NCBI RefSeq assembly: GCF_000381985.1 | Contig: NZ_KB907337.1 | Location: forward strand, 447,697 to 511,696 | From: Novispirillum itersonii subsp. itersonii ATCC 12639 | GTDB lineage: Bacteria; Pseudomonadota; Alphaproteobacteria; Rhodospirillales; Rhodospirillaceae | Direction: 5' to 3' | DNA length: 64,000 nucleotides | Shown here: in pieces, positions 1 through 64,000 of the stretch | Layout: every line of letters starts with the position of its first letter | How positions within the stretch are numbered: the first letter of the stretch is position 1 | Notes under the pieces: generated by a model | Database searches by the model: none | Told to the model about the DNA's origin: nothing | What the model saw: only the letters and a program-made list of their open reading frames with translations | Program-made: the position numbers and the translations under genes

Positions 1-1442
1 ACCAGCGCCGCCAGACCGGCAGAGCCAATGGCATATCCTTTGGTGACAGCTTTGGTCGTATTGCCAACGGCATCAAGGGCATCGGTTATCTTTCTCACCT
101 CCGGCGGCAGGTTTGCCATCTCGGCAATTCCCCCGGCGTTATCGGTCACCGGACCATAAGCATCCAACGCCACCACAATACCCGCCAGAGCCAGCATGGT
201 GGTTGCCGCCACGGCGATCCCGTAAAGGCCGGCCAGAGCATAAGCCGCCAGAATCCCGGCGTTGATGACCAGCACCGGCAGGGCGGTTGCCTCCATCGAC
301 ACGGCCAGCCCCTGAATCACGTTGGTGCCGTGCCCGGTCTGCGAGGCCTGCGCCACGGAATGGACAGGCCGGTGATCGGTGCCGGTGTAGTATTCAGTTA
401 TCCAGACAATCAGCCCGGTGACGGCCAGCCCGGTGAAGGCACAGCCGATCAGCGACAGCGCACTGATGGTCAGGCCGCTACGGGTAGTGACCCCATCAGG
501 GAACATCAGCAGGGTCACCCCGATAATCAGCACCGCTGAAACCCCGGCAGCCCCGATAAAGCCTTTGTACAGGGCCTGCATGATGTTGCCCGATGGGCCA
601 AGCTGCACGAAAAACGTGGCGATGACAGAGGCAATAATGCAAACCGCCCCAATCATCAGCGGAAACAGCATCATGGTTCCCGCCTGCGCTTCGGGGAAGA
701 AAATCGCCCCCAGCAGCATCGTTGCAACCACGGTGACCGCATAGGTCTCAAACAGATCAGCGGCCATACCGGCACAGTCACCGACGTTATCGCCGACATT
801 ATCAGCGATCACTGCCGGATTGCGCGGATCATCCTCAGGGATTCCGGCCTCAACCTTGCCGACAAGATCTGCCCCGACATCCGCCCCTTTGGTGAAAATG
901 CCACCCCCCAGCCGGGCAAAGATGGAGATCAGCGAGGCCCCGAAACTGAGGGCCACCAAAGCCTCAAGGATCGCCCGCTGGGCAAGCCCGGCGGAAAGCA
1001 GGAAAGCATAGTATCCGGCAACGCCCAGCAGCCCCAGACCAACCACCAGAAGGCCGGTCACCGCACCGGAGCGAAATGCCACCCGCAGCGCCGGGGCAAG
1101 GCCGCCACTGCGCGCCGCTTCGGCCGTGCGGACATTCGCCCGCACGGAGATGTGCATCCCGGCAAACCCGGCCAGAGCGGACAGAACCGCCCCGACGGCA
1201 TACCCCATGGCCACATGCAGACCAAGACGCACCCCTAAGAGTACGCCGACAAGGGCACCGACGACGGCAATGGTTTTATATTGTCGGCTGAGATAAGCCG
1301 CCGCCCCTTCCTGCACGGCAGAGGCGATCCGCTGCATCTCTGCGGTTCCGCTTCCTGCGGCGAGAATAGAGCGGGTGGCAAAGGCAGCGTACCCGATCGC
1401 CAGAAAACCGCAGGCGATGATGAACACGAATGAGGCGGCCAT
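1..1442 (-). CDS. hppA: Membrane-bound proton-pumping pyrophosphatase (partial)
   Basis: Integral membrane enzyme coupling hydrolysis of inorganic pyrophosphate to ion pumping. The visible N-terminal part is a chain of hydrophobic helices. It carries the family motifs [11 protein letters not shown] and [19 protein letters not shown], which hold the aspartates and lysine of the Mg-PPi site. Further on it reads [10 protein letters not shown]. In this family a lysine at that position marks the K+-independent H+ pumps, while K+-dependent enzymes have alanine, so I infer an H+-PPase. The start is ATG at 1442 behind a GGGGGAGGG ribosome site. The C-terminus lies beyond base 1 of the window. It is the last gene seen in the riboflavin/thiL cluster, 173 bp after the FliL-like gene. 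Confidence 0.95.
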
Positions 1443-1615
1443 CGGACCCTCCCCCTGCCAGTGATGTCAGGAGTATGGTCGCAAAAAGCCGGATATACCG
1501 CAAGGTTACTGCGGGGAGAGGCATCTGCCATTGTTTCGCGACATCAGGCGGTCCGGGCGGCACCCCGCACAACGCATGGGATCGTGCGCTGAAAGGACCG
1601 ACCAGACCGCAGCCC

Positions 1616-2089
1616 TTACCGGGTGAAGGCAGACATGACAATCACATCCTTAACCTGCCCGGTCCCGACGACTCGCTCGGTAATCACCTTCAGGCGAGCC
1701 TTGATGGCCCGGTAATCCGGGGTGGTCCGCTCCGTCATCATATCCGGCACCATCTGGAACAGAGCGCGCAGATAAAGGTCGTGCAATTGCGGCAACGCCT
1801 TTGCCACCCTGCCATCGGCTGTCGGGTACATCTCCAGCCGCAGGGCGAAGTAAATGTTGCCGGTCACTTCCTTATTCTGAATGACCGGGATCGAGAACGG
1901 CGCCATGTTCAGAAAAATCGGGTCAACCCGTGGCGGCGGACCGGGCGGCGGGGCGTTTTCCACCTTCCCTTCCATCGGCTTAATCAGCCCGCCGGTGATA
2001 TCGGGGATGATATTGAAGTGGATCAGGCCCCCCAGACCCAGCATGACGGCGACCATTAACGCCACAACGATCACCAGAACCCGGATCAT
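1616..2089 (-). CDS. FliL-like single-pass membrane protein
   Basis: A 157-residue protein with one N-terminal transmembrane helix (residues 2-22), a proline-rich stretch (PPPGPPPR, about 49-56) and a soluble, probably periplasmic C-terminal domain. This layout and the C-terminal pattern (paired helices, then KDVIVMSAF) resemble the flagellar basal-body protein FliL, but identity is too low for me to be sure. The ATG at 2089 is chosen because AGGAGGCGGAG precedes it; a longer reading lacks such a site. It starts 10 bp after thiL stops and is probably co-transcribed. It could be a FliL paralogue not involved in motility; no flagellar gene is adjacent. Confidence 0.6.
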   Translation of the reverse strand: MIRVLVIVVALMVAVMLGLGGLIHFNIIPDITGGLIKPMEGKVENAPPPGPPPRVDPIFLNMAPFSIPVIQNKEVTGNIYFALRLEMYPTADGRVAKALPQLHDLYLRALFQMVPDMMTERTTPDYRAIKARLKVITERVVGTGQVKDVIVMSAFTR

Positions 2090-2099
2090 CTCCGCCTCC

Positions 2100-3077
2100 T
2101 TAAAAGTGGGTGAAACCGGGTCGGGCCGGGGCCCAACCCCGCCCGTCCGGGCCGGTGAGAGAAACTGCCGGATCCTCGGTAAACACACCGATGACGGTCA
2201 CCGGGGTACCGCCGCCACGGTTCCATGCTGTGATCTGGTCCAGCGCCGACGGTGGAAACGCCATCAGAAGCTCGTAATCATCACCGCCGGTCACGGCCTG
2301 CTCCAGCGTGGCCTGACCGCTTTCCAGCCACGACCGGGCGGCGTCTGAAAGCGGTATCTGCCTTAGATCCACCTGCGCCCCAACGCCGGAAACCCTGCAG
2401 ACGTGCCCCATATCCTGCACCAGACCATCAGAAATATCCATGCAGGCATGCATATACGGGGCCAGAGCCGCTGCAACATCCAGCCGGGGCCGGGGCACCC
2501 GGTACCGGTCCGCCAGAAACATCTGGGCGGCATCGCCCGGATTGACCGGCTGCTGTGCGGCAAACAGCCCCAGTGCCCCGTCACCGATGGAGCCACTGAC
2601 GGCCAGAAGATCCCCCGGACGGGCCCCGGAGCGTAAAACCGCCTGCCCCGGCTGCACTGTCCCCAGTGCGGTCAGGGTAAACGTCGCCGGGCCGGGGGTC
2701 GAAACGGTATCGCCCCCGGCGATTGGCATCGCAAAGGCGGCGACATCCGCCGCCAGCCCGGCGGCAAACGCTTCAATCCAGCCTTCAGGAGTATTTTTCG
2801 GAAAAGCACAGGTCAAAAAACCGGCCCGTGGCTTTGCCCCCATCGCCGCCAGATCAGACAGATTGACCCGCATCAGTTTGCGGGCAATCGTATCAGGCGG
2901 ATCGTCGGGCAGAAAATGCACCCCGGCAACAATCGCGTCGACGGTTGTCACCAGCTGGTGACCGGGGGGCAGATCCAGCACCGCCGCATCATCAGTAAGC
3001 GCAAGCGCCCCCGGCTCCGTTGAAGCCAGGGGCGCAAACAGATCGGCAATCAGGCCAAATTCGCCACGGCGGCTCAT
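2100..3077 (-). CDS. thiL: Thiamine-monophosphate kinase
   Basis: Phosphorylates thiamine monophosphate to thiamine diphosphate with ATP, the last step of cofactor synthesis. The 325 residues match the normal ThiL length. Visible family motifs are MSRRGEFGLIADLF at the N-terminus, the metal/ATP-binding LTDDAAV (about 27-33), VDAIVAGVHF (about 47-56), the glycine-rich IAGGDTV (about 120) and GDDYELL near the C-terminus. The ATG at 3077 is chosen because the family begins with this GEFxLI motif; upstream sequence belongs to the nusB end. It lies 19 bp after nusB in the riboflavin operon, a very common alphaproteobacterial arrangement. Confidence 0.95.
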   Translation of the reverse strand: MSRRGEFGLIADLFAPLASTEPGALALTDDAAVLDLPPGHQLVTTVDAIVAGVHFLPDDPPDTIARKLMRVNLSDLAAMGAKPRAGFLTCAFPKNTPEGWIEAFAAGLAADVAAFAMPIAGGDTVSTPGPATFTLTALGTVQPGQAVLRSGARPGDLLAVSGSIGDGALGLFAAQQPVNPGDAAQMFLADRYRVPRPRLDVAAALAPYMHACMDISDGLVQDMGHVCRVSGVGAQVDLRQIPLSDAARSWLESGQATLEQAVTGGDDYELLMAFPPSALDQITAWNRGGGTPVTVIGVFTEDPAVSLTGPDGRGWAPARPGFTHF

Positions 3078-3096
3078 CGTCCGTCCTGCGGCAGCG

Positions 3097-3636
3097 TCAG
3101 GCGCCGTCCGCCGGGCGGGGACGGCGGGCCGCTTCCATCTCTTCCGGGCGGATCTGGCGGGCCAGTTTGTCGAGAACGGCATTGACCATCCCCGGCTCAG
3201 CCCCTTCAAAGAAGGACCGGGTGATGTCAACGTATTCCGAGATACAGCCGCGCGCCGGCATGGTCGGCCGCTCCAGCAGTTCATACAGACCGCAGCGCAG
3301 GATCGAGCGGGTCAGCGGCTCCAGCCGGGTCGAATCCCAGTTTGTGCCGAGCGAGGCATCAATCACTTCGTCCAGGCGGGTCTTCATGGCATCAACGCCA
3401 CGCACCAGAACCGAAAACAGCTCGGCGTGCATCTCGATCAGCGGCACGACCTCTTCCGTTTCCAGATCCGGGTCTTCGGCGATCACTTCGCCGCCGATGG
3501 CACCGCTGATCAGGTCAGACAGAACATCGTCAATCCGCCCGCCGGTCAGGGACAGCTGATAAGTGGCCTGCACCGCAGCAAGGCGGGCGGCACCACGGCG
3601 CAGGGCCGCATCAGAGGGTTTTTTCTGTGTCGTCAT
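3097..3636 (-). CDS. nusB: Transcription antitermination factor NusB
   Basis: RNA-binding antitermination factor that with NusE (ribosomal protein S10) binds boxA in rRNA leaders. The 179-residue protein shows the all-helical NusB pattern: an N-terminal ARLAAVQATYQLSLTG helix, then STRLEPLTRSILRCGLYELL and the C-terminal FFEGAEPGMVNAVLDKLARQIRP. It sits between ribH and thiL, as is usual in alphaproteobacteria, and likely shares their transcript. No unusual feature. Confidence 0.96.
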   Translation of the reverse strand: MTTQKKPSDAALRRGAARLAAVQATYQLSLTGGRIDDVLSDLISGAIGGEVIAEDPDLETEEVVPLIEMHAELFSVLVRGVDAMKTRLDEVIDASLGTNWDSTRLEPLTRSILRCGLYELLERPTMPARGCISEYVDITRSFFEGAEPGMVNAVLDKLARQIRPEEMEAARRPRPADGA

Positions 3637-3654
3637 GGGGTCCGGGGGCCAGAA

Positions 3655-4116
3655 TTACAGGCCCAGTTCCTTTTTAATTTCAATCATACGCATGCAGGCG
3701 GCGGCAGCTTTGCCGCCAAGGTTCTTGCTGTCCACGCGTGACCGCGCCACCGCCTGATCCCAGGTCTGGCAGGTCAGAATACCGTTGCCGATGGCAAGGG
3801 AATAATCCAGCGCAAGCTGCTGGACACCCCGCATCGCTTCGTTGCAGACGTGTTCGTAATGATCGGTCTCACCCTTGATGGCACAGCCCAGCACCACGTA
3901 CCCGGCATAGCGGGTATCGGTGGCACGCAGTTCCATCGCCCGGATGGCAAAGCGGATCACCGCCGGAATCTCCAGAATTCCCGGTACGATGACGCGCTTA
4001 TAGCCAGCACCGCGGGCGGTCAACTCCTGCACCGCGCCCTTCACCAGCTGATCGGCCAGCTCGTCGTAGAAACGGGCTTCAACGATCAGAATGCGCGGAC
4101 CAGAACCAGAACTCAT
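3655..4116 (-). CDS. ribH: 6,7-dimethyl-8-ribityllumazine synthase
   Basis: Condenses 5-amino-6-ribitylaminouracil with 3,4-dihydroxy-2-butanone 4-phosphate to lumazine, the penultimate step to riboflavin. The 153 residues show VPGILEIPAVIRFA and the catalytic-histidine loop KGETDHYEHVCNE, the hallmark of lumazine synthase. The ATG at 4116 is preferred because GGAAAAGGTGACACC precedes it and it gives the family-typical start; an upstream in-frame ATG at 4155 has no such support. It follows ribB in the operon and partners riboflavin synthase (ribE). Confidence 0.95.
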   Translation of the reverse strand: MSSGSGPRILIVEARFYDELADQLVKGAVQELTARGAGYKRVIVPGILEIPAVIRFAIRAMELRATDTRYAGYVVLGCAIKGETDHYEHVCNEAMRGVQQLALDYSLAIGNGILTCQTWDQAVARSRVDSKNLGGKAAAACMRMIEIKKELGL

Positions 4117-4176
4117 GGTGTCACCTTTTCCGTGGCGGGATGAGGAGTGAAGCAAAACAGACGGCAGCGGCAGGGC

Positions 4177-5292
4177 TCAGGCGACGATCGGCTTCCGTCC
4201 GGTCACGCGCAGGCCGTAGCCGTCAAGGCCGATGATGTGACGTTCGGTATTCGACAGAAGAACCATGTCACGGACCCCGAGATCCAGCAAGATCTGTGCG
4301 CCGACACCGTAATCGACCAGCCGCGACCCGGCATCAGGGGCCCCCAGCCGTTCTTTCAGGCGGTCAGACAGCGTGGCACGGTTGGCTTCGCGCAGCAGCA
4401 CCACGATACCCCGGCCTTCTGCGGCAATCATGCTCATCGCAGCCTGAAGCTGACCGTGACGGCCACCATGCAGATCGCCCAGCACGTCATCCAGCACATG
4501 CATGGCATGCATGCGCACCAGAACCGGCTCATCCGATGCCTGAAGATCGCCCTTAACCAGAGCAATATGTTCAGCATAGCCAATGGTGTTGACGTAAACA
4601 CTCAGCGACCATTCGCCACCGAAGGCGGACTCAAAGCGGCTTTCCACCTCTTTGCGCACCAGCTTTTCCGTGCGGCGGCGATAGGCGATCAGATCGGCGA
4701 TGGTGGCGATCTTCAGGCCATGCTTCTGGGCAAACGGGATCAGGTCAGGCATACGGGCCATGCTGCCGTCATCGTTCATGATTTCGCAGATCACGCCCGA
4801 CGGGTTAAGCCCGGCAAGGCGGGAGATATCCACCGCCGCCTCGGTATGTCCGGCACGGACCAGCACGCCGCCATCACGGGCCATCAGCGGAAAGACGTGA
4901 CCGGGGGTGGCCAGATCATCCTTACCCTTCGACGGGTCAATCGCCACGGCGATGGTGCGGGCGCGGTCAGAGGCGGAGATGCCGGTGGTCACCCCTTCCT
5001 TCGCCTCAATCGACACCGTAAAAGCGGTGGCGAGGCGCGACTGGTTGTGGCTGTCCATCATCGGCAGCTTCAGCTGATGGCAGCGGTCAGCCGTCATCGA
5101 CAGGCAGATCAGGCCGCGGCCGTACATGGCCATGAAGTTGACAGCCGCCGGGGTGGCGAACTGCGCCGGAATGACCAGATCCCCTTCATTCTCACGGTCT
5201 TCATCATCGACCAGAATGAACATGCGGCCATTGCGGGCGTCTTCGATGATGTCTTCAATCGGCGACAGATGGGCGGCGAGAGAGGTGGTCAC
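4177..5292 (-). CDS. ribB: 3,4-dihydroxy-2-butanone 4-phosphate synthase fused to a degenerate GTP cyclohydrolase II domain (RibBX type)
   Basis: The N-terminal half (about residues 1-205) is a complete RibB domain that makes the four-carbon precursor of riboflavin from ribulose 5-phosphate: [12 protein letters not shown] holds the metal and substrate acids, followed by [14 protein letters not shown] and [11 protein letters not shown]. The C-terminal half has the RibA fold, but the zinc-binding CxDCG region reads [15 protein letters not shown], without any of the three cysteines, and the catalytic QEGRG stretch is also replaced. GTP cyclohydrolase II activity is therefore unlikely; proteobacterial RibBX variants are known. 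Start GTG at 5292, 8 bp behind AGAAGGA; the gap to ribE is 4 bp. No intact ribA lies in the window. Confidence 0.93.
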
Positions 5293-5296
5293 GGTC

Positions 5297-5896
5297 TTAT
5301 TCCTTCTCCAGAAGGCGGGATACATAGCGCGCCAGCATGTCAATTTCCATGTTTACCCGCTTGCCGACGATCAAATCCCCCAAAGTCGTCACCGTCTGGG
5401 TGTGGGGGATGATGTTGACCCCAAACCGGCGGTTGTCCACCTCATTCACTGTCAGCGATACGCCGTTGATGGTCACGGAGCCCTTCGGGGCCACAAACTT
5501 CTTCAGGGCCTCGGGGGCTTCAAACACCAGACGGCGGGATTCGTTGTCAGGGCGGATTTCCACCACCGTCGCCACACCGTCAACGTGGCCGGAAACGATA
5601 TGTCCGCCCAGCTCATCCCCGACCTTTAAGGCCCGTTCCAGATTAACCCGGGTCCCGGTGGCCCAGTCCGCCAGCGTGGTCTTTGACAGGGTCTCTTCCG
5701 ACACTTCCATCACAAACCAGTTGCCGTCAGCATCCCGGCCCTTATCCACCACGGTCAGGCAGACACCGTCGCAGGCGATCGACGCCCCCAGATCAATGCC
5801 ATCCGCATCATAGGCGCAGGAGAAGACAAAGCGGGCTTCGCCGCTGCGGTCAACGGAGCGGACCTGCCCCACATCAGTGATAATGCCGGTAAACAT
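5297..5896 (-). CDS. ribE: Riboflavin synthase, alpha chain
   Basis: Dismutates two molecules of 6,7-dimethyl-8-ribityllumazine to riboflavin and the pyrimidine precursor. The protein has 199 residues and the two tandem lumazine-binding barrels expected: [10 protein letters not shown] opens the first, and [13 protein letters not shown] plus [15 protein letters not shown] mark the second. The ATG at 5896 matches the universally conserved MFTGI start. It lies 8 bp after ribD and 4 bp before ribB, so the operon is translationally tight. Some genomes call this gene ribC. Confidence 0.95.
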
Positions 5897-5904
5897 TGCC
5901 TGCC

Positions 5905-7008
5905 TCAGATCTTTCGTTCCAGAAACTCTACACTGTCTGCCCCGACCGGGGCCAGCCTGACACGCCGGTATTCCGGGCTGTCGGTCAGGCGGGTCAGATC
6001 CAGCGCCCCGATGCCGCTGCGGGCATCGCCGCCCAGCACTTTCGGCGCCCGGAACCATACCGCACGGTCAATCAGACCGGCCCGCAGGAAGGCGCCGGCC
6101 ACCTGACCGCCCCCTTCGATCATCACCCGGGTCAGCCCCCGTTCCGCCAACGCTGTCGCCACAGCACCGCAGTCATGCGGATCAGGCAGGAAGATCAGCT
6201 CCGCCCCTGCCCGGGACAGGGCCGCCGCTGCGTCTGTGTTCTTTGCCGTCAGCGCGGTGACAATCCACACCGGGGCCGCCGCCGCCGTTTCAAGCAACGC
6301 ACAGTCCACCGGGGTCCGCAGCCGGGCATCCAGCACCACCCGCACCACCGGGCGCGGGTCAACCCCCGGCAGGCGGCAGCGCAGATCAGGGTTATCCGCC
6401 AGCACGGTCCCGGAGCCGACCAGAACAGCATCATGCTCCGCCCGCAGGCGGTGGGTCAGGGCCCGCGCATCCGGCCCGGTGATCCACTGGCTGTCACCGT
6501 TGGCCAGTGCGATGCGGCCATCCAGACTGGTTGCCGTTTTCAGGGTCAGCATGGGTCGCCCCTGCTCCACGCGCAGGAAAAAGCCCAGATTATGGGCACG
6601 GGCCTGATCGGCCAGCAAACCGTTCTGCACGGTGATTCCGGCGCTACGCAACCGTTCCAGCCCGCGCCCGGAGACCCGGGGGTCGCTGTCGGTGATCGCA
6701 ACCACACAACGGCTGATACCCGCATCGGCCAGCGCATCGGCACAGGGCGGTGTCTTACCGAAATGGCTGCATGGCTCCAGCGTGACATAGGCGGTGGCGC
6801 CCCGGGCTTTCTCCCCCGCCTGCATCAGGGCGAATGCCTCAGCATGGGGACGACCGCCGGGCTGGGTCCAGCCCCGGCCAACCACCAGCCCATCCCGCAC
6901 AATCACGCACCCTACCGCCGGGTTCGGCCAGGTGTTGCCCAGCCCCCGGCGGGCGAGCCGCAGGGCGGCAGCCATATGGGCGTGATCAGCGTCGGTGAAG
7001 GCGGACAT
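5905..7008 (-). CDS. ribD: Bifunctional pyrimidine deaminase/reductase RibD
   Basis: Carries out the deamination and NADPH-dependent side-chain reduction in riboflavin synthesis. The N-terminal cytidine-deaminase-type domain shows HAEAFAL (H55-E57) and PCSHFGKTPPC (C80, C89), the zinc ligands and proton shuttle. The C-terminal reductase domain (about 150-367) contains TSLDGRIA, the dihydrofolate-reductase-like substrate motif, and RVMIEGGGQVAGAFL. The ATG at 7008 lies behind GAAAGG; total 367 residues, normal length. It follows nrdR by 53 bp; I see no FMN riboswitch in that gap. Confidence 0.95.
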   Translation of the reverse strand: MSAFTDADHAHMAAALRLARRGLGNTWPNPAVGCVIVRDGLVVGRGWTQPGGRPHAEAFALMQAGEKARGATAYVTLEPCSHFGKTPPCADALADAGISRCVVAITDSDPRVSGRGLERLRSAGITVQNGLLADQARAHNLGFFLRVEQGRPMLTLKTATSLDGRIALANGDSQWITGPDARALTHRLRAEHDAVLVGSGTVLADNPDLRCRLPGVDPRPVVRVVLDARLRTPVDCALLETAAAAPVWIVTALTAKNTDAAAALSRAGAELIFLPDPHDCGAVATALAERGLTRVMIEGGGQVAGAFLRAGLIDRAVWFRAPKVLGGDARSGIGALDLTRLTDSPEYRRVRLAPVGADSVEFLERKI

Positions 7009-7061
7009 CCGGCAGGCCTTTCTCAGAACAGAGGAACAGCGCAGCAAACCCCGGCGGGCGG

Positions 7062-7526
7062 TCAGGCCCGCGTCTCAATCCCCCCCAGACTTTCGATAAA
7101 CTCTTCGAAATCACGGGCCTCGCGGAAATTCTTATAGACAGAGGCATAACGGACATAGGCCACCGGGTCGAGGGCCTGCAAGGCCTCCATCACCATTTCC
7201 CCGATCATGGTCGACGGAATATCATTCTCGCCGGAGCTTTCCAGCCGCCGCTGAATGCTGTTCACCACCCGCTCGATCCGCTCTTCATCCACCTTCCGCT
7301 TCCGGCAGGCAATGCTGATCGACCGCACCAGCTTATCCCGGTCGAACGGCACACGCTGGCCATTCTTTTTCGTGATGATCAGATCGCGCAGCTGTACCCG
7401 CTCGAACGTGGTGAAGCGTGACGAACAGGCCGGGCAGAAACGCCGCCGCCGGATCGCCGAATTATCCTCGGTCGGGCGGGAGTCTTTTACCTGCGTATCG
7501 TCATGGCCACAAAACGGACAGCGCAT
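7062..7526 (-). CDS. nrdR: Transcriptional repressor NrdR
   Basis: ATP/dATP-responsive repressor of ribonucleotide reductase genes. The 154-residue protein starts with a zinc ribbon (C3, C6, C31, C34), followed by the ATP-cone domain with [23 protein letters not shown]. Three ATG codons follow one another at 7532, 7529 and 7526. The last is preferred because it gives the family start [10 protein letters not shown] and the best distance from the upstream GGGG. It heads the riboflavin operon, a widespread nrdR-ribD linkage. Confidence 0.95.
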
Positions 7527-7650
7527 CATCATCCCCGGAACTGCGGAGGACTGCCACGCAGACCCCCGATGATGTGGGTGTATGACCGCACCCTACACCA
7601 TCTTGTTGAAAAGAGTGAGAGCCTTTCCCCACCACCGGCGGGAAAAGGCT

Positions 7651-7697
7651 CTGAAAAGAAAAGACCGGTGCGGTAGGGGGAGCCCCCGCCGCACCGG
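7651..7697 (-). terminator. Rho-independent terminator of glyA
   Basis: Read on the minus strand directly after glyA: a 9-bp GC-rich stem (arms at 7665-7673 and 7689-7697) with a further GGG/CCC inner pairing, followed by TCTTTTCTTTT. A second, weaker inverted repeat (7619-7652) overlaps its T-tract. It separates glyA from nrdR. Confidence 0.85.
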
Positions 7698-7712
7698 CCC
7701 GCAAAGCACAAA

Positions 7713-9002
7713 TTACAGGGTCGGGTAAATCGGGAAGCGGCGGCACAGCTCGGCCACCTCAGCCCGCACCGCAGCCTCAACCGCAGAGTTGTCTTCGCGG
7801 TTGGCGGCCAGACCATCCAGCACGCGCACGATCAGGCGGCCGATCTGACGGAACTCTTCTTCCCCGAAGCCGCGGGTGGTGCCCGCCGGGGTGCCCAGAC
7901 GCACGCCGGAGGTCACGGTCGGCTTTTCCGGGTCGAACGGGATGCCGTTCTTGTTGCAGGTGATCCCGGCCCGCTCCAGCGCGTGCTCGGTGATGTTGCC
8001 GGTCAGGCCCTTCGGGCGCAGGTCCACCAGCATGACATGGGTGTCGGTGCCGCCGGAGACGATATCCAGCCCGCCCTTGACCAGCTCTTCAGCCAGCGCC
8101 TTGGCATTGACCACGATCTGGGCGGCGTAGTCTTTGAATTCCGGCTTCAGCGCTTCGCCGAAAGCGACAGCCTTGGCGGCGATGATGTGCATCAGCGGGC
8201 CGCCCTGCAGCCCCGGGAACACGGCGGAATTGAACTTCTTGCCGAGGTCGGGGTTGTTGGACAGGATCATGCCGCCGCGCGGACCACGCAGGGTCTTATG
8301 GGTGGTGGTGGTCACCACGTCGGCATAGGGCAGCGGGTTCGGGTGGGCCCCACCGGCAACCAGACCGGCGAAGTGCGCCATATCGACCATCAGATACGCG
8401 CCGACCTTGTCGGCGATGGCACGGAAGCGGGCGAAATCGATCTGACGCGGAATGGCGGAACCACCGGCGATGATCAGCTTCGGCTGATTTTCGACGGCCA
8501 GACGCTCGACTTCATCATAGTCGATCAGGCTGTCTTCTTTCCGCACGCCGTACTGCACGGCCTTAAACCACTTGCCGGACTGGGCCGGGGCCGCACCGTG
8601 GGTCAGGTGACCGCCAGCGGCCAGGCTCATGCCCAGAATGGTGTCGCCCGGCTGCAGCAGGGCCATCATCACCGCGCCGTTGGCCTGACAGCCGGAGTGC
8701 GGCTGAACGTTAACGTATTCGGCACCGAACAGCTTCTTGGCGCGGTCAATCGCCAGCGCTTCGGCCACATCGACGAATTCGCAGCCGCCGTAATACCGCT
8801 TGCCGGGGTACCCTTCGGCGTACTTGTTGGTCAGCACGGTCCCGGCGGCATCCAGCACCGCCTTCGACACGATGTTTTCCGAAGCGATCAGCTCGATCTG
8901 GTCCTGCTGGCGGCCCAGTTCGCTGGTCACCGCAGCCATCAGCTCCGGATCAGCATCGGCAAGGGAGGAGGAGAAAAAGCTGGAGGGCACTGCGTACGTC
9001 AT
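7713..9002 (-). CDS. glyA: Serine hydroxymethyltransferase
   Basis: PLP enzyme interconverting serine and glycine while charging tetrahydrofolate with a one-carbon unit. The 429 residues are full length. The PLP lysine is K236 in [40 protein letters not shown] and the VDMAHFAG loop complete the active site. Start is ATG at 9002 behind AGAGGA. A strong terminator follows, so it is probably not joined to nrdR. It lies downstream of rpiB on the same strand, a common alphaproteobacterial order (rpiB-glyA-nrdR-ribD). Confidence 0.97.
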
Positions 9003-9112
9003 GAGTGAGTGTATCCTCTGACAGAACCCCGCACTGGGGCAGAAGCCCCGCGATGGGGCGAAATTCCGGGGCCGGACGCGGTGGGGCCAGAAAGCCTGCG
9101 CCCGGAACAGAC

Positions 9113-9133
9113 TGAAAAAGCTGAAAAATCAGC
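9113..9133 (-). terminator. Probable terminator of rpiB
   Basis: On the minus strand, starting one base after the rpiB stop: a 5-bp stem GCTGA/TCAGC with a TTTT loop, followed by TTTTTCAG. The stem is short, so efficiency is uncertain. Confidence 0.5.
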
Positions 9134-9134
9134 C

Positions 9135-9572
9135 TTAACTCATCTTCTCGATGCGGCGGGCATGGCGCCCCCCGGCAAACGGGGTCGACAGGAACAGATC
9201 AAGGCAATCCTTGGCCGTCTCCGGGCCGGTGGTACGGCCCCCCATCACCAGCACGTTGGCGTCGTTATGTTCGCGGCACATCCGCGCCCCGTAACCGTCG
9301 TGCACCAGCGCGGCGCGGACATGGCGGTGGCGGTTGGCGGCGATGGAAATACCGATACCGCTGCCGCACAGCAGCACGCCCCGGGCAGCCCGGCCATCAA
9401 GCAGCGCCGCCGCAACAGCGTCGGCAAAGTCAGGGTAATCGACCGAATCGGTACCATGCGTGCCGAGATCCAGCACCGTCAGGCCCTTTTGTTCCATGTG
9501 CTGCTTCAGCAGCGCCTTCATCTCAAGGGCGCCGTGGTCAGAGGCGATCACAATGACGTCTTGACTGCTCAT
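9135..9572 (-). CDS. rpiB: Ribose 5-phosphate isomerase B
   Basis: Interconverts ribose 5-phosphate and ribulose 5-phosphate in the pentose phosphate pathway. The 145-residue protein has the RpiB active-site features: ASDHGALEMK (D12, H13), the base cysteine C69 in LLCGSGIGISIAANR, and the HNDANVLVMGGR helix. The substrate product also feeds RibB two genes downstream. Full length, no anomaly. Start is ATG at 9572 behind GAGAGAGTTACCCCCG. Confidence 0.95.
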   Translation of the reverse strand: MSSQDVIVIASDHGALEMKALLKQHMEQKGLTVLDLGTHGTDSVDYPDFADAVAAALLDGRAARGVLLCGSGIGISIAANRHRHVRAALVHDGYGARMCREHNDANVLVMGGRTTGPETAKDCLDLFLSTPFAGGRHARRIEKMS

Positions 9573-9753
9573 CGGGGGTAACTCTCTCGTCTGGGCGGCA
9601 AAATCTGCGCGTTCCTTAACACAGGATCTGCATCAATTCCAACCGGCGCCTTTACGCTGCGTCGGGAAAAGGCGTCCTACCGGACAATTATCGCAGATTA
9701 TCGCACGGAAACCATTTTCAGCCGCAGCCGATGCGACCCCCTCTTCCCCCGCG

Positions 9754-9960
9754 TCAGCCGGTGTTTTTTGCCAGAACCGACTGAAGCCGCCGCAGCGCCG
9801 CCAGCTGCATCGAAGACTGGGCCAGAGTCGCCGGGCAGGTCACCTTGACCTCTGTGCCGGTGGCGGCATGAATCGCGGTAACCTGCGCCGCATTCCCGAT
9901 CACCCGCACCTCAAAATAAACCGTCCCGATATCCTTGCCTTTCGGCGTCATTCCGGTCAT
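9754..9960 (-). CDS. Small conserved-looking hypothetical protein (possibly DUF6898 type)
   Basis: A 68-residue protein with a predicted beta-rich N-terminal half (GTVYFEVRVIGNAAQVTAIHAATGTEVKV) and a C-terminal helix rich in Ala, Leu, Gln and Arg (LAALRRLQSVLAKN). Its pattern (FEVxxxGxxxxVTAxxAxTGxEVxVxxP, then ALRxLxxVL) is like small alphaproteobacterial proteins that I recall near rpiB/glyA as DUF6898, but I cannot confirm this. Start ATG at 9960 with GGAG 7 bp upstream. No function is proposed. It sits between mmsB and rpiB, all on the minus strand. Confidence 0.65.
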   Translation of the reverse strand: MTGMTPKGKDIGTVYFEVRVIGNAAQVTAIHAATGTEVKVTCPATLAQSSMQLAALRRLQSVLAKNTG

Positions 9961-9991
9961 CGCAGGCTCCGGGTCGTTGAAGAGTGCGGGT

Positions 9992-10034
9992 AAAAAAATA
10001 GCAGGGATCTGACATAGCGCTGTCAGATCCCTGC
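9992..10034 (-). terminator. Terminator of the valine-degradation operon
   Basis: Perfect 14-bp inverted repeat (10001-10014 and 10021-10034) with a 6-base loop; on the minus strand it is followed by TATTTTTTTA. It lies 28 bp after the mmsB stop. Confidence 0.92.
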
Positions 10035-10061
10035 CGCAAGAGGGTGCCGGTGTTCCAGCCC

Positions 10062-10955
10062 TTAGGTCATATCGCCGTCGAGCATCTTGATAATGCCGGA
10101 GAAATCAACCCCGCCGTGCCCGGCGTTGCTGAACAGCTGATACAGCGATTCCGCCGCTGCCCCCAGCGGGGTGGAGGCCCCGGCCCGGGCCGCCGCTTCC
10201 TGCGACAGCTTCAGATCCTTCAGCATCATATCCGCGGCAAACCCGGGGGTGTAGCCCCGGTTGGCGGGCGAGGTCGGCACCGGCCCCGGTACCGGGCAGT
10301 ACGAGGTCATCGACCAGTTCTGCCCCGATGCCTTGGACGAGATATCAAACAGCTTCTGGGCATCCAGCCCCAGCCGCTTGGCCAGCATAAAGGCTTCCGA
10401 AGTGCCGATCATGCAGATGCCCAGCAGCATGTTGTTGCAGATCTTGGCGGCCTGCCCGTTCCCCGGCCCACCGGCGTGGACGATGGTCTTCCCCATCGCC
10501 TCCAGCACCGGGCGGGCCCGGTCAAACGCCGCATCCGGACCGCCGACCATGAACGTCAGGGTGCCCCCTTCGGCCCCGGCGGTGCCGCCGGAAACCGGGG
10601 CATCCACCATCGCCATGCCAGCCTCTTCCGCCGCTTTGGCAACGGCACGGGCGCTGTCGACATCAACCGTGGAGCAGTCGATCATCAGCGCCCCTTTCGG
10701 GGCCACTGACAGCACGCCGCCATCATTGCAGTACACCGCCCGTACATGCTGACCGGCGGGCAGCATGGTCACCACCACATCGGCCCCGGTGGCCGCATCA
10801 GCCGCTGATGCGACGGCGACGCAGCCGCGTTCCACCGCTTTGGCGACAGAGTCCTTTGACAGATCAAAGGCCCGCACCGTATGCCCGGCCTTCACCAGAT
10901 TGCCCGCCATCGGGCCGCCCATATTACCCAGACCGATAAAACCGATCACCGCCAT
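10062..10955 (-). CDS. mmsB: 3-hydroxyisobutyrate dehydrogenase
   Basis: NAD-dependent oxidation of 3-hydroxyisobutyrate to methylmalonate semialdehyde in valine catabolism. The 297 residues show the N-terminal Rossmann motif GLGNMGGPM (8-16), the substrate loop DAPVSGGTAGAE (118-129) with S122, and the catalytic K171 in GQAAKICNNML. Those features define the beta-hydroxyacid dehydrogenase family; the assignment to 3-hydroxyisobutyrate rests on the two upstream genes, which make exactly this substrate. It starts 55 bp after the hydrolase gene. The next enzyme, mmsA, is not adjacent. Confidence 0.93.
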   Translation of the reverse strand: MAVIGFIGLGNMGGPMAGNLVKAGHTVRAFDLSKDSVAKAVERGCVAVASAADAATGADVVVTMLPAGQHVRAVYCNDGGVLSVAPKGALMIDCSTVDVDSARAVAKAAEEAGMAMVDAPVSGGTAGAEGGTLTFMVGGPDAAFDRARPVLEAMGKTIVHAGGPGNGQAAKICNNMLLGICMIGTSEAFMLAKRLGLDAQKLFDISSKASGQNWSMTSYCPVPGPVPTSPANRGYTPGFAADMMLKDLKLSQEAAARAGASTPLGAAAESLYQLFSNAGHGGVDFSGIIKMLDGDMT

Positions 10956-11010
10956 GACGTCTCACTCCAGATAGTTTGTTATCAGCCTGTTATCGGCTGC
11001 TTATGAAAAA

Positions 11011-12075
11011 TCACCCGAAGGTCAGTTCGCCAGCCTCAGCCGGAGCGAAAAAGCTTTCGACCACCGCCGGATCAACATCCGCCAGCGCCGACGGCGACCA
11101 CTTCGGGGCATGGTCCTTATCAATAATCACCGCCCGCACGCCTTCGGCCAGATCGGCAGTCAGGCCGATACGCGGCGAGACCCGGTATTCCAGCTGCATA
11201 GCCGCGTCAAAGCTATCCAGCGCAGCCCCCCTGCGGATCTGCGCGAAGGTGATCTTCAGGGAGGTCGGCGACATTTTACCCAGAAGATGCAGGGTCTTAT
11301 CAGCCCATTCGCCGCCTTCGGCCCGCAGAGCTTCAATGATCTCTTCCACGCTATCTTTGCTGAAGCAGCGGTCGATCGCCGGACGCAGATCCGCAAGCGG
11401 GGCCGGGCCGGGATCCTGCTGAAAACCGTCAAGCACCGCCGTCACGGCGGCATGGCCGGAAACCCCGCGCAGCGCAGCGATCAGCTCGTCCTGCTTTTCC
11501 GACGGCACATAATGGGTGGCAACGCCGGTATACAGGCAGTCCGCCGCCTTCAGCCGCGCCCCGGTCAGGGCCATATACATACCGATCGCCCCCGGCAGAC
11601 GGGGCAGGAACCAGGTGCCGCCAACATCGGGGAACAGACCGATGGCGGTTTCCGGCATGGCGAACAGGGTCCGTTCGGTGGCGACCCGATGCGACCCGTG
11701 CACAGACAGGCCGACGCCGCCGCCCATGGTCACGCCATCCATCAAGGCCACATACGGCTTGCCATACACCTTGATCAGGCGGTTGAGGCGGTATTCCTCG
11801 CCAAAGAAAGCCCGCAGATAGGCGGCATCCTTGGCGTGATTGGCTTCCCACATCCGGCGGATGTCCCCCCCGGCGCAGAAGGCTTTCTCTCCGGCCCCTT
11901 CCACCACCACCACGGTCACCGCATCGTCAGCGGCCAGACGGCGCAACAACGGGTCCATCGTCCGTACACCATCCAGCGTCAGGGCGTTCAGCGCCTTGGG
12001 TCGGTTCAGGGTAACGCGGGCAACGCCACCAGAGACGGACGACAGAATTTCGTCATTAATTTCAAAAGATGACAT
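11011..12075 (-). CDS. 3-hydroxyisobutyryl-CoA hydrolase
   Basis: Crotonase-fold thioesterase that releases 3-hydroxyisobutyrate from CoA, draining the toxic methacrylyl-CoA branch of valine breakdown. The 354 residues show the oxyanion-hole segments AFCAGGDIRRM (about 66-76) and GVTMGGGVGLS (about 116-126), and the catalytic glutamate in PETAIGLFPDVGG, which distinguishes the hydrolase from enoyl-CoA hydratases. The length is longer than simple hydratases (about 260 residues), as expected. It is the middle gene of the operon; GAGGACTCCC precedes the ATG. Confidence 0.92.
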   Translation of the reverse strand: MSSFEINDEILSSVSGGVARVTLNRPKALNALTLDGVRTMDPLLRRLAADDAVTVVVVEGAGEKAFCAGGDIRRMWEANHAKDAAYLRAFFGEEYRLNRLIKVYGKPYVALMDGVTMGGGVGLSVHGSHRVATERTLFAMPETAIGLFPDVGGTWFLPRLPGAIGMYMALTGARLKAADCLYTGVATHYVPSEKQDELIAALRGVSGHAAVTAVLDGFQQDPGPAPLADLRPAIDRCFSKDSVEEIIEALRAEGGEWADKTLHLLGKMSPTSLKITFAQIRRGAALDSFDAAMQLEYRVSPRIGLTADLAEGVRAVIIDKDHAPKWSPSALADVDPAVVESFFAPAEAGELTFG

Positions 12076-12146
12076 GGGAGTCCTCAGAAATCAGATCAAA
12101 AAGCAGCGCTTCCCGGCTGCAACCGGCTGGGAACAACTGGCAGAAA

Positions 12147-13286
12147 TCAGGCATCCAGCATCTTACGGGCGATGATCACCCGCATGATCTCGTTGGTGCC
12201 TTCCAGAATCTGGTGAACCCGCAGATCGCGCAGCAGGCGCTCAATCGGGTATTCCCGCACATAGCCATAGCCGCCATGCAGTTGCAGGGCATCGTTCACC
12301 ACGGCAAAGCCGGTGTCAGTGGCCAGCCGCTTGGCCATGGCGCACAGCTTGGTGGCATCCGGGGCTTTGGCATCCAGTGCCGAGGCAGCCCGGTGCAGAA
12401 GCAGACGGGCGGCAGTCAGCTCGGTCTCCATATCCGCCAGCCGGAACTGCAGGGCCTGAAACTCCGCCAGCGCCTTGCCGAACTGCTTGCGGACCTTGGT
12501 GTAGTCCAGCGCCGCCGCAAGCGCGGCTTTGGCCCCGCCAAGGGAACAGGCCCCGATATTCAGCCGGCCACCATCAAGCCCCATCATGGCAATCTTAAAG
12601 CCCTGCCCCTCGTCCCCCAGACGGTTGGCGACCGGCACCCGGCAGTTTTCAAAGATCACGGCGGATGTCGGCTGGCTGCGCCACCCCATTTTCTCTTCCT
12701 GCTTGCCGAATGACAGGCCGGGTGTGTCCTTCGGCACCACCAGCGTGGAAATACCCTTCGGCCCCTCGCCGCCGGTGCGGACCATCACCACATACACATC
12801 AGACCGGCCACCGCCGGAAATAAATGCCTTAGAGCCGTTGAGGACATAATGGTCCCCGTCCCGCTCCGCCCGGGTTTTCAGGCTGGCGGCGTCAGACCCC
12901 GCGCCCGGCTCCGTCAGGCAATAGCTGGCGAAGTGCTCCATGGTGCACAGCTTCGGAAGAAAGCGCTGCCGCTGCTCCTCATTGCCGAAGCGGTCGATCA
13001 TCCACGCCGCCATATTGTGGATGGAGATGTAGGCTGCGGTCGACGGGCAGGCCGTCGCCAGTTCCTCGAAGATGATTGCCGCATCAAGACGGGTCAGGGA
13101 TGATCCGCCGACGTCATCGCGCACATAAATCCCGGCAAAGCCAAGCTCCGCCGCTTTGCGCAGGGTCGCTTCGGGGAAGGTGTGGTTCTCATCCCAGTCT
13201 TTGGCGAAGGGGGCCATTTCGGTCTGGGCAAAATCACGAGCCACGTCCTGAAACTGGCTCTGCTCCTCGGTGAGGGCGAAATCCAT
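12147..13286 (-). CDS. Isobutyryl-CoA dehydrogenase-type acyl-CoA dehydrogenase
   Basis: FAD enzyme introducing the alpha-beta double bond into an acyl-CoA, passing electrons to ETF. The 379 residues have the FAD/substrate motif [17 protein letters not shown], the C-terminal signature [17 protein letters not shown] and the catalytic base E362 in [10 protein letters not shown]. Isobutyryl-CoA is inferred from the operon: the two downstream enzymes perform the later valine steps. No enoyl-CoA hydratase gene is present here, so that step must be supplied elsewhere. Start is ATG at 13286 behind a strong AGGAGG. Upstream, 13287-13562 is the divergent promoter region shared with metY. Confidence 0.9.
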
Positions 13287-13456
13287 CGGGTTTCCTCCTG
13301 GGGTCCCCCCGCCTGCGGCTGCGCCGCGTCGGGGTGTGTGTTTTGCCCGATGATAGCGCCTTCCCGCCCGCTGTCAAACCTTGCATACAATCCTGATCAT
13401 CATTCCATACACTGCACCGATATGCCTAATAGAACAATTTTTTATCGTATTATTTT

Positions 13457-13484
13457 TTGATAAGACACTATGCGCCGATACTAT
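13457..13484 (+). promoter_or_regulatory. Candidate promoter of metY-hemB
   Basis: TTGATA (13457-13462), a 16-bp spacer, then TACTAT (13479-13484), about 78 bp before the metY ATG. The direct repeat ACTATGCG (13468 and 13481) overlaps the -10 box and could be an activator or repressor site. Matched by eye only. Confidence 0.4.
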
Positions 13485-13562
13485 GCGGCCTTGACAGGCG
13501 ATCCCGCGTCCGCAACTCTCGTGACGGAATAGCAAGAACTGTCACCCCGGAGCGCCCAAAGA

Positions 13563-15895
<2,333 letters not shown>

Positions 15896-15914
15896 CCGAC
15901 AGAGCCCTTATGAT

Positions 15915-15956
15915 AAAAACCGGCGGACTGTCAGCGCAGTCCGCCGGTTTTGTTTT
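15915..15956 (+). terminator. Bidirectional terminator between hemB and the alpha/beta hydrolase
   Basis: AAAACCGGCGGACTG pairs with CAGTCCGCCGGTTTT (15-bp stem, 6-base loop), with T-tracts on both strands. It serves hemB (plus) and the convergent gene ending at 15961 (minus). Confidence 0.93.
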
Positions 15957-15960
15957 GCCC

Positions 15961-16824
15961 TCAGGTCGACGGCTGAGACAACCAGCGCCGGACGAGATCA
16001 ATCTGCGCCGGATCCATCAGCGCCGGGGCGTGACCGCACCCGGGGATTTCTTCGACCGTGACACCCGGCCGCTCCGCCATCCGGGCAGCCATGGCGCGAT
16101 CCAGCAGCGGCGATTCCGCCCCCCGCAGCACCAGCGTCGGCACCGTCACCGCATTCCAGACCGGCCAGAGGTCGATATCATCATCCGGCAAGGACTGTAA
16201 CGGCACCGCCAGCGCCGGATCATAAGCCAGCCGGAATCCCCCGCCGTCCACCGGATGGACAGAAGCCGCAGTAAGCGCGGACCACTGCTCATCCGTCAGC
16301 GCCCCGAACCCGGCATGAGCGAAACGGAAAAACCGTTCTGCCTCTTCCAGCGTCGCAAAGCGCGGGTCAGTCCCGACGTAGGTTTTAAGAAAGCGGATGA
16401 AGTCACCGCCGATCACCGGCCCGACATCATTCAGCACCAGCCGCCGGACCGGAGTGCCCGGGCTGGCCGCCAGAAACAGACCGATCAGTCCGCCCATCGA
16501 CGTCCCGACCCAATCCACCGTTTTCGCGCCGCTGCGGGCGATCAGTGCCGCCATATCACTGACATATCCATCATAGGCATACCCCAGCGGATTCGTCAGC
16601 CACTCAGAACTTCCCCGCCCCAGCACGTCGGGGCACAGTACCCGGTAGCTGTCTGACAGAGCGGAGGCCAGAGGGTCAAAGTCAGCCGCATTGCGGGTCA
16701 GGCCATGAACGCAGATCAAAACCGGATCCGTCGGGCTGTTTTCTGCCCCCCAGTCCCGATAGGCCATCTGACGGAACCCTTCCGGGCGAAGGCAGGCAAC
16801 GGTATGGACACGGGCTTTGGACAC
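15961..16824 (-). CDS. Alpha/beta-fold hydrolase
   Basis: A 287-residue hydrolase of the alpha/beta superfamily. The oxyanion segment ICVHGLTRNAADF (about 37-49), the nucleophile elbow VGTSMGG (S109) and the late histidine in GCGHAPAL (about 266) are in the right order; the acid is likely in the segment LRGAESPLLD. The HGLTRNAADFDPLA start is common in proteobacterial hydrolases of unknown substrate. No neighbour indicates a substrate. It is convergent with hemB and divergent from the GntR gene. Confidence 0.85.
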   Translation of the reverse strand: MSKARVHTVACLRPEGFRQMAYRDWGAENSPTDPVLICVHGLTRNAADFDPLASALSDSYRVLCPDVLGRGSSEWLTNPLGYAYDGYVSDMAALIARSGAKTVDWVGTSMGGLIGLFLAASPGTPVRRLVLNDVGPVIGGDFIRFLKTYVGTDPRFATLEEAERFFRFAHAGFGALTDEQWSALTAASVHPVDGGGFRLAYDPALAVPLQSLPDDDIDLWPVWNAVTVPTLVLRGAESPLLDRAMAARMAERPGVTVEEIPGCGHAPALMDPAQIDLVRRWLSQPST

Positions 16825-16939
16825 AATTTCCTCCGATCATCAATGCTTTGAATTTAGATGATTTTTAAAAACAGACGGTCTTTTTTTACGTCGATTTTGC
16901 AGCGCGGCATGATTTTTTGAATACCAATCCCTCGTTTTA

Positions 16940-16947
16940 TGTATACA
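16940..16947. promoter_or_regulatory. TGTATACA palindrome upstream of the GntR regulator
   Basis: Exact 8-bp palindrome in the AT-rich gap before the gntR gene (130 bp upstream of its ATG). Palindromes of this kind (TGTATACA, with flanking A/T) are typical operators of FCD-type GntR regulators, so autoregulation is likely. The same 8-mer recurs at 24340 and 28126. Confidence 0.5.
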
Positions 16948-17076
16948 ATTCATCCTGAGGAAACGGCAAAGATCTGCGGCACCCCCGCGCAAAGCCTGAA
17001 CACGGGCCTTCCCTTAGGGAAGATAATCAGCAACAACAGGGGCCTCCGTTGATCACCAAAAAGGTACCAAGGGCCC

Positions 17077-17748
17077 ATGCCCAAGCAAACCCCCACCCGG
17101 GCGGATTTTCTCCGCCGTACGCTGGAAGAAGACATTTTCAACGGCCGCCTGAAACCCGGCGACCGTCTTGATGAACAGTCCCTCGCCCAGCGGTTCAACG
17201 TCTCGCGCACACCGGTGCGGGAGGCACTGCGCCAGCTTTCTGCCTCCGGCCTGATTGAAGTCCGGCCACGGCAGGGCGCGGTGGTGTCTGTCATCACCCT
17301 GCCCCGTCTGATCGAAATGTTTGAGGTGATGGCTGAGCTGGAAGGCATGTGCGCCCGCCTTGCCGCCCGCCGCATGACCGAGGCGGAGCGGCAGTCCATC
17401 TCCGACGTGGTCACCGAAGCCGAAGGCTTTGCCGAGCAGGTCGATCTGGACTCTTATTACATTAACAACTGGAAATTCCACGACGCCATCTATTCCGGCA
17501 GCCACAACCATGTGCTGGAAGAGATGACCCGCAGCCTGCACCATCGCACGGCCCCGTACCGGCGTCACCAGCTCAACCGTCCCGGCCGCGTCCATGAATC
17601 CCTTGCCGAGCACAAAAAAGTGGTCGAGGCCCTTCTGGCCGGGGATGCCGAAGCCGCCGGAAAAGCGATGTACCGTCACGTCAACGTGCAGGGGGATGTC
17701 TTCGCCGACTTCCTGTCCACGCTGCCGACCGGCTACCTGAAGGGTTAG
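17077..17748 (+). CDS. GntR-family regulator, FCD subfamily
   Basis: A 223-residue ligand-responsive DNA-binding protein. The N-terminal winged helix (about 10-75) has GDRLDEQSLAQRFNVSRTPVREALRQL, the most conserved GntR motif. The C-terminal FCD domain (about 85-215) is all helical with the usual acidic/histidine metal positions (N-x-x-FHDAIY, then EHKKVVEALLAGD). FCD regulators usually sense small organic acids. Its neighbour is an aldehyde dehydrogenase 63 bp downstream on the same strand, and a TGTATACA palindrome lies upstream. The same palindrome near the TRAP transporter genes suggests a shared regulon (inference). Confidence 0.93.
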   Translation: MPKQTPTRADFLRRTLEEDIFNGRLKPGDRLDEQSLAQRFNVSRTPVREALRQLSASGLIEVRPRQGAVVSVITLPRLIEMFEVMAELEGMCARLAARRMTEAERQSISDVVTEAEGFAEQVDLDSYYINNWKFHDAIYSGSHNHVLEEMTRSLHHRTAPYRRHQLNRPGRVHESLAEHKKVVEALLAGDAEAAGKAMYRHVNVQGDVFADFLSTLPTGYLKG

Positions 17749-17811
17749 TTTTTCTATCCATCCACCGGCAGGGCCAGCCCCTGCCCCTTCGTGAGATCAC
17801 CGGAGAATCCC

Positions 17812-19305
17812 ATGAGCGGAACCCTTACCCTGAACACAGATCCCTTCGCCCTGGCCAAGGAACTTTCAGGCAAGCACCTGATCAACGGCGCCCTTGTCGC
17901 CGCCGTGTCCGGGCAGACCTTTGACGTGGTCAATCCGGCCACCGGACAGGTGGTGGCACAGGCTGCCAAAGGGGATGCCGCCGATGTGGATGCCGCCGTT
18001 GCCGCCGCCGTCGCCGCCCAGAAGGAATGGAAGCGCCGCCCGGCCCGTGAACGCGGTAAGCTGGTGGCGGAATGTGGCCGCCGCCTGACCGAACACACCG
18101 AAGAGCTGGCGCGTCTGGTGGCGCTGGAAACCGGCAAGGCCCTGCGCACCGAAAGCCGGGTTGAAGCCGGTGTGCTGGCCGATGCCTTTGTGTTCTACGG
18201 CGGCCTCGCGTCGGAACTGAAGGGGGAATCCGTCCCCTTCAACCCCGATATGCTGACCGTCACCGTGCGGGAGCCGATCGGCGTGGTCGGGGCGATTATC
18301 CCCTGGAACGTCCCGCTGATGCTGATGGCGCTGAAAATCGCCCCGGCGCTGGTCGCAGGCAACACCGTGGTGGTAAAGTCGGCGGAAGAAGCGCCGCTGA
18401 CCGTGCTGCGCGTCTGTCAGATCCTGAATGACGTTCTGCCGCCCGGCTGCTTCAACATGCTGTCCGGCTTCGGCCCGGACTGCGGCGCGCCGCTGGTGGC
18501 CCACAAGGATGTCGGCAAGATCACCTTCACCGGCTCGGTCGAAACCGGCAAGATCGTCTACAAGACCGCTGCGGAACGCCTGATTCCGGTGACGCTGGAA
18601 CTGGGTGGCAAAAGCCCGATGATCGTGATGGGCGATGCGGATCTGGACCGCGCCGTCGGCGGGGCAATTTCCGGCATGCGCTTCACCCGTCAGGGCCAGA
18701 GCTGCACCGCCTCCTCCCGCATTTACGTTCATGCCGATCTGCATGACGCTTTCGTTGCCAAACTGACTGAAAAGGTCAACGCCCTGAAGATGGGCGACCC
18801 GCTGGATGAGGCCACCGATATCGGCACCATCATCTCCCGCGATCAGTACGAGAAGGTGAAGGGCTACGTCGAAGCCGGGATCAAGGCCGGTGGCACCGCC
18901 AACGCCTGCTCGGCCCTGCCGACCGACCCGGCGCTGGCCAAGGGGCTGTTCCTTCAGCCGGTGATCTTCACCGACATCGCCCGCGATGCCCCCCCGGCGC
19001 GGGAAGAAATCTTCGGGCCGGTGTGCTGCATCTTCAAATTCACCGACTATGAAGACGTGATCACTGAAGCGAACAACAGCGAATACGGCCTTGCCGCCAC
19101 GATCTGGACCCGCGATCTGCGCACCGCCATGAATGCCGCACAGCGTCTGGAAGCCGGTTTCGTGCAGGTGAACCAGAATCTGGTGGTGCAGCCGAATCTG
19201 TCTTACGGCGGCATCAAGGCTTCCGGCCTGGGCAAGGAAGCGACGCTGGAAGCGATGCTGGAACACTTCACCGAAAAGAAGACCATCATCATCAACATGA
19301 CCTGA
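17812..19305 (+). CDS. NAD(P)-dependent aldehyde dehydrogenase
   Basis: Oxidises an aldehyde to its acid. The 497-residue protein has the complete catalytic set: N166 in IPWNVPLM, K189 in VVVKSAEEAP, E263 in VTLELGGKSP and the nucleophile C298 in TRQGQSCTASS. It resembles betaine/gamma-aminobutyraldehyde-type dehydrogenases, but the substrate cannot be told from sequence. The ATG at 17812 is used because CGGAGAATCCC precedes it; the upstream GTG at 17791 lacks a site. Likely co-transcribed with, and controlled by, the GntR gene. Confidence 0.9.
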   Translation: MSGTLTLNTDPFALAKELSGKHLINGALVAAVSGQTFDVVNPATGQVVAQAAKGDAADVDAAVAAAVAAQKEWKRRPARERGKLVAECGRRLTEHTEELARLVALETGKALRTESRVEAGVLADAFVFYGGLASELKGESVPFNPDMLTVTVREPIGVVGAIIPWNVPLMLMALKIAPALVAGNTVVVKSAEEAPLTVLRVCQILNDVLPPGCFNMLSGFGPDCGAPLVAHKDVGKITFTGSVETGKIVYKTAAERLIPVTLELGGKSPMIVMGDADLDRAVGGAISGMRFTRQGQSCTASSRIYVHADLHDAFVAKLTEKVNALKMGDPLDEATDIGTIISRDQYEKVKGYVEAGIKAGGTANACSALPTDPALAKGLFLQPVIFTDIARDAPPAREEIFGPVCCIFKFTDYEDVITEANNSEYGLAATIWTRDLRTAMNAAQRLEAGFVQVNQNLVVQPNLSYGGIKASGLGKEATLEAMLEHFTEKKTIIINMT

Positions 19306-19378
19306 CGGCCTGTTTTCCGGCCCGCCAGTTTTCCCGCCCGGACGGAGCATCCCATCCGGGCGGGGACCATCAGGCAGC

Positions 19379-19412
19379 AAAAAAGGCGACCGTTTATGCG
19401 GTCGCCTTTTTT
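19379..19412 (+). terminator. Bidirectional terminator after the aldehyde dehydrogenase
   Basis: AAAAAAGGCGACCG pairs with CGGTCGCCTTTTTT around a short TTTATG loop. It also lies just beyond the convergent flavin reductase gene (stop at 19439) and can end both transcripts. Confidence 0.92.
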
Positions 19413-19438
19413 ATCGCATCCCGGGCCGTCAGGGGCGC

Positions 19439-19921
19439 TCAGGCCCCGTCGTGCAGGGTCGCATAGGCCCCGCGGTAATACAGAAGCGGCTGCCCACCGG
19501 CCTGCATCTCAAGATTTTCCACCCGCCCGATAACAATGACGTGGTCGCCGCCATCGCTGACGGTATGGACCGAACACTCGAGATGGGCAATGCAATGATC
19601 CAGCAGCGGCACCCCGCCCAGACCGGGGCGGGAGGCGATGCCATTCCAGTTTTTGCCTTCCCGGCTGGCAAAAGCGATCGAGACTTCTTTCTGATCTTCA
19701 CGCAGCACATTAACCGCAAAGCGGCCTTCGCTGAACGCCGGGACAGCACTGCTCTGCTTATGCAGACAGAACAGCACCAGAGGCGGATCCAGCGAGACAG
19801 AGGTGAAGGAATTGACCGTGACGCCAACCGGAAGCCCTTCCGCATCAACGGACGTCACAACGGTCACGCCGGTGGCAAAGCACCCCATCGCTTTGCGAAA
19901 TGCGCGTTCATCAAAAGGCAT
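19439..19921 (-). CDS. Flavin reductase family protein (HpaC-like)
   Basis: A 160-residue FMN-binding reductase-like domain. The start FDERAFRKAMGCFATGVTVVTS, VNSFTSVSLDPPLVLFC and FAVNVLREDQ are the standard motifs of the family that supplies reduced flavin to two-component monooxygenases, or acts in related redox reactions. No monooxygenase partner is next to it. The ATG at 19921 gives the canonical start; a longer reading is unlike the family. It is divergent from motA, with a 276-bp gap between them. Confidence 0.9.
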   Translation of the reverse strand: MPFDERAFRKAMGCFATGVTVVTSVDAEGLPVGVTVNSFTSVSLDPPLVLFCLHKQSSAVPAFSEGRFAVNVLREDQKEVSIAFASREGKNWNGIASRPGLGGVPLLDHCIAHLECSVHTVSDGGDHVIVIGRVENLEMQAGGQPLLYYRGAYATLHDGA

Positions 19922-20197
19922 GGGCCGATATCCAGTATCTGATTTCGGGCATTCTGACCCGATCCGGTTTCCCCCGGAAAGCAAAATTCTATGCCGCAGT
20001 AGCACAAAAACCCTTGTGCCGTCATCAGGTTTTTCCAAAACCGGCTTCAGCCGCGTGTATAGTTCATTGATTTTGCCGGTATAACACCGGTCGCGATTGA
20101 TGTTTGCAGAAACCTTGGGTACAACAGTTCTCTGACACCGGGCTGGACGGAACATCCGGCCCTTTAGGATTTCCCGGGGAACTGGACTGGTGGCCGC

Positions 20198-21058
20198 ATG
20201 CTGATCATCATTGGTACACTTATCGTTCTGGGCAGTGTGATCGGCGGTTACATGGGTGGCGGTGGCCACCTCGGCGTGCTGTGGCAGCCCTTCGAATTCA
20301 TCATCATCTTCGGCGCGGCGCTGGGATCGATGGTCATCGGCAGCCCGAAAACCGTGCTTGTCGGCATCGGTAAGGCGATGGGCCCGATGATGAAGGGCCC
20401 CCGGCACCATAAATCAAGCTATCTCGAACTCCTCAGCATGCTGTACTCGGTGTTCCGGCTGGCGAAAACCAAGGGTGATCTTGCTCTTGAAAGCCACGTC
20501 GAACGCCCCGATGAAAGCCCGCTGTTTCAGAAGTTTCCCGGTTTTGCCGGGGATCACCACGCGCTGGTGTTCCTGTGCGACTATCTCCGCCTGCTGACCC
20601 TTGGCACCAATAATGCCAACGAAGTCGAGACCATCATCGGTGAAGACATCGAGGCCCACCACCACGAACACCACGCTGTTTCCACCGCCGTCAACAATAT
20701 GGCGGACGGGATGCCCGCGCTGGGGATCGTGGCGGCGGTGCTGGGGGTGATTCACACCATGGGCTCCATCACCGAGCCGCCGGAAGTGCTGGGGCACCTG
20801 ATCGGCGCGGCGCTGGTGGGGACCTTCTCCGGGGTGCTGCTGTCTTACGGTTTCTTCGCACCGTTTGCGCGCGCCATCGAGTCCGCTTACAACGCGGAAA
20901 CCGAGTATCTCAACTGCATCAAGGCCGCCCTGCTGGCCCACATGCAGGGATATGCGCCGCAGGTTTCTATCGAATTTGCCCGTAAGATTCTGCCGCCGCA
21001 TGTCCGCCCCACCTTCCAGGAAGTGGAAGAAACCGTCACCAACCTCAGCCACGATTAA
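20198..21058 (+). CDS. motA: Flagellar motor stator protein MotA
   Basis: Proton-channel half of the flagellar stator; with MotB it converts ion flow to torque. The 286 residues show the N-terminal helix MLIIIGTLIVLGSVIGGYM, a second helix (about 30-50), the cytoplasmic loop with charged segments, and the membrane pair MPALGIVAAVLGVIHTM and LIGAALVGTFSGVLLSYG, which carry the channel prolines and threonine. It is followed by motB after 46 bp. No other flagellar genes are in the window, so the stator genes stand alone here. The ribosome site is weak. Confidence 0.95.
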   Translation: MLIIIGTLIVLGSVIGGYMGGGGHLGVLWQPFEFIIIFGAALGSMVIGSPKTVLVGIGKAMGPMMKGPRHHKSSYLELLSMLYSVFRLAKTKGDLALESHVERPDESPLFQKFPGFAGDHHALVFLCDYLRLLTLGTNNANEVETIIGEDIEAHHHEHHAVSTAVNNMADGMPALGIVAAVLGVIHTMGSITEPPEVLGHLIGAALVGTFSGVLLSYGFFAPFARAIESAYNAETEYLNCIKAALLAHMQGYAPQVSIEFARKILPPHVRPTFQEVEETVTNLSHD

Positions 21059-21104
21059 CGGCTGACATTCCCCCGGCCCACCCCCGGGCAAAGATGAGGA
21101 CGGC

Positions 21105-22076
21105 ATGGCCGAAGAAGAAGGCAAAGCGCCAATTATCATCAAACGCATCAAGAAGGGCGGCCATGCCGCCCACGGTGGTGCGTGGAAGGTTGCATACGCT
21201 GACTTCGTGACGGCGATGATGGCGTTCTTTCTGCTGCTGTGGCTGTTAAACTCAGTTACGGAAGAGCAGCTGCAGGGTATTTCCAACTACTTCGCGCCGA
21301 CGGCCGTATCGCAGAGCCCCAGTGGCGCCGGGGGTATTCTTGGTGGTCAGGTTATTGGTGAAGGGGCGTCGGAATCCCGCTCCTCATCCCCCGCCACCAG
21401 CATGAATCTGCCGCCGACCACGGTTGGTTCCGGCGGGTCAGAATTCACTGATCCGCAGGAAGGTCAGTCGGACAAAAAGCAGGATGCATCCGCAGACTTC
21501 AACAACAGCGAGAACGCCAAGTCCGTCGCCGCTGAACTGAAGGATCAGGATCAGGCCAAAAAGCTGGAAGCGGAACTGAAGCAGGCGCTTCAGGCTTTGC
21601 CGGAACTGAAGGCCCTGCAGAACAGCCTGATGGTGGACACCACCCCGGAAGGGGTCCGGATTCAGATCATGGATCAGGAACAGGTTCCGATGTTCCCCGC
21701 CGGATCGTCGGCGATGTATGAGCGGACCAAGCAGCTTTTGTTGCTGGTCGGAAAAGTCATCAAACTTCTGCCACAGCAGATTGCGATTGCCGGTCATACC
21801 GACGCCATGAGCTTCAGCGACCCGACCGGGTACGGCAACTGGGAACTGTCCGCCGACCGCGCACTGGCAGCCCGCCGCGTTCTTCTTTCGGGCGGCGTTG
21901 CCGACCAGCGGATCAACCGGGTTTCCGGTAAGGCCTCGGCAGAGCCGATGCTGAAGGAAAACCCCGACAGCCCGCGCAATCGCCGGATCAGCATCATTCT
22001 GCTGCGGGACAATCCGATCCCTGATGGCGCCCCGGATGCCCGGGGCCCGATCCCCAGTATCCTGAAAAGCAACTGA
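21105..22076 (+). CDS. motB: Flagellar motor stator protein MotB
   Basis: The 323-residue partner of MotA. The single membrane helix follows AHGGAWKVAYADFVTAMMAFF; D33 is the proton-carrying aspartate. After a Gly/Ser/Ala-rich linker (about 70-150) comes an OmpA-type peptidoglycan-binding domain with IAGHTDAM (about 230) and the final NRRISIILL. Start ATG is preceded by GAGGACGGC. Clear H+-type stator; a terminator follows. Confidence 0.95.
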   Translation: MAEEEGKAPIIIKRIKKGGHAAHGGAWKVAYADFVTAMMAFFLLLWLLNSVTEEQLQGISNYFAPTAVSQSPSGAGGILGGQVIGEGASESRSSSPATSMNLPPTTVGSGGSEFTDPQEGQSDKKQDASADFNNSENAKSVAAELKDQDQAKKLEAELKQALQALPELKALQNSLMVDTTPEGVRIQIMDQEQVPMFPAGSSAMYERTKQLLLLVGKVIKLLPQQIAIAGHTDAMSFSDPTGYGNWELSADRALAARRVLLSGGVADQRINRVSGKASAEPMLKENPDSPRNRRISIILLRDNPIPDGAPDARGPIPSILKSN

Positions 22077-22092
22077 TCTGTATCAGATTCTG

Positions 22093-22122
22093 AAAGCCCG
22101 GCCGAAAAGGTCGGGCTTTTTT
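22093..22122 (+). terminator. Terminator of motA-motB
   Basis: AAGCCCGGCC pairs with GGTCGGGCTT around a GAAAA loop, followed by TTTT. It lies 16 bp after the motB stop. Confidence 0.92.
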
Positions 22123-22235
22123 GATGGAAGGCTTTCCCCCTCCCCCTAGTTCCGTAGCACTGGTTTACAAATGCAGGGAAGCAAGCCCATAGTGAGGGAA
22201 CAACCGGTTCGGGAAGGCAGATAAAAGGCTGCGAT

Positions 22236-22964
22236 ATGGAACACTTACCCCTTCTCAGACCTCACTTCTTTTTCACGACCGCGCCGATGCCCTGCCCGTA
22301 TCTGGAGGGCCGGATGGAACGGAAGATCGTGACGGAACTGAACGGCAGCGATGCCCGGGGCTTTCATGATCAGCTCTCCCGCGCCGGTTTCCGCCGCAGT
22401 CACTCCATCGCCTATGCTCCGGCCTGCGTCGGCTGCAATGCCTGCGTCCCGGTCAGGGTGGTGGCATCCGGGTTTAAGATGAACCGCACCTTCCGCCGCC
22501 TGTGGGACCGGAACGCCGACCTTAAGGCCCGCATTGTCCCGGCCCGGGCGACAGCCGAACAGTACCGCCTGTTCAATGCCTATCAGGAAAGCCGGCACAC
22601 CGGCAGCGACATGGCGCTGATGGGGTTTTATGACTACAGGGCCATGGTAGAGGACAGCCCGATCGACACCGGTCTGGTGGAGTTTCGCGACGCCACCGGC
22701 AGCCTGAAAGCCGTCTGCCTGATGGACCGGATGGATGATGGCGTTTCCGGGGTTTACAGTTTTTACGAAACCGTTGATCCCACACGCAGTTTTGGCACGT
22801 ACGTCATCCTTTGGCTGATCCGCACCGCTCTGGCACAGGGCCTGCCCTATGTCTATCTCGGCTACTGGATCGCCAACAGTCGTAAGATGGCTTACAAAAC
22901 GCGGTTTCAACCCCTGGAAACCTATGGGCCGGGTGGATGGAGCCCCATGATGTCAAGCTCTTAA
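22236..22964 (+). CDS. bpt: Aspartate/glutamate leucyltransferase (arginyltransferase family)
   Basis: Transfers leucine from Leu-tRNA to proteins with N-terminal acidic residues, marking them for the ClpAP/ClpS N-end rule pathway. The 242 residues have the N-terminal cysteine-rich domain with PCPYLEGR and ACVGCNACVPVRV, and the C-terminal GNAT-like half with YSFYETVDPTRSFGTYVIL and YLGYWIANSRKMAYKTRFQP, diagnostic of Ate/Bpt. Full length, starting at 22236 behind AAAAGG. Confidence 0.94.
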   Translation: MEHLPLLRPHFFFTTAPMPCPYLEGRMERKIVTELNGSDARGFHDQLSRAGFRRSHSIAYAPACVGCNACVPVRVVASGFKMNRTFRRLWDRNADLKARIVPARATAEQYRLFNAYQESRHTGSDMALMGFYDYRAMVEDSPIDTGLVEFRDATGSLKAVCLMDRMDDGVSGVYSFYETVDPTRSFGTYVILWLIRTALAQGLPYVYLGYWIANSRKMAYKTRFQPLETYGPGGWSPMMSSS

Positions 22965-23081
22965 CGCTTTCCCAGCGTAAGACTCTGGCATTGCCCGAAA
23001 CAATCTTTCATTTATACTGTCTGCGAAGCATTCTGACTGCCAATCCCGTTGCGGCAGATTGGAATTCTGTTTCGCCCATAA

Positions 23082-24209
<1,128 letters not shown>

Positions 24210-24237
24210 GCCTCTCCGCTTAGGAGAGAGCGCCGAA

Positions 24238-24270
24238 ACCCCCGCCCCTTCCGGGCGGGGGTTTTTCTTT
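24238..24270 (+). terminator. Terminator of dctP copy 1
   Basis: CCCCCGCCC pairs with GGGCGGGGG (24239-24247 and 24253-24261), followed by TTTTTCTTT. The same GGGGGTTTTTCTTTG tail occurs after copy 2, as expected from a duplication that included the terminator. Confidence 0.92.
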
Positions 24271-24339
24271 GTCTTGATGGCAAACATCTGAGGCAACCCC
24301 GAGGGTTCCGTAACGGAATCCGCAGCCGGTTGCAAAAAA

Positions 24340-24347
24340 TGTATACA
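24340..24347. promoter_or_regulatory. TGTATACA palindrome upstream of dctP copy 2
   Basis: Exact copy of the 8-mer found before the GntR gene, within TGCAAAAAATGTATACAA. A variant, TGCAAAAAATGTGTTCAA (24661-24678), lies 43 bp before the copy 2 ATG. Candidate FCD-GntR operators. Confidence 0.45.
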
Positions 24348-24720
24348 AGAAATTCAATTTCGCACTTTCACTTTAAAGCTCATAACCAATTGATTAAAAT
24401 AGATTTTTTATATGTGTCTGATTTTTCTCCTCACGCCTCAGCCCGGAAAAAAATTCAGCTTAATCCGCGCGCTCTCTTTCCTGATGAAAAAAGATCTAGC
24501 ACAGACATTCATCAGAAAATGAAACTCATTAAAATCAGCCAATTATCGGGTTTTGGCCTTACCATTTAACCATTGCAACCATAGCCAGCTTGCTTATAAT
24601 CCAAGCCATACCGTATGCGCACACCTGCAATGCAGAATAAGAATAGTGCGTATGCAGAAATGCAAAAAATGTGTTCAAAAAATGAACCTCCATGGCTTCA
24701 CAAAGCAAGGGAACGCCTAA

Positions 24721-25827
<1,107 letters not shown>

Positions 25828-25848
25828 TTCATCCCCCGTGCCCAACAG

Positions 25849-25880
25849 CCCCCGCGCCGACCAGCGCGGGGGTTTTTCTT
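25849..25880 (+). terminator. Terminator of dctP copy 2
   Basis: CCCCCGCGC pairs with GCGCGGGGG (25849-25857 and 25864-25872), followed by TTTTTCTTTG. Confidence 0.92.
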
Positions 25881-25922
25881 TGACTAAAATCTCTTTCCCG
25901 CCTTCACCCAAAACCGGCCCAT

Positions 25923-25956
25923 AAAAAAACACCCCGCAGTCTGGCTGCGGGGTGTT
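25923..25956 (-). terminator. Terminator of dctQ-dctM
   Basis: 12-bp stem AACACCCCGCAG/CTGCGGGGTGTT followed on the minus strand by a run of T (TTTTTTTAT). It lies 22 bp after the dctM stop, facing the dctP copy 2 terminator. Confidence 0.92.
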
Positions 25957-25978
25957 CAGGGTCAGATGACAGCCGTCA

Positions 25979-27433
25979 TCAGTTTTCATACGGGTTGGAA
26001 GAACCGCCACCGTAATCAATTTCCGGCACCTGAATGGTGATGGTGCTGGTATCGACCTTTTCGTGCTTATCCAGACCGGCTTCGACCAGCTCAGGGAAGG
26101 CGATGACGATACCGACCATGATCAGCTGAATGATCACGTAAGGCACCGCACCCCAGTAAATCTGACCGGTGGTCACTTTACCGATCTTCTTGCCGGTGAT
26201 CTTGTCCAGATAATCAGCCTTCGGGGCCACACTGCGCAGATAGAACAGGGCAAAACCGAACGGCGGATGCATGAACGAGGTCTGCATGTTGATGCCCAGC
26301 AGCACCCCGAACCAGATCAGGTCAATGCCCAGCTTATCGGCCACCGGGGCCAGCAGCGGGATAACGATGAAAGCCAGCTCGAAGAAGTCGAGGAAGAAGG
26401 CCAGCAGGAAGATCATGATGTTAACCACGATCAGGAAGCCGACTTTCCCGCCCGGCAGGCTGGTCAGCAGGTGTTCAACCCACAGATCGCCGTTGACCGC
26501 CCGGAACACCAGACCAAACACGGTGGCACCGACCAGAATGAACACCACAAACGCGGTGAGCTTGGTGGTCGAGTCCATCGCCTGCTTCAGCAGCGAGAAG
26601 CTGAGCTTGCGCTTCATCATCGCCAGAATCAGCGCACCGGCCGCCCCCATGGCACCGCCTTCCGTCGGGGTGGCAATCCCGAGGAAAATGGTCCCAAGCA
26701 CCAGGAAGATCAGCACCAGCGGCGGTACCAGCACAACCAGCGCCTTGATCAGCAGCTTCATGCCACGGTCAGTCCGCGCTTCAGGCGGCAGGGCCGGGGC
26801 ATAGCTGGGACGGAAGATGGTCACCAGCACAATGAAGCCGACATAGAACATGGTCAGCGTCAGCGCCGGAATGATCGCACCGGCATACATATCGCCAACC
26901 GACCGGCCAAGCTGGTCAGCAACAATGATCAGCACCAGACTGGGCGGAATGATCTGCGCCAGCGTGCCGGAGGCGGCAATAACGCCGGAAGCAATCCGAC
27001 GGTCATAGCCATAGCGCAGCATGATCGGCAGGGAGATCAGGCCCATGGAGATCACCGACGCGGCCACGACCCCGGTGGTGGCGGCCAGCAGGGCCCCCAC
27101 GAAAATCACCGCGAACGCAATGCCGCCACGGATCGGCCCGAAAAGCTGCCCGATGGTATCAAGAAGGTCTTCCGCCATCCCTGACCGTTCAAGGATCAGC
27201 CCCATGAAGGTAAAGAACGGAATGGCCAGCAGGGTATCATTCGCCATGATGCCGAAGACACGCTCCGGCAAGGCCTGAAACAGGATCGGGTGCAGCAGCC
27301 CCAGCTCAATCCCGATCAGGCCGAACAGCATGCCGTTGGCGGCAAGCGCAAAGGCAACCGGAAAGCCGCTGAGCAGGAACATCACCAGCACAACGAACAT
27401 AATCGGTGCCAGATTGGCAGCGAGAAATTCCAT
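25979..27433 (-). CDS. dctM: TRAP transporter large permease DctM
   Basis: Main membrane subunit of a TRAP (tripartite ATP-independent) importer that uses an ion gradient. The 484 residues are mostly hydrophobic helices with conserved FPVAFALAANG, GIVAASVISMGLISLPIML, ASGTLAQIIPPSLVLIIVADQ and NMQTSFMHPPFGFALFYLR. The last motif and the longer-than-usual length (about 425 in the short class) put it in the group paired with TakP-like receptors for mono-acids. Start ATG at 27433 follows CAGGAGAGCG, 22 bp after dctQ. It works with the two dctP proteins encoded convergently. Confidence 0.94.
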   Translation of the reverse strand: MEFLAANLAPIMFVVLVMFLLSGFPVAFALAANGMLFGLIGIELGLLHPILFQALPERVFGIMANDTLLAIPFFTFMGLILERSGMAEDLLDTIGQLFGPIRGGIAFAVIFVGALLAATTGVVAASVISMGLISLPIMLRYGYDRRIASGVIAASGTLAQIIPPSLVLIIVADQLGRSVGDMYAGAIIPALTLTMFYVGFIVLVTIFRPSYAPALPPEARTDRGMKLLIKALVVLVPPLVLIFLVLGTIFLGIATPTEGGAMGAAGALILAMMKRKLSFSLLKQAMDSTTKLTAFVVFILVGATVFGLVFRAVNGDLWVEHLLTSLPGGKVGFLIVVNIMIFLLAFFLDFFELAFIVIPLLAPVADKLGIDLIWFGVLLGINMQTSFMHPPFGFALFYLRSVAPKADYLDKITGKKIGKVTTGQIYWGAVPYVIIQLIMVGIVIAFPELVEAGLDKHEKVDTSTITIQVPEIDYGGGSSNPYEN

Positions 27434-27455
27434 TATTTCGCTCTCCTGTCCGGCG

Positions 27456-28040
27456 TTACGGCTTCTGGGCCGCGGTCAGGTCTTCGGCCTCATCAACCGA
27501 AGGCGGATGACCGCCATGACCGCCCGGCAGCTCGGCCAGATGGCCGGTGAGGAAGGCGACGCGCTTGATGATTTCCGAAATGGCCTGCAGGGTCAGCAGA
27601 CCGAACCCGGCCGGAACCAGCAGGCGGGCCGGCCAACGGATCAGCCCCCCGGCATTGCTGGACATTTCCATCGAGTGGAAGGAGTTCATGAACACCGGCC
27701 ACGACAGAACCAGAATCAGCCCGGCCATCGGCAGCAGGAAGAACAGCGTCCCGAAGATATCAAGCCAGGCATGCCCGCGCGGAGACAGCCGGTGCGACAG
27801 GATATCAATGCGGATATGTTCATTCCGCAGATGGGTATAGCCAGCCCCCAACAGGAAGATACCGGCAAACAGATACCACTGCGCTTCCAGCCAGGCGTTA
27901 GAGCTCATGCTGAAGGTGTAGCGGATGGTGGCATTGCCGGAACTGATCACCACAGCGATCAGAACCAGCCAGGTTACGGCCTTGCCAACCGTCTCATTAA
28001 GACGGTCGATAAGCCGACTGAAGAGCAATAGCAGGGACAC
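27456..28040 (-). CDS. dctQ: TRAP transporter small permease DctQ
   Basis: Four-helix small membrane subunit (194 residues) with the family pattern: helix 1 TWLVLIAVVISSGNATIRY, W-rich EAQWYLFAGIFLLGAGYTHLRNEHIRIDIL, then two more helices, SPRGHAWLDIFGTLFFLLPM and LLVPAGFGLLTLQAISEIIK. The start is GTG at 28040, preceded by GGGAGGAGG at 4 bp, with no better ATG. It lies 163 bp after parC on the same strand, with a TGTATACA palindrome in the gap. Confidence 0.92.
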   Translation of the reverse strand: MSLLLLFSRLIDRLNETVGKAVTWLVLIAVVISSGNATIRYTFSMSSNAWLEAQWYLFAGIFLLGAGYTHLRNEHIRIDILSHRLSPRGHAWLDIFGTLFFLLPMAGLILVLSWPVFMNSFHSMEMSSNAGGLIRWPARLLVPAGFGLLTLQAISEIIKRVAFLTGHLAELPGGHGGHPPSVDEAEDLTAAQKP

Positions 28041-28125
28041 AGTGCCTCCTCCCAGTCACGGCAGAACCATATGTATTCAGGATATGCGCGGATTTTTCCG
28101 TCGCGGATCACCAACAGATCCACCC

Positions 28126-28133
28126 TGTATACA
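28126..28133. promoter_or_regulatory. TGTATACA palindrome upstream of dctQ-dctM
   Basis: Third exact copy of the 8-mer, 86 bp upstream of the dctQ start codon. It links the permease genes to the putative GntR-family operator set. Confidence 0.5.
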
Positions 28134-28203
28134 CATGGTCAGACCACTTTTCCAGACAGCATCATCGAAAAAGCAGCCGAGGCATGTCAAAAAAACACTT
28201 GTC

Positions 28204-30432
28204 TTACCCGTCAAACCGGTTGCTGCGCGGGAAGCCGGTCGGGGGTAGCTTCCCCTGTGTGCCCCGCGCCGCCAGCCACGGCCCAAGGTCATTTTCTGTA
28301 CGGATCTGCTCACCCCGCAGATAGCTCAGGCCGAATGCGACCGTGAACACTTTAATGTCAGAAACGCCGCCATCCTTATATTTTTGCAGGATAACGCCGC
28401 GCCCCTTGGCCATCACCGGCACCTCATCCAGCGCGAAAACCAGCAGCTTCCGGTTCTGACCGATGATGGCGACCGTATCCCCTTCCACCGGCAGGCAGAA
28501 GGCGGCGACCTCCCCTTCATCCCCCAGCGTCATGATCTGCTTGCCCGCTTTGGTCTGGGCAACAACATCATCCTCAGCGATCCGGAAACCGCGCCCGGCA
28601 CTGCTGGCCAGCAGAAGCTGCCGCCCCGGACGGTGGACCAGAAACTTGGCCACATCCGCATCATTGGGCAGATCAATCATCAGGCGCAGGGGCTCGCCAA
28701 AGCCGCGCCCGCGCGGCACCCGCTCCCCGGTCAGGGTGTAAAAGCGGCCATTGGTCCCCAGCACCAAAATTTTATCGGTGGTAAACGTTTTGACCGTCAA
28801 CTTAAGCTGGTCACCGTCTTTGAATTTGGCGTCATCCAGATCGTCGGTATGGCCTTTGACGGCACGGATCCAGCCCTTCTCAGACAGCAGAATGGTGATC
28901 GGCTCTTTCTCGATCACCGCCTCCAGCGGCACCACCACCCCACTGGGGGCATCGGTGATATCGGTCCGGCGGCGGCCAAGGGCCGTGTGCTGGCCAAACT
29001 TCTTCTTCGACTCCTTCACCTGCACACTGATCACATGCCAGCGGCGGGCCTCATCGCCCAGCAATGCCTCCAGATCCGCCTTCTCGGCAGCCAGAGCGTC
29101 ATGCTCGGTACGGATTTCCATCTCTTCCAGACGTCGGAGGGACCGCAGGCGCATATTCAGGATCGCCTCAGCCTGCACATCGGTCAGGCCAAACGCTTTC
29201 ATCAGGGCAGCCTTCGGCTCATCCTCTTCCCGGATGATGCGGATCACCTCATCGAGATTGAGGTAGGCAATCAGGTAGCCGCCCAGCACCTCCAGACGGT
29301 GATCAATCTTCCCCAGCCGGTGGCGGGACCGGCGGAGCAGAACCTCGTGCCGGTGATCGAGAAAGGCCCGCAGGACCTGCTTCAGGCTCATCACCCGGGG
29401 AATGCCGTCGCCGCCCAGAACGTTCATGTTCAGACCAAAGCGGATTTCCAGATCGGTCTGACGGAACAGATGCTCCATCAGCAGATCCGGATCGACGGTG
29501 CGGTTGCGCGGCTCCAGCACAATCCGCACGTCTTCGGCGGATTCATCGCGCACGTCAGACAGCAGCGGCAGCTTTTTGGCATTCAGCAGGTCAGCGATTT
29601 TTTCAATCAGCTTTGACTTCTGCACCTGATAGGGGATTTCGGTGACCACCACCTGAAACAGGCCGTGCGACATCCGCTCAACCTCCCACCGTGCCCGCAG
29701 CCGGAAGCTGCCGCGCCCGGTGGCGTAGGCCTCGCGCACCGCCTCCGCATTTTCGGCCAGAATGCCGCCGGTCGGGAAATCCGGGCCCTTGACATAGGCC
29801 AGCAGGGCATCATCGGCACAGTCCGGCTCGCGGATCACATGCAGCAGGGCATCACACAGCTCCCCCGCATTGTGGGGGGGAATGTTGGTGGCCATCCCCA
29901 CCGCAATACCGGTGGCGCCATTGGCCAGAAGGTTGGGGAAAGCCGCCGGCATGACCAGCGGCTCTTCCTCTTCACCGTCATACGTGGCGCGGAAATCGAC
30001 GGCATCCTCATCAAGGCCGTCCATCAGGGCGATCGCCACCTCGGTCAGGCGGGCTTCGGTGTATCGCATCGCCGCCGCGCTGTCGCCGTCGATGTTGCCG
30101 AAGTTCCCCTGCCCTTCAATCAGCGGATACCGTACCGCAAAGTCCTGCGCCAGACGGACCAGAGCATCATAGACCGCCACGTCGCCATGCGGATGGTATT
30201 TACCGATCACATCCCCGACCACGCGGGCACACTTTTTGAACCCTGCCGCCGGATCAAGCTTCAGCAGGCGCATGGCGAACAGCAGGCGGCGGTGCACCGG
30301 CTTCAGGCCATCCCGCACATCGGGCAACGACCGGGAGACGATGGTAGACAGGGCATAGGCCAGATACCGTTCCGACAGTGCATCCTTCAGCGGCTGCTGA
30401 CGGATTTCGTCTCTGGGCTGCGCAGTGGTCAT
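28204..30432 (-). CDS. parC: DNA topoisomerase IV subunit A
   Basis: Type II topoisomerase breakage-reunion subunit that decatenates daughter chromosomes. Over 742 residues: N-terminal winged helix and tower ([22 protein letters not shown]), catalytic tyrosine Y124 in [11 protein letters not shown], coiled-coil with [24 protein letters not shown], and a C-terminal beta-propeller. The quinolone-contact position equivalent to E. coli Ser80 is valine (V85). The ATG at 30432 has GAGGGG 7 bp upstream, so I do not use the earlier ATG at 30450. No clear terminator before dctQ. Confidence 0.95.
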
Positions 30433-30468
30433 TGGATGCCCCTCATTCACACATCATCACATCACATC

Positions 30469-30497
30469 GGGCAGCACGACGCAGCGTCGCCCTGCCC
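30469..30497. promoter_or_regulatory. Palindromic hairpin in the parC leader
   Basis: GGGCAG and CTGCCC (30469-30474, 30492-30497) enclose CGACGC-A-GCGTCG (30477-30489). It sits 37 bp upstream of the parC ATG and has no T-tract, so it is either an mRNA leader structure or a protein site. Confidence 0.45.
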
Positions 30498-30511
30498 TTT
30501 CAAAAACGCAC

Positions 30512-30542
30512 TATATAGTCTGTTCCCGATGTGTCCCGTCAA
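30512..30542 (-). promoter_or_regulatory. Candidate parC promoter
   Basis: On the minus strand TTGACG (30542-30537) is followed after 18-19 bp by CTATATAGT, an acceptable -10 region. Position fits a parC transcript beginning near 30505. Recognised by eye only. Confidence 0.35.
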
Positions 30543-30578
30543 TCGGGGACGCAAACTTTCTTCGCCGAAGCGGCAAAA

Positions 30579-31325
30579 TTATGCCCCGTCGCCGCCGGAA
30601 CGCCCCGCCAGCCGGTGGATCAGCATGGCGCGGGCCTCCGGCAGATCCTGCCGCCCCGGCAGCAGGGCATGGCGGCGCAGGAAGTGGCCGGTCAGGGACA
30701 GCCCCTGACCCAGACTGAGCCGGTCCGCCGGGCCGGACAGCAGACAGTCTGGCCTGAGAAACGCCGGTAATGGCAGAAGCCGGTCGCGGTAAACACCGGC
30801 CCCGGCCTCAGAAACCGCCCGCCCGGTACGGGGGGAGACATAGCGCAGATCCGCTGCCGTGCCGGTGACCGCGCAACAGGTCAGATCCAGCCCGAAGCCA
30901 AGCCCGGTCAGCAGGGCCATCTCCCACTGCACATACACTTCCAGCGGTGTCCCGTCCCGCAGGGCAGAGAGCAGCGCCAGCGTGGCATCGTACAGGTCAG
31001 GTACCGGCACCCGCTCCGTGACCGTGCTTTCCAGCACCGCACAGGCGGATGACAGGGCCAGAAGGCGGTCAGGATCAGACAGAAGATCAGGAGCGATCGC
31101 TTCAAGAGGCTCAAAACTCAGGGTCCCGAGCTGGTCTTCCAGCCGGGCCCGCCAGTCAGCAACGCCAATGGTCCCCGGCTCCAGCTGGGCACGGGAGCGG
31201 CGGCTTCCGCCCCCCCGGACCAGACCGGACTGGCGGCCATGGGATGATGTCAGCACCGAAACCACGGCATGGGCTTCCCCATGACGGCGCACCCGCAGGA
31301 CAATTCCGGCGTCACGCCATTCCAT
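30579..31325 (-). CDS. recO: DNA repair protein RecO
   Basis: Recombination mediator that with RecR loads RecA on SSB-coated DNA. The 248 residues show the OB-fold N-terminus MEWRDAGIVLRVRRHGEAHAVVSVLTSSHGRQSGLVRGG and a helical C-terminal domain containing VQWEMALLTGLGFGLDLTCCAVTG. The zinc cysteines of some RecO proteins are not all present, as in many Gram-negative members. It follows era by 31 bp, at the end of the lepB-rnc-era cluster. Confidence 0.93.
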   Translation of the reverse strand: MEWRDAGIVLRVRRHGEAHAVVSVLTSSHGRQSGLVRGGGSRRSRAQLEPGTIGVADWRARLEDQLGTLSFEPLEAIAPDLLSDPDRLLALSSACAVLESTVTERVPVPDLYDATLALLSALRDGTPLEVYVQWEMALLTGLGFGLDLTCCAVTGTAADLRYVSPRTGRAVSEAGAGVYRDRLLPLPAFLRPDCLLSGPADRLSLGQGLSLTGHFLRRHALLPGRQDLPEARAMLIHRLAGRSGGDGA

Positions 31326-31356
31326 GGCAACCTCTCATCCGGCCCTCATCCGGCCC

Positions 31357-32280
31357 TCAGACGTCGAAGTCGAGGCCCCATTCACCGTAATGGCCCCGGT
31401 CATCAGTCCAGTTTTCCTGAACCGAGACATGCAGGAACAGATGCACCCGACGCTCCAGCAGGTTTTCCAGCTCTTCGCGGGCGGCGGCACCAATGGAACG
31501 GATCTTCGCCCCACCCTTGCCCAGCACGATCATCCGCTGGCTGTCCCGCATGACCACGATGGTCTGCTGGATCTTCACGGATCCATCGGTACGCTCTTCC
31601 CAGCTGTCGGTATGCACCGCAATGCTATACGGCAGTTCCTGATGCAGCAGCAGGAACACCTTTTCGCGGGTCAGCTCGGCAGCCAGCAGGCGCTGCGGCA
31701 GGTCAGAGACCTCATCTTCGGGGAACATCCACGGCCCGGCAGGGGCGTTGGAGCCCAGATAATCCAGCAGAGCCCCGATCCCGTCCTCTTTCAGGGCGGA
31801 GATCATGAACACCTCACCGAAAATACCTTCCTCATTCAGGCTGGCAGCCAGAGCCAGCAGGGTCGACCGTTCCACCAGATCGACCTTGTTGAGCACCAGA
31901 ATGATGTCGCGCTGCCCTTCTTCCTTCATCCGGTCGATGATGGCCTGCGTGTCATCACTGACCCCGCGCTGCACATCAACCACCAGCATGGCGTGGTCGG
32001 CATCGGCCAGACCGCCCCAGGCAGCAGAGATCATCGCCCGTTCCAGCCGCCGCTTGGCGGTGCGGAAGATACCCGGCGTGTCAATAAACACAATCTGGGT
32101 TTTGCCGCGCATGCAGACGCCGCGCACCCGGGTGCGGGTGGTCTGCACCTTGTGCGACACAATGGTCACCTTGGTGCCGACAAGGGCATTGACCAGCGTG
32201 GACTTACCGGCGTTCGGGGCGCCGAGGACGGCGACGAACGAACACCGTTGCTGTTCTTGTTGTTCTTGAAGACCGGTCAT
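31357..32280 (-). CDS. era: GTPase Era
   Basis: GTPase that binds 16S rRNA near its 3' end and assists 30S assembly. The 307-residue protein has the P-loop GAPNAGKST (20-28), switch motif DTPGIF, G4 motif NKVD and the C-terminal KH domain with MIVLGKGGAKIRSIG. Its ATG overlaps the rnc stop by 4 bases (ATGA), implying translational coupling with RNase III, which processes the same rRNA. Confidence 0.97.
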   Translation of the reverse strand: MTGLQEQQEQQRCSFVAVLGAPNAGKSTLVNALVGTKVTIVSHKVQTTRTRVRGVCMRGKTQIVFIDTPGIFRTAKRRLERAMISAAWGGLADADHAMLVVDVQRGVSDDTQAIIDRMKEEGQRDIILVLNKVDLVERSTLLALAASLNEEGIFGEVFMISALKEDGIGALLDYLGSNAPAGPWMFPEDEVSDLPQRLLAAELTREKVFLLLHQELPYSIAVHTDSWEERTDGSVKIQQTIVVMRDSQRMIVLGKGGAKIRSIGAAAREELENLLERRVHLFLHVSVQENWTDDRGHYGEWGLDFDV

Positions 32281-32954
32281 GACATCAACCTTTTCAGCAG
32301 GGCCTGAGCCGCGACCTGAGCCGCCACCCTCTTAGAGTTTCCTGAAGCATTTTCAGGGGGATAGCCCTTAACGCTCACTTGAATTTTAAAGACCGGACTA
32401 TGATCCGGCCCGGATGTTTCCAACGTGCTGTATTCCGGCAGCGGCAACCCGCGCTGCTGCGCCCATTCCTGAAGGGCGGTTTTGGCGTCCTTCGGCGGGG
32501 CAGCGCTTTCTTCCAGCAGGGCCACCCAGTGCGAGCGGATGAACCCCTGCGCCGGGGCCAGCCCACCATCCAGATACAGCGCCCCGATCACCCCTTCACA
32601 GGCGTCGGCCAGCAGACCGGCATTGCAGCGCCCGCCGGCATCCTCTTCCCCCCGCGACATCCGCAGAAAAGCGGCAAGACCGATCTTTTCCGCGACGCGG
32701 GCGAGGGATTCCTTCCGGACCAACGCGGCATGGCGGCGGGCCAGCGCCCCTTCCGCCTCATCCGGAAAGCGGCTGTACAGCAGATCGGCAATCACCAGAC
32801 CCAGGACCCGGTCGCCGAGAAACTCAAGCCGTTCATTATGGCTGCTGCCCCGGCCATTGCCATAACTGCGGTGCGTCACCGCCAGCTGCAGCAGGGACAG
32901 ATCAGAAAACGTATGCCCAAGGGCTTCCGCCAGCGGAGCCAGAGACTGCTTCAT
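32277..32954 (-). CDS. rnc: Ribonuclease III
   Basis: Double-strand-specific endoribonuclease for rRNA precursors and antisense duplexes. Of 225 residues, 1-150 are the catalytic domain with the signature NERLEFLGDRVLGLV (40-54) and the later acidic pair in ADACEGVIGALYLDGG; the C-terminal third is a double-stranded RNA-binding domain (NSKRVAAQVAAQALL). The ATG overlaps the lepB stop by 4 bases. Central gene of the lepB-rnc-era block. Confidence 0.97.
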   Translation of the reverse strand: MKQSLAPLAEALGHTFSDLSLLQLAVTHRSYGNGRGSSHNERLEFLGDRVLGLVIADLLYSRFPDEAEGALARRHAALVRKESLARVAEKIGLAAFLRMSRGEEDAGGRCNAGLLADACEGVIGALYLDGGLAPAQGFIRSHWVALLEESAAPPKDAKTALQEWAQQRGLPLPEYSTLETSGPDHSPVFKIQVSVKGYPPENASGNSKRVAAQVAAQALLKRLMS

Positions 32955-33715
32955 TGCGGGGCCTGCCCCAGATCACCGCCCTTGCGCAGGCTGTTGAACA
33001 GCCGCTCCCAGCGGATCGACGACGGCCACTTCCACAGTTCCCAGATGCGCGCGGCACCATTGGTTGAGAAGAACAGAACTTCCGCGCGGCCGACAAAATT
33101 ATCAACCGGCACAAACCCGACATCCGCCCGGCTGTCAGCCGAATTGTCGCGGTTATCGCCCATCATGAAGTAATGCCCGGCCGGAACCGTATATTCCGGG
33201 GTATCATCATAGGGGCCATGATCGGTCACTTCGATGATGCGGTGACGGATATCCCCCGGCAGCGTTTCCACATACTGGGCGAACCGCAAGACGTTGCCGC
33301 GCGGGTCGACGTAGACATAATCCTCGATCCGCTCCCGCGGCACTTCCGCCCCGTTCAGGAACAGGCGGCCGCCCTTCATCTGCACCCGGTCACCCGGCAG
33401 GCCGATCACCCGCTTGATGTAATCAACACCGGTATCGCGCGGCAGCTTGAACACCGCGACATCGCCCCGCTCCGGCGCGCTTTCCAGCACCCGGCCTTCA
33501 AAACCGGGAACGCCAAACGGCAGGGAGAAGCGGCTGTAACCGTAAGAGTATTTAGAAACAAACAGATAATCGCCGATCAAAAGATGCGGAATCATCGACC
33601 CTGACGGGATATTAAACGGCTCGAAGGCGACGGTCCGGACCAGCAGGGCGACGACAACCGCATACACCACCGTCCGAATGGTTTCCCCGATACCGCCGGG
33701 TTTCTTGCTCGACAT
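32951..33715 (-). CDS. lepB: Signal peptidase I
   Basis: Inner-membrane serine/lysine protease that cleaves Sec and Tat signal peptides. The 254-residue protein has one membrane helix (TIRTVVYAVVVALLVRTVA), the catalytic serine S40 in PSGSM and the general-base K101 in DYIKRVIGLPGD; GHYFMMGDNRDNSADSR is the conserved box E. The ATG at 33715 fits the family; the longer in-frame reading from 33760 lacks support. The ribosome site is weak. It lies 102 bp after pdxJ, with no acpS between them. Confidence 0.95.
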   Translation of the reverse strand: MSSKKPGGIGETIRTVVYAVVVALLVRTVAFEPFNIPSGSMIPHLLIGDYLFVSKYSYGYSRFSLPFGVPGFEGRVLESAPERGDVAVFKLPRDTGVDYIKRVIGLPGDRVQMKGGRLFLNGAEVPRERIEDYVYVDPRGNVLRFAQYVETLPGDIRHRIIEVTDHGPYDDTPEYTVPAGHYFMMGDNRDNSADSRADVGFVPVDNFVGRAEVLFFSTNGAARIWELWKWPSSIRWERLFNSLRKGGDLGQAPQ

Positions 33716-33817
33716 CCTGATCGCTTCTCTTGCTCTTGTTCCAACCACACAACCCGGCAAACCGCCGGAACCGTTTTTAAAGTCTCTGCCCCGGACATGC
33801 GGGGGACGGGCCGGGGA

Positions 33818-34567
33818 TTATGCCCCCTCAACACCCTGCCGGGCCAGATCCATCCGCTGGCGCATCCCGGCGATCGCGTCCGGCAGGCCGACAAAAATCG
33901 CTTCCCCGATCAGAAAATGACCGATGTTCAGCTCCCGGATGGTCGGAATCGCCGCAACCGGCCCGACAGTATCATAACTCAGGCCATGCCCGGCATGACA
34001 TTCAAGCCCGATTGCCTCAGCATGGGCGGCGGCACGGACAATCCTGCCGAGCTCCCGGTCACGCTCCGTCCCTTCCGGAGCATCACAGTAACTGCCGGTA
34101 TGCAGCTCCACCACCGGCGCGCCAATGGCGCGGGCGGCATCAAGCTGCCGGGGGTCCGCCTCAATGAACAGAGAAACACGGATCCCGGCGGCAGCCAGCT
34201 CTGCCACCATCGGCGCCAGACGGTCACGCCCGCCGATCACATCCAGACCGCCCTCAGTCGTCCGCTCTTCCCTTTTCTCGGGAACCAGACAACATGCATG
34301 CGGCCGATGCCTCAGCGCAATCTCCATCATTTCACGGGTCGCCGCCATCTCAAAATTTAAAGGACGGGAAATTGCATCCATCAGCCGGGTAATATCGCTG
34401 TCGATAATGTGCCGGCGATCCTCGCGCAGATGCGCAGTGATTCCGTCAGCCCCTGCATCAATGGCAAGAAGCGCTGCCCGGACCGGGTCAGGGGCAATTC
34501 CGCCACGGGCATTCCGCACTGTGGCCACATGGTCAATATTGACACCAAGGCGCAACTTTTCCGACAC
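33818..34567 (-). CDS. pdxJ: Pyridoxine 5'-phosphate synthase
   Basis: Closes the pyridine ring from 3-amino-1-hydroxyacetone phosphate and deoxyxylulose phosphate in the vitamin B6 pathway. The TIM-barrel protein (249 residues) shows [32 protein letters not shown], and the conserved EAD and HTGSY segments. The GTG start at 34567 is chosen because GGAGG lies 8 bp upstream and gives the family-typical start; the upstream ATG at 34615 would add unrelated residues. Confidence 0.94.
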
Positions 34568-34965
34568 GCGACCATCCTCCGTTCTGCCCGGCCCTTCCCC
34601 GGGGCACGCCCCCAAGGACGCGCCTGCGATACGACCCTGCCCAGATTATGCTGAACCGGATCTTAAAGGGCCGAAACTCCATCCTCTCCGCGCAGTCCGC
34701 ATTACCCTCCGCGCAGGCGGACAATCCGGAAAGCGTCAGAGACGCAAATATCCTGAGACGCAGAGATATTGTACCGTTGCCCGCCTGTCCAGCCCGGCCT
34801 TACACCGCCCGATGGGCAAAAGCGCACCAGCACTGTTGCATGGCAGCAACAGATGGTGAAAAGTTGATAGAGGCGCAGCCCCTATGTCCGCGTTTTCCTT
34901 GTATCTCGGGTCTGCATCTTTAAGATGGCTTCAGTTTTCGACGTTCCGCGTGGGGAGTTACCACT
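34568..34965. other. 398-bp gap between pdxJ and the OmpA-type gene
   Basis: Divergent promoter region. The only structure I see is a 7-bp inverted repeat CTGTTGC/GCAACAG near 34834-34853. No convincing open frame, RNA gene or repeat. Confidence 0.6.
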
Positions 34966-36003
34966 ATGCGTTCCATTAAGGTTCTGGTTACGGCGGGTCT
35001 ACTCGCCGCTCTGCCGGCCGCCGCCCAGGCCGAATGGTATCTGGGTGCCGATGTCGGCCTCGGCTATCTGGAAGATTCTGACAGCACCATCGCCGGTCAG
35101 AGCTTCACCAGCGAATTCGACTGGGGTCCGGTTGTTCTCGGTCAGCTGGGGTATTCCTTCGGCCGCTTCAAGCTCGAAGGCGAACTCGGGTACCGCACCA
35201 ACGGTGTTGATGCCGTGAAGAACAGCAGCGGCACCACTGTTGATTCCAGCGGTGACGTGTCCTCGTTCTCCACCATGGCCAACGTCGTTTACGACCTGAT
35301 GCCGGACAGCAAGTTCCATCCGTTTATCGGTGCCGGTATCGGTGCCGCTGACGTGATGGTTGACGGTGGCCGGGTCGGCACCTTTACGTCCAAAGACGAA
35401 AACAACTGGCAGTTCGCCTATCAGGGCTTCGCCGGTGTCGGCTATGACCTGGACGACAACTGGACCCTGAAGGGCCAGTATCGTTACTTCGCCACCACCG
35501 ACTACGACGTGACCGCCACCACCGGCGAGAAGTTCGATGCCGAGTACAAGCAGCATGCTGTGCTGGTCGGTCTGACCTACCGCTTCAACACCCCGGCTCC
35601 GGCCCCGGTTGCGGCTGCTGCCCCGGCTCCGGCCCCGGCTCCGGCTCCGGCCCCGAAGGTTGCTCCGCCGCCGAAGAACTACATCGTGTTCTTCGACTTC
35701 AACAAGTCTGACCTGACCCCGGAAGCCGTGGCGATTCTGACCGAAGCCGCTGCCGCCATTAAGAAGGGCCAGCTGACCTCCGTCGATCTGACCGGTCACG
35801 CTGACCGTTCCGGCTCCGACGCCTATAACCAGAAGCTGTCCCAGAAGCGCGCTGACGCCGTTCTGGCCTTCCTGGTGAAGCAGGGCGTTTCGGCGAAGGA
35901 CATCAACGTGTCCGCCAAGGGCGAGAGCATTCCGCTGGTGTCGACCCAGGACGGCGTGCGCGAGCCGCAGAACCGTCGCGTCGAAATCAAGCTGCCGAAG
36001 TAA
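34966..36003 (+). CDS. OmpA-family outer membrane protein
   Basis: Structural outer-membrane protein that ties the membrane to peptidoglycan. The 345-residue precursor has a Sec signal (residues 1-22, AAAQA cleavage), an eight-stranded barrel of about 180 residues (EWYLGADVGLGYLED, LEGELGYR, FHPFIGAGIGAA, LKGQYRYF), an Ala-Pro linker (about 205-230) and a C-terminal OmpA domain with VDLTGHADRSGSD and the terminal NRRVEIKLPK. Strong ribosome site GGGGAG at 8 bp, codon use suggestive of high expression, and an efficient terminator. Confidence 0.94.
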   Translation: MRSIKVLVTAGLLAALPAAAQAEWYLGADVGLGYLEDSDSTIAGQSFTSEFDWGPVVLGQLGYSFGRFKLEGELGYRTNGVDAVKNSSGTTVDSSGDVSSFSTMANVVYDLMPDSKFHPFIGAGIGAADVMVDGGRVGTFTSKDENNWQFAYQGFAGVGYDLDDNWTLKGQYRYFATTDYDVTATTGEKFDAEYKQHAVLVGLTYRFNTPAPAPVAAAAPAPAPAPAPAPKVAPPPKNYIVFFDFNKSDLTPEAVAILTEAAAAIKKGQLTSVDLTGHADRSGSDAYNQKLSQKRADAVLAFLVKQGVSAKDINVSAKGESIPLVSTQDGVREPQNRRVEIKLPK

Positions 36004-36030
36004 TTCGGACGCTCTGGTCTCTGACTGTGG

Positions 36031-36060
36031 AAAACCCCGCTTCGGCGGGGTTTTTCATTT
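36031..36060 (+). terminator. Terminator of the OmpA-type gene
   Basis: AAAACCCCGC-TTCG-GCGGGGTTTTT: classic tetraloop hairpin with T-tract, 28 bp after the stop. Confidence 0.95.
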
Positions 36061-36097
36061 TGAGGATGAGCCTGTCAGAGTTCAGATCCCTGACACC

Positions 36098-36131
36098 AAA
36101 AAGGGGCCGATCCATCAGATCGGCCCCTTTT
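36098..36131 (-). terminator. Terminator of gapR
   Basis: 13-bp stem AAAAGGGGCCGAT/ATCGGCCCCTTTT around CCATCAG, with T residues following on the minus strand. It lies 27 bp after the gapR stop. Confidence 0.92.
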
Positions 36132-36157
36132 CCGGCACCCCAGTATCGGCCTGTCTG

Positions 36158-36400
36158 TCAGATCCCGATCGCCATGCGATACAGGGTCAGCAGCTGCTCT
36201 TCTTCTTCAAGTTCATGCGGCTGCTTCTTGCGCAGGCTGATGACCTTCCGGATGATCTTCGTATCATAACCCATTGATTTTGCCTCTGAATAAACATCTT
36301 TAATGTCAGAGGCGATATTGGCTTTTTCTTCTTCAAGGCGCTCGATGCGCTCAATGATGGAACGCAGCTGCTCCGCAGCCGAGTTGTCCATGGTTTCCAT
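36158..36400 (-). CDS. gapR: GapR-family nucleoid-associated protein (DUF2312)
   Basis: In Caulobacter GapR clamps overtwisted AT-rich DNA ahead of replication and transcription and stimulates gyrase and topoisomerase IV. This 80-residue protein is a close match in pattern: long helix [30 protein letters not shown], then the [18 protein letters not shown] segment and the acidic C-terminal LYRMA helix. ATG at 36400 has AAGGG 8 bp upstream, so I keep the first of two in-frame ATGs. Single-gene transcript with its own terminator. Confidence 0.92.
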
Positions 36401-36478
36401 TTTATATCCCTTTATGCGCGGGTCTCGAATTTCAATCCCGTGTAAACCTCAACCCGCCGCCGGGGTCAAGGATAACAA

Positions 36479-37621
36479 TCACAGCAGCAGATCCCGCCCG
36501 GTTTCAGCGATCAAAAACTCGGCGACCGCCTGCAATGCCTCGGCATCATTCCGCCCTGCGGCCAGCGCCGCCTGATAGACCGCCACCTGCCGGTGCGCGC
36601 TGGTTCCACGCTGTAAAATGGTCCGGCATCCGTTCAGCTCCGCCTGACAGCCCAAGGCCTCGGCATCCTCCCCGATCAGCTGGAACAGCTCCTCCAGAAG
36701 ATCCGCATAGGGCACGATCCGCCCTTTCCCAAAATCGACCAGCCCCTCATCAGTGCCATACCTTTGGGCCCGCCAGCGGTTTTCTTCCACCAGCATATGG
36801 GCATACATCCGCCAGCGCTGGTTCGACCGCCGCAGGCGCCACAGCATCCGCAGAATGCAGACATACAGGGCTGCGACAGCCGCCGCGTCATCAACGGTGG
36901 TGCAGACATCACTGATCCGCATTTCCAGCGTCGGAAACCGGCAGGACGGGCGGACATCCCACCACAGCTTGCTGGCATCCTGTATCAACCCGGCTTCAAC
37001 CAACACATTCACATGGCGCTGGTATTCCCCCCAGCTATGGAACTGTTCCGGCAGGCCGGTGCGCGGCAGCTCCTTAAAGACCGACAGCCGGTAGCTTTTC
37101 AGCCCGGTGTTCCGGCCCCGCCAGAACGGTGATGAGGTTGACAGCGCCAGCAGATGCGGCAGGAAATAGCTCATCTGACTCATCAGATCGATGCGCAGAT
37201 CAGGGTCTTCGATCCCGACATGCACATGCATACCGCAGATCAGCAGCCGCCGGACCGGGGCCTGCAGATCCTGCGACAGAGCATTATAACGCTCCCCATC
37301 GGTATGCTTGACAGAATCCCATTGAGCAATCGGATGGGTGGAAGCCGCCACCGGGGTCAGGCCATAATGGCCACAGACCTCAATCGCCCGGTGCCGCAGC
37401 TTGCCAAGGGCCCGGCGGGCTTCGCCGACCGTTGTACAGACAGGGGTCCCGACTTCCAGCTGCGAGCGCAGGAATTCCGGGCTGAACGTGCCGAAGTCAA
37501 TCGACTGCCCGCATTCTTCAGGCATCCCTTCCGGCGGGTCGATCGCCAGTTCGCCGGTTGCCCGGTTGACCAGAAAATACTCTTCCTCAATCCCGACGGT
37601 AAAGCGCGGCTCGGCGTGCAT
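36479..37621 (-). CDS. ybdK: Carboxylate-amine ligase, YbdK/GCS2 type
   Basis: ATP-dependent ligase related to glutamate-cysteine ligase (GCS2 family); E. coli YbdK shows weak gamma-glutamylcysteine synthetase activity, but the physiological substrate is unknown. The 380-residue protein shows TVGIEEEYFLVNRATGEL at the N-terminus, CGMHVHVGI, the arginine-rich FWRGRNTGLKSYR and EMRISDVCTTVDDAAAV, all in the family order. The ATG at 37621 has GAGGG 8 bp upstream. Its start is 10 bp from the stop of the amidohydrolase-family gene, so the two likely form an operon. Confidence 0.9.
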   Translation of the reverse strand: MHAEPRFTVGIEEEYFLVNRATGELAIDPPEGMPEECGQSIDFGTFSPEFLRSQLEVGTPVCTTVGEARRALGKLRHRAIEVCGHYGLTPVAASTHPIAQWDSVKHTDGERYNALSQDLQAPVRRLLICGMHVHVGIEDPDLRIDLMSQMSYFLPHLLALSTSSPFWRGRNTGLKSYRLSVFKELPRTGLPEQFHSWGEYQRHVNVLVEAGLIQDASKLWWDVRPSCRFPTLEMRISDVCTTVDDAAAVAALYVCILRMLWRLRRSNQRWRMYAHMLVEENRWRAQRYGTDEGLVDFGKGRIVPYADLLEELFQLIGEDAEALGCQAELNGCRTILQRGTSAHRQVAVYQAALAAGRNDAEALQAVAEFLIAETGRDLLL

Positions 37622-37631
37622 CAGCGTACCC

Positions 37632-38459
37632 TCAGAAGTGAACCACCTGATGAAGATCGCCGCGCCCGAGCAGCGGATCAAGCACCGTCGCCAGACGCCC
37701 GGCCCACAGGGTTGTACCGGCATCATCGCCGATCAGATCCTGCCGGATTTCCAGCCCGACATGGGCCAGTCCGGCGGCTGTGGCGTGGGCATCCATCGTA
37801 TAGGCGCTGTCCTTGCCGCTGTAGGGCTCGTTCAGGCCGAAAACCACCTCGGGGTAAGCCTGCCGGAATCCTTCCGCCATCGCCTGCGTCAGGCGCTCAT
37901 CCCGGTTAAACAGAAAACCGAGGTGCCACGGGCGGGGCTGACCGCTGCGCATGCAGGGGGTGAAACTGTGTACCGAAATAATCACCGGCGGCGTCTGCGG
38001 CTGACGCCGCCAGATATGGGCCAGCGTATCGCCGATCGCGCGGTGATACGGCCAGAAGATTTCAGCGGTCCGGGCTTCCTCCGCCACTTCACTCAGGCCC
38101 TGATTGCCCGGCACCGGGGTGGTATCAGACACCGGCGGGATCGAGGTGGGATCTCCGGGCTGACGGTTGCAGTCAATCACCAGCCGGGAATACTGGCACA
38201 GCACCGCCGGAGCATTCAGCAGCGCCGAAAGCTTCCGGGTCACATCCGCCGCGCCGATATCCCAGCCGATATGGCGGCTCAGCTCATCCTGCGTTAACCC
38301 CAGATCTCCCAGCGCCCGGGGGACCCGGCGGCTGGCATGGTCGCAGACCAGCAGCAGCGGCGCCGCCCCTTCCGGGCAAAGCACCTCAAAAGGCTGCGGC
38401 TCATCCTCTGCCAGAAGAGACGGGGCGGCGGGATGGGCGGATAAGGACGGACCGTTCAT
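37632..38459 (-). CDS. N-formylglutamate amidohydrolase-family protein
   Basis: Zinc amidohydrolase family that includes HutG-like N-formylglutamate deformylases. The 275 residues contain LLVCDHASRRVPRALG (metal histidine), HIGWDIGAADVTRKLS, RLVIDCNRQPGD and IISVHSFTP. Members beside GCS2-type ligases occur in many alphaproteobacteria, and no histidine-utilisation gene is nearby, so histidine catabolism should not be assumed. ATG at 38459 is chosen because AGGA precedes it; the upstream ATG at 38477 lacks a site. Confidence 0.88.
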   Translation of the reverse strand: MNGPSLSAHPAAPSLLAEDEPQPFEVLCPEGAAPLLLVCDHASRRVPRALGDLGLTQDELSRHIGWDIGAADVTRKLSALLNAPAVLCQYSRLVIDCNRQPGDPTSIPPVSDTTPVPGNQGLSEVAEEARTAEIFWPYHRAIGDTLAHIWRRQPQTPPVIISVHSFTPCMRSGQPRPWHLGFLFNRDERLTQAMAEGFRQAYPEVVFGLNEPYSGKDSAYTMDAHATAAGLAHVGLEIRQDLIGDDAGTTLWAGRLATVLDPLLGRGDLHQVVHF

Positions 38460-38979
38460 GAAACACGCTTCCTGCATTCGGGGCCGGGGGAAAACGCCGG
38501 ACCCTGAGAAAATATGATATCCTCTGCCACAACAGGCGGGGAGCCGTTCCCACCCTGTGTAAAATGTGTTCCGCCCCGGAGCAAGAGGGAGAACGGATTA
38601 CACCCCTGTGCCACCCACCCACGCGGATAGGTTCCTTTTGTTTGAATTGATGTTCGATTTTGATCAAAATTGATCATCCGTAATATTATTACACCGCTCC
38701 CGACTGTTTTTCTGCGAATTTTCGGTGACACCATTTTCCAAGAAAGGCAAATATCCAATTGAAATTAAACAATTTATACCAATATAAGCAAAATCGAGAA
38801 ACGACCGCCCACCCCAACGGGCAGCTCGCCAGCGGAGGGTTTATCTGCTAAGACATTGATACAACATGTAATAAAATTACCTGCAGTGGACACCACGGCC
38901 AGCACCCTGAGATGCCCCCTTGGTACGCCGTTGATCGCCACCGCTGACTGCTCACTGGAAACGGACTTAGAACCACCCC
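38460..38979. other. 520-bp gap before pyk with a structured and an AT-rich half
   Basis: The left part (38460-38640), which would be the leader of the amidohydrolase gene on the minus strand, is GC-rich with several inverted repeats, e.g. ACAGGCGGG/CCCACCCTGT near 38532-38557. The right part (38640-38800) is AT-rich and contains TGATCA-AAAT-TGATCA (38661-38676). No gene is convincing. I could not match any riboswitch class. Confidence 0.6.
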
Positions 38980-40404
38980 ATGAAGCGCGACCGCCACGCC
39001 AAGATCATTGCCACCCTCGGCCCCGCCAGCTCTACACCGCAGGCCATTGAAGCCCTGTTCCGCGCTGGCGCCGACGTCTTCCGGCTGAACTTCAGTCACG
39101 GCACCCATGACGATCATCGCGCCCGCTATGAGATGATCCGACAGGTGGAAGCCTCGATCGGGCGTCCGATCGGCATTCTGCTTGACCTGCAGGGGCCGAA
39201 GCTGCGCGTCGGCCAGTTTGCCGCCGGTAAGATCGAACTGGCCCCCGGTCAGGAATTCCGTTTCGACATGGATAAGACGCCCGGTGACGAAACCCGCGTC
39301 TGCCTGCCGCACCCGGAAATCTTTGCCGTGATTCAGGTGGGGACCGAGCTGCTGCTCGATGACGGTAAGATCCGCGTCCGGGTGGAACACCACGGCGCTG
39401 ATTATGCCAACGTGCGCGTTCTGACCGGTGGCCCGCTGTCTGACCGTAAGGGCCTGAACGTGCCGGGTGAAGCCCTGCCGATTTCCGCCCTGTCCGATAA
39501 GGACCGCAGCGACCTTGAGTTCGGCCTGTCGCTGGGCGTTGACGTGGTCGCCCTCAGCTTTGTGCAGCGGCCGGAAGACGTTGCCGAAGCCCGCAAGCTG
39601 GTTGCCGGGCGGGCCCTGATTCTGTCGAAACTGGAAAAGCCGCAGGCCATCGACTTCCTTGACGAAATCGTTGAACTGTCCGACGCCATCATGGTCGCCC
39701 GTGGTGATCTGGGCGTGGAATGCCCGCCGGAAGTGGTGCCGATCCTGCAGAAGCGGATTATCGAAACCTGCCGCCATCAGGGCAAGCCGGTGGTGGTCGC
39801 CACCCAGATGCTGGAAAGCATGATCAATGCCCCGGCCCCGACCCGCGCCGAAGCGTCTGACGTTGCCACCGCCGTCTATGACGGTGCTGACGCTGTCATG
39901 CTGTCCGCCGAAACAGCCTCCGGCAAATATCCGCTGGAAGCCGTGTCGATCATGAACAAGATCATCTGCAGCGTGGAGCGGGACAGCTACTACAAGCGGA
40001 TCATGGAAACCCGCGCCGAAGAGCCGGAAACCACCGCCGCGGATGCCATCTGCGCCGCGGCCCGGCAGGTTTCCGCCACCATCGGCGCCAAGGCCATTGT
40101 CACCTTTACCTCTTCAGGCTCCACCACCCTGCGGGCCGCCCGCCAGCGCCCGCCGGTGCCCATCCTCAGCCTGACCGCCGACATTAAGGTCGCCCGACGG
40201 ATGGCGCTGGTCTGGGGGGCTCACGGCGTGGTCACCGCCGATATTTCCTCTTTCGCTGATATGGTCCAGAGCGGTTGCCGCCTCGCCCACCGCGATGAAT
40301 TTGCCCATGCCGGGGAACGGGTGGTCATCATCGCCGGGGTTCCGTTCGGCACCCCCGGCACCACCAATATTCTGCGGATTGCGTGGATTTCTGATCAGCA
40401 CTGA
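38980..40404 (+). CDS. pyk: Pyruvate kinase
   Basis: Transfers phosphate from phosphoenolpyruvate to ADP, the last step of glycolysis. The 474 residues include RHAKIIATLGPAS, FRLNFSHG, LLDLQGPKLRVG, the catalytic lysine in ILSKLEKPQAIDFLDEI and the metal-binding MVARGDLGVE. Full-length single-copy enzyme in this window. The ribosome site is weak (ATG follows GAACCACCCC). Confidence 0.95.
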   Translation: MKRDRHAKIIATLGPASSTPQAIEALFRAGADVFRLNFSHGTHDDHRARYEMIRQVEASIGRPIGILLDLQGPKLRVGQFAAGKIELAPGQEFRFDMDKTPGDETRVCLPHPEIFAVIQVGTELLLDDGKIRVRVEHHGADYANVRVLTGGPLSDRKGLNVPGEALPISALSDKDRSDLEFGLSLGVDVVALSFVQRPEDVAEARKLVAGRALILSKLEKPQAIDFLDEIVELSDAIMVARGDLGVECPPEVVPILQKRIIETCRHQGKPVVVATQMLESMINAPAPTRAEASDVATAVYDGADAVMLSAETASGKYPLEAVSIMNKIICSVERDSYYKRIMETRAEEPETTAADAICAAARQVSATIGAKAIVTFTSSGSTTLRAARQRPPVPILSLTADIKVARRMALVWGAHGVVTADISSFADMVQSGCRLAHRDEFAHAGERVVIIAGVPFGTPGTTNILRIAWISDQH

Positions 40405-40451
40405 CCGGATCATCCCGGGGCGCTTTCAGAAAGAGCGGACAATAATGTATG

Positions 40452-40489
40452 CAGCGGCCCCACTCCCTGAGCGGGGCCGCTGTGTTTTT
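40452..40489 (+). terminator. Terminator of pyk
   Basis: CAGCGGCCCC pairs with GGGGCCGCTG (40452-40461 and 40473-40482), followed by TGTTTTTC. Confidence 0.9.
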
Positions 40490-40517
40490 CCCGCACCCTC
40501 AATCGTCAAACAAAAGC

Positions 40518-40549
40518 AAAAGGGCCACCCCATGATGGATGGCCCTTTT
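40518..40549 (-). terminator. Terminator of the secreted hypothetical gene
   Basis: 10-bp stem AAAAGGGCCA/TGGCCCTTTT; the minus strand continues GCTTTTGTTTG. It lies 32 bp after the stop at 40582. Confidence 0.85.
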
Positions 40550-40581
40550 GACATACCCCCAGAGAAAGACAGGCAAGCTGC

Positions 40582-41211
40582 TTACTGGGTCTTCTTCTGC
40601 TGCTCCGCAGCAGGCTTGGCGGCGGGCTTTGCCTCGGTCTTGGCCTTGGCATCCTTCGGCGGGGTCTTGGAGGCATCCGCCACCTTGACCGGCTTTTCCG
40701 GGGACTTCTTCGGGGCTTCAGCCTTCCGCTGCTCAGTCTTCACGCAGCGGCCAACCTCTGCCGGGAAGGCGATGGTTTCGCGGGCCAGATCATCGACCTG
40801 ATTAGCCGGCAGCGACGCCGCCTTCTGCAGCAGCTCCATATTGGTTTCGCAGTACCCGAGCTGGGTCTGCGCCTGATTGGAAGCATCGTTGGCAAGCCGG
40901 GTGATGAAACGGTCAAACTGACGGGAGCTGTCGCCGCCGTAAGCCTTCTGGAACAGGGAGCGCAGGCTTTGCGCATTGCCCGACAGCACAGAGTTATGCT
41001 TGTTGACATAAGCGCCGTAGGTATCACGCATGCCGGTGCCATCATCACACTTCAGCGCGGCCACCATCAGCTGCACATGCATCTGACGGATCTGCACAGC
41101 GGTCCGGTCCGAGGCCGACATACAATCCCCCGAGGACGCCAGAGCCGGAACGGCAACCGCCGACAGAGAGGCAGCAACGAGCATGGCACGGGCCACGGAT
41201 TTAATGGTCAT
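40582..41211 (-). CDS. Secreted hypothetical protein with Lys/Ala-rich tail
   Basis: A 209-residue protein of unknown function. It has a clear Sec signal (residues 1-26, VAVPALA cleavage), then a helical domain with four cysteines (GDCMSASDR, ALKCDDGTG, LGYCETNME, VGRCVKTEQ) that could form two disulfides in the periplasm, and a low-complexity C-terminal tail of Lys, Ala, Pro and Glu (about 160-209). ATG at 41211 has AGGTG 8 bp upstream. It is divergent from dapA. I do not recognise a family. Confidence 0.75.
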   Translation of the reverse strand: MTIKSVARAMLVAASLSAVAVPALASSGDCMSASDRTAVQIRQMHVQLMVAALKCDDGTGMRDTYGAYVNKHNSVLSGNAQSLRSLFQKAYGGDSSRQFDRFITRLANDASNQAQTQLGYCETNMELLQKAASLPANQVDDLARETIAFPAEVGRCVKTEQRKAEAPKKSPEKPVKVADASKTPPKDAKAKTEAKPAAKPAAEQQKKTQ

Positions 41212-41509
41212 CGGAATCACCTGCGCTTACCGGGTGGAAATACAGCCCTTCTCGGCTTTCCTTTTACATGACTTTTACGCGCCTGCAACCACCCACCGGC
41301 ACCAATTTGCGTCAAATCCGCAGGAACAGGGGAAACCCCGGTTATTTCGGCACCACCCATCGTCGGCGGCGATTGCCGGGGCAGACACCAACGCAGGCAG
41401 ACACCCCACAAACACCCGGCCCACCCCCAGCTTCCGCTTGCCCCTGCCCCCCGGCATGTTTATTGTTCATCCCCTTCAACCACCACTCCACGACCCAACG
41501 GAGTTCACC

Positions 41510-42388
41510 ATGCTGTTGCAAGGGTCCATTACAGCCCTCATCACCCCGTTCACCGCAGACGGTGCTATTGACGCCAAGGCCTTCCAGGACTTTGTCGCCT
41601 GGCAGATCGCCGAAGGCACAGACGGCGTCGTGCCGGTCGGCACCACCGGGGAGTCTCCTACCCTCAGTCATGACGAGCACAAACGGGTCGTGGAACTGTG
41701 CATCGAAGTGGCTAAAGGCAAGGTGCCGGTGATCGCCGGGTCGGGTGCCAACAGCACCCACGAAACCATTGACCTGACCCGCCATGCGCAGGAAGCAGGC
41801 GCCGATGCGGCGCTGCTGGTGGTTCCCTATTACAACAAACCGACGCAGGAAGGGCTGTATCAGCACTTCAAGGCGGTTCATGATGCCACCGACATTCCGC
41901 TGGTCCTGTATAATATTCCGGGCCGCAGCGTTGTTGATATGTCGGTTGAGACGATGAAGCGTCTGGCAGACCTGCCGCGCATCGTCGGCGTCAAGGATGC
42001 CACCGCTGACCTCGCCCGCCCGCTGCGCACCCGCGTGGTGATCGGGACTGAGTTCATTCAGCTGTCCGGTGAAGACGCCACTGTCACCGCCTTCCTCGCG
42101 CAGGGCGGCCACGGCTGCATCTCCGTCACCTCGAACATCGCGCCGCGCCTGTGTGGCGATCTGCACGATGCCTGGGCGGCCGGGGACTATGCAAAGGCGT
42201 TTGAAATCCGTGACCGCCTGATGGCGGTCCATGATGCCATGTTCTGCGAAACCAGCCCGGCCCCGGTGAAGTACGCCGCCAGCCTGCTCGGTAAGTGCAG
42301 TGATTATGTCCGCCTGCCGATGCTGCCCGCATCGGAAGGGGCCCGCGCCAAAGTGCGCGCCGCCCTGGAACAGGCCGGGCTTCTGTAA
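41510..42388 (+). CDS. dapA: 4-hydroxy-tetrahydrodipicolinate synthase
   Basis: Condenses pyruvate with aspartate semialdehyde, the first committed step to diaminopimelate and lysine. The 292-residue TIM barrel has [14 protein letters not shown], the catalytic tyrosine in [12 protein letters not shown] and the Schiff-base lysine in [17 protein letters not shown] at 41510 is 6 bp behind GGAG; longer in-frame readings are rejected because the family starts with [12 protein letters not shown]. It is followed by smpB after 29 bp, a common alphaproteobacterial pair. Confidence 0.96.
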
Positions 42389-42417
42389 CCCGTAAAACAA
42401 AGGTTTATCTGTACGTT

Positions 42418-42900
42418 ATGTCTGGCAGCGGCCTCATTACCACGGGCACCGTCGCGCAAAACCGGCGCGCCCGTCATGATTTCTCGATCATCGAGACCTT
42501 CGAGGCCGGGATCGTGCTGACAGGGACTGAAGTAAAGTCCCTGCGGCACGGCCGCGCCAACGTTGCCGAAGCCTTTGCCGGCCGGAAGGACAGCTATACG
42601 CCGGAAATCTGGCTGTACAATGCCTATATCCCGGAATATCAGTCCAAAAGCCCGTTCAGCCATGAAACCCGCCGTCCCCGTAAGCTGCTGATGCACCGGC
42701 GGGAGCTGCGGCGCCTGCTGCTGGCCGTTGCCCGTGACGGAATGACCCTTGTGCCGATGTCGCTGTACTTCAACGACCGCGGCATCGCCAAGGTGCAGAT
42801 CGGGCTGGCTAAAGGTAAAAACAAGATCGACAAGCGTGAGTCGATCAAGGAACGCGACTGGAACCGCCAAAAGCAGCGCCTGATGCGGGATAAAGGCTGA
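42418..42900 (+). CDS. smpB: SsrA-binding protein SmpB
   Basis: Binds tmRNA and brings it to stalled ribosomes for trans-translation. The 160-residue beta-barrel protein has [31 protein letters not shown] near the start and the basic C-terminal tail [23 protein letters not shown] that contacts the decoding centre. No ssrA gene is visible nearby. Weak ribosome site; probably reads from dapA. Confidence 0.96.
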
Positions 42901-42928
42901 CCGCCTGCCCTTGCCCGCGCATGCAATC

Positions 42929-42961
42929 AAGGCATGGCCCGTCTGGGACCATGCCTTTTTT
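42929..42961 (+). terminator. Terminator of dapA-smpB
   Basis: AAGGCATGG pairs with CCATGCCTT around CCCGTCTGGGA, followed by TTTT. It lies 28 bp after the smpB stop. Confidence 0.92.
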
Positions 42962-43060
42962 CTGTCTGCATCACAGGTGCGTGATCCCCTCCGTTCCGGG
43001 CTGGATCTTCGCCAGCTCTGTGGCACTGTCATAGATGACCCCACGCCAGTGAGCCTGCCG

Positions 43061-43711
43061 ATGCCAACAGATCCTCCGCCACCGACAAAACTGACTGCCA
43101 CAAAAACCACTTGGGCCGAAAACCGGCGCGGGATGGTCTCTGCCGCCTCCGGCCCTTCCCGCCTGCCCCCCGGCCAGCATCTGACCTCAGGCCTGCCGAT
43201 CCTTGATCTTGGGACCCAGCCTAATCTGGTCCCACGGGACTGGTCCCTGACCACTGGCGGTCTGGTCGCCACACCGCTGCGCTGGTCCTGGGACGATCTG
43301 CTCCGTCAACCCCAGACCACCCTCACGGCTGACATCCATTGCGTGACAGCGTGGAGCAGTTACGACAACACCTTCACCGGGGTTTCCTTCCGGCATGTGC
43401 TGCGGCAGATGCAGCCTAAGGCCGGGGCAACCCATGCCATGCTGCGCGGCTTTGACGGCTATTCCACCAATCTGGCCCTGACAGATCTTGACCGCGACGA
43501 TGTGCTGATCTGCCATAGCTGGAATGGCAAGCCCCTGCCCCGCGAGAACGGCGGCCCGGTGCGGCTGCTGGTGCCCCATCTGTATTTCTGGAAAAGCGCC
43601 AAATGGCTGCGGCACATCACACTGATGGACCGCGATCAGCCCGGTTACTGGGAAGCGCGCGGCTATCATATGCGGGGTGACCCGTGGAAACAGGAGCGGT
43701 ACGGCGACTGA
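43061..43711 (+). CDS. Sulfite-oxidase-like molybdopterin-binding protein
   Basis: A 216-residue oxidoreductase-type molybdopterin domain. The motif ADIHCVTAWS (around residue 90) holds the cysteine that binds molybdenum in this family; GVSFRHVLRQ, GYSTNLAL and the C-terminal HLYFWKSAKWLRHITL follow in the YuiH/MsrP order. Unlike MsrP there is no Tat signal, so it is probably cytoplasmic. No haem or membrane partner is adjacent. The start is uncertain: ATG at 43061 is used, although its ribosome site is weak and an earlier ATG exists at 42911. Substrate unknown. Confidence 0.85.
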   Translation: MPTDPPPPTKLTATKTTWAENRRGMVSAASGPSRLPPGQHLTSGLPILDLGTQPNLVPRDWSLTTGGLVATPLRWSWDDLLRQPQTTLTADIHCVTAWSSYDNTFTGVSFRHVLRQMQPKAGATHAMLRGFDGYSTNLALTDLDRDDVLICHSWNGKPLPRENGGPVRLLVPHLYFWKSAKWLRHITLMDRDQPGYWEARGYHMRGDPWKQERYGD

Positions 43712-43743
43712 CAGCACCGTACCGCCCGCCACGGCGGATCTGT

Positions 43744-44403
43744 TTATCCCGCGTTTTTCTGCAAGGCAGGCAGAAGGCCGGCCATAACGGTCTCGAACAT
43801 CTCAACCGTCAGACGGCCGGTGTTCACGTTATAGCGGGAGGTATGGTAGGTATCAGCCAGAACCAGACCGCCCGGCAGGCTATGCCGCGCTCCGTGGGCA
43901 AAAGCATAGTCAGCCTTGCGCAGGCCAAGCGTACTGAGGACCGCATCATGGGCAATCCGGCCAAGAGCCAGAATCACCCGCAGACGCGGCATTGACGCAA
44001 TCTCATCCTTCAGGAAAGGACGGCAGGTTTTCTGCTCCAGCGGGGTCGGCTTGTTTTCGGGCGGCACACAACGCACCGCGTTAGTGATCCGCGCCGACAG
44101 CAGACGCAGACCATCCTGCGGATCAGCCCGGAACTGCCCGTCAGCCAGACCGAACTTCAGCAGTGCAGGATACAGCAGCTCTCCGGCGTAATCCCCGGTA
44201 AAGGGCCGCCCCGTGCGGTTGGCTCCCCGCAGGCCGGGGGCCAGCCCAACCACCAGCAGCCCGGCGGTCAGGGGCCCGAAAGACGGCACCGGGGCGTTGT
44301 GCCAATCCGGCTGCGCCGCCCGGTGTCCGGCAATGAAATCAGCCAGACGCGGACACAGGGCGCAGTCACGCCCCGGCCCGGAGAAAGAAACCGCAGCAGA
44401 CAT
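43744..44403 (-). CDS. Family 5 uracil-DNA glycosylase (UDGb type)
   Basis: Removes uracil and related deaminated bases from DNA. The 219-residue protein has four cysteines for a 4Fe-4S cluster (C14 and C17 in CALCPRL, later NAVRCVPP and QKTCRPF). The family-5 motif GLAPGLRGANRTGRPFTGD lacks the polar catalytic residue of families 1 and 4, as expected. The second motif is DTYHTSRYNVNTGRLT, where most members have HPS, so His-Thr-Ser is a small departure. ATG at 44403 with GAGGG 5 bp upstream. Its start is 8 bp from the NYN gene stop, so the two are probably co-transcribed. Confidence 0.9.
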   Translation of the reverse strand: MSAAVSFSGPGRDCALCPRLADFIAGHRAAQPDWHNAPVPSFGPLTAGLLVVGLAPGLRGANRTGRPFTGDYAGELLYPALLKFGLADGQFRADPQDGLRLLSARITNAVRCVPPENKPTPLEQKTCRPFLKDEIASMPRLRVILALGRIAHDAVLSTLGLRKADYAFAHGARHSLPGGLVLADTYHTSRYNVNTGRLTVEMFETVMAGLLPALQKNAG

Positions 44404-44411
44404 CACGTCCC

Positions 44412-45029
44412 TCAGACCGCGTCATCAGCGGCAGGCTGGGCAGTGGCCGCAGACACCACCACAGCCGGGCGGTCGCTGCGGTCTTCATGATTGACCCGAT
44501 AGTTCTGGCGGGCGATCACCGGCTCCAGCATCTGAAGCTCCAGAAAACTGTCAGCCTGACGGCGCAGTTCGTCAGCGACCATCGGCGGCTGGGACTTTAT
44601 CGTCGAAACGACGGTCGCCCGCACGCCTTTGCGCTGCACCGCCTCCACCAGACGGCGGAAATCGCCATCACCGGAGAACAGAACGATGTGGTCAACATGT
44701 TCGGCCATTTCCATCACATCAATGGCCAGCTCGATATCCATGTTGCCCTTGACCTTGCGGCGGCCGGTGGCATCAGTAAATTCTTTGGTCGGTTTGGTGA
44801 CCATGGTGTAGCCGTTGTAATCCAGCCAGTCGACCAGCGGGCGGATCGGCGAATACTCCTGATCCTCCACCAGCGCCGTATAATAAAAGGCGCGGATAAG
44901 CTGCCCCTTAGCGGCAAAAAGATCCAGCAGGCGCTTGTAATCAATATCAAATCCCAGAGACCGCGCAGCGGCGTAAAGATTGGCCCCATCAATGAAAAGG
45001 GCAATCTTTTCCTGCGGATAGAAGATCAT
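44412..45029 (-). CDS. NYN-domain (LabA/DUF88-type) protein, probable ribonuclease
   Basis: A 205-residue protein with the PIN-like NYN fold. The acidic site is visible as FIDGANLY (D14), GNMDIELAIDVMEMA and LFSGDGDFRRLV; TIKSQPPMVADELRRQADSFLEL follows in the LabA pattern. The short C-terminal tail (about 175-205) is low complexity. Such proteins are likely metal-dependent RNases, but the target is unknown. It lies upstream of the UDG gene with an 8-bp gap. The gap before folK is long (367 bp). Confidence 0.9.
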   Translation of the reverse strand: MIFYPQEKIALFIDGANLYAAARSLGFDIDYKRLLDLFAAKGQLIRAFYYTALVEDQEYSPIRPLVDWLDYNGYTMVTKPTKEFTDATGRRKVKGNMDIELAIDVMEMAEHVDHIVLFSGDGDFRRLVEAVQRKGVRATVVSTIKSQPPMVADELRRQADSFLELQMLEPVIARQNYRVNHEDRSDRPAVVVSAATAQPAADDAV

Positions 45030-45396
45030 GTTTTAACTCCGGCGCAATATGCATTGTTTGCGAAAACAGGTTTCCGAAAAACGGCGGCGTCCCGGTCAGG
45101 GGCCCACAAAACAGATCGGGGGACCATGGAGGAGTGGCGCGCCACAATAAAACCGGGCTTTGCGGATGCCATCTGCCGCCCCAATCAAAATCCCGGGCGG
45201 ATCATCAGACAGCCCCGCCTCTCGGCCCGGGCCCCTTCTTCACTACAGAAGGCTTCTTCTGTTATAGGGATCAAAGGCACGCGGTCAAGGCCGGAGACCC
45301 CTCTTTTCATCCTCCTGTACCGCTGATAGACAGTATTTTCTGCCGCATCACCCCTCCGGCACACGCTATTAACGATCACAGGGAAAATACACCACC
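45030..45396. other. 367-bp divergent gap between the NYN gene and folK
   Basis: Divergent promoter region. I see only a small GAAGGCTTCTTC inverted repeat near 45248 and no convincing gene, terminator or RNA. Confidence 0.55.
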
Positions 45397-45903
45397 ATGA
45401 AACTGGTCGCCGTCGGCGCCAATCTGCCCAGCCGCTTTGGCACCCCGCAACAGGCCTGCCAGTCTGCCCTGACCCGGCTGGAGGCTGACGGTGACATTCA
45501 GATCCTCACCCGCTCCGGCTGGTGGGAGACCGCACCGGTCCCGGTCTCTGACCAGCCGTGGTATGTCAACGGCGTGGCGCAGATTGAAACCACCCTGCCG
45601 CCCGAAGCCCTGCTGGCCCGCCTGCATGCGGTGGAGGCAGAGATGGGGCGGGTGCGTACCGTCACCAATGCCGCCCGGGTGATCGACCTTGACCTGATCG
45701 CCTATGATGACCGCCGCCTGGACGGGGCAGTGGTGTTGCCCCACCCCCGCCTGCACCAGCGGGCCTTTGTGCTGGCCCCGCTGTGCGATTTCGCCCCCGG
45801 CTGGGTCCATCCCGGCCTTGGCCAGACGGCGGAAGCCCTGCTGAACGCCCTGCCCGCCGCCGACCGCGCCCCGGCCGCAATCCGCCGCGCGGCTGAAGAA
45901 TAA
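45397..45903 (+). CDS. folK: 6-hydroxymethyl-7,8-dihydropterin pyrophosphokinase
   Basis: Transfers pyrophosphate from ATP to hydroxymethyldihydropterin in folate synthesis. The 168-residue protein shows the start VAVGANLPS, RSGWWETAPVPVSDQPWYVNGV, the metal-binding NAARVIDLDLIAYDD and the signature LPHPRLHQRAFVLAPL. Not fused to folB or folP here. It lies 95 bp before rpoZ. Confidence 0.94.
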   Translation: MKLVAVGANLPSRFGTPQQACQSALTRLEADGDIQILTRSGWWETAPVPVSDQPWYVNGVAQIETTLPPEALLARLHAVEAEMGRVRTVTNAARVIDLDLIAYDDRRLDGAVVLPHPRLHQRAFVLAPLCDFAPGWVHPGLGQTAEALLNALPAADRAPAAIRRAAEE

Positions 45904-45998
45904 CATTAACAGGATGCGGGCTTGCCTTTTGGCGGAACTGAGGGTATACAGCGCCTCTTGCAATATATTCCTGCGTCCAGGTTCCGGGAGTTTCCCCT

Positions 45999-46373
45999 AT
46001 GGCTCGAGTTACCGTCGAGGACTGCGTCCTCAAGGTTCCCAACCGCTTCGATCTGGTGCTGCTGGCTGCCCAGCGTGCCCGCGAAATTTCCTCCGGCGGC
46101 GCCCTGACCGTGGACCGCGACAACGACAAGAACCCGGTCGTTTCCCTGCGTGAAATCGCTGACGAAACCGTCAGCGTTGAAGTTCTGCGCGAAGCCGTGG
46201 TGCAGAGCCTGCAGAAGCACGTTGAAGTGGACGAGCCGGAAGAAGACGATTTCGACAATCTGTCCCTTGACGTGGTTGGCGAACTCAGCGCCATGGTCGT
46301 CAACGACGCCGATGACGACACCCTGACCATCCAGGACGAGCCGGACTCCGGCCCGATGGAAACCGAAGAGTAA
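45999..46373 (+). CDS. rpoZ: RNA polymerase omega subunit
   Basis: Small RNA polymerase subunit that assists beta-prime folding and forms the ppGpp site. The 124-residue protein has the conserved [33 protein letters not shown] and [14 protein letters not shown]; the acidic C-terminal tail ([10 protein letters not shown] and after) is typical of alphaproteobacteria. GGGAG 8 bp before the ATG. It is followed by a terminator and then the alarmone synthetase gene, the usual rpoZ-spoT order, so ppGpp target and source are neighbours. Confidence 0.95.
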
Positions 46374-46410
46374 TCCTGACCGGCTCAGCGCCGTACAGGG
46401 TCGAATGAAA

Positions 46411-46441
46411 AAAGCCGGGTGCATGTCGCCCGGCTTTTTTA
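46411..46441 (+). terminator. Terminator of rpoZ
   Basis: AAAGCCGGG pairs with CCCGGCTTT around TGCATGTCG, followed by TTTAT. It separates rpoZ from the RSH gene. Confidence 0.92.
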
Positions 46442-46519
46442 TTTTCAAGCTCTTGCAGGATACGCTTTCCGCCGTCACTATAGAGTCAGACAGCATACAA
46501 ACACGGAGATGCCCCACGA

Positions 46520-48703
46520 ATGATGCGCCAATACGAACTGGTTGAGCGGGTCAGATCCTATGACCCTAACGCGGATGAAGATGCCCTCAACCGTGCGTAT
46601 GTCTATGCGGTGCAGAAGCATGGGGCACAGCTCCGCGCCAGCGGGGACCCGTATTTTTCTCATCCGGTGGAAGTGGCAGGGATCCTGACGCATTATAAGC
46701 TTGATGCGTCCACCATCATCACTGCCCTGCTGCATGACACGATCGAAGATACAGACGCCACTTATGAAGAGATCCGCTCGCTGTTTGGCGAGCATGTGGC
46801 GAAGATGGTCGATGGCGTCACCAAGCTGACCCGCCTTCAGCTACAGTCCGACCACACCAAGCAGGCAGAAAATTTCCGTAAGCTGCTGCTGGCGATGAGC
46901 GAGGATATCCGCATCCTGCTGGTCAAGCTGGCAGACCGCGTGCACAATATGCGCACGCTGCATTACATCAAAAAGCCGGAAAAACGCCGCCGGATTGCGC
47001 TGGAAACCATTGAAATCTATGCGCCCCTGGCCGAACGTATCGGCATTCAGGAATTTAAGACCGAGCTTGAGGAAAACGCTTTCGCGGAACTGCATCCCGA
47101 TGCCCGCGATTCCATCATGGCCCGGCTGCGGTATCTGGAAGAACAGGGCAGCAGCCTGATCGACCGGATCATGGACAGACTGCGCGCCACCCTGAAAGAC
47201 TCAGGGGTGGAGGCTACCCTGTCGGGCCGGGAAAAAACGCCCTATTCCATCTGGCGCAAGATGCAGCGCAAAGATGTGGCGTTCGAGCAGCTTTCCGACA
47301 TCATGGCTTTCCGGGTGATGGTGCCATCGCTGGAAGACTGCTACCGGGCCCTTGGCGTGCTGCATTCGGCCTTTCCGATGGTGCCCGGGCGCTTCAAGGA
47401 TTATATCTCCACCCCCAAACCGAACGGCTATCAGTCGCTGCACACCGGCGTGATCGGGCCGGAGCAGCACCGCATCGAAATCCAGATCCGCACGCAGGAA
47501 ATGCACGGCGTGGCGGAAATGGGGGTCGCCGCCCACTGGCGCTATAAGCAGAAAGGCAACTCGGAAACCACTGCCGGGGGACCGCAGACAGAGGGCAAGC
47601 AGTACCGCTGGGTGCGGGAGCTGCTGGAAATTCTGGAGCATACCAACAACCCCGAAGAGTTTCTGGAACACACGAAACTGGAGATGTACCAGGATCAGGT
47701 GTTCTGCTTTACCCCCAAGGGGGATCTGTACGCCCTGCCGCGCGGGGCCTGCCCGGTTGACTTTGCCTATGCGGTCCACACTCAGGTCGGGGATACCTGT
47801 GTCGGTGCCCGCGTCAACGGCCGCATGGTGCCGCTGCGTTCGGAGCTGAGCAACGGCGATCAGGTCGAGATCATCACCAGCCCGAAGCAGACCCCCAACC
47901 CGGAATGGGAACGCTTTGTCGCCTCGGGGAAGGCCAAGGCCCGGATCCGCCGGTATGTCCGCAACCAGCAGCGCGACCAGCATATTGATCTTGGGCGGAA
48001 AATTCTGTCACAGGCCTTCAAGGCCGAGGGTTATGACCTGACGGAAAAGGGCCTTCAGGGGGTCCTGAAAAAGTTCAAAGTCGACAGTACTGACGATATT
48101 CTGGCCGAAGTCGGGCTGGGCCACCTGACAGCCAGCGAAGTGGTGCTGGCTGTTTATCCCGGCATCCGCATGGCCAAAGCGGCCCCGGCCACCCCGGACA
48201 CCGTCATCAACCGCTCGCCGGTTGCCCGCAACAAGGATGGGCAGCCTGCCCGTCATGCCGTGCCGATCAAGGGGCTGATCCCCGGAATGGCCCTGCATTA
48301 TGCCCGCTGCTGCCATCCGCTGCCGGGGGATCGGATTGTCGGCATTGTCGCCACCGGGCGCGGTGTGACCATCCACACCATCGACTGCGACCAGCTCAGC
48401 CAGTTTTCCGAACAGCCGGAGCGGTGGCTGGATCTGGCGTGGGATGTGGACGGCAGCAACCACAATTACATCGGCCGCGTTAATCTGGTGGTGTCGAATG
48501 AGCCCAGCAGCCTTGGCACCCTGTCGACGATCATTGCCAAGAACATGGGCAACATCACCAACCTGAAGGTAACCAACCGCACCACCGATTTTTACGACAT
48601 GATCGTGGATATCGACGTGAAGGATGCCAAGCACCTGATCAACATCATTGCCGCCCTTCGCGCCGCCCCGGAAGTCAATTCCGTGGAACGCGCCCGGCAC
48701 TGA
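46520..48703 (+). CDS. spoT: Bifunctional (p)ppGpp synthetase/hydrolase (RSH family)
   Basis: Makes and degrades the stringent-response alarmone. In order over 727 residues: HD hydrolase domain with FSHPVEVAGIL and the intact LLHDTIED (H72, D73); synthetase domain with PKPNGYQSLHTGV and EIQIRTQEMHGVAEMGVAAHWRYK; TGS domain near 390-450 (FTPKGDLYALPRGACPVDFAYAVHTQVGD); a zinc-type helical region (HYARCCHPLPGDRIVG); and a C-terminal ACT domain. Both catalytic halves look intact, so it is probably the single long RSH of an alphaproteobacterium (often called rsh or relA). Confidence 0.95.
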   Translation: MMRQYELVERVRSYDPNADEDALNRAYVYAVQKHGAQLRASGDPYFSHPVEVAGILTHYKLDASTIITALLHDTIEDTDATYEEIRSLFGEHVAKMVDGVTKLTRLQLQSDHTKQAENFRKLLLAMSEDIRILLVKLADRVHNMRTLHYIKKPEKRRRIALETIEIYAPLAERIGIQEFKTELEENAFAELHPDARDSIMARLRYLEEQGSSLIDRIMDRLRATLKDSGVEATLSGREKTPYSIWRKMQRKDVAFEQLSDIMAFRVMVPSLEDCYRALGVLHSAFPMVPGRFKDYISTPKPNGYQSLHTGVIGPEQHRIEIQIRTQEMHGVAEMGVAAHWRYKQKGNSETTAGGPQTEGKQYRWVRELLEILEHTNNPEEFLEHTKLEMYQDQVFCFTPKGDLYALPRGACPVDFAYAVHTQVGDTCVGARVNGRMVPLRSELSNGDQVEIITSPKQTPNPEWERFVASGKAKARIRRYVRNQQRDQHIDLGRKILSQAFKAEGYDLTEKGLQGVLKKFKVDSTDDILAEVGLGHLTASEVVLAVYPGIRMAKAAPATPDTVINRSPVARNKDGQPARHAVPIKGLIPGMALHYARCCHPLPGDRIVGIVATGRGVTIHTIDCDQLSQFSEQPERWLDLAWDVDGSNHNYIGRVNLVVSNEPSSLGTLSTIIAKNMGNITNLKVTNRTTDFYDMIVDIDVKDAKHLINIIAALRAAPEVNSVERARH

Positions 48704-48830
48704 GCCTTCCCCGCCCCATCATAACTGGCCCGCTGGACCGGCTGCCCCCTTTTCCTGCCGGGGCGGCACAGGTACACTCGGGCCAGTTTATTCTGTTTTA
48801 CTGAAGCAGCCCCCTGCAACCGGAGCTGAC

Positions 48831-50879
48831 ATGACTGACCGTCTGCGCGCCATGCCCCCCAAGTTTTTGCCGACCCTGTCCCGGCCTGTCCTCAGCCGGG
48901 CCCTGTTGATTCCGCTTCTGGGGGGAAGCCTGCTGATCGCACCCGCCCTGAGCACCGGCATCGGCGCTGCCCCGGCCTTCCTGACCGCCACAGCACAGGC
49001 CGCCGTCCTGTCGGACAATGACCGGCAGGCCTATGCCAATGCCTTTGACGCGGCTGAGTCCGGGCAATGGGGCCGGGCAGAACAATGGGCCGATCAGGCA
49101 CGGTCACCGGTTTTGCGGGATGTTATCCTCGGGCGGTCACTGGCAGCAGCAGGCAACACACCGTCCTTTTCTGCCCTGCGTGACTTCATCGGCGATCATC
49201 CCGGCTGGCCGGAAATGGCAACCCTGAAACGCCGGGCCGAAGAGGTGCTGACCGGACAGGAGTCCGCCCGCGAGGTGATCGACTGGTTCACCGCCAATCC
49301 GCCACGCACCGGACATGGCAAGCTGATGTATGCCATCGCGCTGGATACGCAGGGCAAACGCCAGCAGGCGATCGCCGTCGCGCAGGAAGCCTGGCATAAT
49401 GAATCTATGTCAACACCCGACAAAAAGAAGCTTTTGTCAGAGTTTGGCGGTAATTTTACTAAGGCAGACCACCAGAAGCGCGCTGATGTTGCCCTCTGGG
49501 AGGGCCGCACATCCGACGCCCGCGAGATGATGGAACAGGTGGACGCCGGATATAAAGCCCTGATTCAGGCCCGGCTCGCCTTTCAGGACGGCAAGGGCAA
49601 TGTTGATGCGCTGGTGAAGAAAGTTCCGGCTTCCCTTGCGGCTGATCCCGGCCTGCTGTTCGACCGCATTCAGTGGCGGCGGAAGAAAGATATGGATCAG
49701 GATGCGGTCACCCTGCTGAAAAGCCCGGGGGCCGATAAAGCCTACCCCGAACGCTGGGGGAAGGAGCGGCTGATCATCAGCCGCAACCTGCTGGAACAGG
49801 GCCTGATCTCTCAGGCCTATGATGTTGCCCGCCGCCACCGCCTGAGCAGCGGCGCCACCTATGCCGAACTCGAATGGCTGGCCGGATGGATTGTCTTCCG
49901 GCATCTGAAGGATGCCAAGGCGGGCCTTGCCCACTTCCGGGCATTTGAAGGCGCGGTCTCCACCACCATCAGCGTTGGCCGAGGGGCATACTGGCATGGA
50001 CGGGCCGCAGAGGCGCTGGGAATGACCGAACAGGCCCGCGCCGCCTATCAGAAGGCCGCAGACGAAGGCACCACCTTCTATGGTCAGCTCGCCTCAGAAA
50101 AACTGCGCCAGCCGCTGACTCTGCCCGCCGCGCCGCTGCCGTCTGCCGATGACCGCGCCGCCTTTAACCGCAATCCGCTGGTGAAGATCGTACAGGCGCT
50201 GGGGGAACTGGACCGCAACCGCGACATTCTGCTGTTTTCCACCCGGTTGGTGGAAGACGCCCCGACCCCCGGCCAGCGTACGCTGGCGCTGGAACTCGGC
50301 CGCGCGGTCGGCGGCATTGAGACCGGCGTTGCCCTGTCGCGCAAAGCAGCCCTGAAGGGGCATATCAATCTGGATATCGCCTATCCGCTGCCGGGGTTCG
50401 ATCTGCCAGACAGCCCGGAGGCCGCCCTGACCCTGGCCATCATCCGTCAGGAAAGCAATTTCTCCTCTACCGCCGTTTCCCGCGTCGGGGCCAAAGGCCT
50501 GATGCAGCTGATGCCCGCTACCGCCAAGGGCGTTGCCGGAAAACTGGGGGTCGGCTTTCAGGAAGCCAGCCTGACGGCGGAACCGCGGTACAACGTCCGC
50601 CTCGGGTCGTCTTATCTTGCTGATCTGGTGGACCGTTTCGGCGGGTCATACGTGATGGCCATCGCCGGATACAATGCCGGGCCGGGCAGACCTGCCAAGT
50701 GGGTCAAGGAATTCGGCGATCCGCGTGTCGGCGAAATCGACATCATCGACTGGATTGAAGCGATCCCCTTCACGGAAACCCGCAACTATGTCCAGCGCGT
50801 TCTGGAAGGGGTACAGGTGTACCGCTTCCGGCTTGGGCATGGCGACCGCAGCCTGCGTCTGAGCAGCGATCTGCGCTGA
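48831..50879 (+). CDS. Soluble lytic murein transglycosylase (Slt family)
   Basis: Periplasmic enzyme that cleaves peptidoglycan glycan strands with formation of anhydromuramic ends. The 682-residue precursor has a long N-terminal signal (hydrophobic segment about 20-45, ATAQA cleavage), a helical superhelix U-domain (about 50-460) and the C-terminal goose-lysozyme-like domain: IIRQESNFSSTAVSRVGAKGL carries the catalytic glutamate, followed by MQLMPATAKG, AGYNAGPGR and ETRNYVQRVL. ATG at 48831 behind GGAGCTGAC. It stands 128 bp after the RSH gene. Confidence 0.93.
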   Translation: MTDRLRAMPPKFLPTLSRPVLSRALLIPLLGGSLLIAPALSTGIGAAPAFLTATAQAAVLSDNDRQAYANAFDAAESGQWGRAEQWADQARSPVLRDVILGRSLAAAGNTPSFSALRDFIGDHPGWPEMATLKRRAEEVLTGQESAREVIDWFTANPPRTGHGKLMYAIALDTQGKRQQAIAVAQEAWHNESMSTPDKKKLLSEFGGNFTKADHQKRADVALWEGRTSDAREMMEQVDAGYKALIQARLAFQDGKGNVDALVKKVPASLAADPGLLFDRIQWRRKKDMDQDAVTLLKSPGADKAYPERWGKERLIISRNLLEQGLISQAYDVARRHRLSSGATYAELEWLAGWIVFRHLKDAKAGLAHFRAFEGAVSTTISVGRGAYWHGRAAEALGMTEQARAAYQKAADEGTTFYGQLASEKLRQPLTLPAAPLPSADDRAAFNRNPLVKIVQALGELDRNRDILLFSTRLVEDAPTPGQRTLALELGRAVGGIETGVALSRKAALKGHINLDIAYPLPGFDLPDSPEAALTLAIIRQESNFSSTAVSRVGAKGLMQLMPATAKGVAGKLGVGFQEASLTAEPRYNVRLGSSYLADLVDRFGGSYVMAIAGYNAGPGRPAKWVKEFGDPRVGEIDIIDWIEAIPFTETRNYVQRVLEGVQVYRFRLGHGDRSLRLSSDLR

Positions 50880-50881
50880 CG

Positions 50882-50956
50882 GATGACAGACCGCCTGTTC
50901 CTGCTGAAGCCCACCCCTTTCTTAAAAGGAGGCGCTTCAGCAGAACAGGGGTCATC
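50882..50956. repeat. 75-bp intergenic hairpin between slt and bactofilin
   Basis: Nested inverted repeats: GATGAC/GTCATC outside, a 16-17 bp main stem (50894-50910 with 50934-50949, one bulge) and CCTTT/AAAGG at the tip. It has no adequate T-tract. Two smaller hairpins follow (50997-51022, and 51045-51072 with 8-bp arms GGCTGGCA/TGCCAGCC). Function unknown. Confidence 0.65.
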
Positions 50957-51106
50957 TCCGGCCGGGTAAACCCTTTCGTTTTTGAGAAAAAATACCTGGC
51001 ACCCTGACCGGGTCAGAGGCCACCGAAAATCTCTTAGGGGATCAGGCTGGCAAAACCGCTCTTCTGCCAGCCACACTAAAACCGGCTACAACAAAAAGGG
51101 ATGTGG

Positions 51107-51589
51107 TCAGGTGGCAGCCGCAACCGATTTATCGCTCAGCAGACCATTCAGCTTATCGCCGGATTTGGTGGCGTCGGAAAGCTTGAGGTCCCCCTTGCGG
51201 GTTTCCAGCGCCGCAGCGCTCTTATCCGTCATCCGGCGGCAATGGCCTTCCATGAAGGCACCCGGCTCAATTGCCAGACTTTCATGCATCACATCGCCGG
51301 TCATGCGGGCCGTTGCGGCCAGAAATACTGTGGTGGCCCGCACCTGTCCGGTCACACGGCCATGCAGCCGCACCGTCTCAGCCTTGATTTCGCCCGTCAC
51401 GCTGCCGTTAACCCCAACGATCAGCACGGTACATTCAATGTCGCCCTCGACGGTGCCGTCGATCTGGATTTCGCCGGTACTCGCAAGATCCCCGGTGATG
51501 GACAGATCGGCGCTGATGATAGACGGAACAGGACGGCCCGACGCCTGTTGACGGTCCACGGCATGCGACTTGCTAGCTTTCGAAAACAT
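51107..51589 (-). CDS. Bactofilin
   Basis: Polymer-forming cytoskeletal protein. The 160-residue protein has an N-terminal flexible part, the right-handed beta-helix core with regularly spaced hydrophobic steps (ISADLSITGDLASTGEIQIDGTVEGDIE, LIVGVNGSVTGEIKAE, LHGRVTGQVRATTV) and a short C-terminal tail. Bactofilins position peptidoglycan enzymes; its partner here is the M23 peptidase gene, whose end overlaps this gene's start by 17 bases. ATG at 51589 is chosen for GGGAAGCA upstream; an earlier in-frame ATG is unsupported. Confidence 0.93.
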   Translation of the reverse strand: MFSKASKSHAVDRQQASGRPVPSIISADLSITGDLASTGEIQIDGTVEGDIECTVLIVGVNGSVTGEIKAETVRLHGRVTGQVRATTVFLAATARMTGDVMHESLAIEPGAFMEGHCRRMTDKSAAALETRKGDLKLSDATKSGDKLNGLLSDKSVAAAT

Positions 51590-52973
51590 TGCTTCCCGCC
51601 TTGATGAATCTGTCCGGATTGCGCGGTTTGTCGTTAACAATCACCTCGTAATGAAGATGAGCGCCGGTCGACCGACCGCTGTTCCCCAGGAGCCCGATCA
51701 GGGACGTTCTGTCCACCTGCTCCCCCTTCTTCACCAGCACCCGGTTCAGGTGCCCATACCGCGTCTTCAGGCCGTTCCCATGGTCAATTTCGACCAACCG
51801 GCCATATCGTCCACGCCACCCAGCGTATATAACCTTTCCGGAACCCGTTGCATAGACGGGAGATTTATACTCCGCTGACATATCCATTCCCTCATGGATA
51901 GCAGCAGAGCCGTTGATGGGGTCATCCCTGCCCCCAAACCCGCTGGTGACATGCCATTGTGCTTCCAGCGGGGAGGCCAGCGGCAGACCATCGACCAGTG
52001 CCTGCAGGGACGTCATGTGCAGCACCTTGCTGTTCAGCGCCCCAAGCGTCTCCTTCACCACCGGACTGCTCGTGGAAACCCCCAGCTCAGCCGGAATGAA
52101 CGGCCCCCCCTGCCCATCCTTCTCGCCGGGTCCCTCGCCCTGATCATCCAGCATATCCTGCGGGTTCAGTCCGGCCTTGCTGACCGCAGCGCGGAGCTTG
52201 GCAGAGCGGTCGGTGGCCAGATTGGTGAACTTCTGCACCAGCGCAAGCTGCTGCTCTTCCATCCCGACCAGACGGCCTTCCAGCTCTTTGACCCGGGTCC
52301 GGGCCTGATCCCGTTCGCCCATGGCCAGATCACGCTCCAGCGTGACTTTTTTCAGCTGCACCTCAACGCCGTCCAGCGCCTTTTCCATTGCCGCCCGCTG
52401 GGCCAGAGAGGCCATCTCGGTATCCAGACGGGCCAGCTCGCCGTACAGCGCCTCGCGCTCGCGCTGGGCATGGGTCTGATAGAGTTCGCGGCTGACGGCG
52501 GGATCGACGGCTCCGGGGGTCTGCCCGGGGGTTTGATCGGCGCGCGCGCCCTTATCCTCAGGCTTTACCTCGGGTTTCCGTGCATCCTTCACCGGGGCAG
52601 CCACAGTGTCGGACTTGGCAAGCTGCACAGCCCGGGCGTGATTCCGCTCCAGATCCGCCGTCACATCGGAAATTTTGTTCCGGTAAACGGATACCTGCGC
52701 CAGCAACCCCTCGTACGCTGTTTCCGCCGCCACACGACCAGCCTGATGATGTGCGATCAGGGTCTGCTGTCGCACCATCGCCGTTGTTGCAAAAGCACCC
52801 CAGCCCAACAGGAGAGAGACCACGCCCAGCGTGATAACCTGCACCGCCGGAGACAGCCGGATCGTCCGCAATCCGTTTTCGCTCCGCAGGATCATCTGCC
52901 GTTCCGGAAACATCCTCCGGAAAAGCAGGGCCACCCGTCCAACATTGCGGTCCCGAGGATCGTAAATCGACAT
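51573..52973 (-). CDS. M23-family peptidoglycan endopeptidase with coiled coil
   Basis: A 466-residue inner-membrane-anchored peptidase. A cytoplasmic segment (1-45) precedes a membrane helix (about 52-72), then a long coiled coil (about 80-260, rich in Glu, Arg, Leu, Ala). The C-terminal LytM domain has the zinc ligands in IHEGMDMSAEYKSPVYATG and GAHLHYEVIVND. The layout matches bactofilin-linked peptidases such as LmdC of Hyphomonas/Caulobacter relatives and Csd1-type enzymes. ATG at 52973 with AAGG 7 bp upstream. Operon with the bactofilin gene. Confidence 0.92.
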   Translation of the reverse strand: MSIYDPRDRNVGRVALLFRRMFPERQMILRSENGLRTIRLSPAVQVITLGVVSLLLGWGAFATTAMVRQQTLIAHHQAGRVAAETAYEGLLAQVSVYRNKISDVTADLERNHARAVQLAKSDTVAAPVKDARKPEVKPEDKGARADQTPGQTPGAVDPAVSRELYQTHAQREREALYGELARLDTEMASLAQRAAMEKALDGVEVQLKKVTLERDLAMGERDQARTRVKELEGRLVGMEEQQLALVQKFTNLATDRSAKLRAAVSKAGLNPQDMLDDQGEGPGEKDGQGGPFIPAELGVSTSSPVVKETLGALNSKVLHMTSLQALVDGLPLASPLEAQWHVTSGFGGRDDPINGSAAIHEGMDMSAEYKSPVYATGSGKVIYAGWRGRYGRLVEIDHGNGLKTRYGHLNRVLVKKGEQVDRTSLIGLLGNSGRSTGAHLHYEVIVNDKPRNPDRFIKAGSNVFES

Positions 52974-53396
52974 GCATTGCCTTGCTGTTGCCGACCATCC
53001 ATGCCCCATCGCTCCCACGCCTGCAGGGTGATCACCCCCGCATCACGCACACAAGGCATTTTCCGGTCGCCGTTATCACTTCCGCGGACTTTTGCCTGCC
53101 CGCGACCGACACGTACCCATCTGCGGCCCCTGCGCCCGGAAAACCGGCGTTCAGGGCGAAACAGCATCCCCCGCCCACCCCCGGCACAGAGGCAGGCACC
53201 AATGTAAACCGCGCACCCGCGCCGATCCGTGCCTTAATGTACCCCGCACAGACAGGCCGATGCCGTCGATTTTCCCTATTCCCCGCAGTTGAGGAGCGGG
53301 GTAAACCTATCCCTCCTGAAGCGCCGCGCGCAAGAAAAAGGTTTCCTGCTTGTGTCGCAAGCGTTTGCACTCTGCTTTTTTAATCAGGATACACTG
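52974..53396. other. 423-bp divergent gap between the M23 gene and pgpA
   Basis: Divergent promoter region with no convincing gene. A 112-codon minus-strand frame (53032-53370) has a Gly/Ala-rich composition without family resemblance. A hairpin CCCCGC/GCGGGG lies at about 53283-53303. Confidence 0.55.
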
Positions 53397-53942
53397 ATGC
53401 CCGCTGGTGCCAGCCCCGATTCCCACCCCATACCGCCCGCCGGGGTCAGTCAGCGGAAGGCCGGGCCTGCGGTCACCCTGCTGGCAACCTGGTTCGGCTG
53501 CGGCCTGTCGCCGAAGGCCCCCGGCACCATCGGCTCCCTCGGTGCGGTGCCGTTTGCGGCGCTGATCGCTTTTGCCGCCGGGCCGGATCTGGCCGGGCCC
53601 GTTCTCGCCGCCGCAGCCATCCTGCTGTTTGTGGTTGGTATCCCGGTTTCTGCCGCCTACGCGCAGGCCACCGGCCGCGACGACCCCGGCGCGGTGGTGA
53701 TCGACGAGGTTGTCGGCGTCTGGCTGACGCTGGCCGTTGCCCCTCTCGATCCGGTTGCCTACACGGCAGGGTTCCTCGCCTTCCGGCTTTTTGACATCGC
53801 CAAACCGTTTCCGGTCAGTCTGGCGGACCGCCGGGTTGGCGGCGGGCTTGGCATCATGCTGGATGATGTGGTCGCCGCCGGTTATTCGGCACTGGCCCTA
53901 TGGGCCTTTGTCCGCTATGGTCTTCCGATAATCCATTCATAA
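53397..53942 (+). CDS. pgpA: Phosphatidylglycerophosphatase A
   Basis: Removes the phosphate from phosphatidylglycerophosphate to make phosphatidylglycerol in the inner membrane. The 181-residue protein shows TWFGCGLSPKAPGTIGSLGAVPF, the acidic motif DPGAVVIDEVVGVWLTL and FRLFDIAKPFPVSLADRRVGGGLGIMLDDVVAAGYSA, which together are the PgpA signature. ATG at 53397 is chosen for AGGA 9 bp upstream. It is followed after 14 bp by pncC. Confidence 0.95.
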   Translation: MPAGASPDSHPIPPAGVSQRKAGPAVTLLATWFGCGLSPKAPGTIGSLGAVPFAALIAFAAGPDLAGPVLAAAAILLFVVGIPVSAAYAQATGRDDPGAVVIDEVVGVWLTLAVAPLDPVAYTAGFLAFRLFDIAKPFPVSLADRRVGGGLGIMLDDVVAAGYSALALWAFVRYGLPIIHS

Positions 53943-53956
53943 ACTATGGGTACATC

Positions 53957-54448
53957 ATGTTTCCCGATGCATTGATCCAGCAGGCGGAGACCGTGCTGAA
54001 CCGGTGCCGCGCCGCCGGTATCCGGCTGGCCACCGCAGAATCCTGCACCGGCGGCCTGATTATCGGCTGCCTGACCGCCGTGGCCGGGTCATCTGATGTC
54101 ATTGAGGCCGGCTTCATCACCTATGCCAATGATGCCAAGGAGAACCTGCTTGGCGTCGCCCCGTCCGTGATCCGCCGCCACGGGGCGGTCAGTCAGGAAG
54201 TGGTGCTGGAGATGGCACGCGGGGCCCTGCAGAACAGCTCTGCCGGTGTGGTTGTCGCAGTCTCGGGCATTGCCGGTCCGGGCGGCGGCACTGCGGAAAA
54301 GCCGGTCGGGCTGGTGCATATCGCCGCCATGCGGGAAGATGGTCATCACCTGCACTGCGCCCCGGTCTTTCCCGGCGACCGGCAGAGCGTCAGGCTTCAG
54401 GCCGTCGCGATGGCGCTGTCCCTCATCGCTGAAGTCTTAGAAGATTAA
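53957..54448 (+). CDS. pncC: CinA C-terminal family protein, nicotinamide-nucleotide amidohydrolase
   Basis: Deamidates NMN to nicotinate mononucleotide in pyridine nucleotide recycling. The 163-residue domain has LATAESCTGGLIIGCLTAVAGSSDVIEAGFITYAN, ARGALQNSSAGVVVAVSGIAGPGGGT and PVGLVHIA, characteristic of stand-alone CinA C-terminal proteins. It has no CinA N-terminal (COG1058) domain. Likely in one transcript with pgpA, a frequent pairing. Confidence 0.93.
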   Translation: MFPDALIQQAETVLNRCRAAGIRLATAESCTGGLIIGCLTAVAGSSDVIEAGFITYANDAKENLLGVAPSVIRRHGAVSQEVVLEMARGALQNSSAGVVVAVSGIAGPGGGTAEKPVGLVHIAAMREDGHHLHCAPVFPGDRQSVRLQAVAMALSLIAEVLED

Positions 54449-54510
54449 AAATTGATCCTCTTCAGGATATTGCGAAGCTTTTCTAAAGTTTCAGCGTATC
54501 TTTAATTTTT

Positions 54511-54563
54511 TGCAAACTGCGTATGAAGATGAATCAAAGCCACACCTTCATATGCAGTTTGCA
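54511..54563. repeat. 18-bp-armed intergenic hairpin
   Basis: Arms 54511-54528 and 54546-54563 pair over 18 bases with a single G/T mismatch (wobble in RNA) around a 17-base loop. The segment is AT-rich and lies between the convergent pncC and Coq10-type genes. A T-run lies only before the left arm on the plus strand, so it is not a usual terminator in either direction. Confidence 0.7.
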
Positions 54564-54571
54564 CCGCTCCC

Positions 54572-55006
54572 TCATCCATACAGGGCGCGGGCCCGGGACT
54601 CAAAGGCCGCCACCATCCGGGTGACAGCCTCGCCAAACAGCGGCCCCATCAGCTTCTGCAGCAGTACAGAGCGAAACTCGAAATCGACATAAAAGTCGAT
54701 CCAGGTCCCGCTGCCGTCGGGATCCTCTTCAAAGACCCAATGATTGTTAAGGTATCGGAACGGCCCTTCGGTATAGGTGACATCAATGCGCGATGGCGCG
54801 CTGAGGGCCACGCGGGAGGTGAACCGTTCCTTCACCATTTTGAAGCCGATCACCAGATCAGCCCAGAAGACATCGCCATCCCGCTTGCGGATGCGCGCAG
54901 CCTGACACCACGGCAGAAACTCAGGGTACTTTTCCACCTCGGCCACCAGAGCAAACAACTGGGCCTGCGTATAGGGCAGCTTCCGCTTTTCGGCGTGTGT
55001 CGGCAT
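54572..55006 (-). CDS. Coq10/RatA-type START-domain protein
   Basis: A 144-residue polyketide-cyclase/START fold protein. The motifs LPYTQAQLFALVAEVEKYPEFLPWCQAARI, FTSRVALSAPSRIDVTYTEGPFRYLNNHWVFE and SRARALYG match the group that includes mitochondrial COQ10, a ubiquinone chaperone, and E. coli RatA. In an alphaproteobacterium the ubiquinone-binding role is more likely (inference). ATG at 55006. It stands 98 bp behind lipA and may be the last gene of the pyruvate dehydrogenase cluster. Confidence 0.9.
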   Translation of the reverse strand: MPTHAEKRKLPYTQAQLFALVAEVEKYPEFLPWCQAARIRKRDGDVFWADLVIGFKMVKERFTSRVALSAPSRIDVTYTEGPFRYLNNHWVFEEDPDGSGTWIDFYVDFEFRSVLLQKLMGPLFGEAVTRMVAAFESRARALYG

Positions 55007-55104
55007 GACCTGTCCCGGAACGTCGTGTCTAAAGAATAAGGGCTCCGGCGACATACCGCCGAAGCCCTGATTCCGTCAAGGATTAATCATCCGGCCCCGG
55101 GGCT

Positions 55105-56037
55105 TCAGCCCTGCGCGGCCTTCTCTTCCAGCTGCTTGCGGCGGTTTTCCCGCAGCGTCGCGAAGTCGCGGTCCGCATGGTACGATGACCGGGTCAGCGG
55201 CGTGGAGGAAATCAGCAGGAACCCCTTGGCCCGCCCCATGGTGGCATAATCGGCAAACTCATCGGGGGTGACGTAGCGCTCGACCGTCGCATGCTTCGGG
55301 GTCGGCTGCAGGTACTGGCCGATGGTCATAAAATCGACGTCAGCGGCGCGCAGATCATCCATCAGGTTCAGCACTTCCTGACGGTCTTCACCCAGACCGA
55401 CCATGATGCCGGATTTGGTGAAAATCGTCGGATCCAGCTCTTTCACCTTCGCCAGAAGCTGAAGGGACCCGAAATAGCGGGCACCCGGGCGGATGGCGTT
55501 GTACAGGCGCGGCACGGTCTCAAGGTTATGGTTATAAACGTCGGGCCGGGCCTCGACCACCACCTGCAACGCACCGTCCTTATGCCGGAAGTCGGGGGTC
55601 AGCACCTCAATGGTGGTGTTCGGGCTGGCCGCCCGCACCGCACGGATGACCTTGGCGAAGTGGGCTGCGCCGCCGTCGTCCAGATCATCGCGGTCAACCG
55701 AGGTGATCACCACATGGTTCAGGCCCATATTGGCAACCGCTTCAGCCACATTTTCCGGCTCACGCGGGTCAAGCAGGTTCGGCTTACCGGTCTTGACGTT
55801 GCAGAAACGGCAGGCCCGGGTGCAGATCTCGCCCATGATCATCATGGTGGCGTGCTTACGCTTCCAGCACTCCCCGATGTTCGGGCAGGCGGCTTCCTCA
55901 CACACCGTATGCAGGGATTTGGACCGCATCAGTGCCCGCGTCTCCGCGTATTCCTTCGAGGTCGGGGCTTTCACCCGGATCCAGTCCGGCTTGCGCTGAA
56001 CCGGCTTTTCGGCGGAGTGCGTATCAACTGTGGTCAT
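55105..56037 (-). CDS. lipA: Lipoyl synthase
   Basis: Radical SAM enzyme inserting two sulfurs into protein-bound octanoyl groups. The 310-residue protein has both clusters: the auxiliary [12 protein letters not shown] and the radical-SAM [20 protein letters not shown] at the C-terminus supplies the serine ligand. It serves the lipoyl domains of the PdhB and PdhC proteins just upstream, so the enzyme complex and its cofactor maker are clustered. ATG at 56037 with GAGG 6 bp upstream; 99 bp after lpdA. Confidence 0.96.
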
Positions 56038-56136
56038 GCGGTCCTCACCTTTACTGCCAAAGGGCAGCACTTTTTTATTGCACATCATTCCTGTGCCGAA
56101 GAGGGCGGCGCCAGACAGCCCCGCCCCCGACCGGCA

Positions 56137-57534
56137 TTAGAAATGGATGGCCCGCCCGTAGGCGTCAAGTACGGATTCATGCATCATTTCCGACAGGGTC
56201 GGATGCGGGAATACCGTATGCATCAGGTCTTCTTCAGTGGTTTCAAGGGTTTTGGCAATGCCATAGCCCTGAATCAGCTCGGTCACTTCGGCACCGATCA
56301 TATGCGCGCCCAGCAACTCGCCGGTCTTGGCATCAAACACCGTCTTGATGAGACCTTCCGGTTCCCCCAGCGCGATGGCCTTGCCATTACCGACAAACGG
56401 GAAGCGCCCGACCTTGACCTCGTAACCGGCCTCTTTGGCCTTTTTCTCGGTCAGGCCAACCGATGCCACCTGCGGGTGGCAGTAAGTGCAGCCCGGAATG
56501 GTCGCCCGGTTGAGCGGATGCACACCCTTAACCCCGGCGATCTTCTCGACGCAGATCACGCCTTCATGGCTGGCCTTGTGGGCCAGCCACGGGCCCTGCG
56601 TCAGGTCACCGATGGCATAAACGCCCGGCTCGTCGGTTTCACACCACTCGTTGGTGATGATGAAGCCACGGTCCTGACGGATCTTGGTGCCTTCCAGACC
56701 GATCCCTTCGACGTTCGGCTGAATGCCGACGGCGAGGATGACGCGGTCAACGGTGATATCCTGCACCTTGCCGTTCTGCTCGACGCTGACCACAGCATTG
56801 GTGGCAGAGGTTTTGATCCCCTTCACACCGGCCTTGGTCATGATCTTCAGGCCCTGCTTTTCCAGCGACTTTTTCAGAAGACCGGAGATTTCCTCGTCTT
56901 CCGCCGGAACGATGCGGTCCATGACTTCCACCACCGTCACATCCGCGCCAAGGGCGTGGTAGAAGCTGGCGAATTCAATCCCGATCGCGCCGGAGCCGAC
57001 CACCAGCAGAGACTTCGGCATGGTGTTGGGGACCAGAGCATTCTTGTAGGTCCAGACGATGTTCCCGTCCGGCTCCAGCCCCGGCAGCACGCGGGCGCGG
57101 GCACCGGTTGCCAGAATGATGTGCTTCGCGGCCAGCGACGTCACCTTGCCGTCCTTTTCGACGGCGACGGTGCCCTTGCCCGCCAGCTTGCCCTGACCGT
57201 CGAAGACGGTGACCTTGTTCTTCTTCAGCAGGTGCTTGACGCCGCCGGACAGCTGCGAGGCAACGCCACGCGACCGCTTGACGATGGCATCCAGATCGAA
57301 CGAGGCCCCCTGCACGCTCAGGCCATAGTCCTTGGCGTGCTTGAAGGTGCGGTACACATCGGCAGAACGCAGCAGCGCCTTGGTCGGAATGCAACCCCAG
57401 TTGAGGCAGATGCCGCCCAGATGCTCACGCTCCACCACCGCCGTCTTCAGGCCCAGCTGGGCGGCGCGGATGGCGGCCACATAGCCGCCGGGGCCCGCGC
57501 CCACCACGATGACGTCAAAAGAGGTATCAGACAT
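56137..57534 (-). CDS. lpdA: Dihydrolipoamide dehydrogenase (E3)
   Basis: Flavoprotein that reoxidises dihydrolipoamide with NAD+. The 465-residue protein has the FAD motif VVGAGPGGYVAAIRAAQLG, the redox disulfide CLNWGC in GGICLNWGCIPTKALL, the NAD motif VVGSGAIGIEFASF and the C-terminal HPHPTLSEMMHE with the catalytic histidine. No lipoyl domain is attached to it. GAAGGAG precedes the ATG; 25 bp after pdhC. Confidence 0.97.
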   Translation of the reverse strand: MSDTSFDVIVVGAGPGGYVAAIRAAQLGLKTAVVEREHLGGICLNWGCIPTKALLRSADVYRTFKHAKDYGLSVQGASFDLDAIVKRSRGVASQLSGGVKHLLKKNKVTVFDGQGKLAGKGTVAVEKDGKVTSLAAKHIILATGARARVLPGLEPDGNIVWTYKNALVPNTMPKSLLVVGSGAIGIEFASFYHALGADVTVVEVMDRIVPAEDEEISGLLKKSLEKQGLKIMTKAGVKGIKTSATNAVVSVEQNGKVQDITVDRVILAVGIQPNVEGIGLEGTKIRQDRGFIITNEWCETDEPGVYAIGDLTQGPWLAHKASHEGVICVEKIAGVKGVHPLNRATIPGCTYCHPQVASVGLTEKKAKEAGYEVKVGRFPFVGNGKAIALGEPEGLIKTVFDAKTGELLGAHMIGAEVTELIQGYGIAKTLETTEEDLMHTVFPHPTLSEMMHESVLDAYGRAIHF

Positions 57535-57559
57535 TAAATGATCTCCTTCAACGCCCGGA

Positions 57560-58867
57560 TCACAGCATCAGCTGGATCGGATCTTCCAGCAGCGGCTTCA
57601 GCGCACCGAGGAATTCCGCACCGACGGCACCGTCAACCGACCGGTGATCGACCGACAGGGTGACGGTCATCATCTGACGGATCGCCACGGCGCCATCCCG
57701 CACCACCACGCGCTCTTCACCGGCACCGACCGCCAGAATGCAGCTCTGCGGCGGGTTGATGATGGCAGAGAAGGTCTTGATGCCATACATGCCGAGGTTG
57801 GAGATGGTGAAGCCGCCGCCCTGGAACTCTTCCGGCTTCAGCTTGCCGTCGCGGGCCTTCTTGGCCAGACCCTTCATCTCGTTCGAGATGGTGGACAGGC
57901 CCTTGCGGTCTGCATTGCGGATCACCGGAGTGATCAGCCCGGCTTCGGTCGCCACCGCCACCGACACATCCACCTCGTCGAAGGTCAGGATCGCTTCATC
58001 GGTCCACATGGCATTGGCGGCCGGAACCTTCTTCAGGGCCAGCGCGCAGGCCTTGATGACGAAGTCGTTGACCGACAGCTTATAGTCCGCGCCCGGGCGG
58101 TCATTCAGCTGCTTGCGCAGGGCCAGCAGGCCGTCCAGCTCGATATCCACCGACAGGTAGAAATGCGGCACGGTCTGCTTCGATTCCGCCAGACGGCGGG
58201 CGATGGTCTTGCGCATGCCGGTGTTGGCATGTTCGGTGTAGCTCTGCCACGGCATCGGCTTCAGCGCCGGGGCCGGCTTTGCCGCCACCGGGGCCGGAGC
58301 AGCAGCCGGAGCAGCAGCGACCGGGGCCGCCGGAGCAGCCTTACCGACGCCAGCCGCCAGTGCGGCTTCAACGTCATGCTTGACGATACGGCCACGCGGG
58401 CCGGACCCGGCAACCTTGGTCAGGTCCAGACCGGCATTCTTGGCAATCCGCCGGGCCAGCGGGCTGGCAAACAGGCGGGTGCCATAAGCGCCCATCGGCA
58501 CCGGCTGGGCCGCAACCGGGGCAGCCGCAGCCACGGGGGCAGCAGCAACCGGGGCCGGGGCGACCGGAACCGGAGCAGCCGCCGGAGCAGCAGCAGCCGG
58601 GGCCACAGCGGCAGAGGCGTCATCGCCCTCTTCCAGCAGAATGGCAATCGGGGCGTTGACCTGCACGCCTTCGGTGCCTTCAGCCACCAGAATTTTGCCG
58701 ATCACGCCTTCATCGACGGCTTCGAATTCCATCGTCGCCTTATCGGTTTCGATTTCGGCGATGACGTCCCCGGCGGCGACGCTGTCGCCTTCCTTCTTCA
58801 GCCACTTCGCCAGCTTGCCCTCGGTCATGGTCGGCGAGAGGGCCGGCATCAGGATGTTTTGAGCCAT
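57560..58867 (-). CDS. pdhC: Pyruvate dehydrogenase E2 (dihydrolipoamide acetyltransferase)
   Basis: Core of the pyruvate dehydrogenase complex; transfers the acetyl group from lipoamide to CoA. Over 435 residues: one lipoyl domain (1-80, lipoyl lysine K43 in ETDKATMEF), an Ala-Pro linker, the peripheral-subunit-binding domain ([19 protein letters not shown]), a second linker and the catalytic domain with [13 protein letters not shown]. Only one lipoyl domain is here; a second, nearly identical one is on PdhB. ATG at 58867 behind GAGAGGACTG, 19 bp after pdhB. Confidence 0.96.
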
Positions 58868-58886
58868 TGTTTCAGTCCTCTCGCGC

Positions 58887-60374
58887 TCAGGCCTTGTAGC
58901 AGACGGCCTTGGCGGCATCAGCGATGCGCTTGGCGTCCGGCAGAACCATCTTTTCGAGGTTCACGGCATAGGGCATCGGCACGTCGATACCGGTGACACG
59001 GCGGACCGGGGCATCGAGGTAGTCGAAGGCAGATTCGGTGACGACGGCGGAAATTTCCGAGCCGATACCGGCATACGGCCAGCCTTCTTCAACGCTGATG
59101 CAGCGGTTGGTCTTCTTGACCGAGGCCAGAATGGTCGGCACGTCCAGCGGGCGGATGGTACGCAGGTTGATGACTTCAGCATCAATGCCTTCCGCCGCCA
59201 GCAGTTCCGCCGCTTCCAGCGAGGTCCCGACCATGCGGGAATAGGTGACGATGGTCACGTCCTTCCCGGCGCGTTCGATCTTGGCCTTGCCGATCGGCAG
59301 CACGAAATCCGGATCATCCGGCACATCGAAGCTCTGACCGTACAGGATCTCGTTTTCGAGGAACACCACCGGGTTCGGATCCCGGATCGCGGCCTTCAGC
59401 AGGCCCTTGGCATCGGCGGCCGACCACGGGGCCAGCACCTTCAGGCCCGGGCAGTGGGCATACCACGAGGCATAGCACTGGGAGTGCTGGGCCGCGACGC
59501 GGGCAGCGGCCCCGTTCGGGCCACGGAACACGATCGGGCAGCCCATCTTGCCGCCGGCCATGTACAGGGTCTTGGCCGCCGAGTTGATGACGTGGTCAAT
59601 CGCCTGCATGGAGAAGTTGAAGGTCATGAACTCCACGATCGGACGCAGACCCTTGAAGGCCGCGCCGGTGGCCAGACCGGCAAACCCCATTTCGGTGATC
59701 GGGGTGTCGATCACGCGGCGGGGGCCGAACTCATCCAGAAGGCCCTGCGACACCTTGTAGGCACCCTGATACTGGGCGACTTCCTCACCCATCAGGAACA
59801 CGGCATCGTCACGGCGCATTTCTTCGGCCATGGCGTCGCGCAGGGCTTCGCGCACGGTCATCCGCACGAACTTGTCGTAGGTCTTTTCCGGGATGTCGGT
59901 CAGGGTGTACGCGGTGGTGGTCAGCACTTCCGGCTGGAAGGGCTCAACCGCACCGGTCACCACCGGGGCAGCGGCGGCAGGGGCGCTGGCAACCGGAACG
60001 CTGGCAACAGGGGCGCTGGCGACAGGGGCGCTGGCGACAGGGGCGCTGGCGACAGGGGCCGGGGCGGCGGCAACCGGGGCGGCAGCCGCCGGGGCCGGAG
60101 CAGCGGCGGTATCCGCGGCAGAGGCATCTTCGCCTTCCAGCAGCAGCACGGCGATGGCGGCGTTCACGGCCACGCCCTCGGTGCCTTCAGCCACCAGAAT
60201 TTTACCCAGCACGCCTTCATCGACGGCTTCAAATTCCATCGTCGCCTTATCGGTTTCGATTTCGGCGATGATGTCACCGGCGGCGATGGCGTCGCCTTCT
60301 TTCTTCAGCCACTTGGCCAGCTTGCCTTCGGTCATGGTCGGCGACAGCGCCGGCATCAGTACGGTAATCGGCAT
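58887..60374 (-). CDS. pdhB: Pyruvate dehydrogenase E1 beta with N-terminal lipoyl domain
   Basis: Beta subunit of the thiamine-dependent E1 component. Unusual but typical for alphaproteobacteria, residues 1-80 form a lipoyl domain (K43 in ETDKATMEF), followed by an Ala/Pro/Val linker that includes five 15-bp repeats, and then the E1-beta domain (about 155-495) with [26 protein letters not shown] and [20 protein letters not shown]. The lipoyl domain is nearly the same, at DNA level too, as that of PdhC. ATG at 60374 with AAGGA upstream; 35 bp after pdhA. Confidence 0.96.
59979..60053 (-). repeat. Five 15-bp tandem repeats in the pdhB linker
   Basis: Unit AGGGGCGCTGGCGAC (plus-strand reading), five adjacent copies; the three at 60009-60053 are identical. 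In frame they encode the Pro-Val-Ala-Ser-Ala repeat of the linker. Slippage could change linker length without breaking the frame. Confidence 0.9.
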
Positions 60375-60409
60375 GGTGTTTCGTCCTTGGGAAGAAGGGG
60401 CCAGCGTTC

Positions 60410-61426
60410 TCAGGCGTCGACCAGAATGTCGGTGTACAGTTCCGACGGATCCGGTTCCGGGCTGTTCTGCGAGAACTCGGCAGCTTCGGTGACGATCACC
60501 TTCACCTCGCGGTCGATCTCCTTCAGACCGGCTTCATCGATCGCGTTCAGCTCCAGCAGCTTGGACTTCAGCTGGTCGATCGGGTCATGCTCGGTCCGCA
60601 TCTTGGAGACTTCTTCCTTGCTGCGGTACTTGGCCGGGTCAGACATGGAATGACCACGGTAACGGTAGGTGTTGGCTTCCAGAATATACGGGCCCTTGCC
60701 GGAGCGGGCATGCTCGGCGGCCTCAAGGGCGGCGTCGCGCACGGTCAGCACGTCCATACCGTCAACCGGGGCCCCCGGAATGCCGTAGGCGGTGCCGCGC
60801 TGGTACAGGGCGGTGGAGGCCGAGGCGCGCTCGACACTGGTGCCCATGCCGTACTTGTTGTTTTCGATCACATAGACCACCGGGAGCTTCCACAGCGCGG
60901 CCATGTTGAAGGATTCATAAACCTGCCCCTGGTTGACCGCACCGTCACCCATGTAGGCAAAACAGACGCCGCCGTCGCCGGAGTACTGATGGGCAAAGCC
61001 CAGACCGGTGCCCAGCGGAATCTGCGCGCCGACGATGCCGTGACCGCCGAAGAAGCCCTTCTCCAGCGAGAACATGTGCATCGAGCCGCCCTTCCCCTTG
61101 GAATAGCCGCCGATGCGGCCGGTCAGCTCGGCCATCACACCCTTCGGGTCCATACCACAGGCCAGCATATGGCCATGGTCACGGTAGCTGGTGATGACGG
61201 TGTCAACACCGTCAAGCGCTGCGGCCTGCATGCCGACAACCACCGCTTCCTGCCCGATGTACAGGTGGCAGAAGCCACCGATCAGGCCCATGCCATAAAG
61301 CTGCCCCGCCTTTTCTTCAAAGCGGCGGATCAGCAGCATGTCGCGGTAGTAGCGGACCAGCTCTTCAGTATCCGGCACTTCGGAAGATTTTGCGGAACGG
61401 GGTTTGCGACGGGGTGTGGTAGCCAT
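60410..61426 (-). CDS. pdhA: Pyruvate dehydrogenase E1 alpha
   Basis: Thiamine-diphosphate-binding alpha subunit that decarboxylates pyruvate. The 338-residue protein has the thiamine motif [31 protein letters not shown] and the conserved [20 protein letters not shown] loop. A Lys/Arg-rich N-terminal extension ([11 protein letters not shown]) precedes the domain. GGAGGGACC precedes the ATG. It heads pdhA-pdhB-pdhC-lpdA-lipA; upstream is a 525-bp region without genes. Confidence 0.96.
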
Positions 61427-61951
61427 GGTCCCTCCGTATCTGGGGGCTTGAGACTCAACGACAGCGTCCGGCGGGGAGCCCGCGGCGGACAGGATCTGGA
61501 TGGCCCGGCTTTCTCAGCAGACAGAGACCCCGACAGGCTTGCATTAAAAGACGGAGGATCGGTCCGAAGACGCGGTGATCCCGGTCAGGGCGAGCGTAAC
61601 GGGGCAAGCCTGCTCCAGCAGGTGCCAACACCGTCACAGTATGCGAACCGGCGTCGGTTGCAAGTCAGAAAATGCAGCTAAGTGCTTGTATCGCAATGCA
61701 CAATAATATTTTAACCGCTTTTTGGTTAAAGCGTGAAAAACCAACACTTTCCGCAAAAACCTACCCGCAGGCGAAGTAATTTTATATCCATATGGAAACC
61801 AGATCAGAAACTTATGCACAATAATCTGTGCAGTGCGGAAATTTTTATGAAAATCCTCAATCGCATCCACACAGACAGAAAAAAAACAAAACCCCGCCGT
61901 GTGGAGCGGGGTTTTAAAGATCTTCAGCGGCCCCCGAAACGGGCGGTCGAA
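61427..61951. other. 525-bp region upstream of pdhA, promoter and partly AT-rich
   Basis: 61427-61675 is GC-rich, 61680-61880 AT-rich. Contents: inverted repeat TTTAACC/GGTTAAA (61710-61730), the 12-mer ATGCACAATAAT twice (61696-61707 and 61814-61825), and the ftsB terminator. I see no gene and expect pdhA control sites here. Confidence 0.6.
61878..61915 (-). terminator. Terminator of ftsB
   Basis: AAAACCCCGC pairs with GCGGGGTTTT (61888-61915) and the minus strand continues with a long T-rich run. It lies 36 bp after the ftsB stop and separates it from pdhA. Confidence 0.92.
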
Positions 61952-62290
61952 TCACGGGGTGTCTTTTTCTGCCCCGGCGTCAGGCGGCAGCAGGATCACT
62001 TTTTCACCCGGATAGCCCATATTCAGCATCACCCGGGCGCGTTCTTCCAGAATATCGGGGTCCATCGCTTCCGGCTGCATCAGCGACACCCGGTTTTCAA
62101 GATCCTTCCGGCGGGCGGCCACGGTCTGGTGCAGGGCTTCTGCCTTGGTGATTTCCTGCCGGAGCTGCCACCAGGCGAACAGGCCACGGTCACCCTGCAC
62201 GGCGTGAAACAGGAAATATGCGACCCCAGCGGCCCCCAGCAGGGGCCCCAGCGCAGTTTGCATCCAGCGGCGGATCAGGTCATAGCTCAT
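61952..62290 (-). CDS. ftsB: Septum formation initiator FtsB
   Basis: Bitopic division protein that with FtsL and FtsQ activates septal synthesis. The 112-residue protein has a short cytoplasmic start, one membrane helix (about 12-31), a coiled coil (EITKAEALHQTVAARRKDLENRVSLM) and the C-terminal ILEERARVMLNMGYPGEKVILLP, the usual FtsB/DivIC ending. In alphaproteobacteria it normally lies next to pdhA, as here. Confidence 0.9.
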   Translation of the reverse strand: MSYDLIRRWMQTALGPLLGAAGVAYFLFHAVQGDRGLFAWWQLRQEITKAEALHQTVAARRKDLENRVSLMQPEAMDPDILEERARVMLNMGYPGEKVILLPPDAGAEKDTP

Positions 62291-62343
62291 GGGGTCAGAG
62301 GATCACGGATACAGCCCGCCGGTCAAGCCCAACCTGCGGCCTG

Positions 62344-63324
62344 TCAACGCCCCGCCCCCCAGACCTCCACCGTAAGGTGAGACACCCCACCCAGTGCGGC
62401 AAGCCGCCGGTGTACTGCCTGTACCACCTGCTCCCCCTGCCCAGCCTGTACGGCGACAGAGACCGCACAGGCGTGGTCATCAGCCCCGACGCGCCACAGG
62501 TGAAAATCATGGATCGCCTGCACGCCGTCCACAGCAGCAATGCTCTGACGGCAGTTTTCTACTAGTAGAGGATTGTCATCCGCAGTATCCAGCAACGCCG
62601 CCCCGGCATCGCGCAGCAGGCCCCACGCCCACACCAGCACCAGAGCAGCCCCGATGATGCCCATCAGCGGATCCATCCACGTCAGCCCCCAGACCTTACC
62701 GCCGAGAAGAGCAATAATTGCCAGAACCGACGTCGCCGCATCCGCCATCACGTGGGCATAGGCGGACCGGAGATTGATATCGCCCGCCCCCTGATGATGA
62801 TCATGATTATGATGATGGTCATGATGATGAGTGTGATCATGATGGTGATGGTGATGGTGCCCGGAGCCGGGACGGGACAGGATCCAGCCGCACAGCAGAT
62901 TGACCAGCAGCCCCGTCACTGCGACCGCCATCGCCTGATCGTAAAGCACCACATCCGGGCTCATCACCTTTTCGACGGACTGCACCGCCATCCCCAGCGC
63001 CACCGCCAGCAGCAGCAGGGCGCTGGTATAACCGCCCAGCACCTCAATCTTCCATGCCCCGAAAGCAAAGCGCCCCGATCCGGCAAAGCGCCGGGCCAGA
63101 GCGTAGGCCAGCGCGGATATCCCCAGCGCGATGGCATGGCTGCCCATGTGCCAGCCGTCGGCAAGCACAGCCATCGACCCGGTCAGGGTGCCGCCCACAA
63201 TCTCCGCCACCATGGTGGCGACGGTCAGGCCCAGTGCCCAGCGGGTCGCCCGCTCCGCCAGCGGAGTTCCTGCCGGAGCCGGATGGTGATGGAGCCTCTT
63301 GTCGAAAAGCTGTTCTGTCTGCAT
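62344..63324 (-). CDS. dmeF: Cation diffusion facilitator metal exporter (DmeF-like)
   Basis: Six-helix H+-coupled efflux pump of the CDF family. The 326-residue protein has the helix-2 metal motif HMGSHAIALG, the helix-5 motif HVMADAATSVL and a 22-residue His/Asp-rich loop between helices 4 and 5 (about residues 155-176), followed by a cytoplasmic ferredoxin-like domain. A divergent RcnR-type Ni/Co sensor and an RcnR-like operator in the gap suggest cobalt/nickel export, as in DmeF, rather than zinc (inference). Its ribosome site is weak. Confidence 0.88.
   Translation of the reverse strand: MQTEQLFDKRLHHHPAPAGTPLAERATRWALGLTVATMVAEIVGGTLTGSMAVLADGWHMGSHAIALGISALAYALARRFAGSGRFAFGAWKIEVLGGYTSALLLLAVALGMAVQSVEKVMSPDVVLYDQAMAVAVTGLLVNLLCGWILSRPGSGHHHHHHHDHTHHHDHHHNHDHHQGAGDINLRSAYAHVMADAATSVLAIIALLGGKVWGLTWMDPLMGIIGAALVLVWAWGLLRDAGAALLDTADDNPLLVENCRQSIAAVDGVQAIHDFHLWRVGADDHACAVSVAVQAGQGEQVVQAVHRRLAALGGVSHLTVEVWGAGR
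62791..62862. repeat. CAT/GAT/GTG low-complexity tract encoding the His-rich loop of DmeF
   Basis: Imperfect triplet repeats (ATG, GTG, GAT, reading CAT/CAC/ATC on the coding strand). They encode HHHHHHHDHTHHHDH and the rest of the metal-binding loop. Not a CRISPR or mobile repeat. Confidence 0.85.
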
Positions 63325-63351
63325 GGTACGGGTCCGGAGTATGTCGAAATA

Positions 63352-63366
63352 TACTATACCCCAGTA
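63352..63366. promoter_or_regulatory. RcnR-type operator between dmeF and rcnR
   Basis: On the minus strand TACTGGGGTATAGTA: the TACT-G-tract-AGTA layout of RcnR sites, 15 bp as in E. coli. It lies in the 68-bp divergent gap, 28 bp from the dmeF start and 27 bp from the rcnR start, so it could repress both. Confidence 0.65.
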
Positions 63367-63392
63367 TCCTATAACACAGAGACCGTCAAGCG

Positions 63393-63668
63393 ATGCCCCA
63401 TACCGTCAAAGACCAAAAGAAGCTGCTGGCCCGCGTCCGCCGGATCAAGGGACAGACAGAAGGCCTTGAGCGGGCGCTGGAAGCCGGGACTGACTGCTCG
63501 GCAATCCTGCAGCAGATTGCCGCCATCCGGGGGGCCGTCAACGGCCTGATGGCTGAAGTGCTGGAAGGCCACATGCGTGACCATCTGGGGGCGGAAGACC
63601 GCACGCCCCAACAGCGCCACGACGATCTGGAGCAGGTGGTCTCCGTCCTGCGGTCTTATCTGAAGTAA
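63393..63668 (+). CDS. rcnR: RcnR/DmeR-type Ni(II)/Co(II)-responsive repressor
   Basis: All-helical CsoR/RcnR-family sensor that releases DNA when it binds metal. The 91-residue protein keeps all four ligands known for E. coli RcnR: H3 (MPHTVK), C35 (GTDCSAILQQ), H60 and H64 (EGHMRDH). LLARVRRIKGQTEGLERALE is the family DNA-contact helix. It is divergent from the DmeF-type exporter. FrmR-type formaldehyde sensors lack H3/H60/H64, so a nickel/cobalt role is preferred. Confidence 0.93.
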   Translation: MPHTVKDQKKLLARVRRIKGQTEGLERALEAGTDCSAILQQIAAIRGAVNGLMAEVLEGHMRDHLGAEDRTPQQRHDDLEQVVSVLRSYLK

Positions 63669-63682
63669 AATCCGGCCCCAGA

Positions 63683-63718
63683 TACTCCCCGGGGTATACA
63701 ACATACCCCCGGGGAGTA
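63683..63718. repeat. Palindrome downstream of rcnR with TACTCCCCGGGG core
   Basis: Arms TACTCCCCGGGGTAT (63683-63697) and ATACCCCCGGGGAGTA (63703-63718) match except for one extra C, around ACAAC. Each arm itself has a CCCCGGGG core. There is no T-tract. It lies in the 58-bp space between the rcnR stop and the convergent tag gene. Confidence 0.65.
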
Positions 63719-63726
63719 CCCGATGG

Positions 63727-64000
63727 TCATCGCGGGCGCTGAAATAGCTGCCGCGCCTGTTCTGCCGCCTGTCGCCCGGTACAGCCGGGCACATGGTCGT
63801 TAATCAGCCCCATCGCCTGCATAAAGGCATAGACCGTGGTCGGCCCGACAAAGGCCCAGCCCCGCTTTTTAAGATCCTTTGACAGCGCGACGGAAGCCGG
63901 AGACGTGCTTTGCGTCTGGGGCTCCCCCAGATCCTCCGCCTTCGGCTCAAACCGCCAGATATACGCGGCCAGTGACCCCTCTGCCTTCACCAGCTCACAG
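63727..64000 (-). CDS. tag: DNA-3-methyladenine glycosylase I (partial)
   Basis: Removes 3-methyladenine from alkylated DNA. Only the C-terminal 90 residues are in the window; the frame continues past base 64000. GSLAAYIWRFEPK, SVALSKDLKKRGWAFVGPTTVYAFMQAMGLINDHV is the Tag family ending, with the zinc-binding His in NDHVPGC and the Cys in PGCTGRQ. The true start lies beyond the window. Convergent with rcnR. Confidence 0.93.
   Translation of the reverse strand, partial: CELVKAEGSLAAYIWRFEPKAEDLGEPQTQSTSPASVALSKDLKKRGWAFVGPTTVYAFMQAMGLINDHVPGCTGRQAAEQARQLFQRPR

Follow-up and report, generated by a model that had tools for sequence, protein, structure and literature searches.

At the far end of a metal-regulator gene, in the 58-bp gap between the convergent genes dmeR and tag, the 64,000-nt Novispirillum window analysed here (the whole stretch of DNA, to which unprefixed positions refer) carries a large palindrome, and this locus raises the question of whether such a structure is an operator, a transcript end or both. 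The first-pass annotation had seen in it either an accessory operator resembling those of the CsoR/RcnR family, or a transcription stop without a T-tract. It is well supported by our analysis that the palindrome is a strong hairpin at convergent gene ends, made of two dyads of CsoR-family form that are kept in both Novispirillum genomes.

The gap is bordered by dmeR (63393-63668, plus strand), encoding a 91-aa CsoR-family repressor of the RcnR/FrmR branch (PF02583, 87.1 bits), and by the C-terminal part of tag, encoding DNA-3-methyladenine glycosylase I (63727-64000, minus strand, convergent with dmeR; PF03352, 81.5 bits). TIGR00624 gave 61.2 bits for tag against a cut-off of 232.5, a score that refers to the fragment of 90 aa inside the window; in our own gene calls tag extends from 63727 to 64365, beyond the window end. 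Divergent from dmeR lies dmeF (62344-63324, minus strand), a CDF-family Co/Ni efflux transporter gene recognized by NF033827 (CDF_efflux_DmeF) with 338.7 bits at a cut-off of 250. The product does not reach the curated cut-offs for FrmR (119.4 versus 133) and RcnR (100.2 versus 138), and the closest solved structures are FrmR proteins. Inspection of the translation by eye, however, gives H3, C35, H60 and H64, which correspond to the HCHH ligand set described for RcnR and DmeR in the available part of PMC7055735, and the gene is therefore named dmeR, not rcnR. The combination of His3-Cys35-His60-His64 with a divergent Co/Ni exporter scoring above its curated DmeF cut-off is that of an RcnR/DmeR-type regulator. 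Genome-wide, dmeR is the only PF02583 gene found. The regulator of the second Novispirillum genome, N. itersonii (G001; strain DSM 11590), is 98% identical to DmeR of the window. DmeR is 87% identical to Pseudomonas proteins and at most 53% identical to proteins from other genera of its order (61 genomes searched), and for this reason the sequences suggest that dmeR may have been acquired by horizontal transfer. DmeF harbours a His-rich loop (HHHHHHHDHTHHHDHHHNHDHH) arising from dense His codons at 62780-62860. Further away, a terminator-like hairpin at 61887-61916, with a T run on the minus strand and directly behind the minus-strand gene at 61952-62290, contrasts with the T-less palindrome at 63683-63718.

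The whole palindrome (63683-63718) is composed of TACTCCCCGGGGTAT (63683-63697), ACAAC (63698-63702) and ATACCCCCGGGGAGTA (63703-63718), such that RNA of either strand gives a hairpin. The two arms face each other across five bases exactly as the first-pass annotation had described, with full complementarity in the outer 12 nt (63683-63694 and 63707-63718), and their lengths of 15 and 16 nt produce a one-base bulge in the stem. Its position downstream of the regulator gene (stop codon 63666-63668) and ahead of the minus-strand stop of tag was equally confirmed. Two inverted repeats with arms at most 200 bp apart were present in 60000-64000, and this was the sole fully complementary one. For RNA of 63680-63722 the folding energy is -25.7 kcal/mol on the plus strand (z = -4.54) and -30.9 kcal/mol on the minus strand (z = -4.97), with none of 200 shuffles as good for either strand. 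Taken alone, each arm forms a dyad, TAC-N8/9-GTA, that contains a C-tract and a G-tract: dyad A, TACTCCCCGGGGTA (63683-63696), has the form TAC-N8-GTA, and dyad B, TACCCCCGGGGAGTA (63704-63718), has the form TAC-N9-GTA and fits the strict pattern treated below. A linker of 7 nt (63697-63703) separates them, with the centres about 21.5 bp apart. The scanner found neither a promoter-like match nor a T-tract terminator in the dmeR/tag gap. A known RNA element was rejected since Rfam gave no match at the gathering threshold in 63300-64000.

In the 734-kb contig C1, 89 convergent gene pairs were called by a simple codon-bias caller of our own, and 65 gaps of 20-400 nt were analysed. Within 46 nt, 54 of these 65 gaps of contig C1 form a hairpin at or below -20 kcal/mol, and 45 form one at or below -25. 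Median hairpin energies were -28.2 in convergent, -22.1 in tandem and -20.7 in divergent gaps, and the palindrome ranks fifth of the 65 convergent gaps at -33.8. Thirteen of the 54 strong convergent hairpins are T-poor, with at most 3 T in 8 nt on either strand; after the palindrome stem the best 8 nt contain 2 T (plus strand) and 3 T (minus strand). As a hairpin the palindrome is therefore ordinary, and a shared T-poor 3'-end hairpin is to be expected at such a place, since 54 of the 65 gaps contain a strong hairpin and 13 of the 54 are as poor in T. The proposal of a transcription stop without a T-tract is thus just as much alive, strong hairpins being usual in convergent gaps and T-poor ones not rare.

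The dyad form, as distinct from the hairpin, is scarce. TACTCCN{0,4}GGGGTA occurs in the 4.29-Mb genome only as dyads A and B, TACCCCN{0,4}GGGGTA has no occurrence in the same 4.29 Mb, and TACTCCN{0,4}GGAGTA has one further site, TACTCCGACAGGAGTA, with spacing 10 (G000:C20:33923-33938). The YCC...GGR form at a spacing of 8 or 9 is found genome-wide only in the dmeR/tag gap; a looser string, TACCCCACAGGGTA, is located in contig C1 (C1:321435). In N. itersonii the relaxed TACTCCN{0,4}GGGGTA is found at four further places, with other spacings, beyond its two dyads. Self-palindromy with a half-length of at least 4 in both arms was displayed by one of 80 convergent hairpins in two contigs, that at 63683-63718, and the N. 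itersonii gap hairpin (-23.0) falls below this mark. When hairpin arms were simulated to match real arms in composition, the strict form arose at about 5e-7 per arm, or about 2e-4 expected per 380 hairpins; the rate rests on some two hits for each motif among 4 million arms, and the 380 convergent hairpins per genome are an extrapolation from one contig. The palindrome might also belong to a dispersed repeat family of the REP/BIME kind, as its palindromic and extragenic nature could suggest. The exact 15-mer has one genome copy, and allowing up to 2 mismatches gives 7 places versus 4 for the reversed control, so that the many copies of such a family are missing; it was rejected and has next to no likelihood.

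In N. itersonii the same gap measures 81 nt and is 57% identical overall. It also contains two dyads, TACCCCCCGGGGGTA and TACTCCTCCGGGGTA, both of the N9 type, with a 7-nt linker as in the window; their centres lie 22 bp from each other. Between the species the two dyads agree in all their TAC and GTA ends and differ in spacers and linker. The arm identity of 0.90 is the second-highest of 24 orthologous convergent hairpins, for which the median is 0.72 (from the same gene caller; the gaps, out of 28, with a hairpin of -20 or better; the self-palindrome listing covered 26 of the 28). The 85-nt stretch around the N. itersonii gap folds at -35.2 (plus strand) and -41.0 (minus strand); the large stem appears in a 58-nt fold with a 2x2 mismatch, and the longer stretch favours other stems. 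The TAC/GTA ends and the arms are kept, whereas no more than 13 of the 20 stem pairs correspond to pairs in the other species and the mismatch interrupts the stem, so that a constraint on the dyads rather than on the long stem appears to fit better in this comparison of two Novispirillum genomes. Aligned by hand, the dyads show a T-A to C-G change at one cross-arm pair, where automated alignment counted none, and this change favours a constraint on the stem.

The distribution of the form was followed across the order with a strict motif, TACYCCNNNGGRGTA, which was written after viewing both Novispirillum loci and agrees with the published form. Of 317 genomes searched in the order, 28 carry it, at 33 sites in all, three of them in Novispirillum; 75 of the 317 have a PF02583 gene. 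Outside Novispirillum, 10 of 30 sites begin at a distance of 25-61 nt before a PF02583 gene, counted from its assumed start codon and approximate since the start was taken as the nearest upstream start-type codon to the domain match; the other 20 do not adjoin such a gene. The regulator-adjacent sites are distributed over 8 genomes, two of which carry tandem pairs with starts 34 bp apart, and all 8 regulators concerned belong to the CsoR branch, with Cys-His-Cys in their translations. The reversed control pattern was commoner than the motif in the genomes of the order, which argues that the motif is not just a frequent string. Judged on these grounds, TACYCCNNNGGRGTA is an operator signature in the order and a strong mark of CsoR-family promoters there. 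The csoR-type genes of G087 and G291 are preceded by the 15-mer TACCCCCCGGGGGTA of the N. itersonii gap. At the CsoR-branch genes L167-L172, L174 and L189, the approximate positions of TAC-N9-GTA relative to the assumed start codon are -25, -41/-44 or -59/-61, and strict tandem pairs stand at -25 and -59 in G076 and G077. Nineteen of the 20 orphan sites had a locus: 8 are intragenic, tandem gaps hold 4, and a divergent gap and a doubtful convergent gap of 1129 bp hold 1 each, with 5 left without class, in calls by a caller trained on Novispirillum that is weak for low-GC genomes. That orphan sites might be hidden terminators was rejected on these 19 loci. Whether or not DmeR binds the dyads, CsoR-branch promoters in the order can usefully be recognized by the strict TAC-N9-GTA pattern.

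The operator by which DmeR would regulate its own promoter has another form. The related loci examined were the best 80 of 119 from one scan, comprising 79 outside Novispirillum and that of N. itersonii. In 77 of these 79, ATACT-N3-CCCC-AGTAT (type 1) is matched ahead of the regulator, amounting to 24 distinct sites, from which a DmeR matrix was built. The type-1 promoter operator of the window, ATACTATACCCCAGTATC (63351-63368, plus strand), lies between dmeF and dmeR and ranks first of 1,468,512 positions in contig C1 with 31.4 bits; its region, AATATACTATACCCCAGTATCCTAT (63349-63373), is unchanged in N. itersonii, and the surrounding bases differ. By the same matrix, dyads A and B score -3.0 and -3.7 bits (ranks 1,027 and 1,268 of 1,468,512), and the type-1 pattern with up to 2 mismatches has no match in the dmeR/tag gap; on both grounds the downstream dyads were rejected as a type-1 DmeR site. 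The better of the N. itersonii dyads reaches 5.9 bits (rank 21 of 534,164) and the second -7.3. The runner-up in contig C1, ATACAATCCCCCAGTACC (20.7 bits; G000:C1:414259-414276, L125), lies within a called gene and is probably a chance match. A TAC-N9-GTA string near the dmeF start (63327-63341) is not kept in N. itersonii and was taken as chance. Among these loci, again the best 80 of 119, the two dyads are present in L024 and in none of the other 79, and the dyad element is found on neither strand in the fetched flanks of any of the 79 loci outside Novispirillum. A dmeF-like gene stands on the opposite strand in 54 of these 79 loci, or 55 of 80 with N. itersonii. A tblastn search with the 90-aa tag fragment against L010-L103, L164-L166, L173 and L176-L191 matched N. 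itersonii only. Absence from relatives with the same gene pair, which the first-pass annotation had named as speaking against its own proposal, is thus borne out in part, with the element in 0 of 79 loci, 54 of them with a dmeF-like gene (best 80 of 119).

The reading to which we tentatively give the greatest weight, while rating it below an even chance, is that of a tandem pair of candidate CsoR/RcnR-family operators, probably for DmeR and functioning as a roadblock, the hairpin being a by-product or second use. Two adjacent copies of a palindromic site would pair with each other and so yield the large hairpin. We infer that metal-free DmeR may bind the dyad pair as well as the promoter operator about 340 bp upstream, and that the bound repressor would form a roadblock (or a loop) at the dmeR/tag boundary, keeping tag transcription from running back through dmeR and dmeR transcription out of tag; Ni or Co would then release DmeR from the pair, and the RNA hairpin may protect or end both transcripts. 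This operator-pair reading is favoured by the fit to TAC-X9-GTA, by the confinement of the spacing-8/9 form to the neighbourhood of the sole PF02583 gene found, by the preservation of the dyads in N. itersonii in a gap only 57% identical, by the position of the strict motif ahead of PF02583 genes and by the self-palindromic arms, one case in 80 and rare in simulation. That a Ni/Co sensor could read such a dyad is conceivable because the NreA consensus contains both a C- and a G-tract (available text of PMC12724321). The reading is weakened because the 8 regulators beside strict sites in other genera all belong to the CsoR branch with Cys-His-Cys and not to the DmeR/RcnR kind, because the DmeR branch uses the type-1 site in 77 of 79 loci and the type-2 form in 0 of 79 (best 80 of 119), and because of the negative matrix scores. 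Against it also speak the N8 spacing of dyad A and the abutting C- and G-tracts, which depart from the type-2 definition as given in the available part of PMC3902906, the four further relaxed sites in N. itersonii and the spacing-10 relative in the genome itself. Regulator-adjacent sites elsewhere lie upstream of genes, and the pair here in a convergent gap without a promoter-like match; the N. itersonii hairpin is unremarkable by the self-palindrome measure, and the T-A to C-G change favours the stem. The more specific proposal of a metal-gated roadblock, in which a family repressor sits on a tandem operator behind its own gene and insulates that gene from the convergent DNA-repair gene tag until Ni or Co arrives, and in which the DmeR branch would read type-2-like in addition to type-1 sites, is graded lower, as unlikely.

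The main rival, a serious contender that also stays short of even, is an ordinary bidirectional 3'-end hairpin common to dmeR and tag, serving as a T-poor terminator or as a Rho or exonuclease end-point, whose operator look is coincidental. The frequency of hairpins of -20 or better in convergent gaps and the fifth rank of the palindrome are what it predicts, together with the equally T-poor 13 of 54, the strong folding of the N. itersonii gap and the hand-aligned cross-arm change. It leaves unexplained why the arms are self-palindromic with TAC/GTA ends, expected far below once per genome, and why sites of spacing 8/9 stand beside the only CsoR-family gene found; nor does the scanner's result for T-tracts or the mismatched N. 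itersonii stem, outcompeted in the longer stretch, speak for it. A third possibility is that the pair once served a lost CsoR-branch regulator of the Cu or sulfur type, or an unrelated protein recognizing GC dyads, and is now neutral or a hairpin only. The match to sites before CsoR-branch genes, including TACCCCCCGGGGGTA in G087 and G291, and the lack of a second PF02583 gene among those found agree with such a relic or foreign site, whereas the preservation of the TAC/GTA ends in both species at 57% gap identity is unexpected for a relic, and we regard it as improbable. Should DmeR bind the dyads, the 3' end of a gene would be a place of action for CsoR/RcnR-family operators, and readers of type-1 and type-2 sites would be less sharply divided than assumed; should it not, a transcript-end hairpin closely mimics an operator, which calls for caution in operator scans. 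The earlier recognition of a CsoR/RcnR-family look thus holds, the operator type assumed for the resident regulator does not, and the terminator alternative stands.

According to the available parts of the sources, CsoR-family operators are TAC-X9-GTA inverted repeats around G/C tracts, sometimes in tandem, with 2-4 bases between the C- and the G-tract in the type-2 definition (PMC3902906). The nine-base spacing is found in dyad B and in both N. itersonii dyads, dyad A being N8. The tracts are present and abut, with C or G as the middle three bases in dyad B and in N. itersonii dyad A; abutting tracts and the lack of A/T at mid-site recur in the sites before the CsoR-branch genes of G087 and G291. 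The resemblance to family operators claimed in the first-pass annotation is therefore real as regards TAC-X9-GTA with C/G-tracts, a form that marks CsoR-family promoters, and fails as regards the type-1 site of DmeR. Compared with type-2 operators such as those of S. lividans csoR and copZA, from a family in which tandem sites are known (PMC3902906, available part), the element shares TAC-X9-GTA around two G/C tracts and differs in one spacing of 8, in the lack of intervening bases and in its place, which is the convergent gap downstream of the regulator gene and not a promoter, next to a regulator of the RcnR/DmeR branch. E. coli RcnR has tandem TACT-G6-N-AGTA operators (available parts of PMC3902906 and PMC7055735), and the type-1 RcnR/DmeR systems resemble the present pair in TAC and GTA nine bases apart, a G/C-rich core and, in E. 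coli, the use of two sites; the core here is a C-tract plus a G-tract, not one unbroken tract, and the branch matrix scores it poorly (-3.0 and -3.7 versus 31.4 bits). NreA, a Ni sensor of Mesorhizobium, has the symmetric consensus TATCCYCtccrgGRGGATA (PMC12724321, available text), which has a nine-base dyad centre with C- and G-tract and belongs to a Ni-responsive family member; it differs by its TCC/GGA ends, as against TAC/GTA here, and, as described in the same text, is a single site within the promoter. An intrinsic terminator shares with the element the GC-rich stem-loop past the stop codon and is distinguished by the T-tract after the stem. The bidirectional hairpin terminators of convergent genes differ in their flanking A/T tract, which the element is without, and in that the arms here are self-palindromic, and they are like it in place, in stem stability and in symmetry.
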